Assembly: GCA_002215645.1 (NCBI GenBank)
Contig: NGFI01000005.1
Coordinates: forward strand, 736,678 to 800,677
Source: Gemmatimonadetes bacterium 2013_60CM_65_52
GTDB lineage: Bacteria; Gemmatimonadota; Gemmatimonadetes; Gemmatimonadales; Gemmatimonadaceae
Direction: 5' to 3'
DNA length: 64,000 bases
Shown here: piece by piece, positions 1 to 64,000 of the stretch
Layout: each line of letters opens with the position of its first letter
How positions within the stretch are numbered: position 1 is the first letter of the stretch
Program-made: the position numbers and the translations under genes
Notes under the pieces: model-generated
What the model saw: the letters and a program-made list of their open reading frames with translations, nothing else
What the model was told of the DNA's origin: nothing
Database searches by the model: none

Positions 1-1
1 G

Positions 2-300
2 CGCGCCATGGGGATGCCCGCGGCGTCCATTCGCCGGATCTTTCTCATGCAGGGGACGCTCATCGGCGTCGTGGGCACGACGCTCGGCCTGGCTCTGGGG
101 CTTCTCACCGCGGTTGGACTCGATCGTTACCAACTGATCAAACTCGACCCGCAGGTGTACTTCATCAACCATCTGCCGGTGGCGCGCACGCCGCTCGACA
201 TCGGCGTGACGGTTGGTGCGAGCCTGCTCATTGCCGCCGTGGCGACCATCTACCCGGCAGTGCAGGCCTCGCGCCTGTATCCGGTGGAGGCGATGCGCGA

Positions 301-304
<4 letters not shown>
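2..304 (+). CDS. ABC transporter permease, LolC/LolE (FtsX-like) family, C-terminal part only
   Basis: The reading frame is open from the window edge, so the start lies upstream and only about 100 C-terminal residues are seen. They hold a hydrophobic stretch after the motif FLMQGTLIGVVGT, a periplasmic-looking segment, a last membrane helix (VTVGASLLIAAVATIY), and the tail YPAVQASRLYPVEAMR, which is typical of the FtsX/LolE family C-terminus. The next gene, an ATPase of LolD type, overlaps it by four bases (ATGA). Together they would extract lipoproteins from the inner membrane for transfer to the outer membrane. A MacB-type exporter permease is the main alternative. The family is clear; the exact Lol role is inferred from the neighbour. 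Confidence 0.85.
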
Positions 305-998
<694 letters not shown>

Positions 999-999
<1 letters not shown>

Positions 1000-1484
1000 T
1001 GGTCTGCGACAACTGCCACGAGCGCGACGCCGTCGTGAACCTCACGACGATCGTGAACAACGCCGTCCGGCAGCTTCACCTGTGCGAGCGGTGCGCCGCG
1101 GAGCGCGGCGTGGAGACGACCGTGGCGACGCCCAAGCATCCACTCGGCGAATTCCTCCAGGCCGTCCAGCAGCAGAGCTTGCCGGCGGGCGCAGACGCCG
1201 GGCGTTGCACCTTCTGCGGGCAGACGATGAAGGACTTCCGGGAGACCGGGCGGATGGGCTGCGCGCGCTGCTATACCACCTTCGAGTCCAGCCTGCGCGA
1301 GCTCTTGCGCCGGGTGCATGGCGGTCCGCGTCACATCGGCAGAACCTATCGTCCGCCCAGCGACGCCCGCGTGGAAAAGTCCGGCGCTCTCGGCGAATTG
1401 CGGGAGAAGCTCCGCAGGGCGATCGAGCAGGAGCAATTCGAGGCGGCGGCCGAGCTGCGCGACCGGATCAAGGTGCTGGAGTGA
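999..1484 (+). CDS. mcsA: McsA, zinc-binding activator of the McsB arginine kinase
   Basis: The 161-residue protein has four CXXC pairs (Cys 3/6, 29/32, 70/73, 88/91), as expected for the two zinc-binding modules of McsA. A C-terminal UVR motif follows (about residues 130-161, ending in AAELRDRIKVLE). In Firmicutes McsA activates McsB and helps deliver arginine-phosphorylated proteins to ClpC. The start codon overlaps the lolD stop (TGATG) and its own stop overlaps the mcsB start (TGATG), so mcsA and mcsB are probably translationally coupled. No CtsR repressor gene lies in this cluster. Confidence 0.93.
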
Positions 1485-2566
1485 TGCTGGATCTTTCGCT
1501 GCTGCCGGATGGCGGAGTGCGGTGGCTCGACGCGTCGGGACAACATGCCGACGTCGTGCTGTCCACGCGTGTGCGGCTGGCTCGGAACGTCGAGGGCTAC
1601 GCGTTCGCGGGGCGTGCGCGTGAGGGCGAGCGGCTCAGGGTACTCGCGCAGGTGCGTGAGGCGCTGGCCGACGTGTCCACGATGCCGGGAAGCTTCATGG
1701 TGCGGTTGGAGGATCTGACCGTCACCGATCGCGCGATGCTGTTCGAGCGGCATCTGGTCAGTCGGGAGCTTGCGGGGCTGGAAGCGCAACATCCGTTGCG
1801 TTCTGGCGCGGCCGTGTACCTGTCGGACGGGTTGAGCGTCATGATCAATGAGGAGGATCACCTCCGCATGCAGTCGCTGCAATCCGGTTTCGAGTTGCGC
1901 GCCGCCTACGCCGCACTCGACCGAGTTGACCGCGAGCTCGGTGCGAGGGTCCCTTTCTCGTACCACGGTGAGTTCGGTTTCCTCACGGCGTGTCCGACCA
2001 ATGTGGGAACCGGGATGCGTGCTTCGGTACTGATTCACTTGCCGGGGCTCGTGCTGACGAAGGAAATCGGGCGGGTGCTCGCCGGCCTTCAACAAATGGG
2101 GCTGACGTACCGAGGCTTGTATGGAGAGGGGTCGGAAGTGGTGGGAAACTTCTTCCAGATCTCGAACCAGACGACGCTAGGCCGGTCGGAGGAGGAGCTG
2201 CTCGATCAGTTGATTCGCGTGGTGGGTCACGCGATCGAGCGGGAGGAGGAGGCGCGGCGCGTTCTGCTGCGCGACGCGGGTTATATTATCGAAGACAAGC
2301 TCTGGCGGGCGTACGGTACGCTGCGATATGCGCGAAGCCTCACGTTCGACGAAGCGATGAACTATCTGAGTGGCGTGCGTCTGGCCGTTGGACTGAAACT
2401 GATCCGCGGTCTCAGTGTATATACCCTCAACAAGCTCCTGATCTTTTCGCAGGCCGCCCACCTGGCGGCAGCGGAAGGGCGATCGCTGACCGAGAGCGAA
2501 ACGAACCTGGCGCGCGCACGGTATGTGCGCAGGGCGCTGGAGGAGGAAGCAGGGGCGGTCGGCTAG
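1484..2566 (+). CDS. mcsB: McsB, protein arginine kinase
   Basis: This 360-residue ATP:guanido phosphotransferase phosphorylates arginine side chains and so marks proteins for ClpC-ClpP. Visible motifs are the nucleotide-contacting STRVRLARN (27-35), catalytic-loop NEEDHLR (122-128) and the CPTNVGTG loop with the active-site cysteine at 170. I chose the ATG that overlaps the mcsA stop (TGATG); the open frame extends further upstream only inside mcsA and lolD. Near the C-terminus, where Bacillus McsB has the phospho-arginine sensing motif RDxxRA, this protein reads TNLARA (340-345): the first Arg and Asp are replaced. clpC follows 37 bp downstream. Confidence 0.95.
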
Positions 2567-2603
2567 CAGTACGTCCACCCGGGTCTCTCTGAGGGGCAAC
2601 ACC

Positions 2604-5096
2604 ATGAACGGCTACAACTTCACCGAACGGGTGCGGAAGGTTCTCGCGATGGCGCGCGAGGAGGCCGCCCGTCTCCACCACGAGTACGTGGGCACGGAGC
2701 ACATCCTGCTCGGCCTCATTCGCGAGGGCGAGGGAGTCGCCGCCACGGTGCTTCAGAATCTCTCGGTTGAACTCGATGAGATTCAGCAGAAGATCGAGGA
2801 GACCGTAAAGAAGGGGAAAGCTGCCCAGACTACGGGGCCGGATCTTCCCTACACGTCGCGCGCCAAGAAGGTGCTCGAGCTCGCCATGAGCGAAGCCCGC
2901 GAGCTGAGCCACTCGTACGTGGGCACGGAGCATCTGCTGCTCGGGCTGCTGCGCGAGGAGAAGGGCATTGCGGCGCAGGTCCTCACCGATGCGGGAGTGA
3001 ACCTCGAGGCTGCTCGCGCGGAGACGCTGCGAATCCTCGGCACGGAGATGCCGCAACAGCAGGGTGGAGCCCAGGCCGGTGGCGCACAGCCGCAGCCCGC
3101 CGCACCCAAGAGTGAGAAGAAGTCCAAGACGCCGGCACTCGACCACTTCTGCCGCGACCTCACGCAGCTTGCTGCGGAGGGGCAGCTCGATCCCACGATC
3201 GGGCGCGCGAAGGAGATCGAGCGCGTCATGGAGGTCCTCACGCGCCGGAAGAAGAACAATCCGGTGCTCATCGGCGAGCCTGGCGTCGGCAAGACGGCCA
3301 TCGTCGAGGGGTTGGCGCAGCTCATTGCGAACGGCGAGTGCCCCGAGTCGCTGCGTGAGAACCGCGTGCTGTCGCTCGACATGGCGGCAGTCATCGCCGG
3401 CACGAAGTACCGCGGCCAGTTCGAGGAGCGGCTCAAGGCGGTGATGAACGAGATCGCGCAGAACAAGAACGTGATCCTGTTCATCGACGAGCTGCACACG
3501 CTGGTCGGCGCGGGCGCGGCGGAAGGCGCCATCGACGCCAGCAACATGCTGAAGCCGGCGCTCGCGCGCGGCGAGCTGCAGTGCGTCGGAGCGTCCACGC
3601 TCAACGAGTATCGCAAGTACATCGAGAAGGATGGTGCGCTCGAGCGGCGGTTCCAGACCGTGGTCGTCGACCCGCCCACCATCGACGAGACGGTGGAAAT
3701 CCTCAAGGGCCTGCGGAAGAAGTACGAGGACCATCACCGCGTCACCATTCCCGACACAACGCTACTCCTCGCCGCCAAGCAGTCCGAGCGGTACATCACC
3801 GACCGGTTCCTGCCGGACAAGGCCATCGACGTCATCGACGAGGCTGGGGCGCGCGCGCGGCTTGCCGCCCAGGCACCACCGCCGGAAGTCGCGGCATTGA
3901 AGGCCGAGTTGGAGAAGGTGAACTCGGAGAAGGAGGCCGCGGTCCGCGACCAGAACTTCGAGCGCGCTGCCTCTCTGCGCGACAAGGAGCGAGAGATCCA
4001 GGGCGAGATCCGCCGGAAGCAGGAGGAGTGGGAGCAGAGGCGCCAGTCGCATCGTCCCGTCCTCGGAGAGGAGGAGATCGCGTTCATCGTGAGCCGCTGG
4101 ACCGGCATTCCGGTGACGCGGCTCCAGGAGGCGGAGACCAGCCGCCTGCTGCGAATGGAAGACGAGCTGCATACGAACGTCATCGGTCAGGACGAGGCCA
4201 TTCGCGCGCTCAGCCGGTCGATTCGTCGCAGCCGGGCGGGACTGAAGGATCCGAACCGGCCAATCGGCTCGTTCATCTTCTGCGGACCCACGGGCGTGGG
4301 CAAGACGGAGCTCGCGCGTTCGATCGCGAGATTCCTCTTTGCCGACGCGTCCGCGCTGATCCGCGTGGACATGAGCGAGTACATGGAGAAGTTCTCCGTG
4401 TCGCGGCTCATCGGTGCCCCGCCGGGATATGTCGGCTACGAGGACTCGGGCACGCTCACGAAGGCCATTCGTCGCAAGCCCTACTCGGTCATTCTGCTGG
4501 ACGAGATCGAGAAGGCGCACCCGGACGTGTTCAACATCCTGCTGCAGGTGCTGGATGAGGGGCATCTCACGGACAACTACGGCCGTGTGATCGACTTCAA
4601 GAACACGGTGGTGATCATGACGTCCAACGTGGGCGCGCGCGACATCACCAAGGGCAAGGGGCTCGGCTTCTCGCTCGGCGACACGACCACGTCGTTCGAA
4701 CGGATGCAGGACAAGGTGAAGGAAGAGCTCAAGGTGATCTTCAACCCCGAGTTCCTGAACCGCCTGGACGACGTCATCGTCTTCCACCCGCTCAGCCGCG
4801 AGCACATCTCGCAGATCGTATCGATCCTGCTTCGCGACATCCGGAAGCGTCTGGCGGAGGACGAGCTGACGTTGAAGCTCACCGACGCGGCCACCGAGCT
4901 GCTGGTGCGGCACGGCTACGACGAGGCGTATGGTGCACGACCGCTTCGCCGGGCGATCCAGAAGTACATCGAGGATCCCCTGTCCGAGAAGATTCTCCTC
5001 GGCGAGTTCTCGAGGGCGGACGAGATCGAGGTGGATGCTGCCAGCGATGGGAGCAAGCTGGAGTTCCGGGTGTTGTCCAGCGCGACCAAGGCGTAA
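2604..5096 (+). CDS. clpC: ClpC, AAA+ unfoldase of the ClpCP protease
   Basis: The 830-residue class I Clp ATPase has an N-terminal double Clp repeat (substrate and adaptor binding), a first AAA module with Walker A GEPGVGKT (224-231), a middle domain carrying a UVR-like coiled coil (about 440-470), a second AAA module with Walker A GPTGVGKT (561-568) and a Clp C-terminal D2-small domain. The UVR motif and middle-domain length mark ClpC rather than ClpA or ClpB. The ATG start is preceded by GAGGGG seven bases upstream; longer in-frame starts overlap mcsB and add a non-homologous leader. It should unfold arginine-phosphorylated proteins for ClpP, which is not in the window. A strong hairpin terminator follows. 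Confidence 0.97.
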
Positions 5097-5136
5097 TCGA
5101 GCCGCGCGGCGGCCCAAGATCCGCTAGCAACCGCGG

Positions 5137-5180
5137 ACAGGCCGGCGGGGTCCAAGTGACGGACCCTGCCGGCCTGTTTC
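5137..5180 (+). terminator. Rho-independent-type terminator after clpC
   Basis: A 17-bp stem (5137-5153 paired with 5161-5177, one G-T wobble) with a 7-base loop is followed by a short T run. It sits between clpC and bamA, so it should end the lolD-mcsAB-clpC transcript. Confidence 0.85.
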
Positions 5181-5193
5181 CGTGTATATTGCC

Positions 5194-7611
5194 ATGATGC
5201 GACGTCTGCTTTTTCTCGCCGTCGCCCTGCTGCTTCTGGGGGCGACGGCGCGTGCGCAGGAGCCCTTGGTTTCCGGGCGATGCGCCACTCCTGATTCCAT
5301 TGCGTTCCGGGGCATTTCACGCGTCTCCGACGCGACCATTCGCGGCGATGCGGGGCTTGCGCCCGGCGCCGTGAATTATCGCGCCGTGGACCGCGCGATT
5401 CGTGCGCTCTATGCCACGGGGCAGTATGACGACGTCCAGGCGAGTTGTGAGGTCGCGAGCGATGGCTCGCGTGCGACGCTGGTGTTCGCCGTGCGGGAAC
5501 GACCGCTGCTCGGCGCCGTCGACGTCGAGGGGACGGACCGCGTGTCGCGCAGCGATGTGCGGGATCGTGTGGACCTGCTCATCGGGCGACCCGTCGATCC
5601 GGCGCAGGTGGCGCGCAGCATCCAGCGCATCGATTCGCTCTATCAGGCCGAGGGGTATTATCTCGTCTCGGTAAAGCCGGAGACGACTACGGTCAACGGC
5701 CAGATCTCCTTGCTCTTTCGTGTCGACGAGGGCAAGCGGCTCGCGGTGTCCGGTGTGGACGTCGCCGGCAATAGCGGGCTCTCGGACAAGGACGTCGTGG
5801 CCGCGATGGAGACGAAGCCAGAGGGATTCCTCTGGTTCCGGCGCGGTGAACTGGACGCGGACAAGTTTGCCGGCGACGTGGGCGAGCGCATTCCTGCTCT
5901 TTACGCCTCACACGGCTATCTCGACGCGCAGGTCCTGAAGGACACCATCAAGGTGGACCGTGCGCGGGGTAAGGCGCTCGTCGACCTCACGCTGTCCGAA
6001 GGTCCGCGGTATCGCGTCGGCAAGTTCGAGGTCACGGGCAGCCGCCGATTCTCGAGCGAGGACCTCCAGCGCTTCTATCCCTTCGGCGAGCAGCCGAAGA
6101 CCATCACCTCGGCAGTGAAGGGCGTGCTGAGTGCCGGCCGCGGGGGCGGGGATGTGGGATACTTCGACCAATCCAGGTGGGATGACGCCACGCGTCGTGT
6201 GAGCGAGGCGTATCAGAACGAGGGATACATCTACGCGAGCGTGCGTCCGGTCGTCGAGCGGCAGCGCGTCGGGCCCGATTCCGTGCCGACGGTGAATCTG
6301 CGCTGGGACGTGACGGAAGGGCAGCCGGCGATCGTCAACCGCGTGGACATCCTGGGCAACGACGTCACGTCGGAGAACTGCATCCGCAATCAGATCTTCG
6401 TGGTGCCCGGCGACATCTTCCGGCGCGATGCGTTGATCCGCAGCTATCAGAGCATCGGCAACCTCGGGTTCTTCGAGACGCCGATTCCCGCGCCGGACAC
6501 GAAGCCCAACGAGCAGGGCGATCTCGACATCGTGTTTCGCGTGAAGGAAAAGCGGACCGGCAACGTGAACTTCGGCGCATCGGTCGGTCAGGGTGCCGGC
6601 GTGGGCGGATTCGTCGGTTTCGATCAGCCCAACCTCTTCGGACTCTGCAAGCGCGGCTCGCTGAACTGGCAGTTCGGCCAGTACATCAACGATTTCTCGC
6701 TGACGTACTCCGATCCGTTCATTCGCGAGTCGCAGATTTCGGGCACGATCACGGCCTATCACTCGCAGCAGCGTTTCTATGTGAGCGACGTCGGGCGTCA
6801 GACGCGCATTGGCGGTCAGCTCCAGGTGGGCTTTCCCCTGTTCGGCTCGCGATTCTCGCGCGTGTTTGCGTCGTATGGCGCGGAGAAGGTGAGCTATGGC
6901 AGCGAGGGGCTCGTCAGCACCATCAACTGCTCGGTCATCACCTGTGCCCGCTCCACGCTCGGATTGTCGTACGAGCATGACACGCGTGTGGGCCTGCCGT
7001 TCGCGACGGACGGCGGTAAGCAGACGCTCTCCGCGCAGGTCAACGGGTTGCTCGGCGGCGCGCAGTATACGCGCTATACCGGCGAAATGCGCCACTACAC
7101 TTCCATCGCGCAATTCGGCGGGGGCCAGATCGGCTCGGACCCGGTGGTGCTTGCGCTCGGGCTGTCCGTGCGGGGCGGCGCGGTGTTCGGCGATCCGGGC
7201 GGATTCTATGTGTCGCAGAAGTTCTCGTTGGGCGGCGTGCAGTACGGCGAGCCGTTGCGCGGTTATGAGGAGTTCTCAATCACGCCGCAGGGCTTCACCG
7301 AGGGCACGAACGGGTCGTTCACCGCGCAGCCCAATTCGTTCGGCAGCGCGTTCTACACCAGCACGGTGGAGCTGGACCTGCGCGTCAACCAGCAGCTGAA
7401 CTTCGACGCGTTCTACGACGCGGGCAACATCTGGGCGCGCCCGCGCGACTTCAATCCGACGCGGCTGTTCCGTGGCGCCGGCGTCGGCGTTTCCATCGTC
7501 ACTCCGCTCGGGCCGCTCGGCCTTGATTGGGGATACGGGTTCGATCGTACGACCAACGGAGTGAAGGATCCCAAGTGGCAATTGCACTTCAAGCTCGGTC
7601 AGCTCTTCTAA
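5194..7611 (+). CDS. bamA: BamA, outer membrane protein assembly factor
   Basis: This roughly 805-residue Omp85 protein inserts beta-barrels into the outer membrane. It begins with a signal peptide (MMRRLLFLAVALLLLG, cut after ARA). Several POTRA-type repeats follow (first half, for example SDVRDRVDLLIGRPVD and VDILGNDVTSENCIRNQI). The C-terminal barrel ends in a terminal phenylalanine (LHFKLGQLF), the usual barrel-assembly signal. The 16-stranded barrel and surface-antigen domain are complete. Start choice: ATG at 5194 or 5197; a GTG at 5182 is also open but would spoil the signal peptide. No Shine-Dalgarno is visible, and TATATT lies just upstream, so a leaderless message is possible. skp/ompH and lpxD follow, the classic envelope order. 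Confidence 0.95.
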   Translation: MMRRLLFLAVALLLLGATARAQEPLVSGRCATPDSIAFRGISRVSDATIRGDAGLAPGAVNYRAVDRAIRALYATGQYDDVQASCEVASDGSRATLVFAVRERPLLGAVDVEGTDRVSRSDVRDRVDLLIGRPVDPAQVARSIQRIDSLYQAEGYYLVSVKPETTTVNGQISLLFRVDEGKRLAVSGVDVAGNSGLSDKDVVAAMETKPEGFLWFRRGELDADKFAGDVGERIPALYASHGYLDAQVLKDTIKVDRARGKALVDLTLSEGPRYRVGKFEVTGSRRFSSEDLQRFYPFGEQPKTITSAVKGVLSAGRGGGDVGYFDQSRWDDATRRVSEAYQNEGYIYASVRPVVERQRVGPDSVPTVNLRWDVTEGQPAIVNRVDILGNDVTSENCIRNQIFVVPGDIFRRDALIRSYQSIGNLGFFETPIPAPDTKPNEQGDLDIVFRVKEKRTGNVNFGASVGQGAGVGGFVGFDQPNLFGLCKRGSLNWQFGQYINDFSLTYSDPFIRESQISGTITAYHSQQRFYVSDVGRQTRIGGQLQVGFPLFGSRFSRVFASYGAEKVSYGSEGLVSTINCSVITCARSTLGLSYEHDTRVGLPFATDGGKQTLSAQVNGLLGGAQYTRYTGEMRHYTSIAQFGGGQIGSDPVVLALGLSVRGGAVFGDPGGFYVSQKFSLGGVQYGEPLRGYEEFSITPQGFTEGTNGSFTAQPNSFGSAFYTSTVELDLRVNQQLNFDAFYDAGNIWARPRDFNPTRLFRGAGVGVSIVTPLGPLGLDWGYGFDRTTNGVKDPKWQLHFKLGQLF

Positions 7612-7625
7612 CCTTCGGAGTTCTC

Positions 7626-8231
7626 ATGCGTGTCATCACCCGCGCGTTTCCCGTCGCACTCGCGCTCCTCGCTGCCCTCAACGGGCGCGCTATGGCCCAG
7701 GGCCAGAAGCTCGGTTACATCACCTCGTCCATCCTGCTCGAGCAGGCGCCGGGCCGCGCAGCCGCGGAGTCGCTGTTTGCGCGCGAAGCGGCGCCCGTTC
7801 AGGCGCAGGTCAAGCGGATGAGCGATTCGCTCGATGCCATGGTCGCCACGTTCCAGAAGCGTCAGCCGACGCTCACGCCCGCGCAGCGCGACGTGCAGAC
7901 GAAGGAGATCGAGGCCAAGCAGGCCTCGTTTCAGCAGCGTGCGCGTGACCTCCAGGACAGGCAGCAAGCCCGGCAGAACGAGCTCGTGCAGCCCATCCTC
8001 GACCGTATCAAGGCGGCCATCGAGGACGTTCGCGTAGAGGGTGGCTACTCGTTCATCTTCAACGCCGATGCGGGGTCGCCGATTGTCTCCGTGGACAAGA
8101 ACCTCAATCTGACGGATCGCGTGCTCGCCAAGCTTCGTGCGACACCTGCTGCTCCGGTCGTTGCGACCCCGAAGGCGCCAGCGCCCGCACCCTCCGGTGT
8201 GACGCGACCCACCACGCCGCCGCTCGACTGA
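7626..8231 (+). CDS. skp: OmpH/Skp-family periplasmic chaperone
   Basis: The 201-residue protein has a signal peptide (MRVITRAFPVALALLAALNG, cut near AMAQ), a short N-terminal strand (KLGYITSSILLEQAPG), a long charged Gln/Lys/Glu-rich coiled coil (about residues 45-140), then a returning strand segment and a Pro/Ala-rich tail (about 170-201) not found in E. coli Skp. Skp holds unfolded outer-membrane proteins in the periplasm on their way to BamA. Position directly after bamA and before lpxD is the standard arrangement. The ATG at 7626 is preceded by CGGAG; a longer frame starting inside bamA is discarded because it loses the signal peptide. Confidence 0.92.
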   Translation: MRVITRAFPVALALLAALNGRAMAQGQKLGYITSSILLEQAPGRAAAESLFAREAAPVQAQVKRMSDSLDAMVATFQKRQPTLTPAQRDVQTKEIEAKQASFQQRARDLQDRQQARQNELVQPILDRIKAAIEDVRVEGGYSFIFNADAGSPIVSVDKNLNLTDRVLAKLRATPAAPVVATPKAPAPAPSGVTRPTTPPLD

Positions 8232-8234
8232 TTC

Positions 8235-9308
8235 GTGGCCGGCGTCGCCCGCTCCGGAACACACAACGGCGGTGAGGGTCATCCGGCTCTCACCGCCGAG
8301 TCCATTGCGGCGGCAGTGGGCGGGCGGCTGGTGGGCGATCCGCAGGCGACGGTCACCGAGGTCGCTCCGCTCGATCGCGCCAAGTCGCATCACCTGACGT
8401 TTCTCGCGACCGCCCGCTACGCGCCGCTGCTCGCCGCCGCCGACGCCGGGGTGGTGCTCGTCACACCGGCACTCGCCGACTCGCCGGGACCGTCGAGGGC
8501 TCGCGTGGTCGTCGACGAGCCGCACGACGCGATGATATCGCTGCTCGACGCGCTGTATCCCCGTCCCGTGCCGGTGCCGGGAGTCCATTCCACGGCCATC
8601 CTTGGTCGCGGCGTCTCACTTGGCGAGCGAGTGTCGATCGGACCATATGCCGTGCTCGGCCACGGCGCCCGCATTGGCGGCGGGACCGTGCTGCACGCGC
8701 ACGCTGTGGTGGGAGACGACGTGTCGATCGGGGCGGAGAGTGAGATCTTCGACCATGTGACGTTGTACTCCGGTACGGTGATCGGCGATCGCGTCCGCAT
8801 CCACTCCGGGACGCGCATTGGCGCGGACGGATTCGGCTATGTGTTCCGCGAAGGCGCTCACCAGAAGATTCCGCATGTGGGACGGTGCGTGATCGAGTCG
8901 GACGTCGAGATCGGCGCCAACACCACGATCGATCGCGGTAGCATCGACGATACCGTCATCGGCACGGGCACGCGGATCGACAACCTCGTCCACGTTGCGC
9001 ACAACGTTCGCGTGGGACGGCTTTGCCTCCTCATGGCGCAGGTCGGGGTAGCCGGATCTGTTCGCCTGGAAGACGGCTGCATTCTGGCGGGGCAGGTGGG
9101 CGTCTCGGGCCATCACACGATCGGAGCCGGTGCGCGCCTGGCGGCGCAAGCAGGCGTATTCGGTGACATTCCCGCCGGTGAAACGTGGTCCGGTTACCCT
9201 GCGCGTCCGCATCGTGAAGCACTGCGTGCGCAGGCGGCACTGTTCAAGCTGCCGGCGCTGATGCGGGCAATCGAGCGCCTCATCGAGCGCGGAAAGACGG
9301 GCGACTGA
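8235..9308 (+). CDS. lpxD: LpxD, UDP-3-O-acylglucosamine N-acyltransferase
   Basis: This 357-residue enzyme adds the amide-linked acyl chain to UDP-3-O-acyl-glucosamine in lipid A synthesis. The N-terminal uridine-binding domain (about 15-110) is followed by a left-handed beta-helix of hexapeptide repeats. The catalytic histidine sits in [10 protein letters not shown] (His256), and the C-terminal helix ends the protein. The length is typical (about 340). The start is a GTG three bases after the skp stop; no better ATG precedes the conserved '[15 protein letters not shown]' segment. The stop overlaps lpxC-fabZ (TGATG). Confidence 0.94.
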
Positions 9309-10573
9309 TGCGACGCACCATCGCCCGCCCCACCGAGCTGCGAGGTGTGGGACTTCACCTTGGCGTGCCCTGCGTCATCGAGTTTCAACCCGCACTCAGT
9401 GGGACCGGAATCCGATTCGTGAGGAGAGATCTTCGAAACGCCGATTCGATTCCGGCCGTTGCGGACCGTGCTCGGCTCACGGAGCGGCACACACAGCTCG
9501 GCGACGAGCCGAATGCCGTGCATACCGTGGAGCACGTCCTCGCCGCAGTTGCCGCGCTCGAGATCGATGACCTGCTGATTTCATTGGACGGTCCGGAGCC
9601 TCCCATCATGGACGGAAGCGCCGGCCCTTTCTTCGAGGCTCTCGCCGGCGTGGGCATCACGGAGCAGCCGGGATGCGGTCGAACGGCGGTCCTCCGAAAA
9701 CCCGTCTCCATGACGGACGGAGAATCGACGTACGAGGCGTTTCCGGCCGACCGGCTGGAGCTCGACGTGTCGATCGACTTCGAGCATCCCCTCATCCGGA
9801 GCCAGCGGTATGCGACAGCGATCACGCGCGACACTTTCGCGCGCGAGCTTGCGTTTGCGCGTACGTTCGGCTTCCTGCGGGAGGTGGACTTTCTGCGCGA
9901 CCGCGGCCTGATCAAGGGCGCGACCACGCAGAACGCCGTGGTGCTGGACGACCATGGGGTGGTGGAGAACGCGCTTCGCTCGCCGGACGAGTTCGTCCGG
10001 CATAAGATGATGGACTGTCTCGGCGATCTCGCGCTTGCGGGGCTGCGCCTCAGGGCGCGCATCGTGGCGCATAAACCCAGTCATCGCGGCACGGTGCAGT
10101 TCGTGCGCGCGTTGCGGAACTCGTTAGTGACGGAGACTCAGGTGCTCGGAATCGAAGAGATCATGCAGGTGCTGCCGCACCGCTATCCATTTCTGCTGGT
10201 CGATCGCATCATCGAGATGGACGCCGAGAAGCGCATCGTCGGCATCAAGAACGTCACCATCAACGAGCCGTTCTTCCAGGGCCATTTTCCGGGTCATCCC
10301 ATCATGCCTGGCGTGCTGATCGTGGAGGCAATGGCGCAGGTGGGTGGGATGCTGCTGATGGGCGCCGTGCCGGATCCTGCCAACAAGGTCGTCTACTTCA
10401 CGTCGCTCAACAACGTGAAGTGGCGCAAGCCCGTGAAGCCGGGAGACCAGCTGCGGTTCGAGCTGGAGATGTTGCAGGTGCGCGGCATGATGTGCCGCAT
10501 GAAGGGGGTGGCGAAGGTCGATGGCGAAGTGGTCTGTGAGGCCGAGATGAGCGCAATGGTGCGCGACAAATGA
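9308..10573 (+). CDS. lpxC/fabZ: LpxC-FabZ fusion: UDP-3-O-acyl-GlcNAc deacetylase / 3-hydroxyacyl-ACP dehydratase
   Basis: This 421-residue protein has two enzymes in one frame. Residues 1 to about 275 are LpxC, the zinc deacetylase of committed lipid A synthesis, with HTVEH (72-76; zinc His76), HKMMD (232-236; zinc His232 and Asp236) and catalytic-region His259 in HRG. Residues about 278-421 are FabZ, which dehydrates 3-hydroxyacyl-ACP, with the active-site pair His326 (HFPGHP) and Glu340 (VEAMAQ). The fusion is known from Bacteroidetes and relatives. It couples two enzymes that compete for the 3-hydroxyacyl-ACP branch point. The gene overlaps lpxD (TGATG) and lpxA (ATGA). Confidence 0.96.
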
Positions 10574-11346
10574 TGGATGGCGTTCATCCAACCGCACTGG
10601 TGGATGCCGGTGCGCAGCTCGGCGCGGGTGTGCAAATCGGACCGTACGCCATCATCGGCGAGGGATGCGTTGTCGGCGACGGCTGCGTCATCGCGGCTCG
10701 TGCGATTCTCGAGCGCAACGTGCTGCTCGGACGCAACGTGAAGGTCGGCTCGGGCTCCATCCTGGGAGGCGACCCGCAGGATCTCAAGTTCAAGGGCGAG
10801 TACACGACCGTCGAAGTGGGCGACGATACGACGATTCGCGAGTACTCCACGATCAATCGCGGGACGACGCACTCGCGCAAGACGACGATCGGGAAGGGCT
10901 GCTTCATCATGTCGTACGTGCATCTTGCGCACGATTGCCATGTGGGCGACGGCGCGATCATCGTGAACAGCGTGCAGCTCGCCGGCCACGTGACGGTCGG
11001 CGAAAAGGCGATCATTGCCGGCCAGAGCGCGGCACACCAGTTCGTGAAGATCGGCAAGTACTCCTTCGTGGGTGGCTGTTCGCGCATCTCGCAGGATGTG
11101 CCGCCGTACATCAAGGCGGTGGGCAACCCGATCAAGCTCTATGGGTTGAACAGTGTCGGCCTTCAGCGGAATAACTTCCCCGATGAAGTGGTGCGCGAGC
11201 TGAAGCGCGCCTATCGGCTCTTCTTCCGCTCCGAGCTCAATCTGTCACAGGCGAAGCAGCGTGCCGAGACGGAGCTCAAGCCGTATCCGGAGGTGCAGGA
11301 GCTGGTGCGATTCATCGAGGAGAGCGGCCGCGGGGTGGTCGACTGA
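10570..11346 (+). CDS. lpxA: LpxA, UDP-GlcNAc (or GlcNAc3N) acyltransferase
   Basis: The 258-residue first enzyme of lipid A synthesis transfers a 3-hydroxyacyl chain to UDP-GlcNAc. It is a left-handed beta-helix of hexapeptide repeats from the N-terminus (HPTALVDAGAQLGAGVQIG). The catalytic His121 is in VHLAHDCHVG, and the C-terminal helical region (about 190-258) matches family length. The next gene is a Gfo/Idh oxidoreductase and then lpxB. In Acidithiobacillus and Leptospira a similar arrangement supplies UDP-GlcNAc3N, giving an amide-linked first chain, so the true sugar substrate here is open. The start overlaps the lpxC-fabZ stop (ATGA). Confidence 0.95.
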   Translation: MMDGVHPTALVDAGAQLGAGVQIGPYAIIGEGCVVGDGCVIAARAILERNVLLGRNVKVGSGSILGGDPQDLKFKGEYTTVEVGDDTTIREYSTINRGTTHSRKTTIGKGCFIMSYVHLAHDCHVGDGAIIVNSVQLAGHVTVGEKAIIAGQSAAHQFVKIGKYSFVGGCSRISQDVPPYIKAVGNPIKLYGLNSVGLQRNNFPDEVVRELKRAYRLFFRSELNLSQAKQRAETELKPYPEVQELVRFIEESGRGVVD

Positions 11347-12350
11347 GTACGCGCGCGCGGGCCGGCGTCGTCGGGGCCGGCGGGCTGGGATATCACCACG
11401 TGCGTATCCTGCGCGACATGCTCGGCTCCGATTTTACCGGCTTCTACGAGTCGCGTCAGGACCGTGCTGCACAAGTTGCTTCCGAGCTCGGCGTTCGGGC
11501 CCACACGTCGCTGGAGTCGCTGCTGGATGCGGTCGACGCCGTTACGATCGTGGTGCCGACGCCGGTGCACCATGAGGTAGCACGCCAGGTGCTCGAGCGC
11601 GGCATTCACGCCCTGATCGAGAAGCCCCTCGCCGCAACCCTGGAACAGGCGGACGCCATACTGGCGCTCGCACGTGAGAACGGAGCCATCGTACAGACGG
11701 GCCACGTGGAGCGTTTCAATCGTGCGATTCGCGCCGCCTTGCCGTACGTGGACGTGCCCCGCTTCATCGAGAGCGATCGACTTGCACCATTTAATCCACG
11801 AGGGGCCGACGTCGCGGTCGTGCTCGACCTGATGATCCACGACATCGATCTCGTCCACACGCTCGTGGGCGGCAACGCCGCGTCGGTGAGCGCCGTGGGC
11901 GTACCCGTGCTCACGTCGTTCGTGGACATCGCGAACGCGCGGCTCACGTTCGATTCGGGTGCGGTGGCGAACATCACCGCCAGCCGCGTGTCACGGGAGC
12001 GCATGCGCAAGATCCGCATCTTTCAGCAGAGCGGCTATCTGTCCCTCGACTTGGCGGCTGGCAACGGCGAGTTCTTTCGGCTGCGCAAGGATGTCGACGT
12101 CGCCGCGCTGGCGAGCGCGCCACTCGCGATGGAGCAATTCGTGGAGCGTATTCCCCTCGAGGCGGAGGAAGGCGAGCCACTGCGCCTCGAGTTCGAGAGC
12201 TTCCTCGGCGCCGTACGCGGGGAGTCTCCCGTCGCGGTTTCTGGGGAGGAAGGACGGGCCGCGTTGTCCGTCGCGTTGCAGATCGTGCGCGACATCGAGC
12301 GGGCCCAGGCGGCGTTTGGCGGCCACGCGCCCGTGGGCGCGCGTGCGTGA
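11343..12350 (+). CDS. Gfo/Idh/MocA-family NAD(P)-dependent sugar oxidoreductase (GnnA-like position)
   Basis: This protein of about 335 residues has a Rossmann nucleotide motif GAGGLG (residues 11-16), the family EKP motif (93-95, in ALIEKPLA) and a histidine/aspartate-rich catalytic segment (MIHDIDLVHTL). The first ATG/GTG/TTG in frame is a GTG at 11400, but the glycine motif lies upstream of it. No ATG, GTG or TTG is found between the GTG and the preceding in-frame stop. A CTG at 11343 overlaps the lpxA stop as CTGA, like the ATGA/GTGA junctions elsewhere here, and is my chosen start. Its place between lpxA and lpxB is that of gnnA, which oxidises UDP-GlcNAc at C3. The partner aminotransferase gnnB is not in the window, so the substrate is inference. 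Confidence 0.8.
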   Translation: MSTRARAGVVGAGGLGYHHVRILRDMLGSDFTGFYESRQDRAAQVASELGVRAHTSLESLLDAVDAVTIVVPTPVHHEVARQVLERGIHALIEKPLAATLEQADAILALARENGAIVQTGHVERFNRAIRAALPYVDVPRFIESDRLAPFNPRGADVAVVLDLMIHDIDLVHTLVGGNAASVSAVGVPVLTSFVDIANARLTFDSGAVANITASRVSRERMRKIRIFQQSGYLSLDLAAGNGEFFRLRKDVDVAALASAPLAMEQFVERIPLEAEEGEPLRLEFESFLGAVRGESPVAVSGEEGRAALSVALQIVRDIERAQAAFGGHAPVGARA

Positions 12351-13470
12351 AATTCTGTTCGTCGCGGGCGAGGTGTCCGGCGAGTTGCATGCTGCCGGCG
12401 TTGCTCGCGAGCTGACTGCACTCGGCGCGCCGTTCAGGCTCGTCGGCGTTGGCGGAGATCGCATGGCGGCGGAGGGCGTAGCGCTCATCGAGCACGTTTC
12501 GCGCCTCTCCGTGATGGGCTTCGTGGAGCCGCTAAAGCGCCTTCCGAAGTTCTATCGGTTGCGGCGCGCGCTGGCGGCGCGCATCCGAAGCGGAAACGTG
12601 GCCCTTGTGATTCTTGTGGACTCCGCCGGCTTCAACATGCGGATCGCCGAGATCGCTGCGGCCGCGAACGTGCCCGTGTTGTACTACATCACGCCGCAGG
12701 TGTGGGCGTCGCGTGCCGGGCGGCTGCGCCAACTCGCTCGCACCGTCACGGCGGCGGCGGTGATTCTGCCGTTCGAGGAGCAACTCCTTCGAGAGCACGG
12801 AGTCCGTGCAACGTTCGTGGGACATCCGTTGCTCGATCTGACCGCAGACCTCCCCGAGCGTGATGAAGCGCGGCGGCAGATCGGCGCAGATGTCATTGCC
12901 CCGTTGCTCGTATTGTTTCCAGGAAGTCGTCGCCAGGAGGTGGCGCGCCACCTCGGCCCATTCGTCGAGGCGGCTCGTACGCTTCAGCAGCGCCATCCGA
13001 ACCTTCAGGTCGTCGTGAGTGCCGCGCCGCACGTGGGTATCGATCGAGCGGTCTGTCCGTTCCCAATCGTGCGGTCCGCGTCGTTTACGCTGCTGCGCGC
13101 GGCGGACGCGGCACTGTGCAAGAGCGGAACGACGACGCTCGAGGCGGCGGTCGCGCTCTGTCCAATGGTCGTCGCCTACCGCACGGACGCGCTCACCTAT
13201 GCACTGGCTAGACGTCTCGTCAAGATTCCATTCATCGGGCTCGTGAACGTGCTCGCGGGCCGCGAGATCGCGCGAGAGTTCGTGCAGGGGGCGCTCGAGC
13301 CGCTCGCCGTGGCTGACGCGCTCGAACCCTTGTTGGATCACCACTCTCCGGCGCGGGCGGCCATGGTAGGTGAGCTGCGCGCGGTGCGGGAATCGCTCGG
13401 CGCGCCGGGCGCGGCGCGACGGGTCGCAGCCATGGCGCTCGACCTCGCGCAAGGCGGCACGACGTCCTGA
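12343..13470 (+). CDS. lpxB: LpxB, lipid A disaccharide synthase
   Basis: The 375-residue GT19 glycosyltransferase condenses UDP-2,3-diacylglucosamine with lipid X. Family marks are FVAGEVSGELHAAGVAREL at the N-terminus, 'YYITPQVWASRAGR' in the middle, 'LFPGSRRQEVARHL' for the nucleotide-sugar site and KSGTTTLEAA near residue 260. I chose GTG 12343 (giving MREILFVAGE), which overlaps the oxidoreductase stop by eight bases. The longer open frame lies inside the upstream gene and is spurious. The next gene overlaps by TGATG. LpxH/LpxI, which makes lipid X, is not in the window. Confidence 0.95.
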   Translation: MREILFVAGEVSGELHAAGVARELTALGAPFRLVGVGGDRMAAEGVALIEHVSRLSVMGFVEPLKRLPKFYRLRRALAARIRSGNVALVILVDSAGFNMRIAEIAAAANVPVLYYITPQVWASRAGRLRQLARTVTAAAVILPFEEQLLREHGVRATFVGHPLLDLTADLPERDEARRQIGADVIAPLLVLFPGSRRQEVARHLGPFVEAARTLQQRHPNLQVVVSAAPHVGIDRAVCPFPIVRSASFTLLRAADAALCKSGTTTLEAAVALCPMVVAYRTDALTYALARRLVKIPFIGLVNVLAGREIAREFVQGALEPLAVADALEPLLDHHSPARAAMVGELRAVRESLGAPGAARRVAAMALDLAQGGTTS

Positions 13471-14096
13471 TGGCCAGCGAGCGATCCGTCAGCTGGACCG
13501 TGCGGGCCGGAGCATTCCTCTACCGGTCGCTCGCCGCCACATGGCGGATCCGGACGCACGACGCCGAGGGTCTGCGCGCGGCTCGGGCTGCGGGCCAACG
13601 AGTCATCTTTGCTCTGTGGCACGGCGAGCTGCTCCCGTTGCTGTGGCAACACCGGGGTGAGCGGGTCGCCATCGTCATCAGCGAGCACAAGGACGGCGAG
13701 ATCATCGCGCGCATCGCGGAGTCGCTCGGCTACGAGACCGTGCGTGGGTCTTCGTCTCGCGGCGGAGGCCGCGCGCTCATCGGTCTGATGAGGCAAATCG
13801 ACGCAGGCTTCGATGGGGCGGTCACGCCGGACGGTCCTCGCGGACCCGCCCATGTCTTTGCTCCCGGTGCGGCAATCGCCGCCCAGAGGACGGGTGCGCT
13901 GATCGTACCCATCCGAGCCGCTGCATCGCGTGCGTGGCGGTTGAAGAGCTGGGACAGGTTTCTCGTGCCGAAACCGTTCGCGCGGGTGGACGTGTCGTAT
14001 GGCCTGCCGACAGCGGTTGACGTCGCGACACCGCGCGAGGCGGCCGAGGATGCGCCACGCCTTCAAGCACTACTCGAGGCCGTGCCCGGCTCATGA
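13470..14096 (+). CDS. DUF374 / LPLAT-family acyltransferase, LpxJ-like candidate
   Basis: This 208-residue protein of the DUF374 lysophospholipid-acyltransferase-like family has the motifs ALWHGELLPLLW (histidine about residue 50), SEHKDGEIIAR, RGSSSRGGGRAL and VTPDGPRGPAH. Its position between lpxB and lpxK suggests it adds a secondary acyl chain to a lipid A precursor. The Helicobacter/Campylobacter enzyme LpxJ is a DUF374 protein with that job. No LpxL/LpxM homologue is seen in the window. The usual HX4D/E spacing of acyltransferases is not obvious (H-G-E-L-L-P), so the catalytic residues need checking. It overlaps lpxB by TGATG. Confidence 0.8.
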   Translation: MASERSVSWTVRAGAFLYRSLAATWRIRTHDAEGLRAARAAGQRVIFALWHGELLPLLWQHRGERVAIVISEHKDGEIIARIAESLGYETVRGSSSRGGGRALIGLMRQIDAGFDGAVTPDGPRGPAHVFAPGAAIAAQRTGALIVPIRAAASRAWRLKSWDRFLVPKPFARVDVSYGLPTAVDVATPREAAEDAPRLQALLEAVPGS

Positions 14097-14100
14097 GTCG

Positions 14101-15147
14101 ATGAGTCTTGCATCGCGAGTCTGGTATGGCGCCGGCCCGGCAGCGCGAGCGTCGCGTGTCACGCTGCTTCCCGCAAGCTGGCTTTACGGCACAGTCATGC
14201 GCCTCCGAGCGTGGAGCTTTCGTCATCTGCCGGGCGGCATCGCCCAGTCGCCTTTGCCCGCGCTGAGCATCGGCAACCTCTCGGTCGGCGGAACAGGAAA
14301 GACCCCTATCGCGGCATGGGCTGCGGCTCGCCTGCGTGAGGCTGGAGCGTCGCCCGCCATCGTCATGCGCGGATATGGCGGAGACGAGCCGCTCGTGCAC
14401 GCGCGCCTGAATCCCGGGATAGCGGTCATCTCCGCCACGGACCGGATATCCGGCGCGGCGCAAGCGCGCGATCACGGCGCCGACTGCGTGATTCTCGACG
14501 ATGCATTTCAGCATCAGCGCATCTCACGGGTCGCGGATTGGGTTCTCGTCGCGGCGGAGCAGTGGACCGACCATCTGCGCGTACTGCCAGCCGGCCCGCT
14601 GCGGGAGCCGCTCGGCGCGCTGCGTCGCGCGAGCCTGATCATCGTCACGCGGAAGAGCGCATCGACCTCGGATGCCGAGCGCGTCGAAGCCTCGTTGGCC
14701 GAGCGTGCGGCGGAGGTGCCGGTCGCGAGAATCCATCTTGCCGCCGGACCCATCGTCGAGGCGCTGACGGAGCAGCCGTTACCGGCGGAGACCCTGACCG
14801 GGCGACGTGTGCTCGCCGTCGCCGCAATCGGGAATCCTGATTCGTTTTTCGCGCAGCTGCGTGAACTCGGCGCGCATGTCACCGAGCGTGCCTTCTCCGA
14901 TCATCATGCGTTCGACGCACTCGACGTGCGGACACTTGCGTCCGAGGCGCGCGCCTACGACGCGGTGGTATGCACGCTGAAGGATGCCGTCAAGCTCGCT
15001 CCGCAGTGGACTCCCGCCTTTTCGCCGCTGTGGTATGTTTCCCAACACGCGATGATCGAGAGCGGCAAGGGTGTACTCGATCGCGCTCTCGCGACGATTC
15101 TGGCGGCGCGCCGGGTCGTCGAGACAACCGCCGGCCCGCCGGCATGA
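14101..15147 (+). CDS. lpxK: LpxK, tetraacyldisaccharide 4'-kinase
   Basis: This kinase of about 348 residues phosphorylates the 4' position of the lipid A disaccharide at the inner membrane. The N-terminal hydrophobic segment (LLPASWLYGTVMRLR) precedes a P-loop SVGGTGKTP (61-69) and the family stretch ILDDAFQHQRI. The C-terminal part carries SDHHAFD, typical of LpxK. The start is the ATG four bases after the upstream stop; a longer in-frame start overlaps the acyltransferase gene. It ends the lipid A block that began with lpxD. Confidence 0.94.
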   Translation: MSLASRVWYGAGPAARASRVTLLPASWLYGTVMRLRAWSFRHLPGGIAQSPLPALSIGNLSVGGTGKTPIAAWAAARLREAGASPAIVMRGYGGDEPLVHARLNPGIAVISATDRISGAAQARDHGADCVILDDAFQHQRISRVADWVLVAAEQWTDHLRVLPAGPLREPLGALRRASLIIVTRKSASTSDAERVEASLAERAAEVPVARIHLAAGPIVEALTEQPLPAETLTGRRVLAVAAIGNPDSFFAQLRELGAHVTERAFSDHHAFDALDVRTLASEARAYDAVVCTLKDAVKLAPQWTPAFSPLWYVSQHAMIESGKGVLDRALATILAARRVVETTAGPPA

Positions 15148-15159
15148 GTTTGATCCTAC

Positions 15160-16467
15160 ATGCCCACTGATCTTCGACTGCCGACCGATAGCATCGTCAA
15201 GCCGGACAAGGACAGCTTCCTGCACGAGGAGAATCCGTTCGAGGCCATGATGAGCCGCTTCGACCGCGCGGCACAGCTCCTCGATCTGGAACCCGGACTT
15301 TACAAGGTCTTACGGCATCCCGAGAAGCAGATCATCGTCTCCATGCCCGTCATGATGGACAACGGCGAAGTGGAGGTCTTCACCGGGTACCGCGTCCTGT
15401 ACAACACCTCGCGTGGGCCGGCCAAGGGCGGCATCCGCTTTGACCTTCAGGTGAGCCTCGACGAGGTGAAAGCGCTCGCCGCGTGGATGACCTGGAAGTG
15501 CGCCGTCGTGAACCTGCCGTTTGGCGGCGCCAAGGGCGGCGTCATCTGCGACCCGCTCAAGATGAGCGCCGGTGAGCTGGAGCGGCTTACCCGCCGCTAT
15601 ACGATGGGCATCATCCACACGCTCGGTCCCGACTCCGACGTGCCGGCACCTGACGTGAACACGAACGAGCGCGTGATGGCGTGGCTCATGGACACGTACT
15701 CCATGCACCACCGGCATACGGTCACCGCCGTCGTCACGGGCAAGCCCGTCGAGATGGGTGGCTCGCTTGGACGCCGCGAGGCCACGGGGCGCGGATGCAT
15801 GATCGTGACCAAACAGGCGCTCAAGCACCTCGGCATCAAGATGCAAGACACCTCCGTGGCGGTGCAGGGCTTCGGCAACGTTGGGTCCATCGCTGCACAG
15901 CTGATGGTGCGCGAAGGATGCCGCATCCGCGCGATCAGCGATCGCACCGGAGGCTACTACAACAAGGGGGGCATCGACATCGAGGCCGCCCTCAAGTACG
16001 TGGCCCAGCACCGGTCGCTCGACGGTTTCAAGGGCGGCGACCAGATCACGCAGGAGGAGCTGCTCACCTCCGACGTCGATGTTCTGTTGCCTGCGGCGCT
16101 GGAGAACGTCATCACCAGCAAGAACGCGGCGAAGATTCAGGCGCGCGTGATCTGTGAGGGTGCGAATGGCCCGACCACCGCGGGCGCCGACTCGATTCTC
16201 GACGAGAAGGAGATCTTCGTCATCCCGGACATTCTCGCCAATGCGGGCGGTGTCACCGTCTCCTACTTCGAGTGGGTGCAGGATCGCGGCGGCTACTTCT
16301 GGTCCGAGGACACCGTAAACGAGCGCCTCAACGACATCATGTGCCGCAGCTTCGCCGACGTGCTCAAGCTGTCGATGCAGCACAAGGTCAACATGCGAAC
16401 CGCAGCGTACATGGTGTCCATCAGCCGCGTTGCAACGGTGCATCGGCTGCGCGGTATCTACGCCTGA
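15160..16467 (+). CDS. gdhA: Glu/Leu/Phe/Val dehydrogenase family protein (glutamate dehydrogenase)
   Basis: The 435-residue enzyme performs reversible oxidative deamination of an amino acid, most likely glutamate. The N-terminal dimerisation/substrate domain contains GPAKGGIRF and the catalytic-lysine region LPFGGAKGG. The NAD(P)-binding domain has the glycine motif VQGFGNVG, and the C-terminus returns to the substrate domain. Length (about 420-440) and the '[18 protein letters not shown]' segment fit the small hexameric GdhA group. It sits 12 bp after lpxK with no obvious terminator between, and rlmH follows closely. Cofactor preference cannot be decided by eye. Confidence 0.92.
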
Positions 16468-16473
16468 TTCCGC

Positions 16474-16938
16474 ATGCAGGTCGTGATCGCCGCCGTGGGG
16501 AAGCCGCGAGACCGGCACCTCGCGGCGGCGATTGAGGAATACGAACGGCGCGCCCGCCGCTATTGGCCCCTCGACGTCATCGAGCTGCGGGAAGCGACCG
16601 CGCGAGGCGTGACTCCGGAGCAGGCACGGGAACGTGAATCCACACGACTCGCCGAGCGGATTCCGGAGGGCGCGGACCTCGTCGTGTGTGACGAGGCGGG
16701 GCAGCGAGTGTCGTCCCGCGAATTCGCGGTATTGATGGGCGATTTCCGGACGCGCGCCCGCTCGGTCGCTTTTGCCATCGGCGGCGCGTTCGGGTTGACG
16801 TCGTCCTTACGTGACCGGGCGTCGAGAGTGCTGCAGCTCGCACCCTGGACGTTGCCGCACGAGATGGCGAGGCTGGTGCTCGCCGAGCAGCTTTATCGCG
16901 CCGGTACCATCCTTCGCGGGGAGCCGTACCACAAGTGA
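16474..16938 (+). CDS. rlmH: RlmH, 23S rRNA (pseudouridine1915-N3)-methyltransferase
   Basis: This 154-residue SPOUT methyltransferase has the knotted SAM-binding region visible as FAIGGAFGLTSSLRDRAS, and the family C-terminal signature ends in YRAGTILRGEPYHK. It methylates pseudouridine 1915 in helix 69 of assembled 70S ribosomes. The length is normal (about 155). The ATG lies seven bases after the gdhA stop, and its stop overlaps the GTG start of bshC. Confidence 0.95.
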   Translation: MQVVIAAVGKPRDRHLAAAIEEYERRARRYWPLDVIELREATARGVTPEQARERESTRLAERIPEGADLVVCDEAGQRVSSREFAVLMGDFRTRARSVAFAIGGAFGLTSSLRDRASRVLQLAPWTLPHEMARLVLAEQLYRAGTILRGEPYHK

Positions 16939-18500
16939 TCCACACGGACGTCCGCATTCTTACGGAACCACTCGGCGGCTCCGCGCTGTCACAGGCGCTC
17001 CAGCGCGCCGAAGCGCCGGTGACGTGGATGCCCGCAACGCCGAACACTCCGGCCGAGTGGCGTGCGGCGGTGACGCGCCGAGCAACGGCCGCGCAATGGC
17101 GTGCAGTGCTCGAGCAGCTTGCACCGGCCATTCGCGCCACGGGTGTTGCCCGCGATCGGCTGCAGCGCGTAGCCGAGGCTGGAGGCATCGTCGTGACCAC
17201 CGGCCAACAACCTGGCCTCTTCGGGGGCCCGATCTACACCTGGAGCAAGGCGGTGAGCGCGCTCGCGATCGCGAATGAAATCGAGCGCGTGACGGGTGTC
17301 CCATGCGTAGCCGTGTTCTGGGCGGCCACGGACGACGCCGACTTCGCGGAGGCGTCCTTTACGATGTTCGCCACGCGCGACGGCGTGGAGACGGTTCGCA
17401 CGGAGCTCGCCCCGCCAAGTGGAACGCCAATGTCACTTGCGCCCCTGGGCGATGCGTCAGCCGTGCTGGCGAGACTTCGCGCGGCGGCAGGCAGCGCCTC
17501 GGATGAGACACCTTTGGAGATTGCCGAACGTGCGTACGGAACGCCGACACGCAGCATCGGTGACGCCTACGTCATGTTGCTGCGCGACCTTCTCGCGCCA
17601 CTTGGCATCCCCGTGCTCGATGCGTCGCACGACGCGGTGCGTGCTGCCAGTGATCCCATTCTGCGCAGAGCCCTCGAGTGTGCGCCCCGCGTCCAGGACG
17701 CGCTCGGGGCCCGCCGGCGAGAGATGCTCGAGTTGGGATACGATCCTCAGGTCGCGGACGTAGACTCGCTGTCGCTCGTGTTCATGCGCGAGGGATCCAT
17801 CAAGCGCCGCGCGAGCGTGGCGGAATCGGCCGCGCTGGCCGCCGACAGGAAGGCATTGCTGACGCCGAACGTCTTGCTTCGTCCCATCGTGGAGCGGGAG
17901 CTCCTGCCCAGCATTGCGTATGTCGCCGGGCCCGGCGAGATCGCCTACTTCGCGCAGGTGAGCGCCGTCGCCGACGTGCTCGGTGTCGATCGCCCCCTCG
18001 CGCTGCCACGCTGGTCATGTACGCTGGTCGAGCCGCACATCGCCGAGTTGCAGCGCCGCTACGGCGCGACACCCGATGCGCTGGCCCGGCCTGACGCATT
18101 CGAGGCACTCGTAGCGCGGGCGTCGATGGGCAAGGGAACTGCCGATACGCTCCGTGAGCTCCGTGAGGTCATCGACAAATTGCCGGCGCGCCTCACGGAA
18201 GAGGCATCCGCGCTCGGCTTGAAGGGCGCGATCGACGGAGCGAAGGGCATGCTGCTCCACCGCGCAGACCGTCTGGAGCGACGACTGCTCGCAGGGCTCA
18301 AACGAAGAGAGGCCTCCGCAATGCGCGACATCGCTGCAATGCGTGCCGCACTCTTTCCACTCGGCAAGCGACAGGAACGCGCGCTCAACATTCTTCCCTT
18401 GCTGAGCCGGCACGGAGTCGCACTGCTCGGCGCGATGCATGAGTCGGCGGCGCCACACGCACGAGCCCTGATCAGCGGCGGCGACGGCACGGCGTCGTGA
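16935..18500 (+). CDS. bshC: BshC, putative cysteine ligase of bacillithiol synthesis
   Basis: The 521-residue protein has the BshC (YllA) hallmarks: VVTTGQQPGLFGGPIYTWSK (nucleotide-fold motif, about residues 85-105), VAVFWAATDDADFAE, 'YVAGPGEIAYFAQ' and a C-terminal coiled coil (about 400-480). BshC completes bacillithiol, a thiol used in place of glutathione, by adding cysteine to GlcN-malate. bshA and bshB are not in the window. The GTG start overlaps the rlmH stop (GTGA), and the stop overlaps murJ (GTGA). Family membership is firm; that the cell makes bacillithiol is inference from this one gene. Confidence 0.92.
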   Translation: MIHTDVRILTEPLGGSALSQALQRAEAPVTWMPATPNTPAEWRAAVTRRATAAQWRAVLEQLAPAIRATGVARDRLQRVAEAGGIVVTTGQQPGLFGGPIYTWSKAVSALAIANEIERVTGVPCVAVFWAATDDADFAEASFTMFATRDGVETVRTELAPPSGTPMSLAPLGDASAVLARLRAAAGSASDETPLEIAERAYGTPTRSIGDAYVMLLRDLLAPLGIPVLDASHDAVRAASDPILRRALECAPRVQDALGARRREMLELGYDPQVADVDSLSLVFMREGSIKRRASVAESAALAADRKALLTPNVLLRPIVERELLPSIAYVAGPGEIAYFAQVSAVADVLGVDRPLALPRWSCTLVEPHIAELQRRYGATPDALARPDAFEALVARASMGKGTADTLRELREVIDKLPARLTEEASALGLKGAIDGAKGMLLHRADRLERRLLAGLKRREASAMRDIAAMRAALFPLGKRQERALNILPLLSRHGVALLGAMHESAAPHARALISGGDGTAS

Positions 18501-20089
18501 CCGAACCAGGCAGCGAGCCACCACCGCCATACAGCTCCGGGCGCAGCTCGGCGCTCATCGGTGCAGGCATTCTGCTGTCACGCATCCTTGGTCTTCTGCG
18601 ACAGAGTCTCATCGCCAGGTACCTCGGCACAGGTTGGGTCGCCGACGCGTTCAATGGCGCGTTCCGCCTCACGAACATCCTTCAGAATCTCTTTGGCGAA
18701 GGCGCGCTCTCCGCGTCGTTCATTCCGGTTTACGCGGGTGCGTTGCATCGAGGGGACAAGGAAGAGTCGGACCGTATAGCGGGTGCGGTCGCAGCGATGC
18801 TCGCCACCGTCGTTGCGCTGCTGGTGCTGCTCGGAGTGGTGTTTGCGCCGATCGCCACCAGGATGTTCGTGGGCGGCTTCGAGGGCGAGAAGCTCACGCT
18901 GGCCATTCGGCTCACGCGCGTGTTCTTTCCGGGCGCCGGCCTGTTCGTAATGAGTGCCTGGTGTCTCGGCGTTCTCAACAGCCATCGCCGCTTCTTCCTC
19001 TCGTATGTGGCGCCGGTGTTCTGGAACATCGCCATGATCGCGGCGCTGCTCTTTTTCGGCTCGCGCCGGAACGACGTCGGTCTCGCAATCGCGCTCGCGT
19101 GGGCGTCGCTTGCAGGTGCCGCGCTGCAATTGCTCGTGCAGATGCCCACCGTGCTTCGACTGCTGCATGGACTTCGCCTGCGGCTCGATCTCGCGTACCC
19201 GCCCGCCCGCGAGGTAGCTCGCAACTTCGTGCCCGCCTTCTTCTCGCGGGGCGTGGTGTGGCTGAGCACCCTGATCGACATGCAGATCGCCAGCTTCATT
19301 GCAGTGGACGGTGTGGTGACGCTACTCCAGAATGCGACGACGATCTACGTGCTTCCGATCAGTCTCTTCGGCATGACGGTATCCGCGGCCGAGCTGCCGG
19401 AGATGGCCCGCGACTCGGCGAGCGGCGACGCGGCGTTTGCCCGCCTGCGCGCCAGGCTCGATGCCGCGCTGCCACGGGTCGCGTTCTTTGTCGTGCCGTC
19501 AGCAGTGGCCTTCATCGTGCTCGGCCAGGCCGTCGTGGCGGTGCTGCTCGAGCATGGACGCTTCATGGCGTCCGACAGCCAGCGTGCCTGGGCGATCCTG
19601 GCCGGTTCCTCCGTTGGCTTGGTAGCTAGCGCTCTGGGACGTCTGTATTCCTCGACGTTTTACGCGCTTCGGGATACGCGGACGCCGCTGCGCTTCGCCA
19701 TCGTGCGGGTCGTCCTCACGGCGGCCCTCGGCTATCTGTTTGCCTTCCCGGTCCCGCGGCTGCTCGGGTTGCCTGCGTGGACGGGGGCCGCCGGGCTCAC
19801 CGCGTCGGCAGGCGTGTCTGGCTGGATCGAGTTCGCGCTGTTGCGTCGCGCCGTCGCACGCCGTATCGGTGAAACAGGAATCCGTCCGCGGCTATTGGCG
19901 ACACTATGGGGCTCCGCTGCCCTGGCCGGCCTCCTCGGGTTCGCGGTCATGCGCGCCGTGCCCGCGCAGTACCACACGATTCGCGGTCTTGCCGCGATTG
20001 CCACGTTCGCCCTCGTATACGCCGCCGCAACGGTCGCACTCGACGTCGGAGAAGCACGAACGCTGCTTGCGCGAGTGATGCGTCGCTGA
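18497..20089 (+). CDS. murJ: MurJ, lipid II flippase
   Basis: The 530-residue MviN/MurJ membrane protein moves lipid II across the inner membrane for peptidoglycan synthesis. It has about 14 hydrophobic helices and the family N-terminal sequence 'GILLSRILGLLRQSLIARYLG' (start and end conserved), then GEGALSASFIPVY. The length is typical (510-530). The GTG start overlaps the bshC stop. The stop codon lies in the loop of a 7-bp perfect hairpin (20079-20096), which may mark a transcript boundary before uvrC. Confidence 0.94.
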   Translation: MTEPGSEPPPPYSSGRSSALIGAGILLSRILGLLRQSLIARYLGTGWVADAFNGAFRLTNILQNLFGEGALSASFIPVYAGALHRGDKEESDRIAGAVAAMLATVVALLVLLGVVFAPIATRMFVGGFEGEKLTLAIRLTRVFFPGAGLFVMSAWCLGVLNSHRRFFLSYVAPVFWNIAMIAALLFFGSRRNDVGLAIALAWASLAGAALQLLVQMPTVLRLLHGLRLRLDLAYPPAREVARNFVPAFFSRGVVWLSTLIDMQIASFIAVDGVVTLLQNATTIYVLPISLFGMTVSAAELPEMARDSASGDAAFARLRARLDAALPRVAFFVVPSAVAFIVLGQAVVAVLLEHGRFMASDSQRAWAILAGSSVGLVASALGRLYSSTFYALRDTRTPLRFAIVRVVLTAALGYLFAFPVPRLLGLPAWTGAAGLTASAGVSGWIEFALLRRAVARRIGETGIRPRLLATLWGSAALAGLLGFAVMRAVPAQYHTIRGLAAIATFALVYAAATVALDVGEARTLLARVMRR

Positions 20090-20096
20090 CGACGCA
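20079..20096 (+). terminator. Small perfect hairpin over the murJ stop, possible weak terminator
   Basis: TGCGTCG pairs exactly with CGACGCA around a 4-base loop CTGA that contains the stop codon. No T run follows, so intrinsic termination is doubtful; it may only protect the 3' end. Confidence 0.3.
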
Positions 20097-20112
20097 CGCC
20101 ATTGCGGCCAGG

Positions 20113-20118
20113 TATATT
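20113..20118 (+). promoter_or_regulatory. Candidate -10 box immediately upstream of uvrC
   Basis: TATATT ends five bases before the uvrC ATG, in an otherwise GC-rich gap and with no Shine-Dalgarno. If it is a -10 element, the message would be leaderless. No convincing -35 hexamer is seen at 16-18 bp spacing. Confidence 0.3.
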
Positions 20119-20123
20119 TCGGG

Positions 20124-21980
20124 ATGGCCGTACCCGACGCGATTCTCGACAAGATTCCACACCTGCCCGAGTCGCCCGGCGTGTACCTCTGGAAGGACGC
20201 CGACGGTACGGTGTTGTACGTCGGAAAGGCCAAGCGGCTCCGCTCGCGAGTGCGCAACTACGTGGCAACGGATCACGCCGAGAGCGTGAAGACGCAGGCC
20301 CTCATGCAGCAGGCCCGGGTGCTGGACAGCATCGTCGTGCCAACCGAGGCGCACGCGCTCATCCTCGAGGCCAACCTCATCAAGGAGTACAAGCCGCGCT
20401 TCAACATCGCGCTGCGCGACGACAAGTCGTACCCGTACATCAAAGTCACGGTGCAGGAGCCATTTCCGCGCGTCTGGGTGACGAGGCGCCTCCAGAGCGA
20501 CGGTGCACGCTACTTCGGCCCGTACACCGACGTGGGCATCATGCGGAGGTCGCTCGACCTCGTGAAGCGGCTCTTCACGGTGCGCTCCTGCAACTTCGAC
20601 ATGCCGGCACAGATGCCGGAGCGACCATGCCTCGATTACCACATCGGCCGTTGCAAGGCGCCCTGCATCTTCGCGCAGACACAGGCGGAATACGGCGCGA
20701 TGATCGATGAGGTGGTGGACTTCCTCTCGGGAAAGCCGGAAGAGGTCGTCCGCAAGGTGAAGGAGCGCATGGCCCTTGCCGCCGAGTCGCTCGACTTCGA
20801 GCGCGCGGCGCAACTGCGTGACGTGCTGACGCACCTCGAGCAGATGGAGGAGCCGACCGTCGTCCTGGAGGTGGAGGGCGGTGACCGCGACGTCGTCGGG
20901 TATGCCCGCGACGGTGACGACGCCGTCATCGCGCTCCTCCGCATCAGGGGCGGCAAGCTCCTGGCGCGCGATCATCAGTTCGTCGAGAACATCGATGAGG
21001 AGACCGACGAGGAGATTCTCGAGAGCTATCTCGCCGGCCCATACCGTCTGCTCGAAGAGCGAGCGGTCGAGCTCCTCCTCCCGTTCGAGATCGCCGAGCG
21101 GCAGGTTCTGGAGGAATCGCTGGAGCGGACGAAGATCCATGTGCCGCAGCGCGGCGGGCGACGCGAGCTCGTCGCGCTGGCGCAACAGAATGCTCGGCAC
21201 CTGCTCGAGGAAGCGCGGCTCACGGGCGAGGAGACCGAGGAACGCGCGGGCGACCCCGTGTATGAGCTTCAACGCCAACTTGGTCTCGCGAAGGTGCCGC
21301 GCGCATTCGTGTGCTTCGACATTTCACATGCGCAGGGCACCGACACCGTTGCGTCGTGCGTCTGGTTTCAGAACGGCCGCCCGTACCGCGCCGAGTATCG
21401 CAAGTTCAAGGTGAAATCGGTGGAGGGCATCGACGACTTCGCGTCCATGCGCGAGGTGGTGGGACGCTACTTCCGCAGACGACTCGACGAGGAACGCGCC
21501 CTGCCGGATCTCGTGCTCATCGACGGCGGCAAGGGACAGTTGAGCGCCGCCGCGGAAGCGCTCGAAGCGCTCGGACTCGGCGCCATGCCGCTGGCGAGTC
21601 TCGCCAAACGCGAGGAGGAGATCTTCCTGCTCGGCAGAAGTGAATCACTCCGGCTGCCGCGCCGCTCTCCCGCACTCCGGATGCTCCAGCAGGCGCGCGA
21701 CGAAGCGCATCGCTTCGCAATTACGTTCCAGCGAAAGAGACGGACCGTTCGTACCATCACGTCGGAGCTCCTGCGCATTCCCGGCGTCGGCGACAACCGG
21801 CGCCGCGCGCTGCTGCATACTTTCGGCAGCGTGCAAGCCATTCGCGAAGCGACGCCCGAACAGATCGCCGCCGTTCCCGGTTTCTCGCTGAAGAGCGCGC
21901 AGCGCATCCTCGATGCACTCCGGGCTTCCGACGCGCTGGCGCCCGGCATTCCCGCCACCACGACCGACACCATCACGTGA
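20124..21980 (+). CDS. uvrC: UvrC, excinuclease ABC subunit C
   Basis: This 618-residue nucleotide-excision-repair nuclease makes both incisions around UvrB-marked damage. The N-terminal GIY-YIG nuclease (LPESPGVYLWKDADG...LYVGKAK), a UVR motif for UvrB contact (about residues 210-235, ESLDFERAAQLRDVL), the RNase H-like UvrC domain (DISHAQGTDTVASCVWF, DLVLIDGGKGQL) and a C-terminal helix-hairpin-helix pair (LRIPGVGDNRRRALLHTFG) are all present in order and at normal length. The next gene, thrC, overlaps by GTGA. Confidence 0.97.
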   Translation: MAVPDAILDKIPHLPESPGVYLWKDADGTVLYVGKAKRLRSRVRNYVATDHAESVKTQALMQQARVLDSIVVPTEAHALILEANLIKEYKPRFNIALRDDKSYPYIKVTVQEPFPRVWVTRRLQSDGARYFGPYTDVGIMRRSLDLVKRLFTVRSCNFDMPAQMPERPCLDYHIGRCKAPCIFAQTQAEYGAMIDEVVDFLSGKPEEVVRKVKERMALAAESLDFERAAQLRDVLTHLEQMEEPTVVLEVEGGDRDVVGYARDGDDAVIALLRIRGGKLLARDHQFVENIDEETDEEILESYLAGPYRLLEERAVELLLPFEIAERQVLEESLERTKIHVPQRGGRRELVALAQQNARHLLEEARLTGEETEERAGDPVYELQRQLGLAKVPRAFVCFDISHAQGTDTVASCVWFQNGRPYRAEYRKFKVKSVEGIDDFASMREVVGRYFRRRLDEERALPDLVLIDGGKGQLSAAAEALEALGLGAMPLASLAKREEEIFLLGRSESLRLPRRSPALRMLQQARDEAHRFAITFQRKRRTVRTITSELLRIPGVGDNRRRALLHTFGSVQAIREATPEQIAAVPGFSLKSAQRILDALRASDALAPGIPATTTDTIT

Positions 21981-23122
21981 GCTCCTGGCACCTCGACTGC
22001 TCCGCATGCGATCACACACAGCCGGGAACGACGTTGTCGTCCGTCTGCCCGACGTGCGGCCAGCCTTTTCTCGTCCGCTACGATTCCCCGTGGCCGTCTC
22101 GCGACGCCATCCTTCCGCGCTGGGACATGTGGCGGTATGCATCCGCTCTGCCACTCGCGCAGGGTGAAGTGCCAGTGTCTCTCGGCGAAGGAACGACGCC
22201 GATGCGGGAGCAGCCCGAGTTGGCGCGAGAGATCGGCATTGCCAGGCTCTGGGTAAAGGACGAAGGGCTGAACCCCACGGCATCCTTCAAGGCACGCGGC
22301 ATGAGCGCCGCCGTCACACGCGCCGCGGCGCTCGGTGTACCGGGATTCGTCGTCCCCACGGCGGGCAACGCCGGTGCCGCGCTCGCCGCATACGGAGCGG
22401 CCGCGGGCATCACGGTCCGGGTCTACGCACCTCGCACGACTCCCGCGCCAATCCTCGCAACGATCAGCGCACTCGGCGCGGAACTCTGCCTCGTCGATGG
22501 CCACATCGGTGACGCGGGCAAGCAATCGCGCGCGTTCGCGACGGAGAGCGGATACTTCGACGTATCCACGTTGCGTGAGCCGTATCGTATCGAGGGCAAG
22601 AAGACGATGGGCATCGAGGTCGCCGAGCAGCTCGGATGGATGCTGCCGACGCACATCATCTATCCCACCGGCGGCGGCACAGGGCTCATCGGAATGTGGA
22701 AGGTCTTCGCCGAGATGCGCGACGGCGGATGGCTGCCGCCGGATGTCGCTTTCCCGCGCATGATCGTGGCGCAGGCCAGCGGTTGCGCACCCATGGTTCG
22801 CGCATTCGAGGCGCATGCGGACCGCGCCACGCCGTGGGAGAATCCGGAGACGCACGCGAGTGGGTTGCGCGTTCCGGGCCCGCTCGGCGATCGACTCATT
22901 CTGCGCGCGCTGTACGAGAGTGGCGGCGACGCGGCGGCCGTGGACGAAGACGTCATTCGCGCCGATACCATTAGGCTCAGTCGCGCATCGGGAATCGACG
23001 CCGCTCCAGAGGGCGGTTGTGCGCTCGGCGTTCTCGAGAAGCTCGTACGCCAGAAGCGCATTCCCGACGACGCCGAGGTGGTGCTCTTCAATACCGGCAG
23101 CGGCGCGTCGTACCGCTTCTGA
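21977..23122 (+). CDS. thrC: Threonine synthase (PLP-dependent)
   Basis: The 381-residue fold-type II PLP enzyme converts O-phosphohomoserine to threonine. A short N-terminal zinc-ribbon-like segment (Cys 8/11 and 24/27) precedes the PLP lysine motif NPTASFKARG. VVPTAGNAGAALAAYG and IYPTGGGTGLIGMWK hold the phosphate- and cofactor-binding loops. The N-terminal zinc ribbon is common in the short threonine synthases. The GTG start overlaps the uvrC stop (GTGA). A distant relative such as a cysteate synthase cannot be excluded by eye, but threonine synthase is the likely call. Confidence 0.9.
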   Translation: MSSWHLDCSACDHTQPGTTLSSVCPTCGQPFLVRYDSPWPSRDAILPRWDMWRYASALPLAQGEVPVSLGEGTTPMREQPELAREIGIARLWVKDEGLNPTASFKARGMSAAVTRAAALGVPGFVVPTAGNAGAALAAYGAAAGITVRVYAPRTTPAPILATISALGAELCLVDGHIGDAGKQSRAFATESGYFDVSTLREPYRIEGKKTMGIEVAEQLGWMLPTHIIYPTGGGTGLIGMWKVFAEMRDGGWLPPDVAFPRMIVAQASGCAPMVRAFEAHADRATPWENPETHASGLRVPGPLGDRLILRALYESGGDAAAVDEDVIRADTIRLSRASGIDAAPEGGCALGVLEKLVRQKRIPDDAEVVLFNTGSGASYRF

Positions 23123-23139
23123 CCAACAGCATTTCGAAC

Positions 23140-24312
23140 ATGCGCATTGCAATCCTCGATCCCTTCAGCGGCATCTCCGGCGACATGACACTCGGAGCGC
23201 TGCTTGGCATTGGGCTCGATCCGGAGTGGCTCCGGTCGCTGCCGCAGCGGCTCCATCTCGACGGTGTCCGCGTGGACATCCGCGAAGTGGAGCGCGGTGG
23301 TCTGCAGTGCTGGAAGGTGGACTTCGAGATTCCGCCGCAGCCCCACGGCCGCCACGTGCACCAGATCAGAAAGCTCGTGGAGCAGTCCGACGCGCCGGAA
23401 CATGTACGCGCCAAGGCCGACGCAGCGTTTCTCGCCATCGGCGCGGCCGAGGCGGCCATCCACGGCGTGCCGATCGAGAAGATCCACCTCCATGAGGTGG
23501 GCGCAGTCGACGCCATCCTCGACGTGGTCGGCGCCATCTGGGGGCTATCCGAGCTCGGAGTGGAGGAGGTTCGCTGCGGCGTGCTTCGCACAGGGGACGG
23601 CACCGTGCTCGCAGCACATGGCGCGCTGCCGGTTCCCGCACCAGCCACGCTGAAGCTGCTCGAGGGGCTCAGCACGAGTCCGGGACCGGAAGGATCCGGC
23701 GAGCTCGTCACGCCGACTGGCGCCGCACTGGTGCGCGTTCTCTCCGCGGGCCCGCCTCCGGCCATTTACACGCCGATCCGCTCGGGCTTTGGCGCCGGCA
23801 CCAAGGACTTCGCCGATCGAGCCAATGCGCTCCGCATCATCCTCGCCGAAACGCAGTCCCACGGGACGCACGAGCGGGAGCAGGTCGTGATGCTCGCGTG
23901 CGACATCGATGATATGTCGCCGGAGTACCTCGCCGGGGTCGCCGAGCGCGCACGCGCGGATGGCGCGCTGGACGTGGTGTTGATTCCGGTGCTGATGAAG
24001 AAGGGACGGGCAGGTACGCGCCTCGACGTGCTGGCTCGCCCAATTGACGCGGATCGCCTCGAGCAGTTGCTGCTCACCGAGAGCAACACCATCGGCGTCC
24101 GCCGAAGCGACGTAACGCGGCGCGTCCTCCTTCGCCGTACGAGTACGGTGGATGTGCTGGGCCATGTGGTAGGTGTGAAGTTCGTCACGCTGCCTGACGG
24201 CGGACTGCGCGCCAAACCTGAGTTCGACGACGTGAATCGTGTCGCACTGGCGACGGGCCGCAGGGCTGCCGATATTTACCAGCTTGCGCTCGCGGCAGCG
24301 GAACGCCGGTGA
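23140..24312 (+). CDS. larC: LarC-family nickel-pincer cofactor (NPN) protein
   Basis: This 390-residue DUF111/LarC protein has the family signatures DPFSGISGDMTLGALL (N-terminus), IHLHEVGAVDAILDVVG (metal-binding histidine and aspartate region), GELVTPTGAALVR and DIDDMSPE. LarC inserts nickel into the pyridinium-dithiocarboxylate pincer cofactor used by lactate racemase and related enzymes. larA, larB and larE are not in the window, so the client enzyme is unknown. The ATG at 23140 is 17 bases after thrC; a longer frame inside thrC is spurious. Confidence 0.92.
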   Translation: MRIAILDPFSGISGDMTLGALLGIGLDPEWLRSLPQRLHLDGVRVDIREVERGGLQCWKVDFEIPPQPHGRHVHQIRKLVEQSDAPEHVRAKADAAFLAIGAAEAAIHGVPIEKIHLHEVGAVDAILDVVGAIWGLSELGVEEVRCGVLRTGDGTVLAAHGALPVPAPATLKLLEGLSTSPGPEGSGELVTPTGAALVRVLSAGPPPAIYTPIRSGFGAGTKDFADRANALRIILAETQSHGTHEREQVVMLACDIDDMSPEYLAGVAERARADGALDVVLIPVLMKKGRAGTRLDVLARPIDADRLEQLLLTESNTIGVRRSDVTRRVLLRRTSTVDVLGHVVGVKFVTLPDGGLRAKPEFDDVNRVALATGRRAADIYQLALAAAERR

Positions 24313-24390
24313 GCCGAACGGTGTAGTTTCGCACGGGTCCGGCGCCCTCGATTCTTGGCCGGCTCGCATGGATCCCCTCAGGAGAGTTCG

Positions 24391-26016
24391 ATGGCTCTGT
24401 TCGGTAAGCAGTCCTTTACGATTGCGGCGGTAGTGCTTGGACCCGCCATCCTCGGCGCACAGGCGCCCGCCAAGCCGGCCTGCGACGTCGCGGAGTCCGC
24501 GAAGGGCACAGCCGCTCGCGCCACCCTCATGGTGAGCATGGCGCGTGAAGCAACGACGCCCGCCGTGGCCATGACGAATCTCAAGAGCGCCGTGAAGCTC
24601 GTCGAGAAGACGGACAGGGGCGACGACGCCACGGTGAACGCCTACGTGCTTGGCAGTGCGCTCAGCCTGTGGGCGAACCAGCCCGGCATCGGCCTCAAAC
24701 CGGCCCGGGGCACGCTCGGCTTCTCGACGAATCCCGACGCCCCCATCGACATTCCCATCACCATCGATTCGCTGTTCCGCATCGTCGAAGCGGCGCGGCC
24801 GGTGTGCAGCGACTTCACGGCGTACTGGCGCGCAGGGCAGAAGTTCTACCTCGACGTGGTCAACGGCGCCATCAATTCCTTGAACGCCGACAAGCTGGAC
24901 TCGGCGGAGTATTTCGCGCGCCAGGCCAACACGCTGTATGCGGGCGCGCCGTACGGCTTCATGGTGCTCGGCACCGTCGCGCAGAAGCGCAACGACAATG
25001 CGAAGGCGCTCGAGTACTGGGGCAAGGCGGCTGAGATTGCCGGACGCGACTCGTCCTATCGGGACGTCCGCCGGCAGATGCTCGCGAACATGGGCGGCGT
25101 CTACCTTACGACGGCCAGCACGGCCACAGGCGCTGAGAAGACGGAGGCGGCGCGGAAGGCGGCGGATGTGTATACGCAGCTCATTGCGATTCCGGGGACC
25201 AGGGGATCGTTCGCCACCAACGGCCGGCAGAACCTCCAGACGGCGCTGCTTCTCGCGGGCGACACGGCTGCCGCGGCCAAGACGTGGGCACCGCTCATCG
25301 CCAACCCGTCGCAATACGACTACCTGGATCTGCTCAATTCGGCGGTGAATGCGACACGTGCGAACCGGGTGGACGACGCATCCAGGCTTTTCGAGGCGAC
25401 GCTGTCCCAGAATCCGTACAGCCGTGACGCGCTCTACAACGTCGCCGTGACCTACCTGACCCTCGAGCAGTATGACAAGGTGGGCCCCATCGTCACGCGG
25501 CTCGTCGACGTCGATCCGGCCAACCCCGAGAACTATAATCTTGCGGCGCGCGCGTTCCTGGCCAAAGCCAAAGTCGCGGACAAGGCCAAGAATACGAAGG
25601 TCGCGGCTGCGTACAATGACACGACGGTCACCTGGTACAATCAGGGCAACAAGCTGCCGGTCGAGGTGACGTTCCGGGAGTTTTCGGCCTCCGACAAGCA
25701 GGTTGTCATTGCCGGCACGGTGACGGACCGCCGCGACAAGAGCGACGCCAACGAGCCGCAACCGGCTGCGCCCGCTCCGGCCAAGGCTGCGAAGGGTGCC
25801 AAGGGCAAGGCAGCCCCAGCACCGAAGACGCCGCAGCCCAAGATCTATCCTGCCACCTCCTATACGCTGACCTTTCAGGGGCTCGACAAGGCCGGCGGCG
25901 TCGTGGGGACGCAGACCGTGAAGACGGATCCCCTCACCCCTGGGCAGTCCTTCAAGTTCTCGATCGCCATCCCCGGTGCGGGCATTCTGGCGCACCGATA
26001 CAAGATCGGAGAGTAG
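24391..26016 (+). CDS. Secreted TPR-repeat protein, function unknown
   Basis: This 541-residue protein has a signal peptide (MALFGKQSFTIAAVVLGPAILG, cut near AQA) and helical tetratricopeptide-like repeats through most of its length, for example around residues 170-230 (AEYFARQANTLYAGAPYG) and 320-400 (NPYSRDALYNVAVTYLTLEQ). A low-complexity linker rich in Ala, Pro and Lys lies near 455-485, and a beta-rich C-terminal domain follows (SYTLTFQGLDKAGGVVGTQ). The ATG has an AGGAG site seven bases upstream. I do not recognise a specific family. A periplasmic or surface scaffold role is plausible. It ends at a strong terminator. Confidence 0.85.
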   Translation: MALFGKQSFTIAAVVLGPAILGAQAPAKPACDVAESAKGTAARATLMVSMAREATTPAVAMTNLKSAVKLVEKTDRGDDATVNAYVLGSALSLWANQPGIGLKPARGTLGFSTNPDAPIDIPITIDSLFRIVEAARPVCSDFTAYWRAGQKFYLDVVNGAINSLNADKLDSAEYFARQANTLYAGAPYGFMVLGTVAQKRNDNAKALEYWGKAAEIAGRDSSYRDVRRQMLANMGGVYLTTASTATGAEKTEAARKAADVYTQLIAIPGTRGSFATNGRQNLQTALLLAGDTAAAAKTWAPLIANPSQYDYLDLLNSAVNATRANRVDDASRLFEATLSQNPYSRDALYNVAVTYLTLEQYDKVGPIVTRLVDVDPANPENYNLAARAFLAKAKVADKAKNTKVAAAYNDTTVTWYNQGNKLPVEVTFREFSASDKQVVIAGTVTDRRDKSDANEPQPAAPAPAKAAKGAKGKAAPAPKTPQPKIYPATSYTLTFQGLDKAGGVVGTQTVKTDPLTPGQSFKFSIAIPGAGILAHRYKIGE

Positions 26017-26032
26017 ACCACGCGGTAGCGCG

Positions 26033-26062
26033 AAAAGGCCCGTCCCAGCGGCGGGCCTTTTT
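26033..26062 (+). terminator. Rho-independent terminator after the TPR gene
   Basis: AAAAGGCCCG (26033-26042) pairs with CGGGCCTTTT (26052-26061) around a 9-base loop and runs into T residues. It closes the transcript ending with the TPR protein. Confidence 0.93.
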
Positions 26063-26120
26063 GTTGGCGTCAGACATCACAAACCGCAACACGCGTCATG
26101 GTGGAAGTCCTTAATTCTCC

Positions 26121-26149
26121 TTGATTTCCGCTATTGTAGCTCCTATCTT
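26121..26149 (+). promoter_or_regulatory. Sigma-70-type promoter for the DUF512-der-plsY-gpsA operon
   Basis: TTGATT (26121-26126) and TATCTT (26144-26149) are separated by 17 bp in an AT-richer patch between a terminator and the next gene. Transcription would start near 26156 and leave a leader of about 95 bases before the ATG at 26251. Confidence 0.6.
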
Positions 26150-26250
26150 GCATGAGGAGCGGCCGTGCGCCGCGCCACACCGATTTTTCAGAGGGAAGAG
26201 CCACCAGTTGTGCGGTCTTCCCTTTCGTTTTCACGGGAACTTGGCGGGTC

Positions 26251-27552
26251 ATGGTTCGGGTCAGCAAGGTCATTCCCGGCAGCATCTGCGACGAGATGGG
26301 AGTCGTTCCGGGAACGGAGCTGCTGACGGTCAACGGTCGCACGCTCGCCGATTTCCTCGACTGGGAGTTCCTCACCGCCGACGATGAGCTGGTCATCGAG
26401 GCGCGGCTTCCCGGCGGTGAAGAGATCGTTTACGAGGTCGAACGTCCGGAGGGCGATCCGCTTGGCGTCGAGCTCGAGCCGCCCACCATCCGCCGTTGCG
26501 CCAATCGCTGCGAGTTCTGCTTCATCGAGGGGCTTCCCTCCGGACTGCGCAAGTCGCTCTATGTCCGCGACGATGACTACCGTCTCTCGTTTGCGTACGG
26601 AAACTTCGCGACGCTCTCGAACGTCAAGGAGCGCGACATCGCGCGGATCCTCGAGTACCGCCTCTCTCCGTTGTACGTGTCCGTGCACGCGACACCGTGG
26701 GAAGCGCGGAAGGTTCTCCTCAACAACCCTCGGGTACCCGACATCGTGGCCCAACTGACGCGCCTCGCTGCGGGAGGCATTCAGTTCCACGCGCAGATGG
26801 TGATCGTTCCCGGTCTCAACGACGCGGACGTGCTCGAGGCGTCGCTCGCCGATCTCTGGACTCTCGGCGACGCGGTGCTCAGTGTCGCGCTCGTGCCCGT
26901 GGGTGTCACGCAGTTCTCGCATCTCTACACGGGAAAGCCCATGGATGCCGTGAACGCGGAGCGCATCCTCGCCACCGTGGAGCGCTGGGAAGCGCGCGCC
27001 CTGGCAGAGCGTGGCGACCGCTGGGTCTTCGGCTCCGACGAGCTCTATCTGCTGGCCGGCAGGGAATTTCCCGCCGCGGAGCACTACGGCGACTTTGCGC
27101 AGGTCGAGAACGGCGTCGGCGCCGTCACGGCGCTCCGGAAGCGCGTGCTGAGCGGCGTGTCCGCGCTGCCGAGGCTCGATGGCAAGCGCATCGGCGTGGT
27201 CACGGGCGTGTCCATGGGTCCGCTCATGCCGCCGTTGCTCGCCGCGCTCGAGCGCCAGACGGGCGCGACGTTCTCTCTCATCGTGATGGAGAATTCATTG
27301 TTTGGCCCCACGACGACCACGGCCGGATTGCTCGTTGGCGCGGACATTCGCCGCGCGCTCGAGAACCGGGCCGACCTCGACGTCGCCCTCATTCCGGCCG
27401 AAACGATCAACGACAACGGATTGTTCCTCGACGAGGAGCAGTTCATCGCGCTGCGTGAGACGATGCCCATGCCGGTTTATCCCTCGTACGATTTCATCGA
27501 CGTGCTGGCCCTCGAGGGCGAGCCGGGCTTGCCAGGGAGGCGCGCGGCATGA
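26251..27552 (+). CDS. DUF512 protein: PDZ domain plus radical-SAM-like iron-sulfur domain
   Basis: The roughly 433-residue protein starts with a PDZ domain (VSKVIPGSICDEMGVVPGTE, residues 3-22 and beyond). A CX3CX2C cluster typical of radical-SAM enzymes follows (CANRCEFCF, about residues 85-93), and the conserved DUF512 C-terminal domain ends the protein (FSLIVMENSLFGPTTTTAGL). Its biochemical role is not established. It lies next to der, plsY and gpsA, as I recall for clostridia and cyanobacteria. I chose ATG 26251 (MVRVSKVIPGS); an in-frame ATG at 26152 would add a non-homologous 33-residue leader and lies at the predicted transcription start. Confidence 0.88.
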   Translation: MVRVSKVIPGSICDEMGVVPGTELLTVNGRTLADFLDWEFLTADDELVIEARLPGGEEIVYEVERPEGDPLGVELEPPTIRRCANRCEFCFIEGLPSGLRKSLYVRDDDYRLSFAYGNFATLSNVKERDIARILEYRLSPLYVSVHATPWEARKVLLNNPRVPDIVAQLTRLAAGGIQFHAQMVIVPGLNDADVLEASLADLWTLGDAVLSVALVPVGVTQFSHLYTGKPMDAVNAERILATVERWEARALAERGDRWVFGSDELYLLAGREFPAAEHYGDFAQVENGVGAVTALRKRVLSGVSALPRLDGKRIGVVTGVSMGPLMPPLLAALERQTGATFSLIVMENSLFGPTTTTAGLLVGADIRRALENRADLDVALIPAETINDNGLFLDEEQFIALRETMPMPVYPSYDFIDVLALEGEPGLPGRRAA

Positions 27553-28871
27553 CGGCACCCGTTGTAGCGATCGTGGGCAGGCCCAACGTCGGCAAATCGG
27601 CGCTCTTCAACCGCATCATCGGCGACGACGAAGCGATCGTCTCCGACGAGGCCGGGACGACGCGCGACCGCCATTTCTCTCGCGCGGAGTGGAATGGCCG
27701 CGCGTTCTGGCTCGTGGATACCGGAGGCCTCGCCGACGATCCCAGGGCGCCGATGGACCTCGAGATCCGTCGGCAAGTGTCCACGGCAATCGAGGAGGCG
27801 GATCTCCTCCTGTTCGTCGTGGATGCCGGTGTTGGCGTACACCCGAGCGACTCGCGCATCGGCGACATGCTGCGCGCGTCCGGCAAGCCCCTGATGCTCG
27901 TCGCCAACAAGGTCGACGACCCTTCCCGCACGGACTGGTACGAGTTCTACCGCCTCGGCATGGGAGATCCGTTTCCCGTGTCCGCGCAGAACGGCAAGAA
28001 CTCGGGCGATCTGCTGGATGACGTCATCTCGCGGCTGCCGGAAGCCCTGCCCGAGGACGAAGCGGCCCTGCGTGTGGCGGTCGTCGGGCGTCCGAATGTC
28101 GGCAAGTCGTCCTTCGTGAACCGGCTCCTCGGCGAGGAGCGGCTGGTCGTCAGCGACGAAGCCGGCACCACGCGTGACGCGATCGACTCGCCCATGGTGT
28201 ATCACGGACGCCGGATGATCTTCGTGGACACGGCGGGCCTCAGGCGCCAGACCAAGATCGACGACGGCGTCGAGTTCTATTCCGCGCTGCGGTCGCGCCG
28301 AGCCATCGAGCGGGCCAACGTCTGCGTGCTGCTGATCGACGCCACGGAGGGAGAGTTCCACCACCAGGACCTGCGCATCGCGAACATGGCGTGGGAGGCC
28401 GGCCGCGGGCTCATCGTCGTCGTCAACAAGTGGGACCTCGTCGTCGGCGAGGACAAGGCGACGCACAAGTTCGAGAAGAAGGCACACGAAAAAGCGCCAT
28501 TTCTCCAGCACGTGCCCTTCCTCTTCACGTCAGCACTCACGGGGCAGCGCGTCACGAAGATCCTCGACCTCATCCTGCTTGTGGAAGAGGAGTCGCAGAA
28601 GCGCATCAGCACGTCGCGCGTGAACGAGCGTCTCACGGAGCTGTTGGCACGACGCCAGCCGTCGCAGGCCGCGGGCAGGGAGGTGAAGCTCAACTACGCG
28701 ACGCAGGTGAGCGTATCACCGCCCACCATCGCCGTCTTCGGCAATCATCCCGACCTCGTCGAGGAGCACTACGTGCGGTTCCTGCACAACGGCTTTCGGG
28801 AGTCGTGGCAGTTCACGGGCAATCCGCTGCGCATCCTGTTGCGCCGCAAGAGCGGGGGAGCTGCGGCGTAG
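27549..28871 (+). CDS. der: Der (EngA), double-GTPase ribosome assembly factor
   Basis: This 440-residue protein carries two tandem GTPase domains and a C-terminal KH-like domain and is required for 50S subunit maturation. The first P-loop is GRPNVGKS (10-17), the second GRPNVGKS (180-187). Switch motifs DTGGLADDP and DTAGLRRQ and the base-recognition motifs NKVD and NKWD are all intact. The start overlaps the DUF512 stop (ATGA). Length matches the family. Confidence 0.97.
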   Translation: MTAPVVAIVGRPNVGKSALFNRIIGDDEAIVSDEAGTTRDRHFSRAEWNGRAFWLVDTGGLADDPRAPMDLEIRRQVSTAIEEADLLLFVVDAGVGVHPSDSRIGDMLRASGKPLMLVANKVDDPSRTDWYEFYRLGMGDPFPVSAQNGKNSGDLLDDVISRLPEALPEDEAALRVAVVGRPNVGKSSFVNRLLGEERLVVSDEAGTTRDAIDSPMVYHGRRMIFVDTAGLRRQTKIDDGVEFYSALRSRRAIERANVCVLLIDATEGEFHHQDLRIANMAWEAGRGLIVVVNKWDLVVGEDKATHKFEKKAHEKAPFLQHVPFLFTSALTGQRVTKILDLILLVEEESQKRISTSRVNERLTELLARRQPSQAAGREVKLNYATQVSVSPPTIAVFGNHPDLVEEHYVRFLHNGFRESWQFTGNPLRILLRRKSGGAAA

Positions 28872-28873
28872 GC

Positions 28874-29485
28874 ATGCATCCCGGCCTCGCGCTCGCGCTG
28901 GCATACGCGTCCGGGTCCATCCCGTTCGCGCTCATTGCTGGTCGTCTGCACGGCGTCGATCTGCGCACGCAGGGCTCGGGAAATCTCGGGGCCACCAATG
29001 TGTTTCGCGTGCTCGGCTGGAAGACGGGCGTCACGGTCTTTCTCGCCGACGCGTTGAAGGGCGCGCTGCCGGTGCTGCTCCTGCCATCGCACATCGACAG
29101 CCAGCGTCCCGTGGCGGTATGGGGAATACTCGTGGGCGTCGCGGCCATCGCGGGACACGTGCGCCCGCTCTTTCTCGGTTTGCGGAAGGGAGGGAAGGGT
29201 GTTGCGACGGCCGCGGGCGTCTTCTTCGCGCTGGCTCCGGTGCCCATGCTGGCCACGTTCGCCGTCTTTACAGCCGTGGTCTTTGCGAGCGGGTACGTCT
29301 CACTGGGAAGCCTTACGTCGGCGGTTCTCCTGCCAACACTCCTCGCGGTGACGCTGGGCGCCGGATCGCCCCTATTTCTGGTGAGCGTCGTGATCGCCGC
29401 GTTCGTCTTCTGGACGCACCGCGGGAACATCCGCCGCCTCCGCCGCGGCGAGGAGCATCGGTTCGGCAAGGGAGGCGCCGCATGA
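28874..29485 (+). CDS. plsY: PlsY, acyl-phosphate:glycerol-3-phosphate acyltransferase
   Basis: The 203-residue inner-membrane enzyme makes lysophosphatidate from acyl-phosphate. The three family motifs are visible: SGSIPFALI, GSGNLGATNVFR and GLRKGGKGVAT, with HRGNIRRL before the C-terminus. Several hydrophobic helices fill the rest. The ATG at 28874 is two bases after the der stop; longer in-frame starts lie inside der. The stop overlaps gpsA (ATGA), so two consecutive glycerolipid steps are coupled. Confidence 0.95.
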   Translation: MHPGLALALAYASGSIPFALIAGRLHGVDLRTQGSGNLGATNVFRVLGWKTGVTVFLADALKGALPVLLLPSHIDSQRPVAVWGILVGVAAIAGHVRPLFLGLRKGGKGVATAAGVFFALAPVPMLATFAVFTAVVFASGYVSLGSLTSAVLLPTLLAVTLGAGSPLFLVSVVIAAFVFWTHRGNIRRLRRGEEHRFGKGGAA

Positions 29486-30480
29486 CGCGGTGTGCGGTGG
29501 TGGGGGCCGGCGCCTGGGGGACAGCCCTCGCCGACGTATTGGCGCGGAATGGCCATGACGTCCTCCTGTGGGCGCTCGAGAAGGACGTTGCTGCCGGCAT
29601 CAACGAGGGCGGAGAGAATTCGCGCTTTCTCAAGGGGTTCGCGCTTTCGCCGCGGCTCCGGGCAACCACGACGCTGACCGATGCCACGCGCGACGCGCAG
29701 CTCATCTGCGCGGCCACTCCATCGCAGCACCTCCGGTCCGTCATCTCGGCTGCGCGCGACGCCATTGCCGCGCGGGCCATCGTGTGCGTCGCATCCAAAG
29801 GCATCGAGAGCAACACCCTCGCGCTCATGAGCGACGTTGCGGCCGAGGAGGCACCGGGCCGCCCCGTGGTCGCACTCTCGGGTCCCAGCTTTGCCGCCGA
29901 GGTGGCGGCGCAACAGCCCACGGCGATCGTCGCTGCGTCCGACGACCTGATCGCCGCGGAGACGGTGCAGGACGCCTTCAGCAATGGGCACCTCCGCCTT
30001 TACACGCACGATGACGTCATCGGCGTCGAGCTGGGTGGTGCGCTCAAGAACGTGATGGCCGTGGCCACTGGCATCGTCGAGGGCGTCGGTCTCGGCTTCA
30101 ATTCGCGGGCAGCGTTGATCACCCGCGGGCTCGCGGAGATGACGCGACTGGGCACGGCCATTGGAGCGCAACCGTCCACGTTCGCGGGTCTTGCCGGCAT
30201 CGGCGATCTCGTGCTCACCTGCACGGGGACGCTCAGCCGCAATCGCGCCGTCGGCATCGAGATTGGACGCGGCGCGACGCTGGACGAGGCACTGGCCGGC
30301 AAGGAAACCGTAGCGGAGGGAGTTCACACCACGAGGAGTGCGCTTGCGCTCGCCACACGCGAGGGAGTGGAGATGCCGATCGTTGCCATGGTGCATCGCA
30401 TTCTGTTCGACGGATATCCGGCGCGCGAAGCGCTCACCGAGCTCATGGCCCGCGAGCTTCGCTCGGAGCAGGACGCATGA
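29482..30480 (+). CDS. gpsA: GpsA, NAD(P)-dependent glycerol-3-phosphate dehydrogenase
   Basis: This 332-residue enzyme reduces dihydroxyacetone phosphate to glycerol-3-phosphate, the substrate of PlsY. The Rossmann motif is GAGAWGTALA (residues 8-17). The catalytic lysine region is ELGGALKNVMAVATG, and the family loop FAGLAGIGDLVLTCTG is intact. It overlaps plsY upstream and the merR-type gene downstream, both by ATGA. Confidence 0.97.
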   Translation: MTRCAVVGAGAWGTALADVLARNGHDVLLWALEKDVAAGINEGGENSRFLKGFALSPRLRATTTLTDATRDAQLICAATPSQHLRSVISAARDAIAARAIVCVASKGIESNTLALMSDVAAEEAPGRPVVALSGPSFAAEVAAQQPTAIVAASDDLIAAETVQDAFSNGHLRLYTHDDVIGVELGGALKNVMAVATGIVEGVGLGFNSRAALITRGLAEMTRLGTAIGAQPSTFAGLAGIGDLVLTCTGTLSRNRAVGIEIGRGATLDEALAGKETVAEGVHTTRSALALATREGVEMPIVAMVHRILFDGYPAREALTELMARELRSEQDA

Positions 30481-30833
30481 GCGCCGCCGAACCGGTCCAG
30501 GAGTTCTTCAGCATCGGCGAGGTGTGTGAGCTCACCGATCTCAAGCCACACGTGCTGCGCTACTGGGAGAGCCAGTTCCGTTTCCTCAATCCCGCCAAGA
30601 ACCGGTCGGGCAATCGCGTCTATCAGCGGCGCGAGATCGAGCTGATTCTCCTCGTGAAGCATCTGCTCTACACCGAGAAGTACACCATCGAAGGCGCCCG
30701 GCAGAAGGTGGACGAACATCGCAAGGGTGGCGAGCTGCGCGCGGCGGCGCGCGCGGCACTCACGGTGCAGACCCTCGAGTCCATCGAGAACGAGTTGAAG
30801 GACCTCATGCGCTTTCTCTCATCCGACACCTGA
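30477..30833 (+). CDS. MerR-family transcriptional regulator
   Basis: The 118-residue protein has an N-terminal winged helix-turn-helix of MerR type (FSIGEVCELTDLKPHVLRYW, residues 11-30, then the wing NRSGNRVYQRREIELI) and a short C-terminal coiled coil for dimerisation. There is no effector-binding domain, so it may be a constitutive or partner-dependent regulator. The gene is coupled to gpsA by ATGA. Target genes cannot be read from the sequence. Confidence 0.88.
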   Translation: MSAAEPVQEFFSIGEVCELTDLKPHVLRYWESQFRFLNPAKNRSGNRVYQRREIELILLVKHLLYTEKYTIEGARQKVDEHRKGGELRAAARAALTVQTLESIENELKDLMRFLSSDT

Positions 30834-30860
30834 GCCCCGCTGGAGGGGCACATCGCCTTC

Positions 30861-31622
30861 ATGCGCTTTCTCATCACCAACGACGACGGGATTCTGGCGC
30901 ACGGCATCGAGTGTCTCACCGAGGCCGCGGAGCCGCTCGGCGAAGTGTTCGTCGTGGCTCCCGACCGTGAGCAGAGCGCGACGAGCCACTCCCTCACGCT
31001 CCATCACCCGCTGCGCCCGGTGAAGCGCGCCGAACGGCGGTGGCAGATCGACGGGACGCCGACCGATTGCGTGATGATCGCCGTCGAGGCGCTGATGGAC
31101 TCGCGTCCGGACTTCGTGCTGAGCGGCATCAATCACGGGCAGAACATGGGTGAGGACGTGCTCTACTCCGGCACCGTCGCCGCGGCGATGGAAGGGTTGG
31201 CGCTCGGCATTCCCTCCATCGCGTTCTCGTTCGCCGGTGGTGATCTGCGCGCCGATCTCACGTACCTCAAGGAACAGGTGAAGGTGCTCACGCCCCTCAT
31301 CAAGCACATCGTATCGCTGCCCACGTTCCCGGCGAACACGCTACTCAACGTGAACCTGCCTCCAGTGCCGGCCGACGGTGTGCGCGGCGTGCGACTCACG
31401 CGTCTCGGCAGTCGCGTGTACTCCGGTTCGCTCAAGCCCATGCGCGACCCGTGGGACAGGGACATCTTCTGGATCGGCGGCGGCAGCATCACGTGGACGG
31501 GCGAGCCCGACTCCGACTTTCGTGCCATTCAGGACGGCTTCATCTCGATCACGCCTCTCCATCTCGATCTCACGCACTACACCATGCTCGAATCGTCGGG
31601 GACGTGGTGGCGAGATCTGTAG
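30861..31622 (+). CDS. surE: SurE, 5'/3'-nucleotidase
   Basis: This 253-residue metal-dependent phosphatase acts on nucleoside monophosphates and is often linked to pcm. The metal site ITNDDG is at 5-10 (Asp8, Asp9), the DREQSATSHSL loop follows, and SGINHGQNMGEDVLYSGTVAAAMEG supplies the remaining ligands. The length is typical. A GGAGG sequence lies about 14 bases upstream of the ATG. pcm follows after eight bases, the arrangement known from proteobacteria (surE-pcm). Confidence 0.96.
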   Translation: MRFLITNDDGILAHGIECLTEAAEPLGEVFVVAPDREQSATSHSLTLHHPLRPVKRAERRWQIDGTPTDCVMIAVEALMDSRPDFVLSGINHGQNMGEDVLYSGTVAAAMEGLALGIPSIAFSFAGGDLRADLTYLKEQVKVLTPLIKHIVSLPTFPANTLLNVNLPPVPADGVRGVRLTRLGSRVYSGSLKPMRDPWDRDIFWIGGGSITWTGEPDSDFRAIQDGFISITPLHLDLTHYTMLESSGTWWRDL

Positions 31623-31630
31623 ACGGCCAG

Positions 31631-32266
31631 ATGGTGGGCGCGCGCCGGCGCCTGGTCGAGACCCTTCGCGAAAAGGGCATCCGCGACCTCGCGGTGCTGC
31701 GTGCGTTCGACATGACAGCGCGTCACGCCTTCGTGCCCACGGGCGTTCGCCATCGGGCCTACGACGACGTTCCGCTTCCCATCGGAAACGGGCAGACCAT
31801 TTCGCAGCCGAGCGTCCACGCGAAGTCGCTAGAAGCTCTGGCGCTCAAGGGACACGAGCGCGTGCTGGAGATCGGCTCGGGCTCGGGATATCAGACCGTG
31901 CTCCTCGCGCATCTCGCCGCACAGGTGTTCACCATCGAGCGGATACCGGCCCTGTTCAATGCGGCCCGCGAGGCCATCAAGGCCGCCGGCGTCACCAACG
32001 TCTCGATGCTGCTCGGCGACGGAACCGTTGGTTGGCGCGAGTTCGCTCCCTACGAGGCCATTCTTGTCAGTGCCGGAGGGCCATCGGTGCCCCAGGCACT
32101 GGTGGAGCAGCTGGCCGATGGCGGCCGCATGATCGTCCCCGTGGGCACGCTCGAGGAGCAGACGCTCGTCCTCGTCAGCCGGAAGGGAGATCAGGTTACC
32201 ACGCGCGAGATCGCGCCCGTGCGCTTCGTTCCGTTGCTCGGCACCCAGGGATGGGAAGGGCAATAG
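31631..32266 (+). CDS. pcm: Protein-L-isoaspartate O-methyltransferase
   Basis: The 211-residue SAM-dependent enzyme repairs isoaspartyl residues in aged proteins. Family marks are RRRLVETLREKGIRD at the N-terminus, PLPIGNGQTISQPS (substrate loop) and the SAM motif VLEIGSGSGYQT. The chosen ATG gives the expected N-terminus; in-frame GTG codons at 31604 and 31607 would overlap surE. acyP follows after one base. Confidence 0.94.
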   Translation: MVGARRRLVETLREKGIRDLAVLRAFDMTARHAFVPTGVRHRAYDDVPLPIGNGQTISQPSVHAKSLEALALKGHERVLEIGSGSGYQTVLLAHLAAQVFTIERIPALFNAAREAIKAAGVTNVSMLLGDGTVGWREFAPYEAILVSAGGPSVPQALVEQLADGGRMIVPVGTLEEQTLVLVSRKGDQVTTREIAPVRFVPLLGTQGWEGQ

Positions 32267-32267
32267 C

Positions 32268-32543
32268 GTGATCCGGCTGCACGTGCGGATCGGCGGCCGC
32301 GTGCAGGGAGTCGGCTTTCGCTGGTTCGTCCGGGAAGAGGCGCGACGCCTTGGACTCAGCGGATGGGTCACGAATCTTCCTGACGGCGACGTCGAGGTCG
32401 CGGCAGGAGGCGAGGCCTCGTCACTCGATCGGCTACGCACCGCTCTCGCGGTAGGGCCGACTGGCGCGCAGGTCAACAGCGTGTCCGACCTCTCCGGGGA
32501 GCTCCCTGAATCGCTCCCCTATCCATTCGCCATTCACCGATGA
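32268..32543 (+). CDS. acyP: Acylphosphatase
   Basis: This 91-residue protein hydrolyses acyl phosphates. The catalytic arginine lies in GRVQGVGFRWFV and the catalytic asparagine in GWVTNLPDGDVEV, both at the expected spacing. The start is GTG. The stop overlaps the apt ATG (ATGA). Confidence 0.94.
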   Translation: MIRLHVRIGGRVQGVGFRWFVREEARRLGLSGWVTNLPDGDVEVAAGGEASSLDRLRTALAVGPTGAQVNSVSDLSGELPESLPYPFAIHR

Positions 32544-33073
32544 CCGCCGCCGACCTGAGTGCCCGAGCCGCTGCCAGTGTCCGGGACGTTCCCGACTTTC
32601 CGCGGCCCGGCATCGTCTTCAAGGACATCACACCACTCCTCCAGGACGCCGCGCTGTTCCGTGAGTGCATCGAGGGAATGGCCGCGCCGTGGCGCTCGGA
32701 GCGCGTCACCCACGTTGCTGGCATCGAGAGCCGCGGGTTCATCCTGTCAGCACCCATCGCCATCACGCTCGGCGCGGGCTTCATCCCGATCCGAAAAGCT
32801 GGAAAGCTTCCCTATGCGACACAGGGAAGGGACTACGCCCTCGAGTACGGGACGGATCGCCTGGAGATGCATGTCGACGCCTGCCCGCCGCCGGCGCGCG
32901 TGCTGCTCGTCGATGACGTCCTGGCAACCGGTGGCACCGCCGCGGCGGCGTGCGCGCTGATCGAGCAGGTCGGAGGTAGGACTGTCGGCTGTGCGTTTCT
33001 ACTGAGACTCGGCTTCTTGCACGGCGACCAGCGACTCGCCGGCTATCCGATTCAGAGCTTGATTGAAGCGTAA
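32540..33073 (+). CDS. apt: Adenine phosphoribosyltransferase
   Basis: The 177-residue purine-salvage enzyme converts adenine and PRPP to AMP. The PRPP-binding motif VLLVDDVLATGGTAAA and the FPRPGIVFKDITPLL segment near the N-terminus are diagnostic. The length is normal. It is the last gene of the run beginning with the DUF512 gene. The following 152 bp carry a promoter for the protease gene but no clear terminator. Confidence 0.96.
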   Translation: MTAADLSARAAASVRDVPDFPRPGIVFKDITPLLQDAALFRECIEGMAAPWRSERVTHVAGIESRGFILSAPIAITLGAGFIPIRKAGKLPYATQGRDYALEYGTDRLEMHVDACPPPARVLLVDDVLATGGTAAAACALIEQVGGRTVGCAFLLRLGFLHGDQRLAGYPIQSLIEA

Positions 33074-33120
33074 AGTATTTAGCGACAGTGAGTTCCGCGG
33101 CTGGCGACGCAATTTGTGGC

Positions 33121-33150
33121 TTTACAAAAGGTGATCTGCGGCACTATCCT
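33121..33150 (+). promoter_or_regulatory. Candidate sigma-70-type promoter for the protease gene
   Basis: TTTACA (33121-33126) and TATCCT (33145-33150) are 18 bp apart in the 152-bp gap before the S8 peptidase gene. Predicted transcription start is near 33157, leaving a leader of about 70 bases. Each hexamer has mismatches to consensus, so confidence is modest. Confidence 0.45.
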
Positions 33151-33225
33151 AGCGCGTCGTGCGGCACCCGCCGTTGAACGCGTAGGCTCTCGCCCAGCAG
33201 CTCCCCATCACCGGGATCGCGGTCC

Positions 33226-35751
33226 ATGAAAAAGCTCGCGTATTACGCCGTCATCCTCGGCGCCGTCGTGTCGTGCTCCGACACTCCGACCGCCCCACTG
33301 TCCGAGTCGGCGTGGAGTCCACCACTTCCGTTAGCGGCGGCGAACGCCCCGGTTCAACCGATCCCGAATCAGTACATCGTCCGCTTTCCGGACAACGAAC
33401 CGAGCTCCATCGCGCGTGCCCGTCTGATCGAGCGCTCGCACGGCGCCGTCGTGCAGCGCGTGTACGACACGGCCATCAAGGGCGCCGCGTTCACGATGGC
33501 CGACGACGCCGCGGAAGCCCTGAAGAGCGTCAAGGGCATCGTGTCGGTCGAACAGGATCAGACCGTTCACCTCAGCACAACGCAGTCGAACGTCACCTGG
33601 GGGATCGACCGGATCGACCAGCGCAACCTGCCGCTGTCCACCACCTACTCGTACACCTACTCCGGGGCAGGCGTCACCGCCTACATCATCGATACCGGCA
33701 TCAACTTCACGCACAGTGAGTACAACGGGCGCGCGTCGTTCGGCGTGGACGAGATCGTCCCGAGCACGAACGGTGTGGACTGCAACGGCCACGGGTCACA
33801 TGTGTCCGGCACCGTCGGCGGGACCACATACGGCGTCGCAAAGAACGTCAGTCTCGTCGCGGTTCGCGTCCTCGATTGCAGCGGGAGTGGCAGCTACTCG
33901 CAGGTGATCGCCGGCGTCGATTGGGTCACCGCGAACGCGCACAAGCCAGCCGTCGCCAACATGAGCCTTGGCGGATCGTTCTCGTCCGCACTGAATGCCG
34001 CCGTCACGAACTCCATCGCGGCGGGCGTCGTCTTCGCGGTCGCAGCCGGCAACAGCGCGGCCAACGCGTGCAACTCATCGCCGTCGAGCACGCCCACCGC
34101 GATAACGACGGGCGCCACGACCATCAGCGACGGCTGGGCCTCCTTCTCGAATTTCGGGTCGTGCGTCAAGATCCTCGCGCCCGGCGTGAACATCACCTCG
34201 GCGTGGATTGGGAGCAACACCGCGACCAACACCATCAGCGGCACATCCATGGCGACGCCGCACGTGGTCGGCGCGGCCGCCTTGTACCTCGAGGCGAATC
34301 CCACCGCCACGGCCGCGCAGGTCAGCTCGGCGCTCACGGGCAACGCGACGTCGGGCGTCGTCAGCGGCGTTCCGTCGGGCACGCCAAATCTTCTCCTGTA
34401 TACCGGTTTTCTTGGCGTTCCTCCCACGGCGAACTTCACCAGCACCTGTGCCGGGCTCGGATGTAACTTCGACGCCAGCTCCAGCTCCGCATTGGCGAGC
34501 GCGACGTACAGTTGGACCTTCGGCGATTCGCAGTCGGGAACCGGAAAGACGACCAGTCATACGTACGCGACCGGTGGCACGTACACCGTGACGCTGACCG
34601 TCTCGGATGCGAATGGTAGCAGCAGCAAGTCGTCCACCGTTACGGTGTCGGCTGCTCAGCCGCCCGTCGCGAGCTTCACATGGAATTGCGTCGGTCAAGC
34701 GTACCCGACTCAGTGCGCCTTCGATGCGAGCGCCTCGAGCGATGCCGTGGGCATCGTCTCGTACGCCTGGATCTGGGGGAACGGAACGAGTGAGACAAAG
34801 ACGGTCCCGCTCGCGAAGAAGACCTACGGGAGTACGGGAGTCTATAGCGTCACATTGACCGTCAAGAACGGCGCGGGTTTGACGAGCTCGGTCACGCAAC
34901 AAGTCACTGTCGGGGCCGTAGCCAATCAGCCGCCCACGGCGTCGATCTCGGCGCCGACGAGTGGCACCAGCGTCGTGCAGGGGACGAGCGTCACTTTCAC
35001 CGGGTCGGGTTCCGATCCGGAGGATGGCGCGCTGACCGGTGCGTCGCTCGCGTGGACGAGCAGCATCGACGGATCCATTGGGTCGGGCACGTCCTTCGCC
35101 AAGAGCAACCTCTCGGTGGGGACGCACACGATCACCCTGACGGCCACGGACTCGAAGGGAGCAACTGGTACGGCGTCGGTGACACTGACGGTCACTGCAC
35201 CGGTGAATCAGCCGCCGACGGCATCCATCTCGGCACCGACAACCGGCACCAGTGTGGTGCAGGGGACGAGCGTCACCTTTACCGGGTCGGGTTCCGATCC
35301 GGAGGATGGCGCACTGACCGGTGCGTCGCTCGTGTGGACGAGCAGCGTCAATGGCTCGATCGGTACAGGCACCTCGTTCGCCAACAGCACCTTGTCGGTT
35401 GGGACGCACACGATCACGCTCACGGCCACGGACTCGAAGGGCGCCACGGGAACGGCCTCGATCACACTGACCGTCACCGCGCCTCCGCCACCGCCGCCAG
35501 TTGCGAACTTCACGTGGACCTGCACTGGTTTCAATCCGCACCAGTGCCAGTTCGATCTGTCGTCGACGACAGGAACCATCGTGAAGTGGGTAGCCGCGTA
35601 CGGAGATGGACAAACCCTCACGTTCACGTCATCGGCCGTTCTGGTCGGCAAGCACACGTATGCTGCCGCCGGCACGTATCAGGCGTCGCTCACGGTGACC
35701 GACAATCTGGGGCGGACGAGCTCCGTGACGAAGGCGGTCATCGTTCCATAG
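33226..35751 (+). CDS. Secreted lipoprotein S8 (subtilisin-like) peptidase with PKD/Ig-like repeats
   Basis: This 841-residue protein has a lipoprotein signal (MKKLAYYAVILGAVVSC, lipobox VVSC), an I9-type propeptide (about 45-110, ending in GIVSVEQDQTV), then a proteinase-K-like catalytic domain with Asp156 (IIDTG), His189 (NGHGSH) and Ser341 (GTSMATPH). The C-terminal half (about 400-841) is beta-sandwich modules: two PKD-like domains, two near-identical 94-residue Ig/cadherin-like modules and one more PKD-like domain. It would degrade proteins outside the cell or at its surface. It is a stand-alone transcription unit with its own promoter and terminator. No type IX sorting domain is recognised at the C-terminus. 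Confidence 0.93.
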   Translation: MKKLAYYAVILGAVVSCSDTPTAPLSESAWSPPLPLAAANAPVQPIPNQYIVRFPDNEPSSIARARLIERSHGAVVQRVYDTAIKGAAFTMADDAAEALKSVKGIVSVEQDQTVHLSTTQSNVTWGIDRIDQRNLPLSTTYSYTYSGAGVTAYIIDTGINFTHSEYNGRASFGVDEIVPSTNGVDCNGHGSHVSGTVGGTTYGVAKNVSLVAVRVLDCSGSGSYSQVIAGVDWVTANAHKPAVANMSLGGSFSSALNAAVTNSIAAGVVFAVAAGNSAANACNSSPSSTPTAITTGATTISDGWASFSNFGSCVKILAPGVNITSAWIGSNTATNTISGTSMATPHVVGAAALYLEANPTATAAQVSSALTGNATSGVVSGVPSGTPNLLLYTGFLGVPPTANFTSTCAGLGCNFDASSSSALASATYSWTFGDSQSGTGKTTSHTYATGGTYTVTLTVSDANGSSSKSSTVTVSAAQPPVASFTWNCVGQAYPTQCAFDASASSDAVGIVSYAWIWGNGTSETKTVPLAKKTYGSTGVYSVTLTVKNGAGLTSSVTQQVTVGAVANQPPTASISAPTSGTSVVQGTSVTFTGSGSDPEDGALTGASLAWTSSIDGSIGSGTSFAKSNLSVGTHTITLTATDSKGATGTASVTLTVTAPVNQPPTASISAPTTGTSVVQGTSVTFTGSGSDPEDGALTGASLVWTSSVNGSIGTGTSFANSTLSVGTHTITLTATDSKGATGTASITLTVTAPPPPPPVANFTWTCTGFNPHQCQFDLSSTTGTIVKWVAAYGDGQTLTFTSSAVLVGKHTYAAAGTYQASLTVTDNLGRTSSVTKAVIVP
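34924..35205 (+). repeat. Tandem repeat unit 1 (282 bp) inside the peptidase gene
   Basis: The first of two in-frame 94-codon units begins NQPPTASISAP and contains SDPEDGALTGASL and VGTHTITLTATDSKG. The DNA of the two copies is very similar, with scattered differences, many of them silent. Confidence 0.9.
35206..35487 (+). repeat. Tandem repeat unit 2 (282 bp) inside the peptidase gene
   Basis: The second copy abuts unit 1 exactly and has the same reading frame and length. It encodes the same beta-sandwich module with a few substitutions (for example AWTSSIDGS becomes VWTSSVNGS). Confidence 0.9.
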
Positions 35752-35768
35752 CACGGCGAGTTTCTGAC

Positions 35769-35804
35769 GAGAGGGCCGGCGAGATGGATGCGCCGGCTCT
35801 TTTC
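35769..35804 (+). terminator. Rho-independent terminator after the peptidase gene
   Basis: A 13-bp stem (35769-35781 with 35791-35803, three G-T pairs) has a 9-base loop, and its descending arm ends in TCTTTT. It lies 18 bp after the peptidase stop. Confidence 0.75.
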
Positions 35805-35908
35805 GCTGGATGCATCGGCGTACGGAATGTGAACGAGCACGGCCACCCAATGGTCCGTCGCGCGCGATTTGCGTGGGTGCTACCTTTATTGGCTTACCCC
35901 CGGACATC

Positions 35909-35982
35909 GCCCCTGTAGCTCAGGTGGATAGAGCAGCGGTTTCCTAAACCGTTGGCCGGGTGTTCGAGTCACCCCAGGGGCA
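35909..35982 (+). tRNA. tRNA-Arg (anticodon CCT)
   Basis: The cloverleaf is complete: acceptor GCCCCTG/CAGGGGC, D-stem GCTC/GAGC, anticodon stem GCGGT/ACCGT with loop TTCCTAA (anticodon CCT, reads AGG), a 5-base variable loop, T-stem GGGTG/CACCC with TTCGAGT, and discriminator A. The CCA end is not encoded. AGG should be a rare codon in this GC-rich genome. Confidence 0.95.
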
Positions 35983-36015
35983 CTCCCACACGCAGTCGTT
36001 CAAACCCGCACACTC

Positions 36016-36675
36016 ATGACGAGCCCGATCAACGAGTCCGCCGCGCAGCCACGAGCCGAGAGCTTCGTGGATTGGTTTCACATCAATTCCCGTATCGTCA
36101 CGGCAGGCGCGGTGGTCGTCGCGGCGGCCGCCTTCGGCTACTGGATCGTGCAACGGACGGCCTATAACGAGACCATCAGCGCCGACAGGCAGCTTCTGGT
36201 TGCCAAGCAGTCCCTGAACTCCGGAAACGAGGCCCTGGCCGCCGCGGACCTGAAGAAGGTGGCGGACAAGTACCCCACGAAGCCGGCGGGTGGCGAGGCG
36301 GGGATGCTCCTCGCGCAGCTCCAACTGGGCAAGGGTGACGTAACCGGGGCCATCGCTGGACTGAGGGCGCTGGCGACCAAGGTGACCTCGGGTCCAACCG
36401 CCGCCTCAATTCGCGGATTGCTCGGTGACGCCCTCGTGCAGGTCGCGAAGCCTGCCGAAGCGGCAGCTGAGTACGTAGGCGCAGCGAAGTCGACGTCCAT
36501 GGCCAATGAGCGCGCATACTGGGAGTCGAAGGCGGGTCGCGCGTACCTCGCGTCCAACAACACGGTCGAGGCCCGGAAGCTGTATGAGGCGCTGGCGGCT
36601 CAGACGGACAACGAAGGCATCGCCACCGAGGCTCGTGTTCGGCTCGGTGAGCTGAGCGTCGGCAGCCGCCCGTAG
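36016..36675 (+). CDS. Membrane-anchored tetratricopeptide protein (YfgM-like)
   Basis: The 219-residue protein has a short cytoplasmic N-terminus, one membrane helix (about residues 31-47, IVTAGAVVVAAAAFGYW) and a periplasmic helical-repeat domain. The layout resembles YfgM, an ancillary partner of the Sec translocon and periplasmic chaperones. Repeat-like units include LLVAKQSLNSGNEALAAADL and YLASNNTVEARKLYEALAA. It is the last + strand gene before the strand switch. The specific function is not proven; similarity to YfgM is by architecture only. Confidence 0.8.
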   Translation: MTSPINESAAQPRAESFVDWFHINSRIVTAGAVVVAAAAFGYWIVQRTAYNETISADRQLLVAKQSLNSGNEALAAADLKKVADKYPTKPAGGEAGMLLAQLQLGKGDVTGAIAGLRALATKVTSGPTAASIRGLLGDALVQVAKPAEAAAEYVGAAKSTSMANERAYWESKAGRAYLASNNTVEARKLYEALAAQTDNEGIATEARVRLGELSVGSRP

Positions 36676-36689
36676 CGCTCTAAAGTCGC

Positions 36690-36719
36690 CACGCACCGGC
36701 TGCCTCTGCGGCCGGCGTG
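36690..36719 (+). terminator. Imperfect hairpin after the YfgM-like gene
   Basis: CACGC-AC-CGGC (36690-36700) pairs with GCCGGCGTG (36711-36719) with a two-base bulge. No T run follows, so intrinsic termination is uncertain. Confidence 0.35.
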
Positions 36720-36801
36720 TCGTAGCAGTCTCGAGCCCGGAGGAGGGGACAGTCGGTAGCGCCATCACGGCGACATTGGCTGTCTCACGCTGCTTGGAGA
36801 A

Positions 36802-36829
36802 AGTACGTATAATATGTATTATGTAAACT
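36802..36829 (+). other. dif: dif-like XerCD recombination site
   Basis: The 28-bp site reads as left (XerC) arm AGTACGTATAA (36802-36812), 6-bp centre TATGTA (36813-36818) and right (XerD) arm TTATGTAAACT (36819-36829). The inner ATAA/TTAT palindromic core and 11-6-11 spacing are those of known dif sites. The right arm equals the B. subtilis dif right arm as I remember it and is close to E. coli TTATGTTAAAT. It lies exactly where gene direction flips from + to - (convergent), as expected at a replication terminus. XerC/D resolve chromosome dimers here. Confidence 0.82.
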
Positions 36830-36835
36830 TGGCAT

Positions 36836-36854
36836 TGTGGATAACTGTGGACAA
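36836..36854 (-). other. Two DnaA-box-like sequences beside the dif-like site
   Basis: TGTGGATAA (36836-36844) is the exact reverse complement of the DnaA-box consensus TTATCCACA. TGTGGACAA (36846-36854) differs by one base. Start-to-start spacing is 10 bp, about one helical turn, and both have the same orientation. No dnaA, dnaN or gyrase gene is nearby, and the genes converge here, so this is not read as oriC. It may titrate DnaA or be chance. Confidence 0.45.
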
Positions 36855-36967
36855 GTGCCGCGACTCGGTAGCGGCTATGCTCTCAAGGCCATACCCCGTA
36901 GCGAGTTATACAGCTGGCTTCAAGTTATCTCACACCTGAGCGCGTTTAGCCGCCTCAATTGGGCGCA

Positions 36968-36995
36968 CGCCAGGGTGATCGCCCTTGAACTGGCG
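36968..36995 (-). terminator. Weak hairpin downstream of dapF
   Basis: CGCCAG pairs with CTGGCG around a loop that can form a second short GGG/CCC helix. There is no T run on either strand. It could mark the 3' end of the leftward operon ending in dapF. Confidence 0.25.
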
Positions 36996-37030
36996 CATTC
37001 GCTGACGCCTTGGCCGTCTGTCTTACCGGC

Positions 37031-37849
37031 CTACTGCCATTCTCCAAGCCGACCCTCGAACACAATCCGCGCCTCGCCAGACAATGAGGGTCGCCAGACG
37101 CCAGCTTGGCCATCCAACCGGACGCGAAGCACCCGACCCGAACGCGTCCGCAGGCACACAGGACTGGTAGCCTCCCCTGCTTGAGTCAGAAGGATCGCCG
37201 TCGCGACGGCACCCGTACCGCACGCCAGCGTCTCGCCCTCGACGCCCCGCTCGTACGTTCTGATCCGCCAGTCTGGCGCATCATGGGAGACGAAGTTCAC
37301 GTTGGCGCCGCGTGGCAGTGACGCCTCGTGTCGAAGCGGACGGCCGCGGCCGACGACATCCACGGCCGATACGTCGTCCACCCGAACCACCAGGTGGGGC
37401 ACACCGGCCTGCGCGAACCCGATCCACCGCTCGCCAGGTGCGAGCCGCAACGAGAGCCCGGTGCGAACCTCGGTCACAGGCTCCAGGTCGACTTCGGGCC
37501 CGCCCGGAAGGAACCGGCCGCGGAGCACGCCGGCGTCCGTCTCGATGGAATAGGAGGCGTCGCCAATGATGCCGAGCTCCCGCGCAAGGCGGGACGAGCA
37601 GAGCGACGCGTTGCCGCAGAGATCGGCTCGGGAGCCATCGGCGTTGAGGTAGACCATCCGGAAGTCGGCCACGGCGGACGGCTCGATGACGACCAACCCG
37701 TCGGCTCCGACGCCGGTAGCGCGACCGCAGATGGCCTGCACGGCCTTCGCTTCCGTCAACCCGCCCGCCGGCTCCGTCATCGCGTCGATCATGACGAAAT
37801 CGTTCCCCGACCCGCTCATCTTGTAGAAGGTCCGTCCGGAGGCAATCAC
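37031..37849 (-). CDS. dapF: DapF, diaminopimelate epimerase
   Basis: This 272-residue cofactor-free epimerase converts LL- to meso-diaminopimelate for lysine and peptidoglycan. It has two similar halves, each with a catalytic cysteine: LCGNAS in the N-terminal half and ACGTGA in the C-terminal half, plus KMSGSGNDFV at the start. After the first cysteine the usual CGNGxRC reads CGNASLC, so the conserved Arg is replaced by Leu. The start is GTG with GGGAG upstream; the ATG ten codons in is a less likely alternative. It ends the leftward gene run next to the terminus. Confidence 0.9.
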   Translation of the reverse strand: MIASGRTFYKMSGSGNDFVMIDAMTEPAGGLTEAKAVQAICGRATGVGADGLVVIEPSAVADFRMVYLNADGSRADLCGNASLCSSRLARELGIIGDASYSIETDAGVLRGRFLPGGPEVDLEPVTEVRTGLSLRLAPGERWIGFAQAGVPHLVVRVDDVSAVDVVGRGRPLRHEASLPRGANVNFVSHDAPDWRIRTYERGVEGETLACGTGAVATAILLTQAGEATSPVCLRTRSGRVLRVRLDGQAGVWRPSLSGEARIVFEGRLGEWQ

Positions 37850-37871
37850 GCGCCGCTCCCGTCCACTCCCG

Positions 37872-38594
37872 TCAAACCGCCCCGATCAACGCCCACCAAC
37901 GCAGGCGCCAGACCATCCAGACTGCTTCGCGGACGATGCTCTGGGACATCTTGCTCGTGCCCTCGCTGCGGTCCACGAACACGATCGGAATCTCCACGAT
38001 GCGGAACTGCTTCTTCCACGCCCGGAAGCTCATCTCGATCTGAAACGCGTAGCCGTTCGACCGCACGTGACTCAGGTCGATGGACTCGAGCACGGCCCGC
38101 CGGAAGCACTTGAAGCCTCCAGTCGCGTCCCAGAGAGGCAACCCGGTGACGAGACGCGCATAGATGTTCGCGCAATAGCTGAGAATCAGTCGCCCGATCG
38201 GCCAGTTCACGACGGTCACTCGCCCCTGCTGATACCGGGAGCCGAGTACGAGGTCCGCGTTCTCGACGGCCGCCAGAAACTGCGCGAGGTGAATGGGGTC
38301 GTGCGAGAAATCCGCGTCCATCTCGAACACGTAGCCGTAATCGCGCTCGAGCGCCCAACGGAAGCCCGCGATGTACGCGGTCCCCAACCCCATCTTCTTC
38401 TCGCGCGACAGCAGGTGAACGCGCGTGTTCTGCGCCGCGATGGCCGCCACCACTTCTCCCGTTCCGTCGGGAGAGCCGTCGTCCACGATCAGCATTTCCA
38501 GCCGCGCGTCCTGCACCAGGACGCGATCGATCAGCCGGTCGATGTTCTCCCGCTCGTTGTAGGTCGGGACGATGACGAGCGCGCGCTCAGACAA
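37872..38594 (-). CDS. GT2 glycosyltransferase, polyprenyl-phosphate mannosyl/glucosyl transferase-like (DPM1 type)
   Basis: The 240-residue family 2 glycosyltransferase has IVPTYNERENIDRLID at the N-terminus, VDDGSPDGTG for nucleotide binding, the DADFSHDP metal motif and RSEGTSKM in the acceptor loop. This is the DPM1-like group that loads a sugar onto polyprenyl phosphate. No C-terminal membrane helices are obvious. The TTG start overlaps the YfhO-type gene stop by eight bases. With the neighbouring YfhO-type protein it could feed a lipid-linked sugar to a membrane glycosyltransferase. The sugar and acceptor are unknown. Confidence 0.85.
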   Translation of the reverse strand: MSERALVIVPTYNERENIDRLIDRVLVQDARLEMLIVDDGSPDGTGEVVAAIAAQNTRVHLLSREKKMGLGTAYIAGFRWALERDYGYVFEMDADFSHDPIHLAQFLAAVENADLVLGSRYQQGRVTVVNWPIGRLILSYCANIYARLVTGLPLWDATGGFKCFRRAVLESIDLSHVRSNGYAFQIEMSFRAWKKQFRIVEIPIVFVDRSEGTSKMSQSIVREAVWMVWRLRWWALIGAV

Positions 38595-41064
38595 GGAGCC
38601 GCCTCCGGTCCACGGCGAGTCCGGCGGCGAGCCCAGCGACGGCGAGAAGCACCGCGACGATGGTGATGCTCTTTCCCGTGTCCACGGCGTCGTCGTGGAA
38701 GTTGAGCTCCACGGTACGTGCGCCCGCCGGCAACGGCACTCCGATCAGGTTGAAGTCGGCGCGGAAGGCGTTGCCCGCCTTTCCGTCCACCAGCGCGCGC
38801 CAGCCGGGATAAAAGTTCTCCGATACGACGAGAGTCGAGCCCTCTGGTGCCGGCGCGGCGAGGGTGATCACCGCGTGGCCCGGGCCGTAGCCGGCAGTGG
38901 ACGCCGAGATCGTCGTCGGGGCGGGCATCGCCTTCGGCGCCGGAGGCAGCCCCTTGGCGGCAGTATCGAACACGGCAATGCGTCTCGGATCGAACCGCGG
39001 GTCGATGACTGCCGGCAACGCGATGCTGTCGACCGCCGTTACGGCGCTCGTTGCCAGCCATGCATACGGCTGATCGCCCGGAAACGTGTACAGATACACG
39101 GTCGACCCGGCGGAATTCTTCACCGGGCCCACCACTAACCTCAAGGTGGTATCCGGGACTGCCTTGTTCGTATACAGGTACCGCACGTTCTCGTGTCGCC
39201 AGAACATCGGTGACATGATCGCCGGCGCGGCCTGCGGAATGATGCGGTACTCCGACAGCTGGTCGTAGCGACCGAGCTCGTTACCGTGGTAGCCCGTGAT
39301 GGAACGGATCCCGTGCACCATGAGGCCGGTGCCTTCACCGTTGCCATGCCTGCCAAAATAAGGATCGGGAGCTTTGACCCCTTCTCCACCGTCAGCGATT
39401 ACGACGACGCGCGCCGGCTGTGGATCGTGTTTCAAGTACTCGATGGCGGGATCCGAAGCGAACAGCACCTTTGCCGGTGGCATGAAGAGCCAGTACAGGC
39501 GCGCAATGGACCACAGGTCCGCGCCCACGATGATCGCGAGACCAACCATCGCCGCGCGCGCCGCGAGTCTCCACTGCTGCCAAGCGTACACGAGGGCCGC
39601 CGCGAGAAGCAGAAACGCGAAACTGCGCCAGGCACCCGCAATGAGTGGCCCGCCGTTGATGCCTTTGACCTGATCGACGATCTGCGGAATGGCGATATCC
39701 GGATAGCCCTGCCGGGCGGCCACTGACTCAGCAAATCCGCGCATGCTGGGTGTCGCGGCAGCCATGAGTGCGCCGGTGCTCGCGAGCAACGCAACCACGC
39801 CGCCGGCAATGGCCCAGCCGAAGAGCAGCTTGCGATTCACCTCGCGGGCGATCACGCGCTCGACGCCGAGCGCCACGAACACGCTCACGCAGAAGGTGAA
39901 GACGTAGATGATCGTGCTCGGCGCACGGAAGAACTTCGTCCCCGGCACGAGGTTGTAGACGAGCATGAAGAACGGCGTGTTGCCGCCGAGCATCCAAAGG
40001 AAACTGACGATGCCGGCACCGAGCCAGAATCGACGGAAACGAGTGTTCGTGTCAGCGCCAAATGCCGCAGACGCTAACACCAGCACGGGCCCGCCGAGAT
40101 ATTCACTATGGAGGTGAATGCTGTTTGGCCCCCAGTACTTATCGAGGATGCCGGTGAACTGCGGGAGGTAAATGTTCACCAGCTCGATGAACGGGAACGA
40201 GTATGACGTCGCGAATGCGTAGTCGCGTCCACTCGCGCGCGGCGACCACGCCACGTACTCGCGAACTGGGGCATATTGGATGGCGCCGATTGCCATTCCC
40301 ACCAGCACGGCCGCGAGCGCGAAGGCGAGACGTCGCACCGCCGTCCGGCGGTCGAGCCGCTGGCCCTCGGCGTCCGGGCCGAGGGCGAGGAACAACGCGA
40401 AAGCGCCGGACATGAGCAGGAGATACTGAAGCAACTGTGGATGGGGGCTGAGCACCGCAAGTCCAACCGTCAGCGCAAACGCGCCCCAGGCCCAGTTTCG
40501 CCCGTCGCGAAAACCGCGGATCAACACCCACAGTGCGAGCGGCAGCAGCGCACTGACGAAGAGTTTGCCGTCATGTCCTGGCGACGCGTACGACGCGATG
40601 GGTCCGGACAGCATGTAGGCGAGCCCACCCACGAGCGACGCGAAAAAGCTCAGCCCCCACGCGCGCAGAAAGCCGAACGTGAAGAGTCCGGCGAAAAAAA
40701 GATGAATGGCGAATCCCCATGTCATCGCGGCGTCAGTCGGCATGAGGAGCCGCAAGAGCGCCGTGGGATAGAAGATGTCGCCGTGCATGGCAGCGACGTA
40801 CGGGAGCCCTCCGAACAGATATGGATTCCAGTGCGGAATCGAATGCCCGGATCGCAGCGCCTGCGCGGCGAAATCACGGAAGGCGTATCCCGCGATGTAC
40901 TGATCGCTGTTGGCATTCACCAGGAAATGGCCGGACAGTGCCGGATACGCGAGCGTCAGCGTCGCGAGCGCGTACGTGAGCGTGGCCCATCCCATTGCAA
41001 ATCGCGGCGCCGGAATGGAGGGCGCCGCGACGTGCCGATCAGGGCGTGAGGTCCGAGGTTTCAA
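38587..41064 (-). CDS. YfhO-family multi-spanning membrane protein
   Basis: This protein of about 825 residues has around 12 hydrophobic helices in its first 560 residues, a large periplasmic/extracellular domain and a final C-terminal helix (SITIVAVLLAVAGLAAGLAV). Family marks include WNPYLFGGLPYVAAMHGDIFYP near residue 80 (in part) and ENFYPGWRALVDG near 745. Bacillus YfhO is a GT-C-like glycosyltransferase that glycosylates lipoteichoic acid. Here, beside a DPM1-like enzyme, it may transfer a polyprenyl-linked sugar to a cell-surface glycan. The start is uncertain: TTG at 41064 overlaps the next gene by 26 bases; ATG at 40995 is the alternative. Confidence 0.78.
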   Translation of the reverse strand: MKPRTSRPDRHVAAPSIPAPRFAMGWATLTYALATLTLAYPALSGHFLVNANSDQYIAGYAFRDFAAQALRSGHSIPHWNPYLFGGLPYVAAMHGDIFYPTALLRLLMPTDAAMTWGFAIHLFFAGLFTFGFLRAWGLSFFASLVGGLAYMLSGPIASYASPGHDGKLFVSALLPLALWVLIRGFRDGRNWAWGAFALTVGLAVLSPHPQLLQYLLLMSGAFALFLALGPDAEGQRLDRRTAVRRLAFALAAVLVGMAIGAIQYAPVREYVAWSPRASGRDYAFATSYSFPFIELVNIYLPQFTGILDKYWGPNSIHLHSEYLGGPVLVLASAAFGADTNTRFRRFWLGAGIVSFLWMLGGNTPFFMLVYNLVPGTKFFRAPSTIIYVFTFCVSVFVALGVERVIAREVNRKLLFGWAIAGGVVALLASTGALMAAATPSMRGFAESVAARQGYPDIAIPQIVDQVKGINGGPLIAGAWRSFAFLLLAAALVYAWQQWRLAARAAMVGLAIIVGADLWSIARLYWLFMPPAKVLFASDPAIEYLKHDPQPARVVVIADGGEGVKAPDPYFGRHGNGEGTGLMVHGIRSITGYHGNELGRYDQLSEYRIIPQAAPAIMSPMFWRHENVRYLYTNKAVPDTTLRLVVGPVKNSAGSTVYLYTFPGDQPYAWLATSAVTAVDSIALPAVIDPRFDPRRIAVFDTAAKGLPPAPKAMPAPTTISASTAGYGPGHAVITLAAPAPEGSTLVVSENFYPGWRALVDGKAGNAFRADFNLIGVPLPAGARTVELNFHDDAVDTGKSITIVAVLLAVAGLAAGLAVDRRRLLV

Positions 41065-42007
41065 TGGACGGGGGGCGAGAGCGGACGTGGTGAAACGCCC
41101 AGAACAGGAGCGCCGGCGTGACCTCCAGCAACGTCAGCCAGACGCGCGAAGCAATGGTGATCAACGTGGCCTGCGGATACGTCGCCAACCCGGACGCCTG
41201 GAGCAGTTGCAACATGGCGCCTTCGCGGACACCCAGCCCCGCTGGGGCGAAGAGGACAATATAACCGACAACGTAGGAGATGGTGTACACGGCCAGATAC
41301 GCGGAGTACGGGCCGATCGAGTAGCCGATGATACCGGAGACGAAGAGCTCGAACGCCACGCCGTAGAGGAGCCATGCCGCAATGTTGCCGACGATCGAAT
41401 AGACCACCGCCATTACAGGAAGCGTTGCTTGCACCGGCCTGTCCAGCAGACGCGCAACCACTGGCGTAACACGCGGAAGGAGCACGGGCGTGAGAAACAG
41501 CGCGACCGCGGCGATGCCGACGAGAAGCGCCGTGACCGACCCGCCACCAGTCGCTGAGCGATCGAGCAGCACGCGGCCACTCACCAATGAGACGGCGAAA
41601 CCCGCGAGAATGTTGACGAGCGTCCCCAATAACGCGGACGCCGACGCCGCCACAGGCGACACGTCGACCTGCCGCGCCATTGCTCCCATGGCTCCGATCT
41701 GCCACACCTTGCCGGGGATGTAGCGTCCGAGATTCGACACACTCCAGATGCGCGCCGCGGTCCAGAAGGAAAGGTGCGCGTTCCAGGTCGACAGCACGGC
41801 GCGCCAGGTGAGCACGAGCGTCGCATGCGCGATGAGAAACACGGCGCCGGAGAGCGCGATCGTCCCCCACCGCGGATGCGAGACATCCGGCTGTAGGCGG
41901 AACTGGCGAAGACCCTCGAGCAGGCTCGCGCCGACGCGCGCGAGAACGATGGCCGCCAGAATCCATCCGGCGGCCCGAAGGAACCGCTTACGTCGCTCCG
42001 GATCCAA
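41039..42007 (-). CDS. Lysylphosphatidylglycerol synthase TM-region / UPF0104 family membrane protein
   Basis: The roughly 322-residue protein has about eight hydrophobic helices and the family segment SVSNLGRYIPGKVWQ followed by APAGLGVREGA. This is the flippase-like membrane domain found in MprF and in stand-alone UPF0104 proteins. The soluble lysyl-transfer domain of MprF is absent. In a glycosyltransferase cluster it may move a lipid-linked product. I chose TTG at 42007 (MDPERRKRFLRAAGW), overlapping the GT4 gene by 20 bases; an ATG at 42106 would overlap it by over 100 bases. Confidence 0.75.
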   Translation of the reverse strand: MDPERRKRFLRAAGWILAAIVLARVGASLLEGLRQFRLQPDVSHPRWGTIALSGAVFLIAHATLVLTWRAVLSTWNAHLSFWTAARIWSVSNLGRYIPGKVWQIGAMGAMARQVDVSPVAASASALLGTLVNILAGFAVSLVSGRVLLDRSATGGGSVTALLVGIAAVALFLTPVLLPRVTPVVARLLDRPVQATLPVMAVVYSIVGNIAAWLLYGVAFELFVSGIIGYSIGPYSAYLAVYTISYVVGYIVLFAPAGLGVREGAMLQLLQASGLATYPQATLITIASRVWLTLLEVTPALLFWAFHHVRSRPPSIETSDLTP

Positions 42008-43157
42008 GTGCCGATCTGTAGATGTCAGCGTAACGGCGAGCCACCGACTCTGGTGCGAAATGCGCGAGCGCGTACATACGGCCGGCCGCGCCGATGGACG
42101 CGCCAAGATCGACGCGAGCGATCAGGTCGCGAATGGCAGATGCGAGCGCGTCAGTCGAGCGCTCCTTCACCAGAATGCCGGTACGGTCATGCTGGATGAC
42201 ATCCGTCAATCCGCCGGACGCGAACGCGATGACGGGCGTCTCGCAAAGTTGCGCTTCGACGGCCACGAGCCCGAGACCCTCGAGCAAGGATGGAATGACC
42301 AGCGCCCGTGCCTTCTGATAGAACGGCACGAGGTCAGGCTGCCTGACGGCACCGTGCCATCGAAGGCGGGCGGAGAGCCCGAGTGACGAGGCTCGTGCTT
42401 CGAGCGCGGCGCGGTCGGGTCCGTCACCTACTATGTCCAAGCCAATGTTCGATGGAAGCAGCGCAAGGGTATCGATGAGCAGCTCGATCCCTTTTTGCGC
42501 CATCAGCCGGCCGACAAAGAGCAGATTCTCGGTGCGGGCCGACTCCGGCGACGGCGTGAACAGCTCCGTCGCAACGGGCATGGGCGCTACGAGCGGCCGC
42601 TTTACGCTCACGATGCTCTGTGCTTCATCCGCGAGCCAGTTCGACACCGCGGTGACCGCCGCCGAGTGCTGAAGCACGTGTCGAAACGCGGGGCGCGAGA
42701 TACTGATGTTGCGCGCCATTCGCACGTCCGTGCCATGCAGCGTGGTGACGAGCGGAATGTTGCCCATACGGGCGACCCAGGTTCCAGCGATCCCGTTGGG
42801 AAACCACCAGTGCGCATGCACGAGATCCGGCTGAAATTCACGGCGCGCGCGCACGCCCGCCTGAAACTCCGCGCCGAGAAATCCGATGAGCGTCACGCGC
42901 GCGACCCATGAGTCGCGCACCTGCGCCGCCATGTTACCGCCATACGCTAGCGTCTCGTACCGGCGCGGCGCATAGCGGAATCGATCCACCGGAATGCCGC
43001 CGATGTCGGCATGCGACGCAAGCCCTGTTGCCGCGGGTGCAACCACGCGCACTCGCACACCCTCGTCCGCGAGAGCCATCGCCAGGCGCAGAATGAAGGA
43101 GCCCGCCGCGTCTCCTGCCTCGCGCGGATACGAGTGCGTCAGGAACAGGACGTTCAT
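41988..43157 (-). CDS. GT4-family glycosyltransferase
   Basis: This 389-residue GT-B glycosyltransferase has an N-terminal Rossmann half (MNVLFLTHSYPREAGDAAGS, VHAHWWFPNGIAG) and a C-terminal donor half with LLFVGRLMAQKG and the EX7E motif region SLLEGLGLVAVEAQL. It probably adds a hexose to a cell-envelope glycan or glycolipid in the cytoplasm. The ATG start is three bases after the upstream GT2 stop. The sugar cannot be predicted. Confidence 0.88.
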   Translation of the reverse strand: MNVLFLTHSYPREAGDAAGSFILRLAMALADEGVRVRVVAPAATGLASHADIGGIPVDRFRYAPRRYETLAYGGNMAAQVRDSWVARVTLIGFLGAEFQAGVRARREFQPDLVHAHWWFPNGIAGTWVARMGNIPLVTTLHGTDVRMARNISISRPAFRHVLQHSAAVTAVSNWLADEAQSIVSVKRPLVAPMPVATELFTPSPESARTENLLFVGRLMAQKGIELLIDTLALLPSNIGLDIVGDGPDRAALEARASSLGLSARLRWHGAVRQPDLVPFYQKARALVIPSLLEGLGLVAVEAQLCETPVIAFASGGLTDVIQHDRTGILVKERSTDALASAIRDLIARVDLGASIGAAGRMYALAHFAPESVARRYADIYRSALGSGAT

Positions 43158-43160
43158 CGG

Positions 43161-44159
43161 TCAGCGATCGCCGCCCGTCCGCGCACTGACGTCATCGAGT
43201 TGCCGTCGCAGCTCGCGCAGCTCCGCCCGCTGGCCGGCGATCTGCTCCCCGAGCAGCCCGGTCGCGAACAGGACGCTGCCGAGAATCAGGCAGGTCGTGA
43301 TGATCGTCCACACCGGGCGGATCCCCTCGTGGGTGACCGCGAGCACGATCAGCGCCGTGATGCCCGCCAGGAAGCCGAACGCGAAGAGCGCTGCGCCGAG
43401 CATGCCGAAGAGAAGTAGCGGCTTCTTGCCGAACTTGAGCTCGAACCACACCGACAACATGTCCAGCACGCCGACGGGAATGCGCGAAATCCCGAACTTC
43501 GAGCGGCCCGCATGCCTCGGATACAGCGGCACGGGAATCTCCGTCACCGTGAAGCCCTGCTCCGCCGCAATGACGATCATGTAGCGATGCCAGTCGGGCC
43601 GCACGGGAAGCGACTCCATGACCTCGCGTCGATAGGCTTTCACCGAGTTCAGATCTTTCACCGGCACGTGAAAGAGCATCCGGCTCAGGCCATTGTAGAT
43701 GCCGGACACGAACGCCTTTTCGTACTTCCCTTCCTTGAAGCCCGTCACCATGTCGGCGCGGTCATCCAGAATCGGATGCACGAGACGCGGAATGTCCTCG
43801 GGCTTGAATTGCAGGTCCGCGGGATAGAAGACCAGCACGCGGCCGCGCGAGTTGAGAAAGCCCGTGCGGAGCGCGTCGGCGATGCCCCGCCTCGCGCGAT
43901 GCCGAACGACGCTCAGAAACGCATACTGCGCTCGCAGCTGTTCCAACACGCGTGCGGTGTCGTCGATGGAGCCGTCGTCGATGACGACCACCTCGTAGCG
44001 CACCTGCGGATCCTCCGCAAACGCAGCGGCGGCGAGCTCCATGAAGATCGGCAAGTTCTCCGCCTCGTCCTTGGCCGGCACGAGCACGGAGACGTCCGCA
44101 CGTGCGGCGGAGGCAGCGCTGAGCGGCGAGGCGGCGACGGCGCGCTCGTCGGTCATCAT
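43161..44159 (-). CDS. GT2-family glycosyltransferase with two C-terminal membrane helices (GtrB/DPM-like)
   Basis: The 332-residue protein starts with a GT2 catalytic domain (VSVLVPAKDEAENLPIFMEL, VVIDDGSIDDT, FYPADLQFKPEDI). Two membrane helices (about 255-280 and 287-308) and a short coiled tail follow. This is the architecture of GtrB/ArnC-type undecaprenyl-phosphate sugar transferases. The ATG overlaps the rpoN stop (ATGA), so rpoN and this cluster are translationally linked. The product is likely a polyprenyl-linked sugar. Confidence 0.85.
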   Translation of the reverse strand: MMTDERAVAASPLSAASAARADVSVLVPAKDEAENLPIFMELAAAAFAEDPQVRYEVVVIDDGSIDDTARVLEQLRAQYAFLSVVRHRARRGIADALRTGFLNSRGRVLVFYPADLQFKPEDIPRLVHPILDDRADMVTGFKEGKYEKAFVSGIYNGLSRMLFHVPVKDLNSVKAYRREVMESLPVRPDWHRYMIVIAAEQGFTVTEIPVPLYPRHAGRSKFGISRIPVGVLDMLSVWFELKFGKKPLLLFGMLGAALFAFGFLAGITALIVLAVTHEGIRPVWTIITTCLILGSVLFATGLLGEQIAGQRAELRELRRQLDDVSARTGGDR

Positions 44160-45622
44160 ACCCGCTTGCGCATTCGGGCGGAGAGGACGCCGAGCTGATC
44201 CCGATACTTGGCGACCGTGCGTCGCGCGATCTGCACGCCGGTGTCCTTCAGGATGTTGACGATGGCCTGGTCGGTGAGCGGATGCTTCGGGTTCTCGTCA
44301 GCGACGAGCTTCTCGATCTGCGCCTTGATGCCGCGCGCGGAGACGTCCTCGCCCGCGGTGGTGGAGAGCCCCGACGAGAAGAAGAACTTGAGCGGGAGGA
44401 CGCCGCGCGGCGTCTGCACGAACTTCTCGTTCGTCACGCGGCTGACCGTGCTCTCGTGCATGTTGATGACCTCGGCCACTTCGCGCAGGGTCAGCGGGCG
44501 GAGGAACTGCACGCCCTTCTCGAAGAAGTCGCGCTGCCGCTCCACGATGTAGTTCATGACCTTGAGCATCGTCTGCCGGCGCTGCTCGATGGCCTGAATC
44601 ATCCAGTTGGCGGAGTTCAACTTGTTGGAGATGAACTCCTTGTTCTCGCCCTCGAACTTCTTCTTGTCGCGTGCAATCTCCTGGTAGGCCTTGCTGAGCT
44701 TGAGCCGCGGGAGATTCGCGTCGTTCAGGAAGACATGGTACTTGCCGTCGATCTTGTCGACGATGAGATCCGGAATGATGTAGTTGTCGCTCGCGTCGCT
44801 GTAGACGAGCCCGGGCTTCGGGTCGAGCTTCGCGATCTCGTCCGCGGCCTTCTGCACGTCGCCCGGGCTGATGCCGAAGCGCTTGGAGATCTCGCTCCAG
44901 CGATGCGCGATCAGCTCGTCGAAGCAGTCGCGGACGAGGCGGAATGGCACGGAGTGCTCCAGACCGGCCTCGCGGAGCTGAAGCATGAGACATTCCCGAA
45001 GGTCGCGCGCGCCGACGCCCGGCGGATCGAGGCTCTGGACGATGCCGAGCATCTCCTCGGCTTCTGCCATGGTGTACAGCGGCAGCTCGTCGAGGTTGCG
45101 GTCTTCCACCTCTGCCGCCTTGGCGACGGTGTCGTTGACGCCCTCGAGAATCTTCTCCAGCCCACAGGCGAGATATCCGTCCTCGTTGATGTTGCCGATG
45201 AACTCATCGGCGAGGAACATCTGCCGGCCCGTGAGATCGAGCAGGGAGACCTGATCGCGGAGGTGGTCGGCAAGGTCGCGCGTGTCCACGGTGACGGGCT
45301 CGTAGTACTCCCGCTCCTCGTGCTCCTCGCGGCGGCCACCGGCATCGAACCCCTCGAGAAGGATCTCCTCCCAGTCGATCTCGCCCTTCTCTTCCTTCTC
45401 GGCCTCGCTCTCCTGCGTCGCGGGTTCGGTGACCTCACCCTCCTCCTCGTCCTCCTCCTCCGGCTCGACCATGTCGAGGAAGGGGTTGTTCAGCAGCTCC
45501 TGCTTGAGATGGTTCTGAAGATCCAGCAGCGGCATGTAGAGGAGGTCCATCGCCTGATACAGGCGAGGATTGATCTTCAGCTCCTGCTTGAGATGCGTGT
45601 GCTGCCCGAGGCCCGGCCTCAT
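44156..45622 (-). CDS. rpoN: RpoN, RNA polymerase sigma-54 factor
   Basis: This 488-residue sigma factor has all regions. The N-terminal region I is Gln/Leu-rich ([20 protein letters not shown]). A very acidic region II follows ([12 protein letters not shown]). The core-binding domain comes next, then a helix-turn-helix ([20 protein letters not shown]) and the RpoN box [12 protein letters not shown] near the C-terminus. It directs transcription from -24/-12 promoters with bacterial enhancer-binding proteins. It overlaps lptB (ATGA), an lptA-lptB-rpoN linkage known from proteobacteria. No hpf or ptsN follows here. Confidence 0.97.
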
Positions 45623-46842
45623 GACACCTCGGCCGGCTGCGATTCCGCGACGAAACGCGCACGGAGGCGCGCCGTCAGCGTCGGGCCGAGATAGCTCTCC
45701 GCCACCTTCTCGTCGAAGACGAGCTCCTGCACCGTGCCCGACACGATGACTTTTCCGTCGAACATGATGTATGCGCGATCCACGATGTCCAGCGTCTGCT
45801 CCACGTTATGGTCGCTGATCAGCACTCCGATGCCCCTGGTGCGCAGATTGGCGACGATGGTCTGAATGTCGTGTACGGCGATGGGGTCCACGCCGGCAAA
45901 TGGCTCGTCGAGCATCATGAACTTGGGCTGTGTGACGAGCGCCCGGGTGATCTCGAGCCGCCGCCGTTCTCCTCCGGACAGTTGATAGGCCTTATGGTCT
46001 CGCAGGTGCTTGATACTCAGCTCGTCGAGCAGGTGCTCGAGTCGCTCGGTGCGCTCCTGCTTTGTGAGGTCGAGTGTCTCCAGGATCGCTACGATGTTGT
46101 CCTCGACCGACAGTTTACGGAAGATGGACGGCTCCTGGGACAGGTATCCAATGCCTCGGCGCGCCCGCTGGTACATGGGCATGGAGGTGATGTCAGCACC
46201 GTCCAGCAGGATGCGCCCCGAGAGCGGCTGCACAAGGCCCACGATCATGTAGAACGTCGTGGTCTTCCCCGCGCCGTTCGGGCCCAGCAGTCCGACGATC
46301 TCCCCCTGTTGCAAGCGCAGGGCCACGTCATTTACCACCCGGCGCCGGCGATACACCTTCGACAATCCATGCGCCTCGAGGACACTGCCATGCGGCGCGA
46401 CGATACCCGCGGACACCCGTGCCTCGCGGGCAGCGGCGTATTCCCCCGTGTTGCGGAGCATGTCGGCGAGCTCCGTTCGGCGCGCGGCGATCTGCGCCCA
46501 CAGCGTATCACTGACGCGAACGCGCGCGCCGGTTTCCGCCGGATTGGCGGGACAGCTGATCACGCCGTCGGAGACGAGGCGCGGGAACACGGACGACGCC
46601 AGGTGCGCGCGCACCTGATCCATGCTCAGCTCCCCCGCTTCGCGCTCGGCATTCTTTCCGGCCGCCCGCTGCGCCTCGAGATGGTCGCGGCGATAGATGA
46701 GCGCGATGTCGTCCACGGCCGCCGAGCCTCGCTCGTCGGCCGCCGAGATGATGGCGTGCAGCGCCAGCGCCGTAGAGCGGTCGCCGCGGGCAACGCGGTA
46801 GATCAATGCCTCAACGGCGGACGCAGAACCGGGAAGTGTCAT
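45619..46842 (-). CDS. lptB: LptB, LPS export ABC ATPase, with an extra N-terminal domain
   Basis: The ATPase part (about residues 153-392) is standard LptB: Walker A GPNGAGKT (187-194), '[20 protein letters not shown]' Q-loop region, signature LSGGERRR (288-295) and Walker B FMMLDEP (308-314). It powers LPS extraction through LptFG. LptB is normally about 240 residues, but this frame has 407. The first roughly 150 residues form a separate, helix-rich segment (for example [19 protein letters not shown]) that I do not recognise. The ATG overlaps the lptA stop (ATGA), supporting the long form. Confidence 0.92.
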
Positions 46843-48260
46843 GAGCGCCTCGCAGACGGCGCAATGAGCGCATTCGCCGCTGGTGCGCTTGCCGGCGGCA
46901 CGTTGGCTGGCGGTCGGCGAGGCACTCCGCCCGCGGGCGTCTTCACGGCGTCCGGATGACCACAGGTCTCATCCGGCTCGGCGAGCACCGCGTCGGAGGC
47001 ACCCTGCTCCTTCTCTCGTACTTCGACGCGGCTCACCCGCGCGCTGTCGAAGCTGACGGTAATGATGCGCCCGCGGACGTAGTTGATGGATGGAAGCTTG
47101 CAGGCAGTGTCTCGCGGCGCGAGGTTCTGGTACGACGTCGCATGGCCAAGCGCGGTGAGCGTCTTGATCCGCGGGCCTGCGCTGGTGTCCTTCGCCGGGA
47201 CGGTGTCGAACGTCGCCACGATCGTATCGCCGGTGAGACGGTCGTGCTCCTTCGTGCGGAACTTCGTCGTGTCCGGGGCGCCCTCCGCGGATGCCTTCCG
47301 CACCGCATGCATCTCACGCACGCGCTGCCCGGGCATGATCACGTCGATGGAGTCACTCACGATGGTCTGCGTAGGCGACGTTGCGTGCGCACGGCTCCTT
47401 CCCCATGCAATGGCGCGCTGAAGCAGGTCGTCGCTCACGCGGAGATCGATCGTGTCGGACTTGAGGTTGAGGTCCTGACTCGTGGCTTCCGCGGCGTTGA
47501 CCGATAGGACGCGCTCCAGTTTCCTTCGACGCGAGTTGAGGTCGATCGTTTCACCGACGAGGGTGAATGGCCGCCCTTTCGTTCCGTTGATCCGCGGCCG
47601 CCGCATGACCCGCAACAATCCCTTTCCACCGTCGAGATACAGGGAGTCACCCGTCGCCGTCAACTCGGGACGCACGACCACGACTTCACCCTGCGCCGAG
47701 ACGACGCTGTCGCCCTGCAGCCAGATGGTGTTTCCGGTGACGTTCACCGGTGGCTGTGCCTTGCCCTGCGGGTCCTTCTCGATGATGCTGATGGTCGGCC
47801 GTCCCACCGCCACGCCCATCTGCTTCACGCGCACCTTCGGAACGGCGCGAAAGTACTCGAGTGAGCTCCCCTTGAGCTGGGAGCCGCTGGGAAGGGTCGC
47901 GTCCACGTTGAGAAAGGCGAGCAGCCGCTCCTCCTTCTGAAAGTACGTGAGGAAGTCGGACTTGAGCCGCATCCTTGGTTCCGTGTAGTCCACATGGCCG
48001 ATGAAAAAGAAACGGCCCTCGTCGCCGTACTGCTCGAGACTGTCGGATTTCAGGACAATCTTCTGCTTTGGACACCGTGCGACGACTCCGCCCCCGATGT
48101 ACGAGTTGTACTGGCCGCTCGGCAACTTGATCGTAGTCAGATGCGCGGACGGCAGCTGGTCGATTTGAAACTGGCACCGTCCGGTCGGAGGACCCGGATT
48201 CTGCGCCGACAGGCTGGCCGCACTCAGCGTGACCGCGATAGCTAGGAGTGACCGCCTCAT
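46839..48260 (-). CDS. lptA: LptA/OstA-like LPS transport protein, long form
   Basis: This 473-residue exported protein has a signal peptide ([20 protein letters not shown]) and OstA/LptA-like beta-jellyroll repeats ([57 protein letters not shown]). LptA bridges the periplasm and carries LPS from LptC to LptD. E. coli LptA has about 185 residues; this one is over twice that and ends in a Pro/Ala-rich tail (about 445-473). It may form a longer bridge or combine LptA with part of an LptD N-terminus. It overlaps lptC and lptB by ATGA. lptD, lptF and lptG are not in the window. Confidence 0.85.
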
Positions 48261-48811
48261 TGGTTCGGCAGCGTAAAGCTGCCCCTCGCGCCGAGATTCC
48301 GCAGGATTTGCACACGCGTCAACTGCGGATCCGCCTTGAGACCAATGCCTTCAACCGTGCGCCCCGGCTGCACGAGCACGAATGACGTGTCGCTGCTGAC
48401 CTCATTCAGCCCCTGCATGTAGCGGATCTGTGGCGACGTCAGCCGCTTGCCGTCAGTCGTGACGATGACGACGTTGCCGAACCCCTCGAGCAACTGCTGC
48501 CGCAGATTGTAGCGGCCACGATCGGCGCTCATCACGCCGTCCTTCACGCCAGTCGCGGTGTTGAACGTCGCGCGCACCTTCCGCAGCTCGAACCGCGAGT
48601 TCTCGTCGAAGACGTACGCCGTGTCCGCAAAGAGCTCACCCCGCTGAACGCCATGCACGGTGAGGAGCGTGTGCACGTCGATCAGCACCTGCTCGGCGCT
48701 GTCCGCGAGCGTGGCGCGGCTCTGCACCGGCGGCGCGCTGCCCTTCTGCGTGCAGGCGACAATCGCCGACATGGCGCACAGCACGCCGATGGCCGCACCG
48801 CGACGACTCAT
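48257..48811 (-). CDS. lptC: LptC, LPS export periplasmic protein (lipoprotein form)
   Basis: The 184-residue protein starts with a lipoprotein signal (IGVLCAMSAIVACTQ, lipobox IVAC) instead of the single membrane helix of E. coli LptC. An LptC/OstA jellyroll follows (FELRKVRATFNTATGVKDGV, LTSPQIRYMQGLNE). It receives LPS from the LptB2FG complex and passes it to LptA. Order lptC-lptA-lptB with ATGA overlaps fits this role. Confidence 0.85.
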   Translation of the reverse strand: MSRRGAAIGVLCAMSAIVACTQKGSAPPVQSRATLADSAEQVLIDVHTLLTVHGVQRGELFADTAYVFDENSRFELRKVRATFNTATGVKDGVMSADRGRYNLRQQLLEGFGNVVIVTTDGKRLTSPQIRYMQGLNEVSSDTSFVLVQPGRTVEGIGLKADPQLTRVQILRNLGARGSFTLPNQ

Positions 48812-49773
48812 GCGACGCGGGCCCGCAGCAGGTCGTGCAGATGCACGACTCCCTCCACGCGATCACCCGCGCCGAGCACCGGCATCGCCATGATGCCGTG
48901 CTGCTCCATGCGGTACGCGACGGCGCTCGCGAGCTCACCGCGATGCGCGCTTCGCGGCGACCGCGTCATGATCCGCTCCACCGGCTGGGACAACACGTCC
49001 ACTTCGTGCTCCATCAATCTCGTCAGGTCTCCGGCCGTGAGTACACCATGCAATGCTCCCTCTCCGCCCACGACGAGCACGATGCCGCGCTGCTCGGCGA
49101 GTACCACTACCGCTTGCCTCAACGTGCTGCCCGGAGGCAGCACCGGAAGCGGGTGCGTGACCATCACCTCCTCCACGCGCATCACCAGGCGCCGGCCGAG
49201 CGCACCGCCAGGATGCAGCCGCGCGAAATCCTCGCGGCGAAATCCCTTGTGCTCGAGCAGCGCCACCGCGAGCGCGTCCCCCATGGCTAACGCCGCGGTC
49301 GTGCTCGTGGTCGGCGCGAGATCGTGCGGGCACGCTTCCTCCTGCACCCGCGCATCGAGCGACACCGTGCACAGCCGCGACAGGGCGGACGCGCTGTCCC
49401 CCGTAATGGCGACGGTGCGTACCCCGAGCCCCTGGAGATGTTCGAGGAGCCCAAGCAGCTCGTCGGATTCACCTGACTTGGAGATGAGAATCGCGACGTC
49501 ATCTGTGCCGACGATCCCGAGGTCGCCATGCGCGCTGTCGAGCGGGTGGAGGAATACCGCGGGCGTCCCTGTGGACGTCAGCGTCGCAGCGATCTTCCGG
49601 CCGATCAGCCCCGACTTGCCAACTCCACTCACGATTACCCGTCCGCCCGATTCCGCGATGAGCGTCACGGCGTGCGCGAACGTCTCGGTTAGACGTGACT
49701 CCATGACCGCAAGCGCGTCGCGCTCCAGCCGCAACACCTGCCGTCCTCGTTCGACGATTTGTTCCGGGGTCAC
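48808..49773 (-). CDS. kdsD: KdsD, arabinose-5-phosphate isomerase
   Basis: This 321-residue enzyme interconverts ribulose-5-phosphate and arabinose-5-phosphate, the first step to Kdo. The SIS sugar isomerase domain is N-terminal (VIVSGVGKSGLIGRKIAATL, LISKSGESDELL) and is followed by two CBS domains (about 205-321). I chose the GTG at 49773, which overlaps the kdsC stop (GTGA); an ATG 63 bases upstream in kdsC is possible but adds a non-conserved leader. It overlaps lptC by ATGA. Confidence 0.94.
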   Translation of the reverse strand: MTPEQIVERGRQVLRLERDALAVMESRLTETFAHAVTLIAESGGRVIVSGVGKSGLIGRKIAATLTSTGTPAVFLHPLDSAHGDLGIVGTDDVAILISKSGESDELLGLLEHLQGLGVRTVAITGDSASALSRLCTVSLDARVQEEACPHDLAPTTSTTAALAMGDALAVALLEHKGFRREDFARLHPGGALGRRLVMRVEEVMVTHPLPVLPPGSTLRQAVVVLAEQRGIVLVVGGEGALHGVLTAGDLTRLMEHEVDVLSQPVERIMTRSPRSAHRGELASAVAYRMEQHGIMAMPVLGAGDRVEGVVHLHDLLRARVA

Positions 49774-50332
49774 GCGCGTGGTCCGGAGATTGGAAGCGAC
49801 CGTTCCTCGACGTAGCGGTCCGTCACCGTCGCCCATTCACCGCGCGCCTTGAGCAGAGCTTCGGCGAATTCGCGCACCGCTCCGAAGCCGCCAGACGAGG
49901 ACAGTTGCACGGTGCACGCGGCCTTGATTTCGGGGACCGCATTGCCCACCGCGACCGGAAGTCCGACGAGGCGGAGCACGGCGAGATCGGGAAAGTCATC
50001 GCCGACGAAGGCCGCCTCGGACGGCGCGATTCCGTGCTGGTCGAGCATTCCCAGAAAGGCCGGAAGCTTCTGCGCGTTCGCATCCTGCGCGACGTCCTCT
50101 ACGCCAAGCTCCAGCGCACGCATCCGCACGCTGTCCGAGACGCGCCCCGTGATGATGGCGACGCGAAGTCCTGCCCGCTGAAGCAGATGAATGCCCAGCC
50201 CGTCCTGGATGTCGTAGCGCTTGAACTCCATCGGCGTTCGATCGACGGTGCCGATGTAGATGCCACCGTCCGTGAGCACACCATCCACGTCGAGCACGAC
50301 GAGCCGGATACGCCGCGCGAGGGCAGGATCGA

Positions 50333-50336
<4 letters not shown>
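49770..50336 (-). CDS. kdsC: KdsC, Kdo-8-phosphate phosphatase
   Basis: The 188-residue HAD-family phosphatase acts on Kdo-8-phosphate. The nucleophile motif is VVLDVDGVLTDG, the lysine region NAQKLPAFLGML, and the acidic metal motif FVGDDFPDLAVL. Small C0-type HAD enzymes of this length form tetramers. The ATG at 50336 overlaps the kdsA stop (ATGA); an ATG six codons upstream is also open. Confidence 0.94.
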
Positions 50337-53588
<3,252 letters not shown>

Positions 53589-53691
53589 GAGCGGCGCGGG
53601 CCGCGCCCGGATGCAACTTTCACGCCATTCAACGTATTGTGGGGCACAACGATGCGCCAGTGGACGCACGTGCGCCTGCGTTTCGTGTAGC

Positions 53692-55170
53692 TCAGTGTCC
53701 GAGCGAGATCCCCAACCCGATCTTTGAGCCGCGCTGACGTCCCGCGTCGGTGACGAAGTCGAAGCGAAGTGCCCGCAACCCGACGCCCAGCCCAATCTCC
53801 TGTTCGAGTGACGGCAGCGAACGGACACCCGCCGACCCGATGAGATGGAGCAGCGTGAGCACCGGCGAGCCCACCACGGGCAGCATCACGCCGGACAGCG
53901 GTATGACGTAGCGCGTCTCGAGGAACACCAACTGGGAGCCGCCGAGCTCCAACAGCTCCACTACGGGAAGCGTGCCGCTTCCGCCGAGGTAAGCATACCG
54001 CGCCATCGGCAGGCTGTCGCGCGTGCTCGCGACACCATGCCCATGCAGGTACAGGTGCTGCTGCCCGAACGTGGGAAACGCGACGTGGAGGTCGACGGTA
54101 GCCTGAGTGAAGTTCTGCGTCCCCGCGATCGTGGTGAAGCTGCGCTCTACCGCGGCGCGCAACCGCGTTACCACAACGCCGGACGTGTCGTGCAGCTCGC
54201 CACCGACGAGCGCCGATCCGATGTCGCCCGTCTCCACGAGCGGATTCGGGCGGAGCATTCGCTCGACGGAACGGCGCCCAAGCACCGAGAAGACCGTGCC
54301 CTCGGCGCTGATTGGACGCACGTGCTCGTACCGTCCTCCGACGAACGGCTCGAACGTACGTCCCTGAGCCTCCATCCGGTAAAATACCCGACCTTCGCCC
54401 CCGGAAGCGCGGAAGTAGTTGCGTGAGTCGAGCCCCCGGAGAAACGACAGCGCCGAATTGACGAGATCCGAGCGATTCCAGCCATCGTTGGTGCGTGTCG
54501 TCAGACCGGCCCGAGCCTCGACGTGCAGCGCGGAGCTCTGCCCCAGCGAGATCTCGACCGCCGGGTCCAGAACGCCGAGACGGCTGCGGTACGTGACCGT
54601 CGGCTGAATCTCCACGAAGCCGTCGGCAGGCGCGATGACGAGACCCACGGGGAGCGACAGTCCGTCCACGCGATCATAGGCCGGTGGGAGCACGCCTTGC
54701 AGCCCCGCGGCATCCACCAACGGCACCTGCGGCGACGATTCGAGCGATCGATAGGAGAGTGCGTAGCGCCCGGCGTCATTCGCGACATCGTACGTCTCAT
54801 ATCGAAAGCTTCGCACCTCGCCACCAACGTGGCCAAGCGTGGTGCGCACGACGGATCCGCCGACGGCGACCGCCCGGCCACTGATGTCCACACCCGGATG
54901 CAGGTAGAGATCGGCGCCAACGACGATCACGTCGCCCTGGACGTGGCTGGCCACGGTCACGGGGCGGCCGAGCACGATGAGCGACGACGAGACGGTGGAG
55001 TCGCGAGGAAGATCCAGACGTGCGGTCCCGGACAGGACGAGATGAGGCCGTGCGGCGGCGTCGATGATGATGGCCGCGGATTCGTGCGCCGGACCGCCCT
55101 GTACGACGAGCTCCTGGGCGCCGAGCGGCGCTCCAGCGAGCAGCGCCAGCGTCAGCACCGCGCGGTTCAC
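53692..55170 (-). CDS. Exported protein: bactofilin-like beta-helix segment plus outer-membrane barrel, function unknown
   Basis: The 492-residue protein has a signal peptide (MNRAVLTLALLAGAPLGAQE). A repetitive segment of alternating Val/Gly follows (about 65-115, GRPVTVASHVQGDVIVVGAD), like beta-solenoid polymers of bactofilin type. The C-terminal two thirds look like a transmembrane beta-barrel with alternating polar/non-polar strands and a glycine-rich end (KIGLGISLGH). The barrel recalls surface-antigen/BamA-type domains, but no POTRA is seen. The GTG start overlaps the pabA stop (GTGA). No function is assigned; outer membrane location is inference. Confidence 0.75.
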   Translation of the reverse strand: MNRAVLTLALLAGAPLGAQELVVQGGPAHESAAIIIDAAARPHLVLSGTARLDLPRDSTVSSSLIVLGRPVTVASHVQGDVIVVGADLYLHPGVDISGRAVAVGGSVVRTTLGHVGGEVRSFRYETYDVANDAGRYALSYRSLESSPQVPLVDAAGLQGVLPPAYDRVDGLSLPVGLVIAPADGFVEIQPTVTYRSRLGVLDPAVEISLGQSSALHVEARAGLTTRTNDGWNRSDLVNSALSFLRGLDSRNYFRASGGEGRVFYRMEAQGRTFEPFVGGRYEHVRPISAEGTVFSVLGRRSVERMLRPNPLVETGDIGSALVGGELHDTSGVVVTRLRAAVERSFTTIAGTQNFTQATVDLHVAFPTFGQQHLYLHGHGVASTRDSLPMARYAYLGGSGTLPVVELLELGGSQLVFLETRYVIPLSGVMLPVVGSPVLTLLHLIGSAGVRSLPSLEQEIGLGVGLRALRFDFVTDAGRQRGSKIGLGISLGH

Positions 55171-55745
55171 GCGTGCACGTGCCGCAGAAAATTCCGCAGG
55201 AGCTGCTTGCCGTTCGGTGTCAGAACGGACTCGGGGTGAAACTGGACTCCCCATACCGGATGGTCGACGTGACGCAGCGCGTGGATCTCGGACGGATCGT
55301 CCGTCGCCGTCGCGACCACGCGCAGCGATGAAGGCAGCGTATCCCGCTCCACGATGAGCGAGTGATAACGTCCGACCTCGAGCGGCGTTGGCAGTCCGGC
55401 GAACAGATCGCTCCCGTCATGGGTGATGCGCGAGGTCTTCCCATGCACGGCCCGGGCCGCGCGGACGACACGCCCCCCATAAGCCTCTCCAATGGCCTGA
55501 TGCCCGAGGCATACGCCCAGGGTGGGCGTCGTGGCGCCGAAGGCCCGGATGGCTTCCACCGTGATGCCCGCTTGCGCCGGCGCGCAGGGTCCGGGAGAGA
55601 ACACCAGCGCCGCCGGCGCAAGGGCGGCGATGTCGTCGATCGTGACGGCATCGTTGCGCCGAACCTGCACGTCCGCGCCAAGCTCGCCGAGATACTGGAC
55701 GAGATTGTACGTGAACGAATCGTAGTTATCGATGACGAGGATCAT
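55167..55745 (-). CDS. pabA: Glutamine amidotransferase, PabA/TrpG type
   Basis: This 192-residue class I amidotransferase is the glutaminase subunit of aminodeoxychorismate or anthranilate synthase. NYDSFTYNLVQYLGELGA is at the N-terminus, the nucleophile cysteine lies in LGVCLGHQAIGEAYGG and the His-Glu pair in GVQFHPES. The synthase subunit (pabB or trpE) is not in the window, so PabA and TrpG cannot be told apart; many bacteria use one protein for both. Confidence 0.93.
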   Translation of the reverse strand: MILVIDNYDSFTYNLVQYLGELGADVQVRRNDAVTIDDIAALAPAALVFSPGPCAPAQAGITVEAIRAFGATTPTLGVCLGHQAIGEAYGGRVVRAARAVHGKTSRITHDGSDLFAGLPTPLEVGRYHSLIVERDTLPSSLRVVATATDDPSEIHALRHVDHPVWGVQFHPESVLTPNGKQLLRNFLRHVHA

Positions 55746-55754
55746 TGCACCGGT

Positions 55755-56666
55755 TCACCCTCTTGGATGATAACTCCGGTGCACGCTGCGCAGATACTCC
55801 CGATCCACGTGCGTGTAGATCTGCGTGGTGGCAATGTCAGCATGCCCCAGCATCTCCTGCACCGCCCGCAGATCCGCGCCGCGCTCGAGCAAATGCGTCG
55901 CGAATGAATGCCGCAGCGTATGCGGCGAAACGTGCTTGCTGATTCCCGCGCGCTTTACGTAGCCGTCCAGGATCTTCCACGCGCCCATGCGCGTCAGGGG
56001 CCGCCCGCGCGCGTTGAGAAAGAGAATGCCCTTCCCCTCACCCTTCTCCAGCCGGGGCCGGAGCTCGCGTATGTACAGCGCGACCGCACCGATTGCCGAC
56101 CGGCCAATGGGCACGATGCGCTCCTTGCTGCCCTTCCCGAACACCCGCACCAGCCCCTCTTCGAGCATCAGATCGCGCAGGCCGAGCGTCACCCATTCGG
56201 TGACGCGCAGGCCGGCGCCGTATGCCAGCTCGAGCAGAGCGCGATCCCGGAATACGAGTTTGTCATCCAGCGTGGGTGCGGCGAGCAGCGCTCGGACTTC
56301 CTCGACGGTGAGCACCTCCGGGAGCGTGCGCCACTTCTTCGGTGTCTCGAGGCGCTCGCTCGGATCGCGTACCACGACACCGTCCGCCGCGAGAAAGCGA
56401 AAATAGGTCCGCAGCGCCGAGACGTTGCGGCGGATGGACGCCGGTGATAATCCGAGATCCTTGAGCTCGTACACATACTGACGCAGCAGGGGAGTCGTAA
56501 TGTCGGGCGGAGCCGCCGCTCCGCGCGCCGACGCGAAGGCTGTAAAGCGCGCGAGATCGCGCCGATAAGCGTCGAGCGTCCGAGCGGAAAGGCCCTTTTC
56601 GAGGGAGAGATATTCGCCGAATCGCGCCAGCAGAAAGGACCGGCTGCGACGATCGTCGTCGCTCAC
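55755..56666 (-). CDS. xerD: XerC/XerD-family tyrosine recombinase
   Basis: The 303-residue chromosome-dimer resolvase has an N-terminal SAM-like DNA-binding domain (about 10-95) and a C-terminal catalytic domain with the full tyrosine-recombinase set: Arg154 (LRVTE), Lys178/181 (GKGSKER), His249-Arg252 (HTLRHSFATHLL), His275 and nucleophile Tyr284. It is closer to XerD than to phage integrases by length and motifs, but C versus D is not certain. The gene lies about 19 kb from the dif-like site it would act on. The start is GTG, eight bases after the ispF stop. Confidence 0.93.
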   Translation of the reverse strand: MSDDDRRSRSFLLARFGEYLSLEKGLSARTLDAYRRDLARFTAFASARGAAAPPDITTPLLRQYVYELKDLGLSPASIRRNVSALRTYFRFLAADGVVVRDPSERLETPKKWRTLPEVLTVEEVRALLAAPTLDDKLVFRDRALLELAYGAGLRVTEWVTLGLRDLMLEEGLVRVFGKGSKERIVPIGRSAIGAVALYIRELRPRLEKGEGKGILFLNARGRPLTRMGAWKILDGYVKRAGISKHVSPHTLRHSFATHLLERGADLRAVQEMLGHADIATTQIYTHVDREYLRSVHRSYHPRG

Positions 56667-56674
56667 GGTGATGG

Positions 56675-57151
56675 CTAGCGTGGAGCGATGGTGGCCGTCG
56701 CGATGCAGGCGATCCCTTCGCCGCGGCCGACGAAGCCCATTCCCTCGTTCGTCTTTCCCTTGATGCTCACGTCCTCCGCGCGAACGCGGAGCACGTCGGC
56801 AATGTGGCGGCGCATTTCCTCGCGGTGCTTTGCGATCTTTGGCGTTTCGGCAATGACCACCACGTCGACCTGCTGCACGTCGAACCCCGCGTCGTGCACG
56901 CGGGCCACGGCCGCCGCCAGCATCGTCATGGAGTCGCGGCCGCGATTCAGCGGGTCGGTGTCGGGAAACATCGCGCCGATGTCACCGAGCGCCGCGGCAC
57001 CGAGTATGGCGTCGGTAAGCGCATGAGCGATCGCGTCACCGTCCGAATGGCCGTGCAGGTGGACGTCCGACTCGATACGTACTCCACCGAGAATGAGCGG
57101 GCCACCGGGCTCGAAACGGTGGGAGTCGTAGCCGAGCCCCGAGCGCGTCAC
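56675..57151 (-). CDS. ispF: IspF, 2-C-methyl-D-erythritol 2,4-cyclodiphosphate synthase
   Basis: This 158-residue MEP-pathway enzyme has metal-binding residues in GYDSHRF (Asp9, His11) and HGHSDGDA, with GDIGAMFPDTD forming the substrate loop. Length and trimer-type sequence are normal. It provides isoprenoid precursors for menaquinone side chains and undecaprenyl phosphate. The GTG overlaps the mqnC stop (GTGA). ispD is not adjacent. Confidence 0.96.
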   Translation of the reverse strand: MTRSGLGYDSHRFEPGGPLILGGVRIESDVHLHGHSDGDAIAHALTDAILGAAALGDIGAMFPDTDPLNRGRDSMTMLAAAVARVHDAGFDVQQVDVVVIAETPKIAKHREEMRRHIADVLRVRAEDVSIKGKTNEGMGFVGRGEGIACIATATIAPR

Positions 57152-58185
57152 GCCGCCGCGACGGCAGCGGCCGGCGCGATGATCGAATAGTCCTGCCGGC
57201 GACGCGCCGGCGCGAACCCGGCATCGCGAATGAGCCGCTCCATCTCCTCGATGGAGGTACGATGCGTGGTATTCGCCGCCGAAACGACGTTTTCCTCGAT
57301 CATCAGCGAGCCGAAGTCATTGCAGCCGAAGTGAAGCGCGGTCTGCCCAACCTTCATGCCCATCGTGACCCAGCTCGACTGCAGGTTGGGCACGTTGTCG
57401 AGCACGATGCGCGCGAAGGCAACGGTTCGCAGATAATCCACCGCGTCGGTCTTCTGCATGTGCGACATCGTCGGCGTATTCTCCGGCTGCAGCGGCCAGC
57501 AGATGAACGCCGTGAATCCGCCGGTGCGCGCCTGCACTTCCTTCACGCGGGCCAGATGCTCGAGCCGCTCGGCGAGCGTTTCGCCGATGCCGTACATCAT
57601 CGTGACGGATGTCTTCATCCCTTCCTGGTGCGCAATCTCCATGATCTCGAGCCACCGGTCCGCCCCGGCCTTCTTCTTTGCGACCTGGTCACGAACGCGC
57701 TGGACGAGAATCTCTCCGCCGCCGCCCGGAATGGAATCGAGGCCGGCCTTCTGGAGCTCGCGAATGACGTCGCGCGCATCCATCCGATACAGCTTCGCCC
57801 AGAAGTCGACTTCACTGGGACTGAAGCCGTGCACGTGAATGGGATGATGCCGCTTGATGTAGCGGAGCAGATCGAGGTACCACTCGAACGGGATGTAGGG
57901 ATTGTGTCCGCCCTGCATGAGGATCTGCACGCCGCCCAGTGCCTTGACCTCATCGATCTTTGTGCCGATCTGCTCGTACGACAGCGTCCACCCCTCGGCG
58001 TCCTTGGGCCGGCGGTAAAAGGCGCAGAACCCGCAGTCCGCCACGCAGACGTTGGTGTAGTTGATGTTCCGGTCCACGATGTAGGTCACCGTGTTGCCGG
58101 GATGCAGAGCCCGACGGACGCGATCGGCCTCCCCCCCCAGCTCCAGCAGGGGCGCGTTCGTGTAGAAGTCGAGAAGATCGCCCAT
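57148..58185 (-). CDS. mqnC: MqnC, cyclic dehypoxanthinyl futalosine synthase
   Basis: The 345-residue radical-SAM enzyme cyclises dehypoxanthine futalosine in menaquinone synthesis. The iron-sulfur motif is CVADCGFCAFYR (CX3CX2C, Cys about 47, 51, 54). LMQGGHNPYIPFEWY and GFSPSEVDFWAK are family segments, and LQPENTPT lies later. It sits with mqnA and mqnE in one operon. Confidence 0.96.
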   Translation of the reverse strand: MGDLLDFYTNAPLLELGGEADRVRRALHPGNTVTYIVDRNINYTNVCVADCGFCAFYRRPKDAEGWTLSYEQIGTKIDEVKALGGVQILMQGGHNPYIPFEWYLDLLRYIKRHHPIHVHGFSPSEVDFWAKLYRMDARDVIRELQKAGLDSIPGGGGEILVQRVRDQVAKKKAGADRWLEIMEIAHQEGMKTSVTMMYGIGETLAERLEHLARVKEVQARTGGFTAFICWPLQPENTPTMSHMQKTDAVDYLRTVAFARIVLDNVPNLQSSWVTMGMKVGQTALHFGCNDFGSLMIEENVVSAANTTHRTSIEEMERLIRDAGFAPARRRQDYSIIAPAAAVAAA

Positions 58186-58190
58186 GATCG

Positions 58191-59027
58191 TCAGGCGGCC
58201 GGAAGGAACGTCAGCGAACCGTTGGGCACGCGCCCGCCCGCCGCGAGCTTGCCGAAGAAGGTCGTGAGACCAGCAAGGTGCTCGTATCGCAGGCCATAGT
58301 CGAGACCGGAGAGATACTCGAGGGCCGCGGCGTAGCGCACGCTCCGGGCGGCGGAAGCCTGCGCCGCCAGTTGATCGAGATGCGCCAGTCCCCAGTCACG
58401 TGACGCGATGAGCTGTGCATGCACCCCGAGCGAATCGGCGACCGGCGTCGAGCGCTGCGCGACCCAGACCGCGAACACGAAGGGCAAGCCCGTCCATTCC
58501 TTCCAGACGGCGCCGAGGTCGTAGACGTGCGGGTATTCGCGCGCCAGCTCGCTCGCGCCGGAGCTGAGCACCAGCGCCGCGTCGCCAATGATGAGCCGCG
58601 CCTCATGCGCCTCGTGTCCCGCATTCGCGAGATCGGAGACCTCAGCATCGGCTGGCACGAAGGTCGGATCCGCATTCCACACCTTCTCGAACAGCAGTCG
58701 CAGCAGCGCCACGCTGGTCATCGAGCTGCGGCTCACGAGCACGCGCCGGTTGGTCAGCGTTTCCACCGGGCGGCGCGAGAACAGCAGCACGCTGCGCACG
58801 GGACCATCACACGAGATGGCGAGATCGGGGAGCAGCAGATATCGGCCGGCGTCGCGCGCGTATTCCACGGCGGAGATCACGCTGACGTCCAGCAGGCCGG
58901 ACGCCATCAGATGATTCAGCTCGGTCGGCACGCCGTCCACCAGCTCCGCGGCAAGGGGAACGATGCCGCGATCCACGGCCCCGTACACCGGGTAGCAATT
59001 GATGTAGGGAATGCGGCCGACGCGCAC
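58191..59027 (-). CDS. mqnA: MqnA, chorismate dehydratase
   Basis: This 278-residue periplasmic-binding-protein-fold enzyme makes 3-enolpyruvylbenzoate from chorismate, the entry step of the futalosine route. It begins VGRIPYINCYPVYGAV and contains VSVISAVEYARD and SSMTSVALLRLLFE, all typical. No signal peptide is present, as expected for a cytosolic enzyme. The GTG start is two bases after the mqnE stop. Confidence 0.95.
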   Translation of the reverse strand: MRVGRIPYINCYPVYGAVDRGIVPLAAELVDGVPTELNHLMASGLLDVSVISAVEYARDAGRYLLLPDLAISCDGPVRSVLLFSRRPVETLTNRRVLVSRSSMTSVALLRLLFEKVWNADPTFVPADAEVSDLANAGHEAHEARLIIGDAALVLSSGASELAREYPHVYDLGAVWKEWTGLPFVFAVWVAQRSTPVADSLGVHAQLIASRDWGLAHLDQLAAQASAARSVRYAAALEYLSGLDYGLRYEHLAGLTTFFGKLAAGGRVPNGSLTFLPAA

Positions 59028-59029
59028 GA

Positions 59030-60208
59030 CTACGCCGCCTCGGCGTGCGACGGCGGCGGGCCGTCGGCGTCATCGAACGTGCGGAGTACGTTGTAGAACG
59101 AGTCGCGCTCAGCAGGCACTTTCCCCGCGCCGCGAATCAGACGCACGATCTCCTCGAGCGACATCGCCTGCGCGGTGTGCGCGCCGGCCTCGTGGTAGAT
59201 CTTCTCACGCACGACCGTACCCTCGAGATCGTTCACGCCGAAGTGCAGCGACATCTGCGACACCGCAGGCGTCACCATGATCCAGTGCGACTTCACGTGC
59301 TGGAAGTTGTCCAGGAACAGGCGTCCCACGGCGAGGTTCTTCAGGTCGTCCACGCCAGAGGTCGCAGTACCAGTCCGCCCAAGTTCCACGCCGAGCTCGT
59401 TGTTGTCCGGATGGTAGGCGAGCGGAATGTACGCGAGGTAGCCGCCCGTCTCGTCCTGAAGATCACGGAGCATCGTGAGATGTTGCACCCGATCCTCGTG
59501 CGTCTCGACGTGACCATACAGCATGGTACAGTTGGATCGAATACCGAGCGCGTGCGCGGTGCGATGGACGTCGATGTATTCCTCACCGGACAGCTTGCGG
59601 TCGGCGATGGTGGCGCGCACGGCGGGACTGAACACCTCCGCGCCCCCACCGGGCATCGTGTCGAGCCCGGCCTCGCGCAGCGCGATGAGGACGTCGCGGA
59701 TGGACATCTTTTCGATGCGTGCGATGTGCGCGATCTCGACCGCCGTCAGCGCCTTGACGTGCACCTGTGGATGTCGCGCCTTGAGCCCGGCGAACATCTC
59801 GGTGTAGTAGGCCAGCCCCGCATGCATGTCGAGACCGCCGACGATATGGAACTCCCGCGTGATGTCCCCGTCCACGCGCGCGGCCTCTTCCCACACCTGA
59901 TCCATGGTGTAGTGGTACGCACCCTCCTCCTTGGGAAGGCGCGCGTACGAGCAGAAGACGCAGGTCTTCCGCAGGATGCAGATGTTGGTGGGATTGATAT
60001 GCTGGTTGGCGGCGAACGTCACGCGGTCGCCGTTGCGCGCGCGATTGGCCGCGTCGGCCATTGCGCCCAGACCCAGGAGATCCCACGTGTCGAAGAGCGT
60101 GACTCCATCGGCCAGCGAAAGGCGCTCGCCCGCGATCACCTTCTCGGCGACAGGTCCGAGTGCGGGATCGCTGACGCGCGACCTGTCGAAGGACACGCCG
60201 GAGGTCAT
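59030..60208 (-). CDS. mqnE: MqnE, aminofutalosine synthase (variant cysteine motif)
   Basis: The 392-residue radical-SAM enzyme joins 3-enolpyruvylbenzoate to SAM-derived adenosine. The match to the family is clear (INPTNIC...CVFCSYARLPKEEG, 'GGLDMHAGLAYYTEMFAG', GLDTMPGGGAEVF). The cysteine cluster reads C-I-L-R-K-T-C-V-F-C, that is CX5CX2C instead of the CX3CX2C of its neighbour MqnC. The DNA codons support this; no frameshift is needed. It is followed by mqnA and mqnC. Confidence 0.92.
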   Translation of the reverse strand: MTSGVSFDRSRVSDPALGPVAEKVIAGERLSLADGVTLFDTWDLLGLGAMADAANRARNGDRVTFAANQHINPTNICILRKTCVFCSYARLPKEEGAYHYTMDQVWEEAARVDGDITREFHIVGGLDMHAGLAYYTEMFAGLKARHPQVHVKALTAVEIAHIARIEKMSIRDVLIALREAGLDTMPGGGAEVFSPAVRATIADRKLSGEEYIDVHRTAHALGIRSNCTMLYGHVETHEDRVQHLTMLRDLQDETGGYLAYIPLAYHPDNNELGVELGRTGTATSGVDDLKNLAVGRLFLDNFQHVKSHWIMVTPAVSQMSLHFGVNDLEGTVVREKIYHEAGAHTAQAMSLEEIVRLIRGAGKVPAERDSFYNVLRTFDDADGPPPSHAEAA

Positions 60209-60211
60209 GCG

Positions 60212-61456
60212 CTACTCCGTGTACCGCTGGACGACGAGGGAGACATTGTGCCCGCCGAACCCCGCGCTGTTGCTGAGCGCCGCGCGCAATTCGCGACGCT
60301 TCAGCGTATTCGGCGTGAAATCCAGATCACCGCACTCCGGATCCGGCACGCAGTAGTTGATCGTCGGCGGTATGACCTGGTCGCGCAGCGCCAACGTAGC
60401 GGCGATGAACTCCACGCCGCCGGCGGCGCCGAGCATGTGCCCCGTCATCGACTTGGTGGAGGAGATGCTGATGCGCGACGCGTCGTCACCGAACACGGTC
60501 GCGATTGCCTTCGCCTCGTTCGAATCGTTGAGGGGCGTGGACGTCCCGTGCGCATTCACGTAGTCCACGTCCGCTGGCGTCAATCCGGCGTCGGCCATTG
60601 CGCCGCGCATGGCGCGCTGCAAGCCCTCGTGCTCGGGCAACTGCCCGGTGAGATGATATGCGTCGCCCGTGGCACGATATCCCACGATCTCCCCGTAGAT
60701 CCTTGCGCCGCGCTCGAGCGCATGCTCGAGTGCTTCGAGGATCACGATGCCCGCCCCCTCACCCATCACGAACCCGTCGCGATTCTTCTCGAAGGGACGC
60801 GAGGCCGTTGCCGGACTGTCGTTTCGCTCGGAGAGCGCCGTCATGTTTGCGAAGCCGGCGATGGCCATGGGCGTCACCGACGCCTCCGCGCCGCCCGCGA
60901 TGATGATGTCGGCGTCGCCATATGCAATGGTGCGGAACCCCTCACCGATGGCATGCGCGCTCGTCGAGCACGCCGACACCGTGGCATAATTCGGCCCGCG
61001 GGCGTTGAAGCGCATGGACACCACGCCGGCCGCGATGTCGACGATATGCATCGGAACGAAGAAGGGGCTGATCTTGCTTGCGCCCCGTTCCCGGTAGATG
61101 TCGTGCTGCTCCTCGAACGTCTTGAGGCCGCCAATGCCACTGCCGACGATGACGCCGGTACGGTCCACGTCGTACCCGCCCTGCGACAGCCCCGCGTCGG
61201 CCATGGCTTCTACCGCGGCCGTGACCGCGTACTGCGTGTAGACGTCCGCGCGCTTCGCCTCCTTTCGCTCCATGAACTTCAATGGATCGAATCCCTTCAC
61301 CTCGCAGGCGAACCGCACCGGGAACGACGTCGCGTCGAATTTCGTGATCAACGCCGCTCCGGACACACCCTCCTGGAGGGCACGCCAAGTCGTCGCCACG
61401 TCGTTGCCGACTGGCGTCACCGCACCAAGCCCGGTGACGACGACCCGACGTCGCAT
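60212..61456 (-). CDS. fabF: FabF, beta-ketoacyl-ACP synthase II
   Basis: This 414-residue condensing enzyme elongates acyl-ACP. The nucleophile Cys163 lies in VSACSTSAHA, and the two histidines in NAHGTSTPLND and TGHMLGAAGG. Sequence start [17 protein letters not shown] and length match FabF. The ATG overlaps the acpP stop by one base (TAATG), the usual acpP-fabF pair. Confidence 0.97.
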   Translation of the reverse strand: MRRRVVVTGLGAVTPVGNDVATTWRALQEGVSGAALITKFDATSFPVRFACEVKGFDPLKFMERKEAKRADVYTQYAVTAAVEAMADAGLSQGGYDVDRTGVIVGSGIGGLKTFEEQHDIYRERGASKISPFFVPMHIVDIAAGVVSMRFNARGPNYATVSACSTSAHAIGEGFRTIAYGDADIIIAGGAEASVTPMAIAGFANMTALSERNDSPATASRPFEKNRDGFVMGEGAGIVILEALEHALERGARIYGEIVGYRATGDAYHLTGQLPEHEGLQRAMRGAMADAGLTPADVDYVNAHGTSTPLNDSNEAKAIATVFGDDASRISISSTKSMTGHMLGAAGGVEFIAATLALRDQVIPPTINYCVPDPECGDLDFTPNTLKRRELRAALSNSAGFGGHNVSLVVQRYTE

Positions 61457-61695
61457 TACGCGCCGACCTTCGTGTTCAGATAGGCCACCGCATCACCGAC
61501 CGTACGCAGCTTCTCGGCGTCCTCGTCGGGGATGTCGATGTTGAACTCCTTCTCGAATTCCATCACGAGCTCGACGATGTCGAGGCTGTCAGCTCCGAGA
61601 TCTTCGATGAAGCTCGCTTCGTCGGTCATCTTGTCCCGCTCGACGCCGAGCTCCTTCTCGATGATGTCGCGGACCTTCTTGGCATTGTCGGCCAT
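61456..61695 (-). CDS. acpP: AcpP, acyl carrier protein
   Basis: This 79-residue carrier is modified with phosphopantetheine on Ser37 in the GADSLD motif. It carries growing acyl chains for fatty-acid and lipid A synthesis. The sequence is acidic and helical as expected. AGGAG lies about eight bases upstream of the ATG. A candidate promoter lies in the 79-bp gap before it. Confidence 0.98.
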
Positions 61696-61728
61696 GGACC
61701 TGGCTCCTGTAGGGTGAAGAACGCGGGA

Positions 61729-61758
61729 AAGTTAGCGAAAGTTCAGCGGGATTGTCAC
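61729..61758 (-). promoter_or_regulatory. Candidate sigma-70-type promoter for acpP-fabF
   Basis: On the - strand, GTGACA (61758-61753) and TAACTT (61734-61729) are 18 bp apart, giving a predicted start near 61722 and a leader of about 27 bases. This could give acpP an extra transcript beyond read-through from fabG. Confidence 0.45.
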
Positions 61759-61774
61759 TCGGCGATGACCACGA

Positions 61775-62512
61775 TTACATGGCCATGCCGCCGTCGACCA
61801 CGAGCACCTGCCCCGTGATGTACGACGCATGCTCCGAGGCAAGAAACGTCACCATCGAAGCGATGTCATGCGGCGCACCGAGTCGCTCGAGCGGGATCTG
61901 TCCCGCCAGCACGGTGCGGGCTTCGGCCGGTAAGGCCGCGGTCATGTCCGTCTCGATGAAACCGGGCGCGACGGCGTTGACGAGGATGTTACGCGACGCG
62001 AGCTCCCGTGCGACGGACTTGGTCAATCCGATCAATCCGGCCTTGCTGGCGGCGTAGTTGGCCTGCCCCTTGTTGCCGATGAGACCCACGATGCTGGCGA
62101 TGTTGATGATCCGCCCCCACCGCCGCTTCATCATACCGCGCGACGCCGCCCGCATGGCGATGAACGCGCCTCGAAGGTTCGCGTCCAACACCGTGTCCCA
62201 GTCCTCGTCCCGGATGCGGAACAGGATGTTGTCGCGCGTGAGCCCGGCGTTGTTGACCAGGATGTCGACCTTTCCGAAGGCCCGCTCCACCTGCTCGACG
62301 AGCGCTGTGACGGAAGCCGGGTCACCCACGTCGGCCGCAAATCCCGCCGCTGACGCGCCAAGCGACTCCGCGACCTCCGCGGCGCGCACCTGATCGCGTC
62401 CCACGACCGCCACGCGAGCGCCAGCTTTCGCGAGCATCTGGGCGATGCCGAGTCCGATGCCGCGCGTGCTGCCGGTGACGAGCGCCGTGCGCTCCGAGAG
62501 ATCGATGTTCAT
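61775..62512 (-). CDS. fabG: FabG, 3-oxoacyl-ACP reductase
   Basis: The 245-residue short-chain dehydrogenase reduces beta-ketoacyl-ACP with NADPH. The cofactor motif is TGSTRGIG (13-20), the catalytic residues are Ser140, Tyr153 and Lys157 (NYAASKAGL), and NNAG is intact. The ATG at 62512 overlaps the fabD stop (ATGA); the longer frame upstream runs inside fabD. Confidence 0.97.
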   Translation of the reverse strand: MNIDLSERTALVTGSTRGIGLGIAQMLAKAGARVAVVGRDQVRAAEVAESLGASAAGFAADVGDPASVTALVEQVERAFGKVDILVNNAGLTRDNILFRIRDEDWDTVLDANLRGAFIAMRAASRGMMKRRWGRIINIASIVGLIGNKGQANYAASKAGLIGLTKSVARELASRNILVNAVAPGFIETDMTAALPAEARTVLAGQIPLERLGAPHDIASMVTFLASEHASYITGQVLVVDGGMAM

Positions 62513-63450
62513 TCGGCGAGAGTCGAAAGGAGAGCGTCCACGTCGGCGGCGGTTCCGCACGTGACCACGCTTGCAGCAGGCGCGATCTTCTTGACCAGTC
62601 CCTTGAGGACGGATCCGGGTCCCATCTCGACGCAGAGTGCCTCGGGATGCAGTGCGGTGATGGCCTGGATTTCCCGCATCCACTGGACCGGCGCAGTCAA
62701 TTGCTCCACGAGCGCTCGACGCGCAAGTGCAGCATCACCAATAGGTTGCGCGCTTACGTTCGAGTATACTGGGAACTTCGGGTCGGCGAAAGGGGCAAGG
62801 TCCAGCGCTTCCTCGAGACCACGTGCCGCCTCCGCCATGAGCGGCGAGTGAAATGCCCCGCTGACGTTGAGACGCATGGCGCGTTTTGCGCCCGCCTCCT
62901 TCGCCAGCGCCATCGCACGCTCCACTCCCGCCGCCTCGCCGCTGATGACGACCTGGCCCGGACTGTTGAAGTTCGCGGGGACGACCACGCCCGCGTCCGC
63001 CGCCGCGGTGCAGATCTCCTCGATCGGCGAGGTGAGCTCGCCGAGAATGGCCGCCATGGCTCCGGGGCGGCGCTCGCCCGCCTGGTACATCAACTCCCCG
63101 CGACGGCGCACGAGACGCACGGCATCGGACAGCGACAGCGCATCGCCGGCGTGGTACGCCGTAAACTCGCCGAGCGAGTGGCCGGCAGCCGCAACGACGC
63201 GCGGTCCCATCGCATCGCGCACCACCGCCCACACGGCGGCACCGTGCGCGAGCAGCGCCGGCTGTGCGTTGTGTGTCCTGGTGAGCTCCTCCGCCGGTCC
63301 GTCGAAGCAGAGCGCGCTGAGCGGCGCGCCCACCGCGGCGTCGGCCGCCTCAAAAACCTCCCGTGCGACGGAAAACGTTCCCGCGAGATCCTTGCCCATG
63401 CCCGGCACTTGCGACCCCTGTCCGGGGAACAGCAGGATGACGTTCCGCAC
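62509..63450 (-). CDS. fabD: FabD, malonyl-CoA:ACP transacylase
   Basis: This 313-residue enzyme loads malonyl groups onto ACP. It starts RNVILLFPGQGSQ, has the nucleophile serine in GHSLGE (Ser92) and the catalytic-histidine region in SGAFHSPLM. I chose GTG at 63450. A TTG at 63456 overlaps the fabH stop as TTGA and would add two residues, and is equally possible. The stop overlaps fabG (ATGA). Confidence 0.95.
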   Translation of the reverse strand: MRNVILLFPGQGSQVPGMGKDLAGTFSVAREVFEAADAAVGAPLSALCFDGPAEELTRTHNAQPALLAHGAAVWAVVRDAMGPRVVAAAGHSLGEFTAYHAGDALSLSDAVRLVRRRGELMYQAGERRPGAMAAILGELTSPIEEICTAAADAGVVVPANFNSPGQVVISGEAAGVERAMALAKEAGAKRAMRLNVSGAFHSPLMAEAARGLEEALDLAPFADPKFPVYSNVSAQPIGDAALARRALVEQLTAPVQWMREIQAITALHPEALCVEMGPGSVLKGLVKKIAPAASVVTCGTAADVDALLSTLAE

Positions 63451-63452
63451 GA

Positions 63453-64000
63453 TCAAAAGCGAACGATCATGGAGCCCCAGGTGAAGCCCGCGCCGAAGGC
63501 AACCATGAGCGCCGTGGTTCCCTCCTTCACGCGTCCCGTCTCGACCGCCTCGTCCAGCGCGATCGGAATGGAGGCGGACGACGTGTTGCCGTACCGGTCC
63601 ACGTTCACGTAGACCTTGTTCATGGGAATGTTCGCGTGCTTTGCGGTCGCCTCGATGATGCGGACGTTCGCCTGGTGCGGGATGAGGATGTCGATGTCGT
63701 CGCCGCGGAGCTTGGCGCCGTCGAGCGCACGGTCGCACGCGTCGCTCATCGAGCGCACGGCGTGCTTGAAGACCTCCCGCCCCGCCATTCTCACGTAGCT
63801 CGACCGATCGCCCAACACCGTCTCGCTGAAGGGAATCTTCGCGCCGCCACTCGGGCGCCACAGCAGCTCGGCGAGCGTGCCGTCGCTCCGCATGTACGCG
63901 CTGAGAATGCCTTCGCGCGCGTGTGGCTTGCTCCGCTTCAGAACGGCCGCGCCAGCGCCGTCGCCAAAAAGGACGCACGTGGAACGATCCTTCCAGTCCA
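63453..64000 (-). CDS. fabH: FabH, beta-ketoacyl-ACP synthase III, partial (N-terminus beyond window)
   Basis: The frame runs off the right edge, so the true start is outside. About 182 C-terminal residues are visible. They contain CVLFGDGAGAAVL, the catalytic His in PHQANVRIIE and the catalytic Asn in GNTSSASIP; the active-site Cys lies beyond the window. FabH starts fatty-acid synthesis from acyl-CoA and malonyl-ACP. Together with fabD-fabG-acpP-fabF it forms a complete core fab operon. Confidence 0.95.
   Translation of the reverse strand, partial: DWKDRSTCVLFGDGAGAAVLKRSKPHAREGILSAYMRSDGTLAELLWRPSGGAKIPFSETVLGDRSSYVRMAGREVFKHAVRSMSDACDRALDGAKLRGDDIDILIPHQANVRIIEATAKHANIPMNKVYVNVDRYGNTSSASIPIALDEAVETGRVKEGTTALMVAFGAGFTWGSMIVRF

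Follow-up and report, generated by a model that had tools for sequence, protein, structure and literature searches.

A probable chromosomal dif site of Gemmatimonadales with a conserved pair of DnaA-box-like sequences beside its predicted XerD arm

A chromosomal dif site is usually described as a self-sufficient 28-bp sequence that needs no accessory DNA and is controlled by FtsK. The 28-mer at positions 36802..36829 (+ strand) of the 64,000-nucleotide stretch analysed here (the window; C13:736678-800677 of the own-genome assembly G000, which has 4,201,639 bases in 14 contigs) had been proposed from its letters alone to be such a site, and it raises two questions, namely whether it is the dif of this chromosome and whether dif in this lineage ends with the 28 bp.

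The 28-mer was found to read AGTACGTATAA-TATGTA-TTATGTAAACT in an 11-6-11 layout, exactly as described in the original prediction. By analogy with the dif sites of E. coli and B. subtilis the left arm AGTACGTATAA (36802..36812, +), which is the more variable half of the site, is presumed to be the XerC arm and the right arm TTATGTAAACT (36819..36829, +) the XerD arm, with the 6-bp central region TATGTA (36813..36818, +) between them. The right arm had been equated with that of B. subtilis dif, and in the experimentally confirmed B. subtilis site ACTTCCTAGAATATATATTATGTAAACT as printed (PMC3025954, PMC4578258) this arm does indeed have the same letters; over all 28 positions the site matches B. 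subtilis dif at 23 and E. coli dif at 21. Among 89 aligned sites of the order, column conservation was weak at positions 1-4 of the XerC arm, ATAA of the same arm was nearly invariant and TTATGT of the XerD arm near invariant, and the central region differed between relatives (tatgta, gatgta, gatatg, tacatg and others). The site also lies in an AT-rich island as claimed, its G+C content being 21%, with only 9 of the 63,973 28-mers of the window equally AT-rich. When the window was scanned with up to three mismatches allowed the 28-mer was found once, and none of 100 shuffled sequences gave a match.

The copy number, the terminus position and the polarity of the surrounding DNA were then compared with those expected of dif. 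At three mismatches or fewer there is one match in the whole 4.2-Mb genome and one copy in each of the 15 relatives that match at this threshold, and a looser pattern (18 fixed bases, up to two mismatches) matched 229 of the 297 genomes of the phylum scanned, nearly all of them once, with hardly any matches to a reversed control pattern. Two dif-like matches were seen in a few relatives (G177, at G177:C44:497-520, G192, G195, G199 and G288); most of the second copies are found at the ends of contigs and resemble assembly duplicates, but the second site of G177 differs in sequence. In the 789 kb of contig C13 used for the GC-skew and motif counts (C13 without 400,001-560,000), the cumulative GC skew reaches its maximum at C13:758297, 15 kb from dif (C13:773479), in line with the location near the skew switch that had been anticipated. 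In seven single-contig chromosomes of relatives the distance from dnaA to dif is 42-50% of the chromosome length (G030 41.6, G102 43.8, G076 45.0, G101 47.8, G186 48.0, G024 48.1 and G067 48.7%). The KOPS motif GGGNAGGG points to dif from both sides and its polarity reverses at dif, both in the own genome (strand counts 52:11 to the left and 3:13 to the right, p = 3e-6) and in the complete relative G030 (20:5 and 6:24, p = 1e-5), for which 440 kb were used for KOPS and 400 kb for skew. Such a polarity switch at dif has been described as a hallmark of the dif system (PMC13342612).

The change of strand that had been noted at the site also holds locally. To the left of dif, on the + strand, are a subtilase gene, a tRNA-Arg (CCT) gene (35909-35983, +, about 0.8 kb from dif, the sole tRNA of the window and the only hit of the Rfam search) and, as the last gene before dif, a gene for a tetratricopeptide-repeat protein (36016..36675, +; PF09976 37.7 bits, above cut-off). 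To the right, on the - strand, dapF (37031..37849, -; TIGR00652 193.1 bits, above cut-off) converges on dif and is followed by a gene for a family-2 glycosyltransferase and by more genes. The junction proved to be conserved, dif being next to dapF and the glycosyltransferase gene in nearly the whole order, and in other families of the class some members have dif beside the glycosyltransferase gene; the neighbour on the side of the tetratricopeptide-repeat gene varies among relatives.

The recombination machinery expected at dif is encoded in the genome. The gene for the site-specific tyrosine recombinase XerD (303 aa) is at 55755..56666 (-), about 19 kb from dif, and scores 352.8 bits against TIGR02225, whose equivalog cut-off is 329.6. 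The best match for XerC is an XerC-like recombinase on contig C2 (TIGR02224 330.7 bits, which is 4.5 bits below the cut-off of 335.15), and an FtsK with a gamma domain (FtsK_gamma 78.1 bits) is encoded on contig C9. The genome encodes two further tyrosine recombinases, one an integron integrase and the other an integrase of the phage type. The integron integrase is chromosomal and lies near a contig end (L003:994-2142 (+), contig C11; TIGR02249 410.8 bits), and a cassette array may be present near it.

Dif-like sites are often used by integrated elements (background in PMC3025954), and the 28-mer could in principle be an attachment site of this kind instead of an active dif. This was considered most improbable, since the sequence is single copy, a second flanking copy is absent, no better dif was found elsewhere in the chromosome, the ancestral gene junction is conserved and both the skew and the KOPS polarity switch at the 28-mer. 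Three observations had been named beforehand as speaking against dif, i.e. several copies, a location far from the skew switch and a junction lacking conservation in relatives; none of them was made, and the site was therefore accepted as dif. Judged from sequence and position, 36802-36829 is almost certainly the functional dif of this chromosome. The accompanying statement that dif sites are poorly documented outside well-studied phyla needs qualifying, as dif has been predicted in 16 phyla, one Gemmatimonadetes genome with a Firmicutes profile among them (Kono et al. 2011, PMC3025954). Given this earlier prediction, the dif call is by itself ordinary.

What had been overlooked is the DNA directly to the right of the XerD arm, which reads tggcatTGTGGATAAcTGTGGACAAgt and contains two DnaA-box-like 9-mers of the type TGTGGANAA (reverse complement TTNTCCACA) starting at +7 and +17 after the arm. 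Box 1 (36836..36844, -; dif +7) is TTATCCACA on the - strand (TGTGGATAA on the + strand) and agrees exactly with the strict DnaA-box consensus, and box 2 (36846..36854, -; dif +17) is TTGTCCACA on the - strand (TGTGGACAA on the + strand), one base off the consensus. The exact tandem GTGGANAANTGTGGANAA is found at a single place in the own genome, 8 bp downstream of dif.

The conservation of the boxes was examined at 93 dif sites of the order (families f1, f2 and f3). At +16/+17, 83 of these sites match box 2 at 7 or all of its 8 fixed bases, compared with 3 of 558 control offsets scoring 7 and none scoring 8. The fixed positions of box 2 carry 1.2-1.9 bits per column, similar to dif, against about 0-0.2 bits in the remaining flank, and the DNA around the boxes is unalignable (mean pairwise identity of the far flank between genomes 27%). 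Box 1 is kept at +6/+7 with lower information than box 2. The two boxes are one helical turn (10 bp) apart, and a shift of 1 bp moves both together (6/16 or 7/17). When matches were counted in 133 dif flanks from the phylum, all exact TGTGGANAA copies within 100 bp downstream were at +6, +7, +16 or +17 and none was found upstream of dif, the shuffle expectation being 0.0012 per 100-bp flank. Families f4 and f6 keep the boxes in part, and they are absent from the dif flanks of six families (f5 and f7-f11), which indicated that dif does not generally require the boxes.

The boxes lie between converging genes, and as dapF is the neighbour throughout the order they could be an element of dapF or part of a bidirectional terminator. 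Downstream of box 2 an inverted partner was in fact more common than expected (about 2 sites), and yet it was present at only 12 of 83 sites; no terminator-like site was detected in the window, and the folding z of -1.3 gave no reason to retain the boxes as a terminator or other RNA structure. Among relatives the dapF stop lies between 25 and 3085 bp from dif while the box stays at +16/17, also at three loci (L121, L122 and L126) where dapF is 2.1-3.1 kb away, and the box is kept as well at three loci of family f6 with no dapF match in the DNA examined. Given the fixed spacing to dif and the variable distance to dapF, the pair belongs to dif and not to dapF, and a role as part of dapF or of a terminator is very unlikely.

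The boxes are G-rich and adjoin dif, as might be expected of KOPS or another FtsK-orienting motif. Their sequence TGTGGANAA was however found only 6 times in about 790 kb, compared with a Markov expectation of about 3.7 per strand, and with a strand ratio of 4:2, so that it is neither over-represented nor usefully biased towards the leading strand; it is instead GGGNAGGG that is skewed and that switches at dif. The boxes were accordingly rejected as KOPS, a reading regarded as very unlikely. The comparisons argue that the box pair is very probably a selected part of the dif site. The predicted dif of Gemmatimonadales is longer than the textbook 28 bp and includes a box architecture at a fixed distance.

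No description of a chromosomal dif with DnaA boxes or any other accessory DNA was found in the open-licence literature; what is new here is the accessory box pair, dif itself being already known as a kind of site. The site shares with the dif of B. subtilis and E. coli the 11-6-11 layout, the terminus position, the KOPS switch and the genes for XerC, XerD and FtsK-gamma, and differs in the tandem DnaA-box-like pair, which the Gemmatimonadales site has in addition. It is the same kind of site, with a Firmicutes-type profile, as the one predicted in the same phylum by Kono et al. 2011 (PMC3025954), where the dif sequence alone was modelled and flanking elements are not mentioned in the text. 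The plasmid resolution sites cer and psi (PepA, ArgR, ArcA) likewise combine a Xer core with adjoining putative protein-binding DNA, but they are on plasmids and have about 180 bp of accessory sequence, whereas here about 20 bp on one side of a chromosomal site are conserved and the motif is another one. The DnaA-box clusters of oriC, datA and DARS1/2 contain the same TTATCCACA-type 9-mers head-to-tail; in contrast to them there are only two boxes here, at the terminus and locked to dif.

Whether the boxes are bound by DnaA was considered from their sequence. The core TTNTCCACA is the standard DnaA-box core, and box 1 of the window is an exact TTATCCACA. Nine-mers of the TTNTCCACA type are also present around dnaA in the own genome and in relatives, where they are mostly TTTTCCACA or TTATCCACA, with T or A at position 3 in 49 of 53. 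The boxes at dif have the core in common with these, but their position 3 is degenerate and often C (TTCTCCACA), and for this reason the binder may not be DnaA. The same 10-bp tandem as at dif is formed by boxes downstream of parB, in the origin region, in G002, G023 and G024 (L061, L060 and L057), which speaks for DnaA. Taken together, the chances that DnaA binds the pair appear evenly balanced. The pair could alternatively be the site of another, clade-specific protein and merely resemble DnaA boxes, for example of an architectural accessory factor like PepA/ArgR at cer, a terminus organiser or an XerD partner in SMC unloading. The different preference at position 3 fits such a protein, as does the conservation of box 2, which equals that of dif and is stricter than that of many DnaA boxes, and TTCTCCACA is no strict match to the E. 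coli R-box consensus TTWTNCACA (PMC4585315); set against the standard core, the exact consensus of box 1 and the tandem with the same period near parB, this was regarded as a less than even possibility.

Several further boxes and a DnaA-related protein were noted in the same genomes. Boxes of the type TTNTCCACA just downstream of parB near the origin are found in many Gemmatimonadaceae, including most genus-mates (L061, L060, L057, L246-L259), and are possibly an origin element or a DnaA-regulated promoter; an exact TTNTCCACA copy downstream of parB is absent in the own genome. In most members of the order a TTTTCCACA box, probably part of oriC, occupies an almost constant position close to the 5' end of dnaA, some 1.1-1.2 kb ahead of the C-terminal domain (L275-L299, L152-L162). 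In several genus-mates the DnaA C-terminal domain occurs in a second protein as well, with an open frame of about 376-425 aa (L164, L165 and L300, on G002:C138, G004:C56 and G007:C201, and also G003 and G008), while the own genome has one such protein only.

Boxes beside dif were also looked for in other phyla. When GTDB contigs were scanned for dif with a box shortly beyond the XerD arm, at least 80 loci were obtained. Among the matches listed, about 51 have the box at the offsets of Gemmatimonadota (+7, +16 or +17), and at 14 loci of the Peregrinibacteria type (Patescibacteria) it is found at +9 to +12. The other 15 or so are scattered over Desulfobacteraceae, Rhodobacteraceae, Bacteroidales, Lachnospiraceae and others. 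The scattered matches in other phyla are about as many as expected by chance and were not taken as a real association. The unselected search beyond Gemmatimonadota covered the class to which one of the Peregrinibacteria genomes belongs. In one sub-group of Peregrinibacteria the box lies on the XerD-like side of an inferred dif, a few members having a second box on the opposite side, and another sub-group with the same dif has no box. The association of dif and box therefore seems to have arisen at least twice, the Peregrinibacteria case being based on fewer genomes and an inferred dif. At L455, L458, L317 and L340 of Peregrinibacteria, DnaA-box-like 9-mers are present on both sides of dif and both point inward, and most sites of this sub-group have a conserved TGTCAATTGA on the other side of dif.

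The explanation that we consider likely for the locus as a whole is a chromosomal dif with a DnaA-box-like accessory pair that may act on XerD. By extension from E. coli and B. subtilis, and consistent with the sequence and position seen here, XerC would bind the left arm and XerD the right arm, and FtsK, steered by GGGNAGGG-type KOPS on both replichores, would reach dif at septation and activate XerD, whereby an odd number of crossovers between sister chromosomes would be undone. DnaA or another protein bound to the boxes would occupy one face of the DNA beside XerD, and it may hold XerD inactive, or assemble it, until displaced by FtsK. Such a protein would be well placed for this control, because XerD is activated by FtsK, which comes in from the flanking DNA. 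If DnaA binds the pair, it may form an accessory complex against XerD that ties Xer recombination, or another job of XerD at dif, to the replication state, with release when FtsK strips DnaA from the XerD side. That the pair gates the action of XerD and FtsK in this way is the favoured reading of its role, but a tentative one at clearly less than even odds. Alternatively, the box-bound protein could influence a role of XerD in releasing SMC at dif, a function of XerD in B. subtilis according to work cited in PMC13342612. Titration of DnaA is less likely, since there are two boxes only.

The presence of a strictly spaced and strongly conserved element beside the XerD arm across the whole order suggests a further layer of control at dif. 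It is conceivable, at somewhat less than even probability, that the initiator DnaA sits next to XerD at dif both in Gemmatimonadales and, by an apparently separate origin, in some Peregrinibacteria, and thereby joins the final step of chromosome separation. With DnaA as the binder, replication initiation would be physically linked to chromosome dimer resolution in these bacteria.
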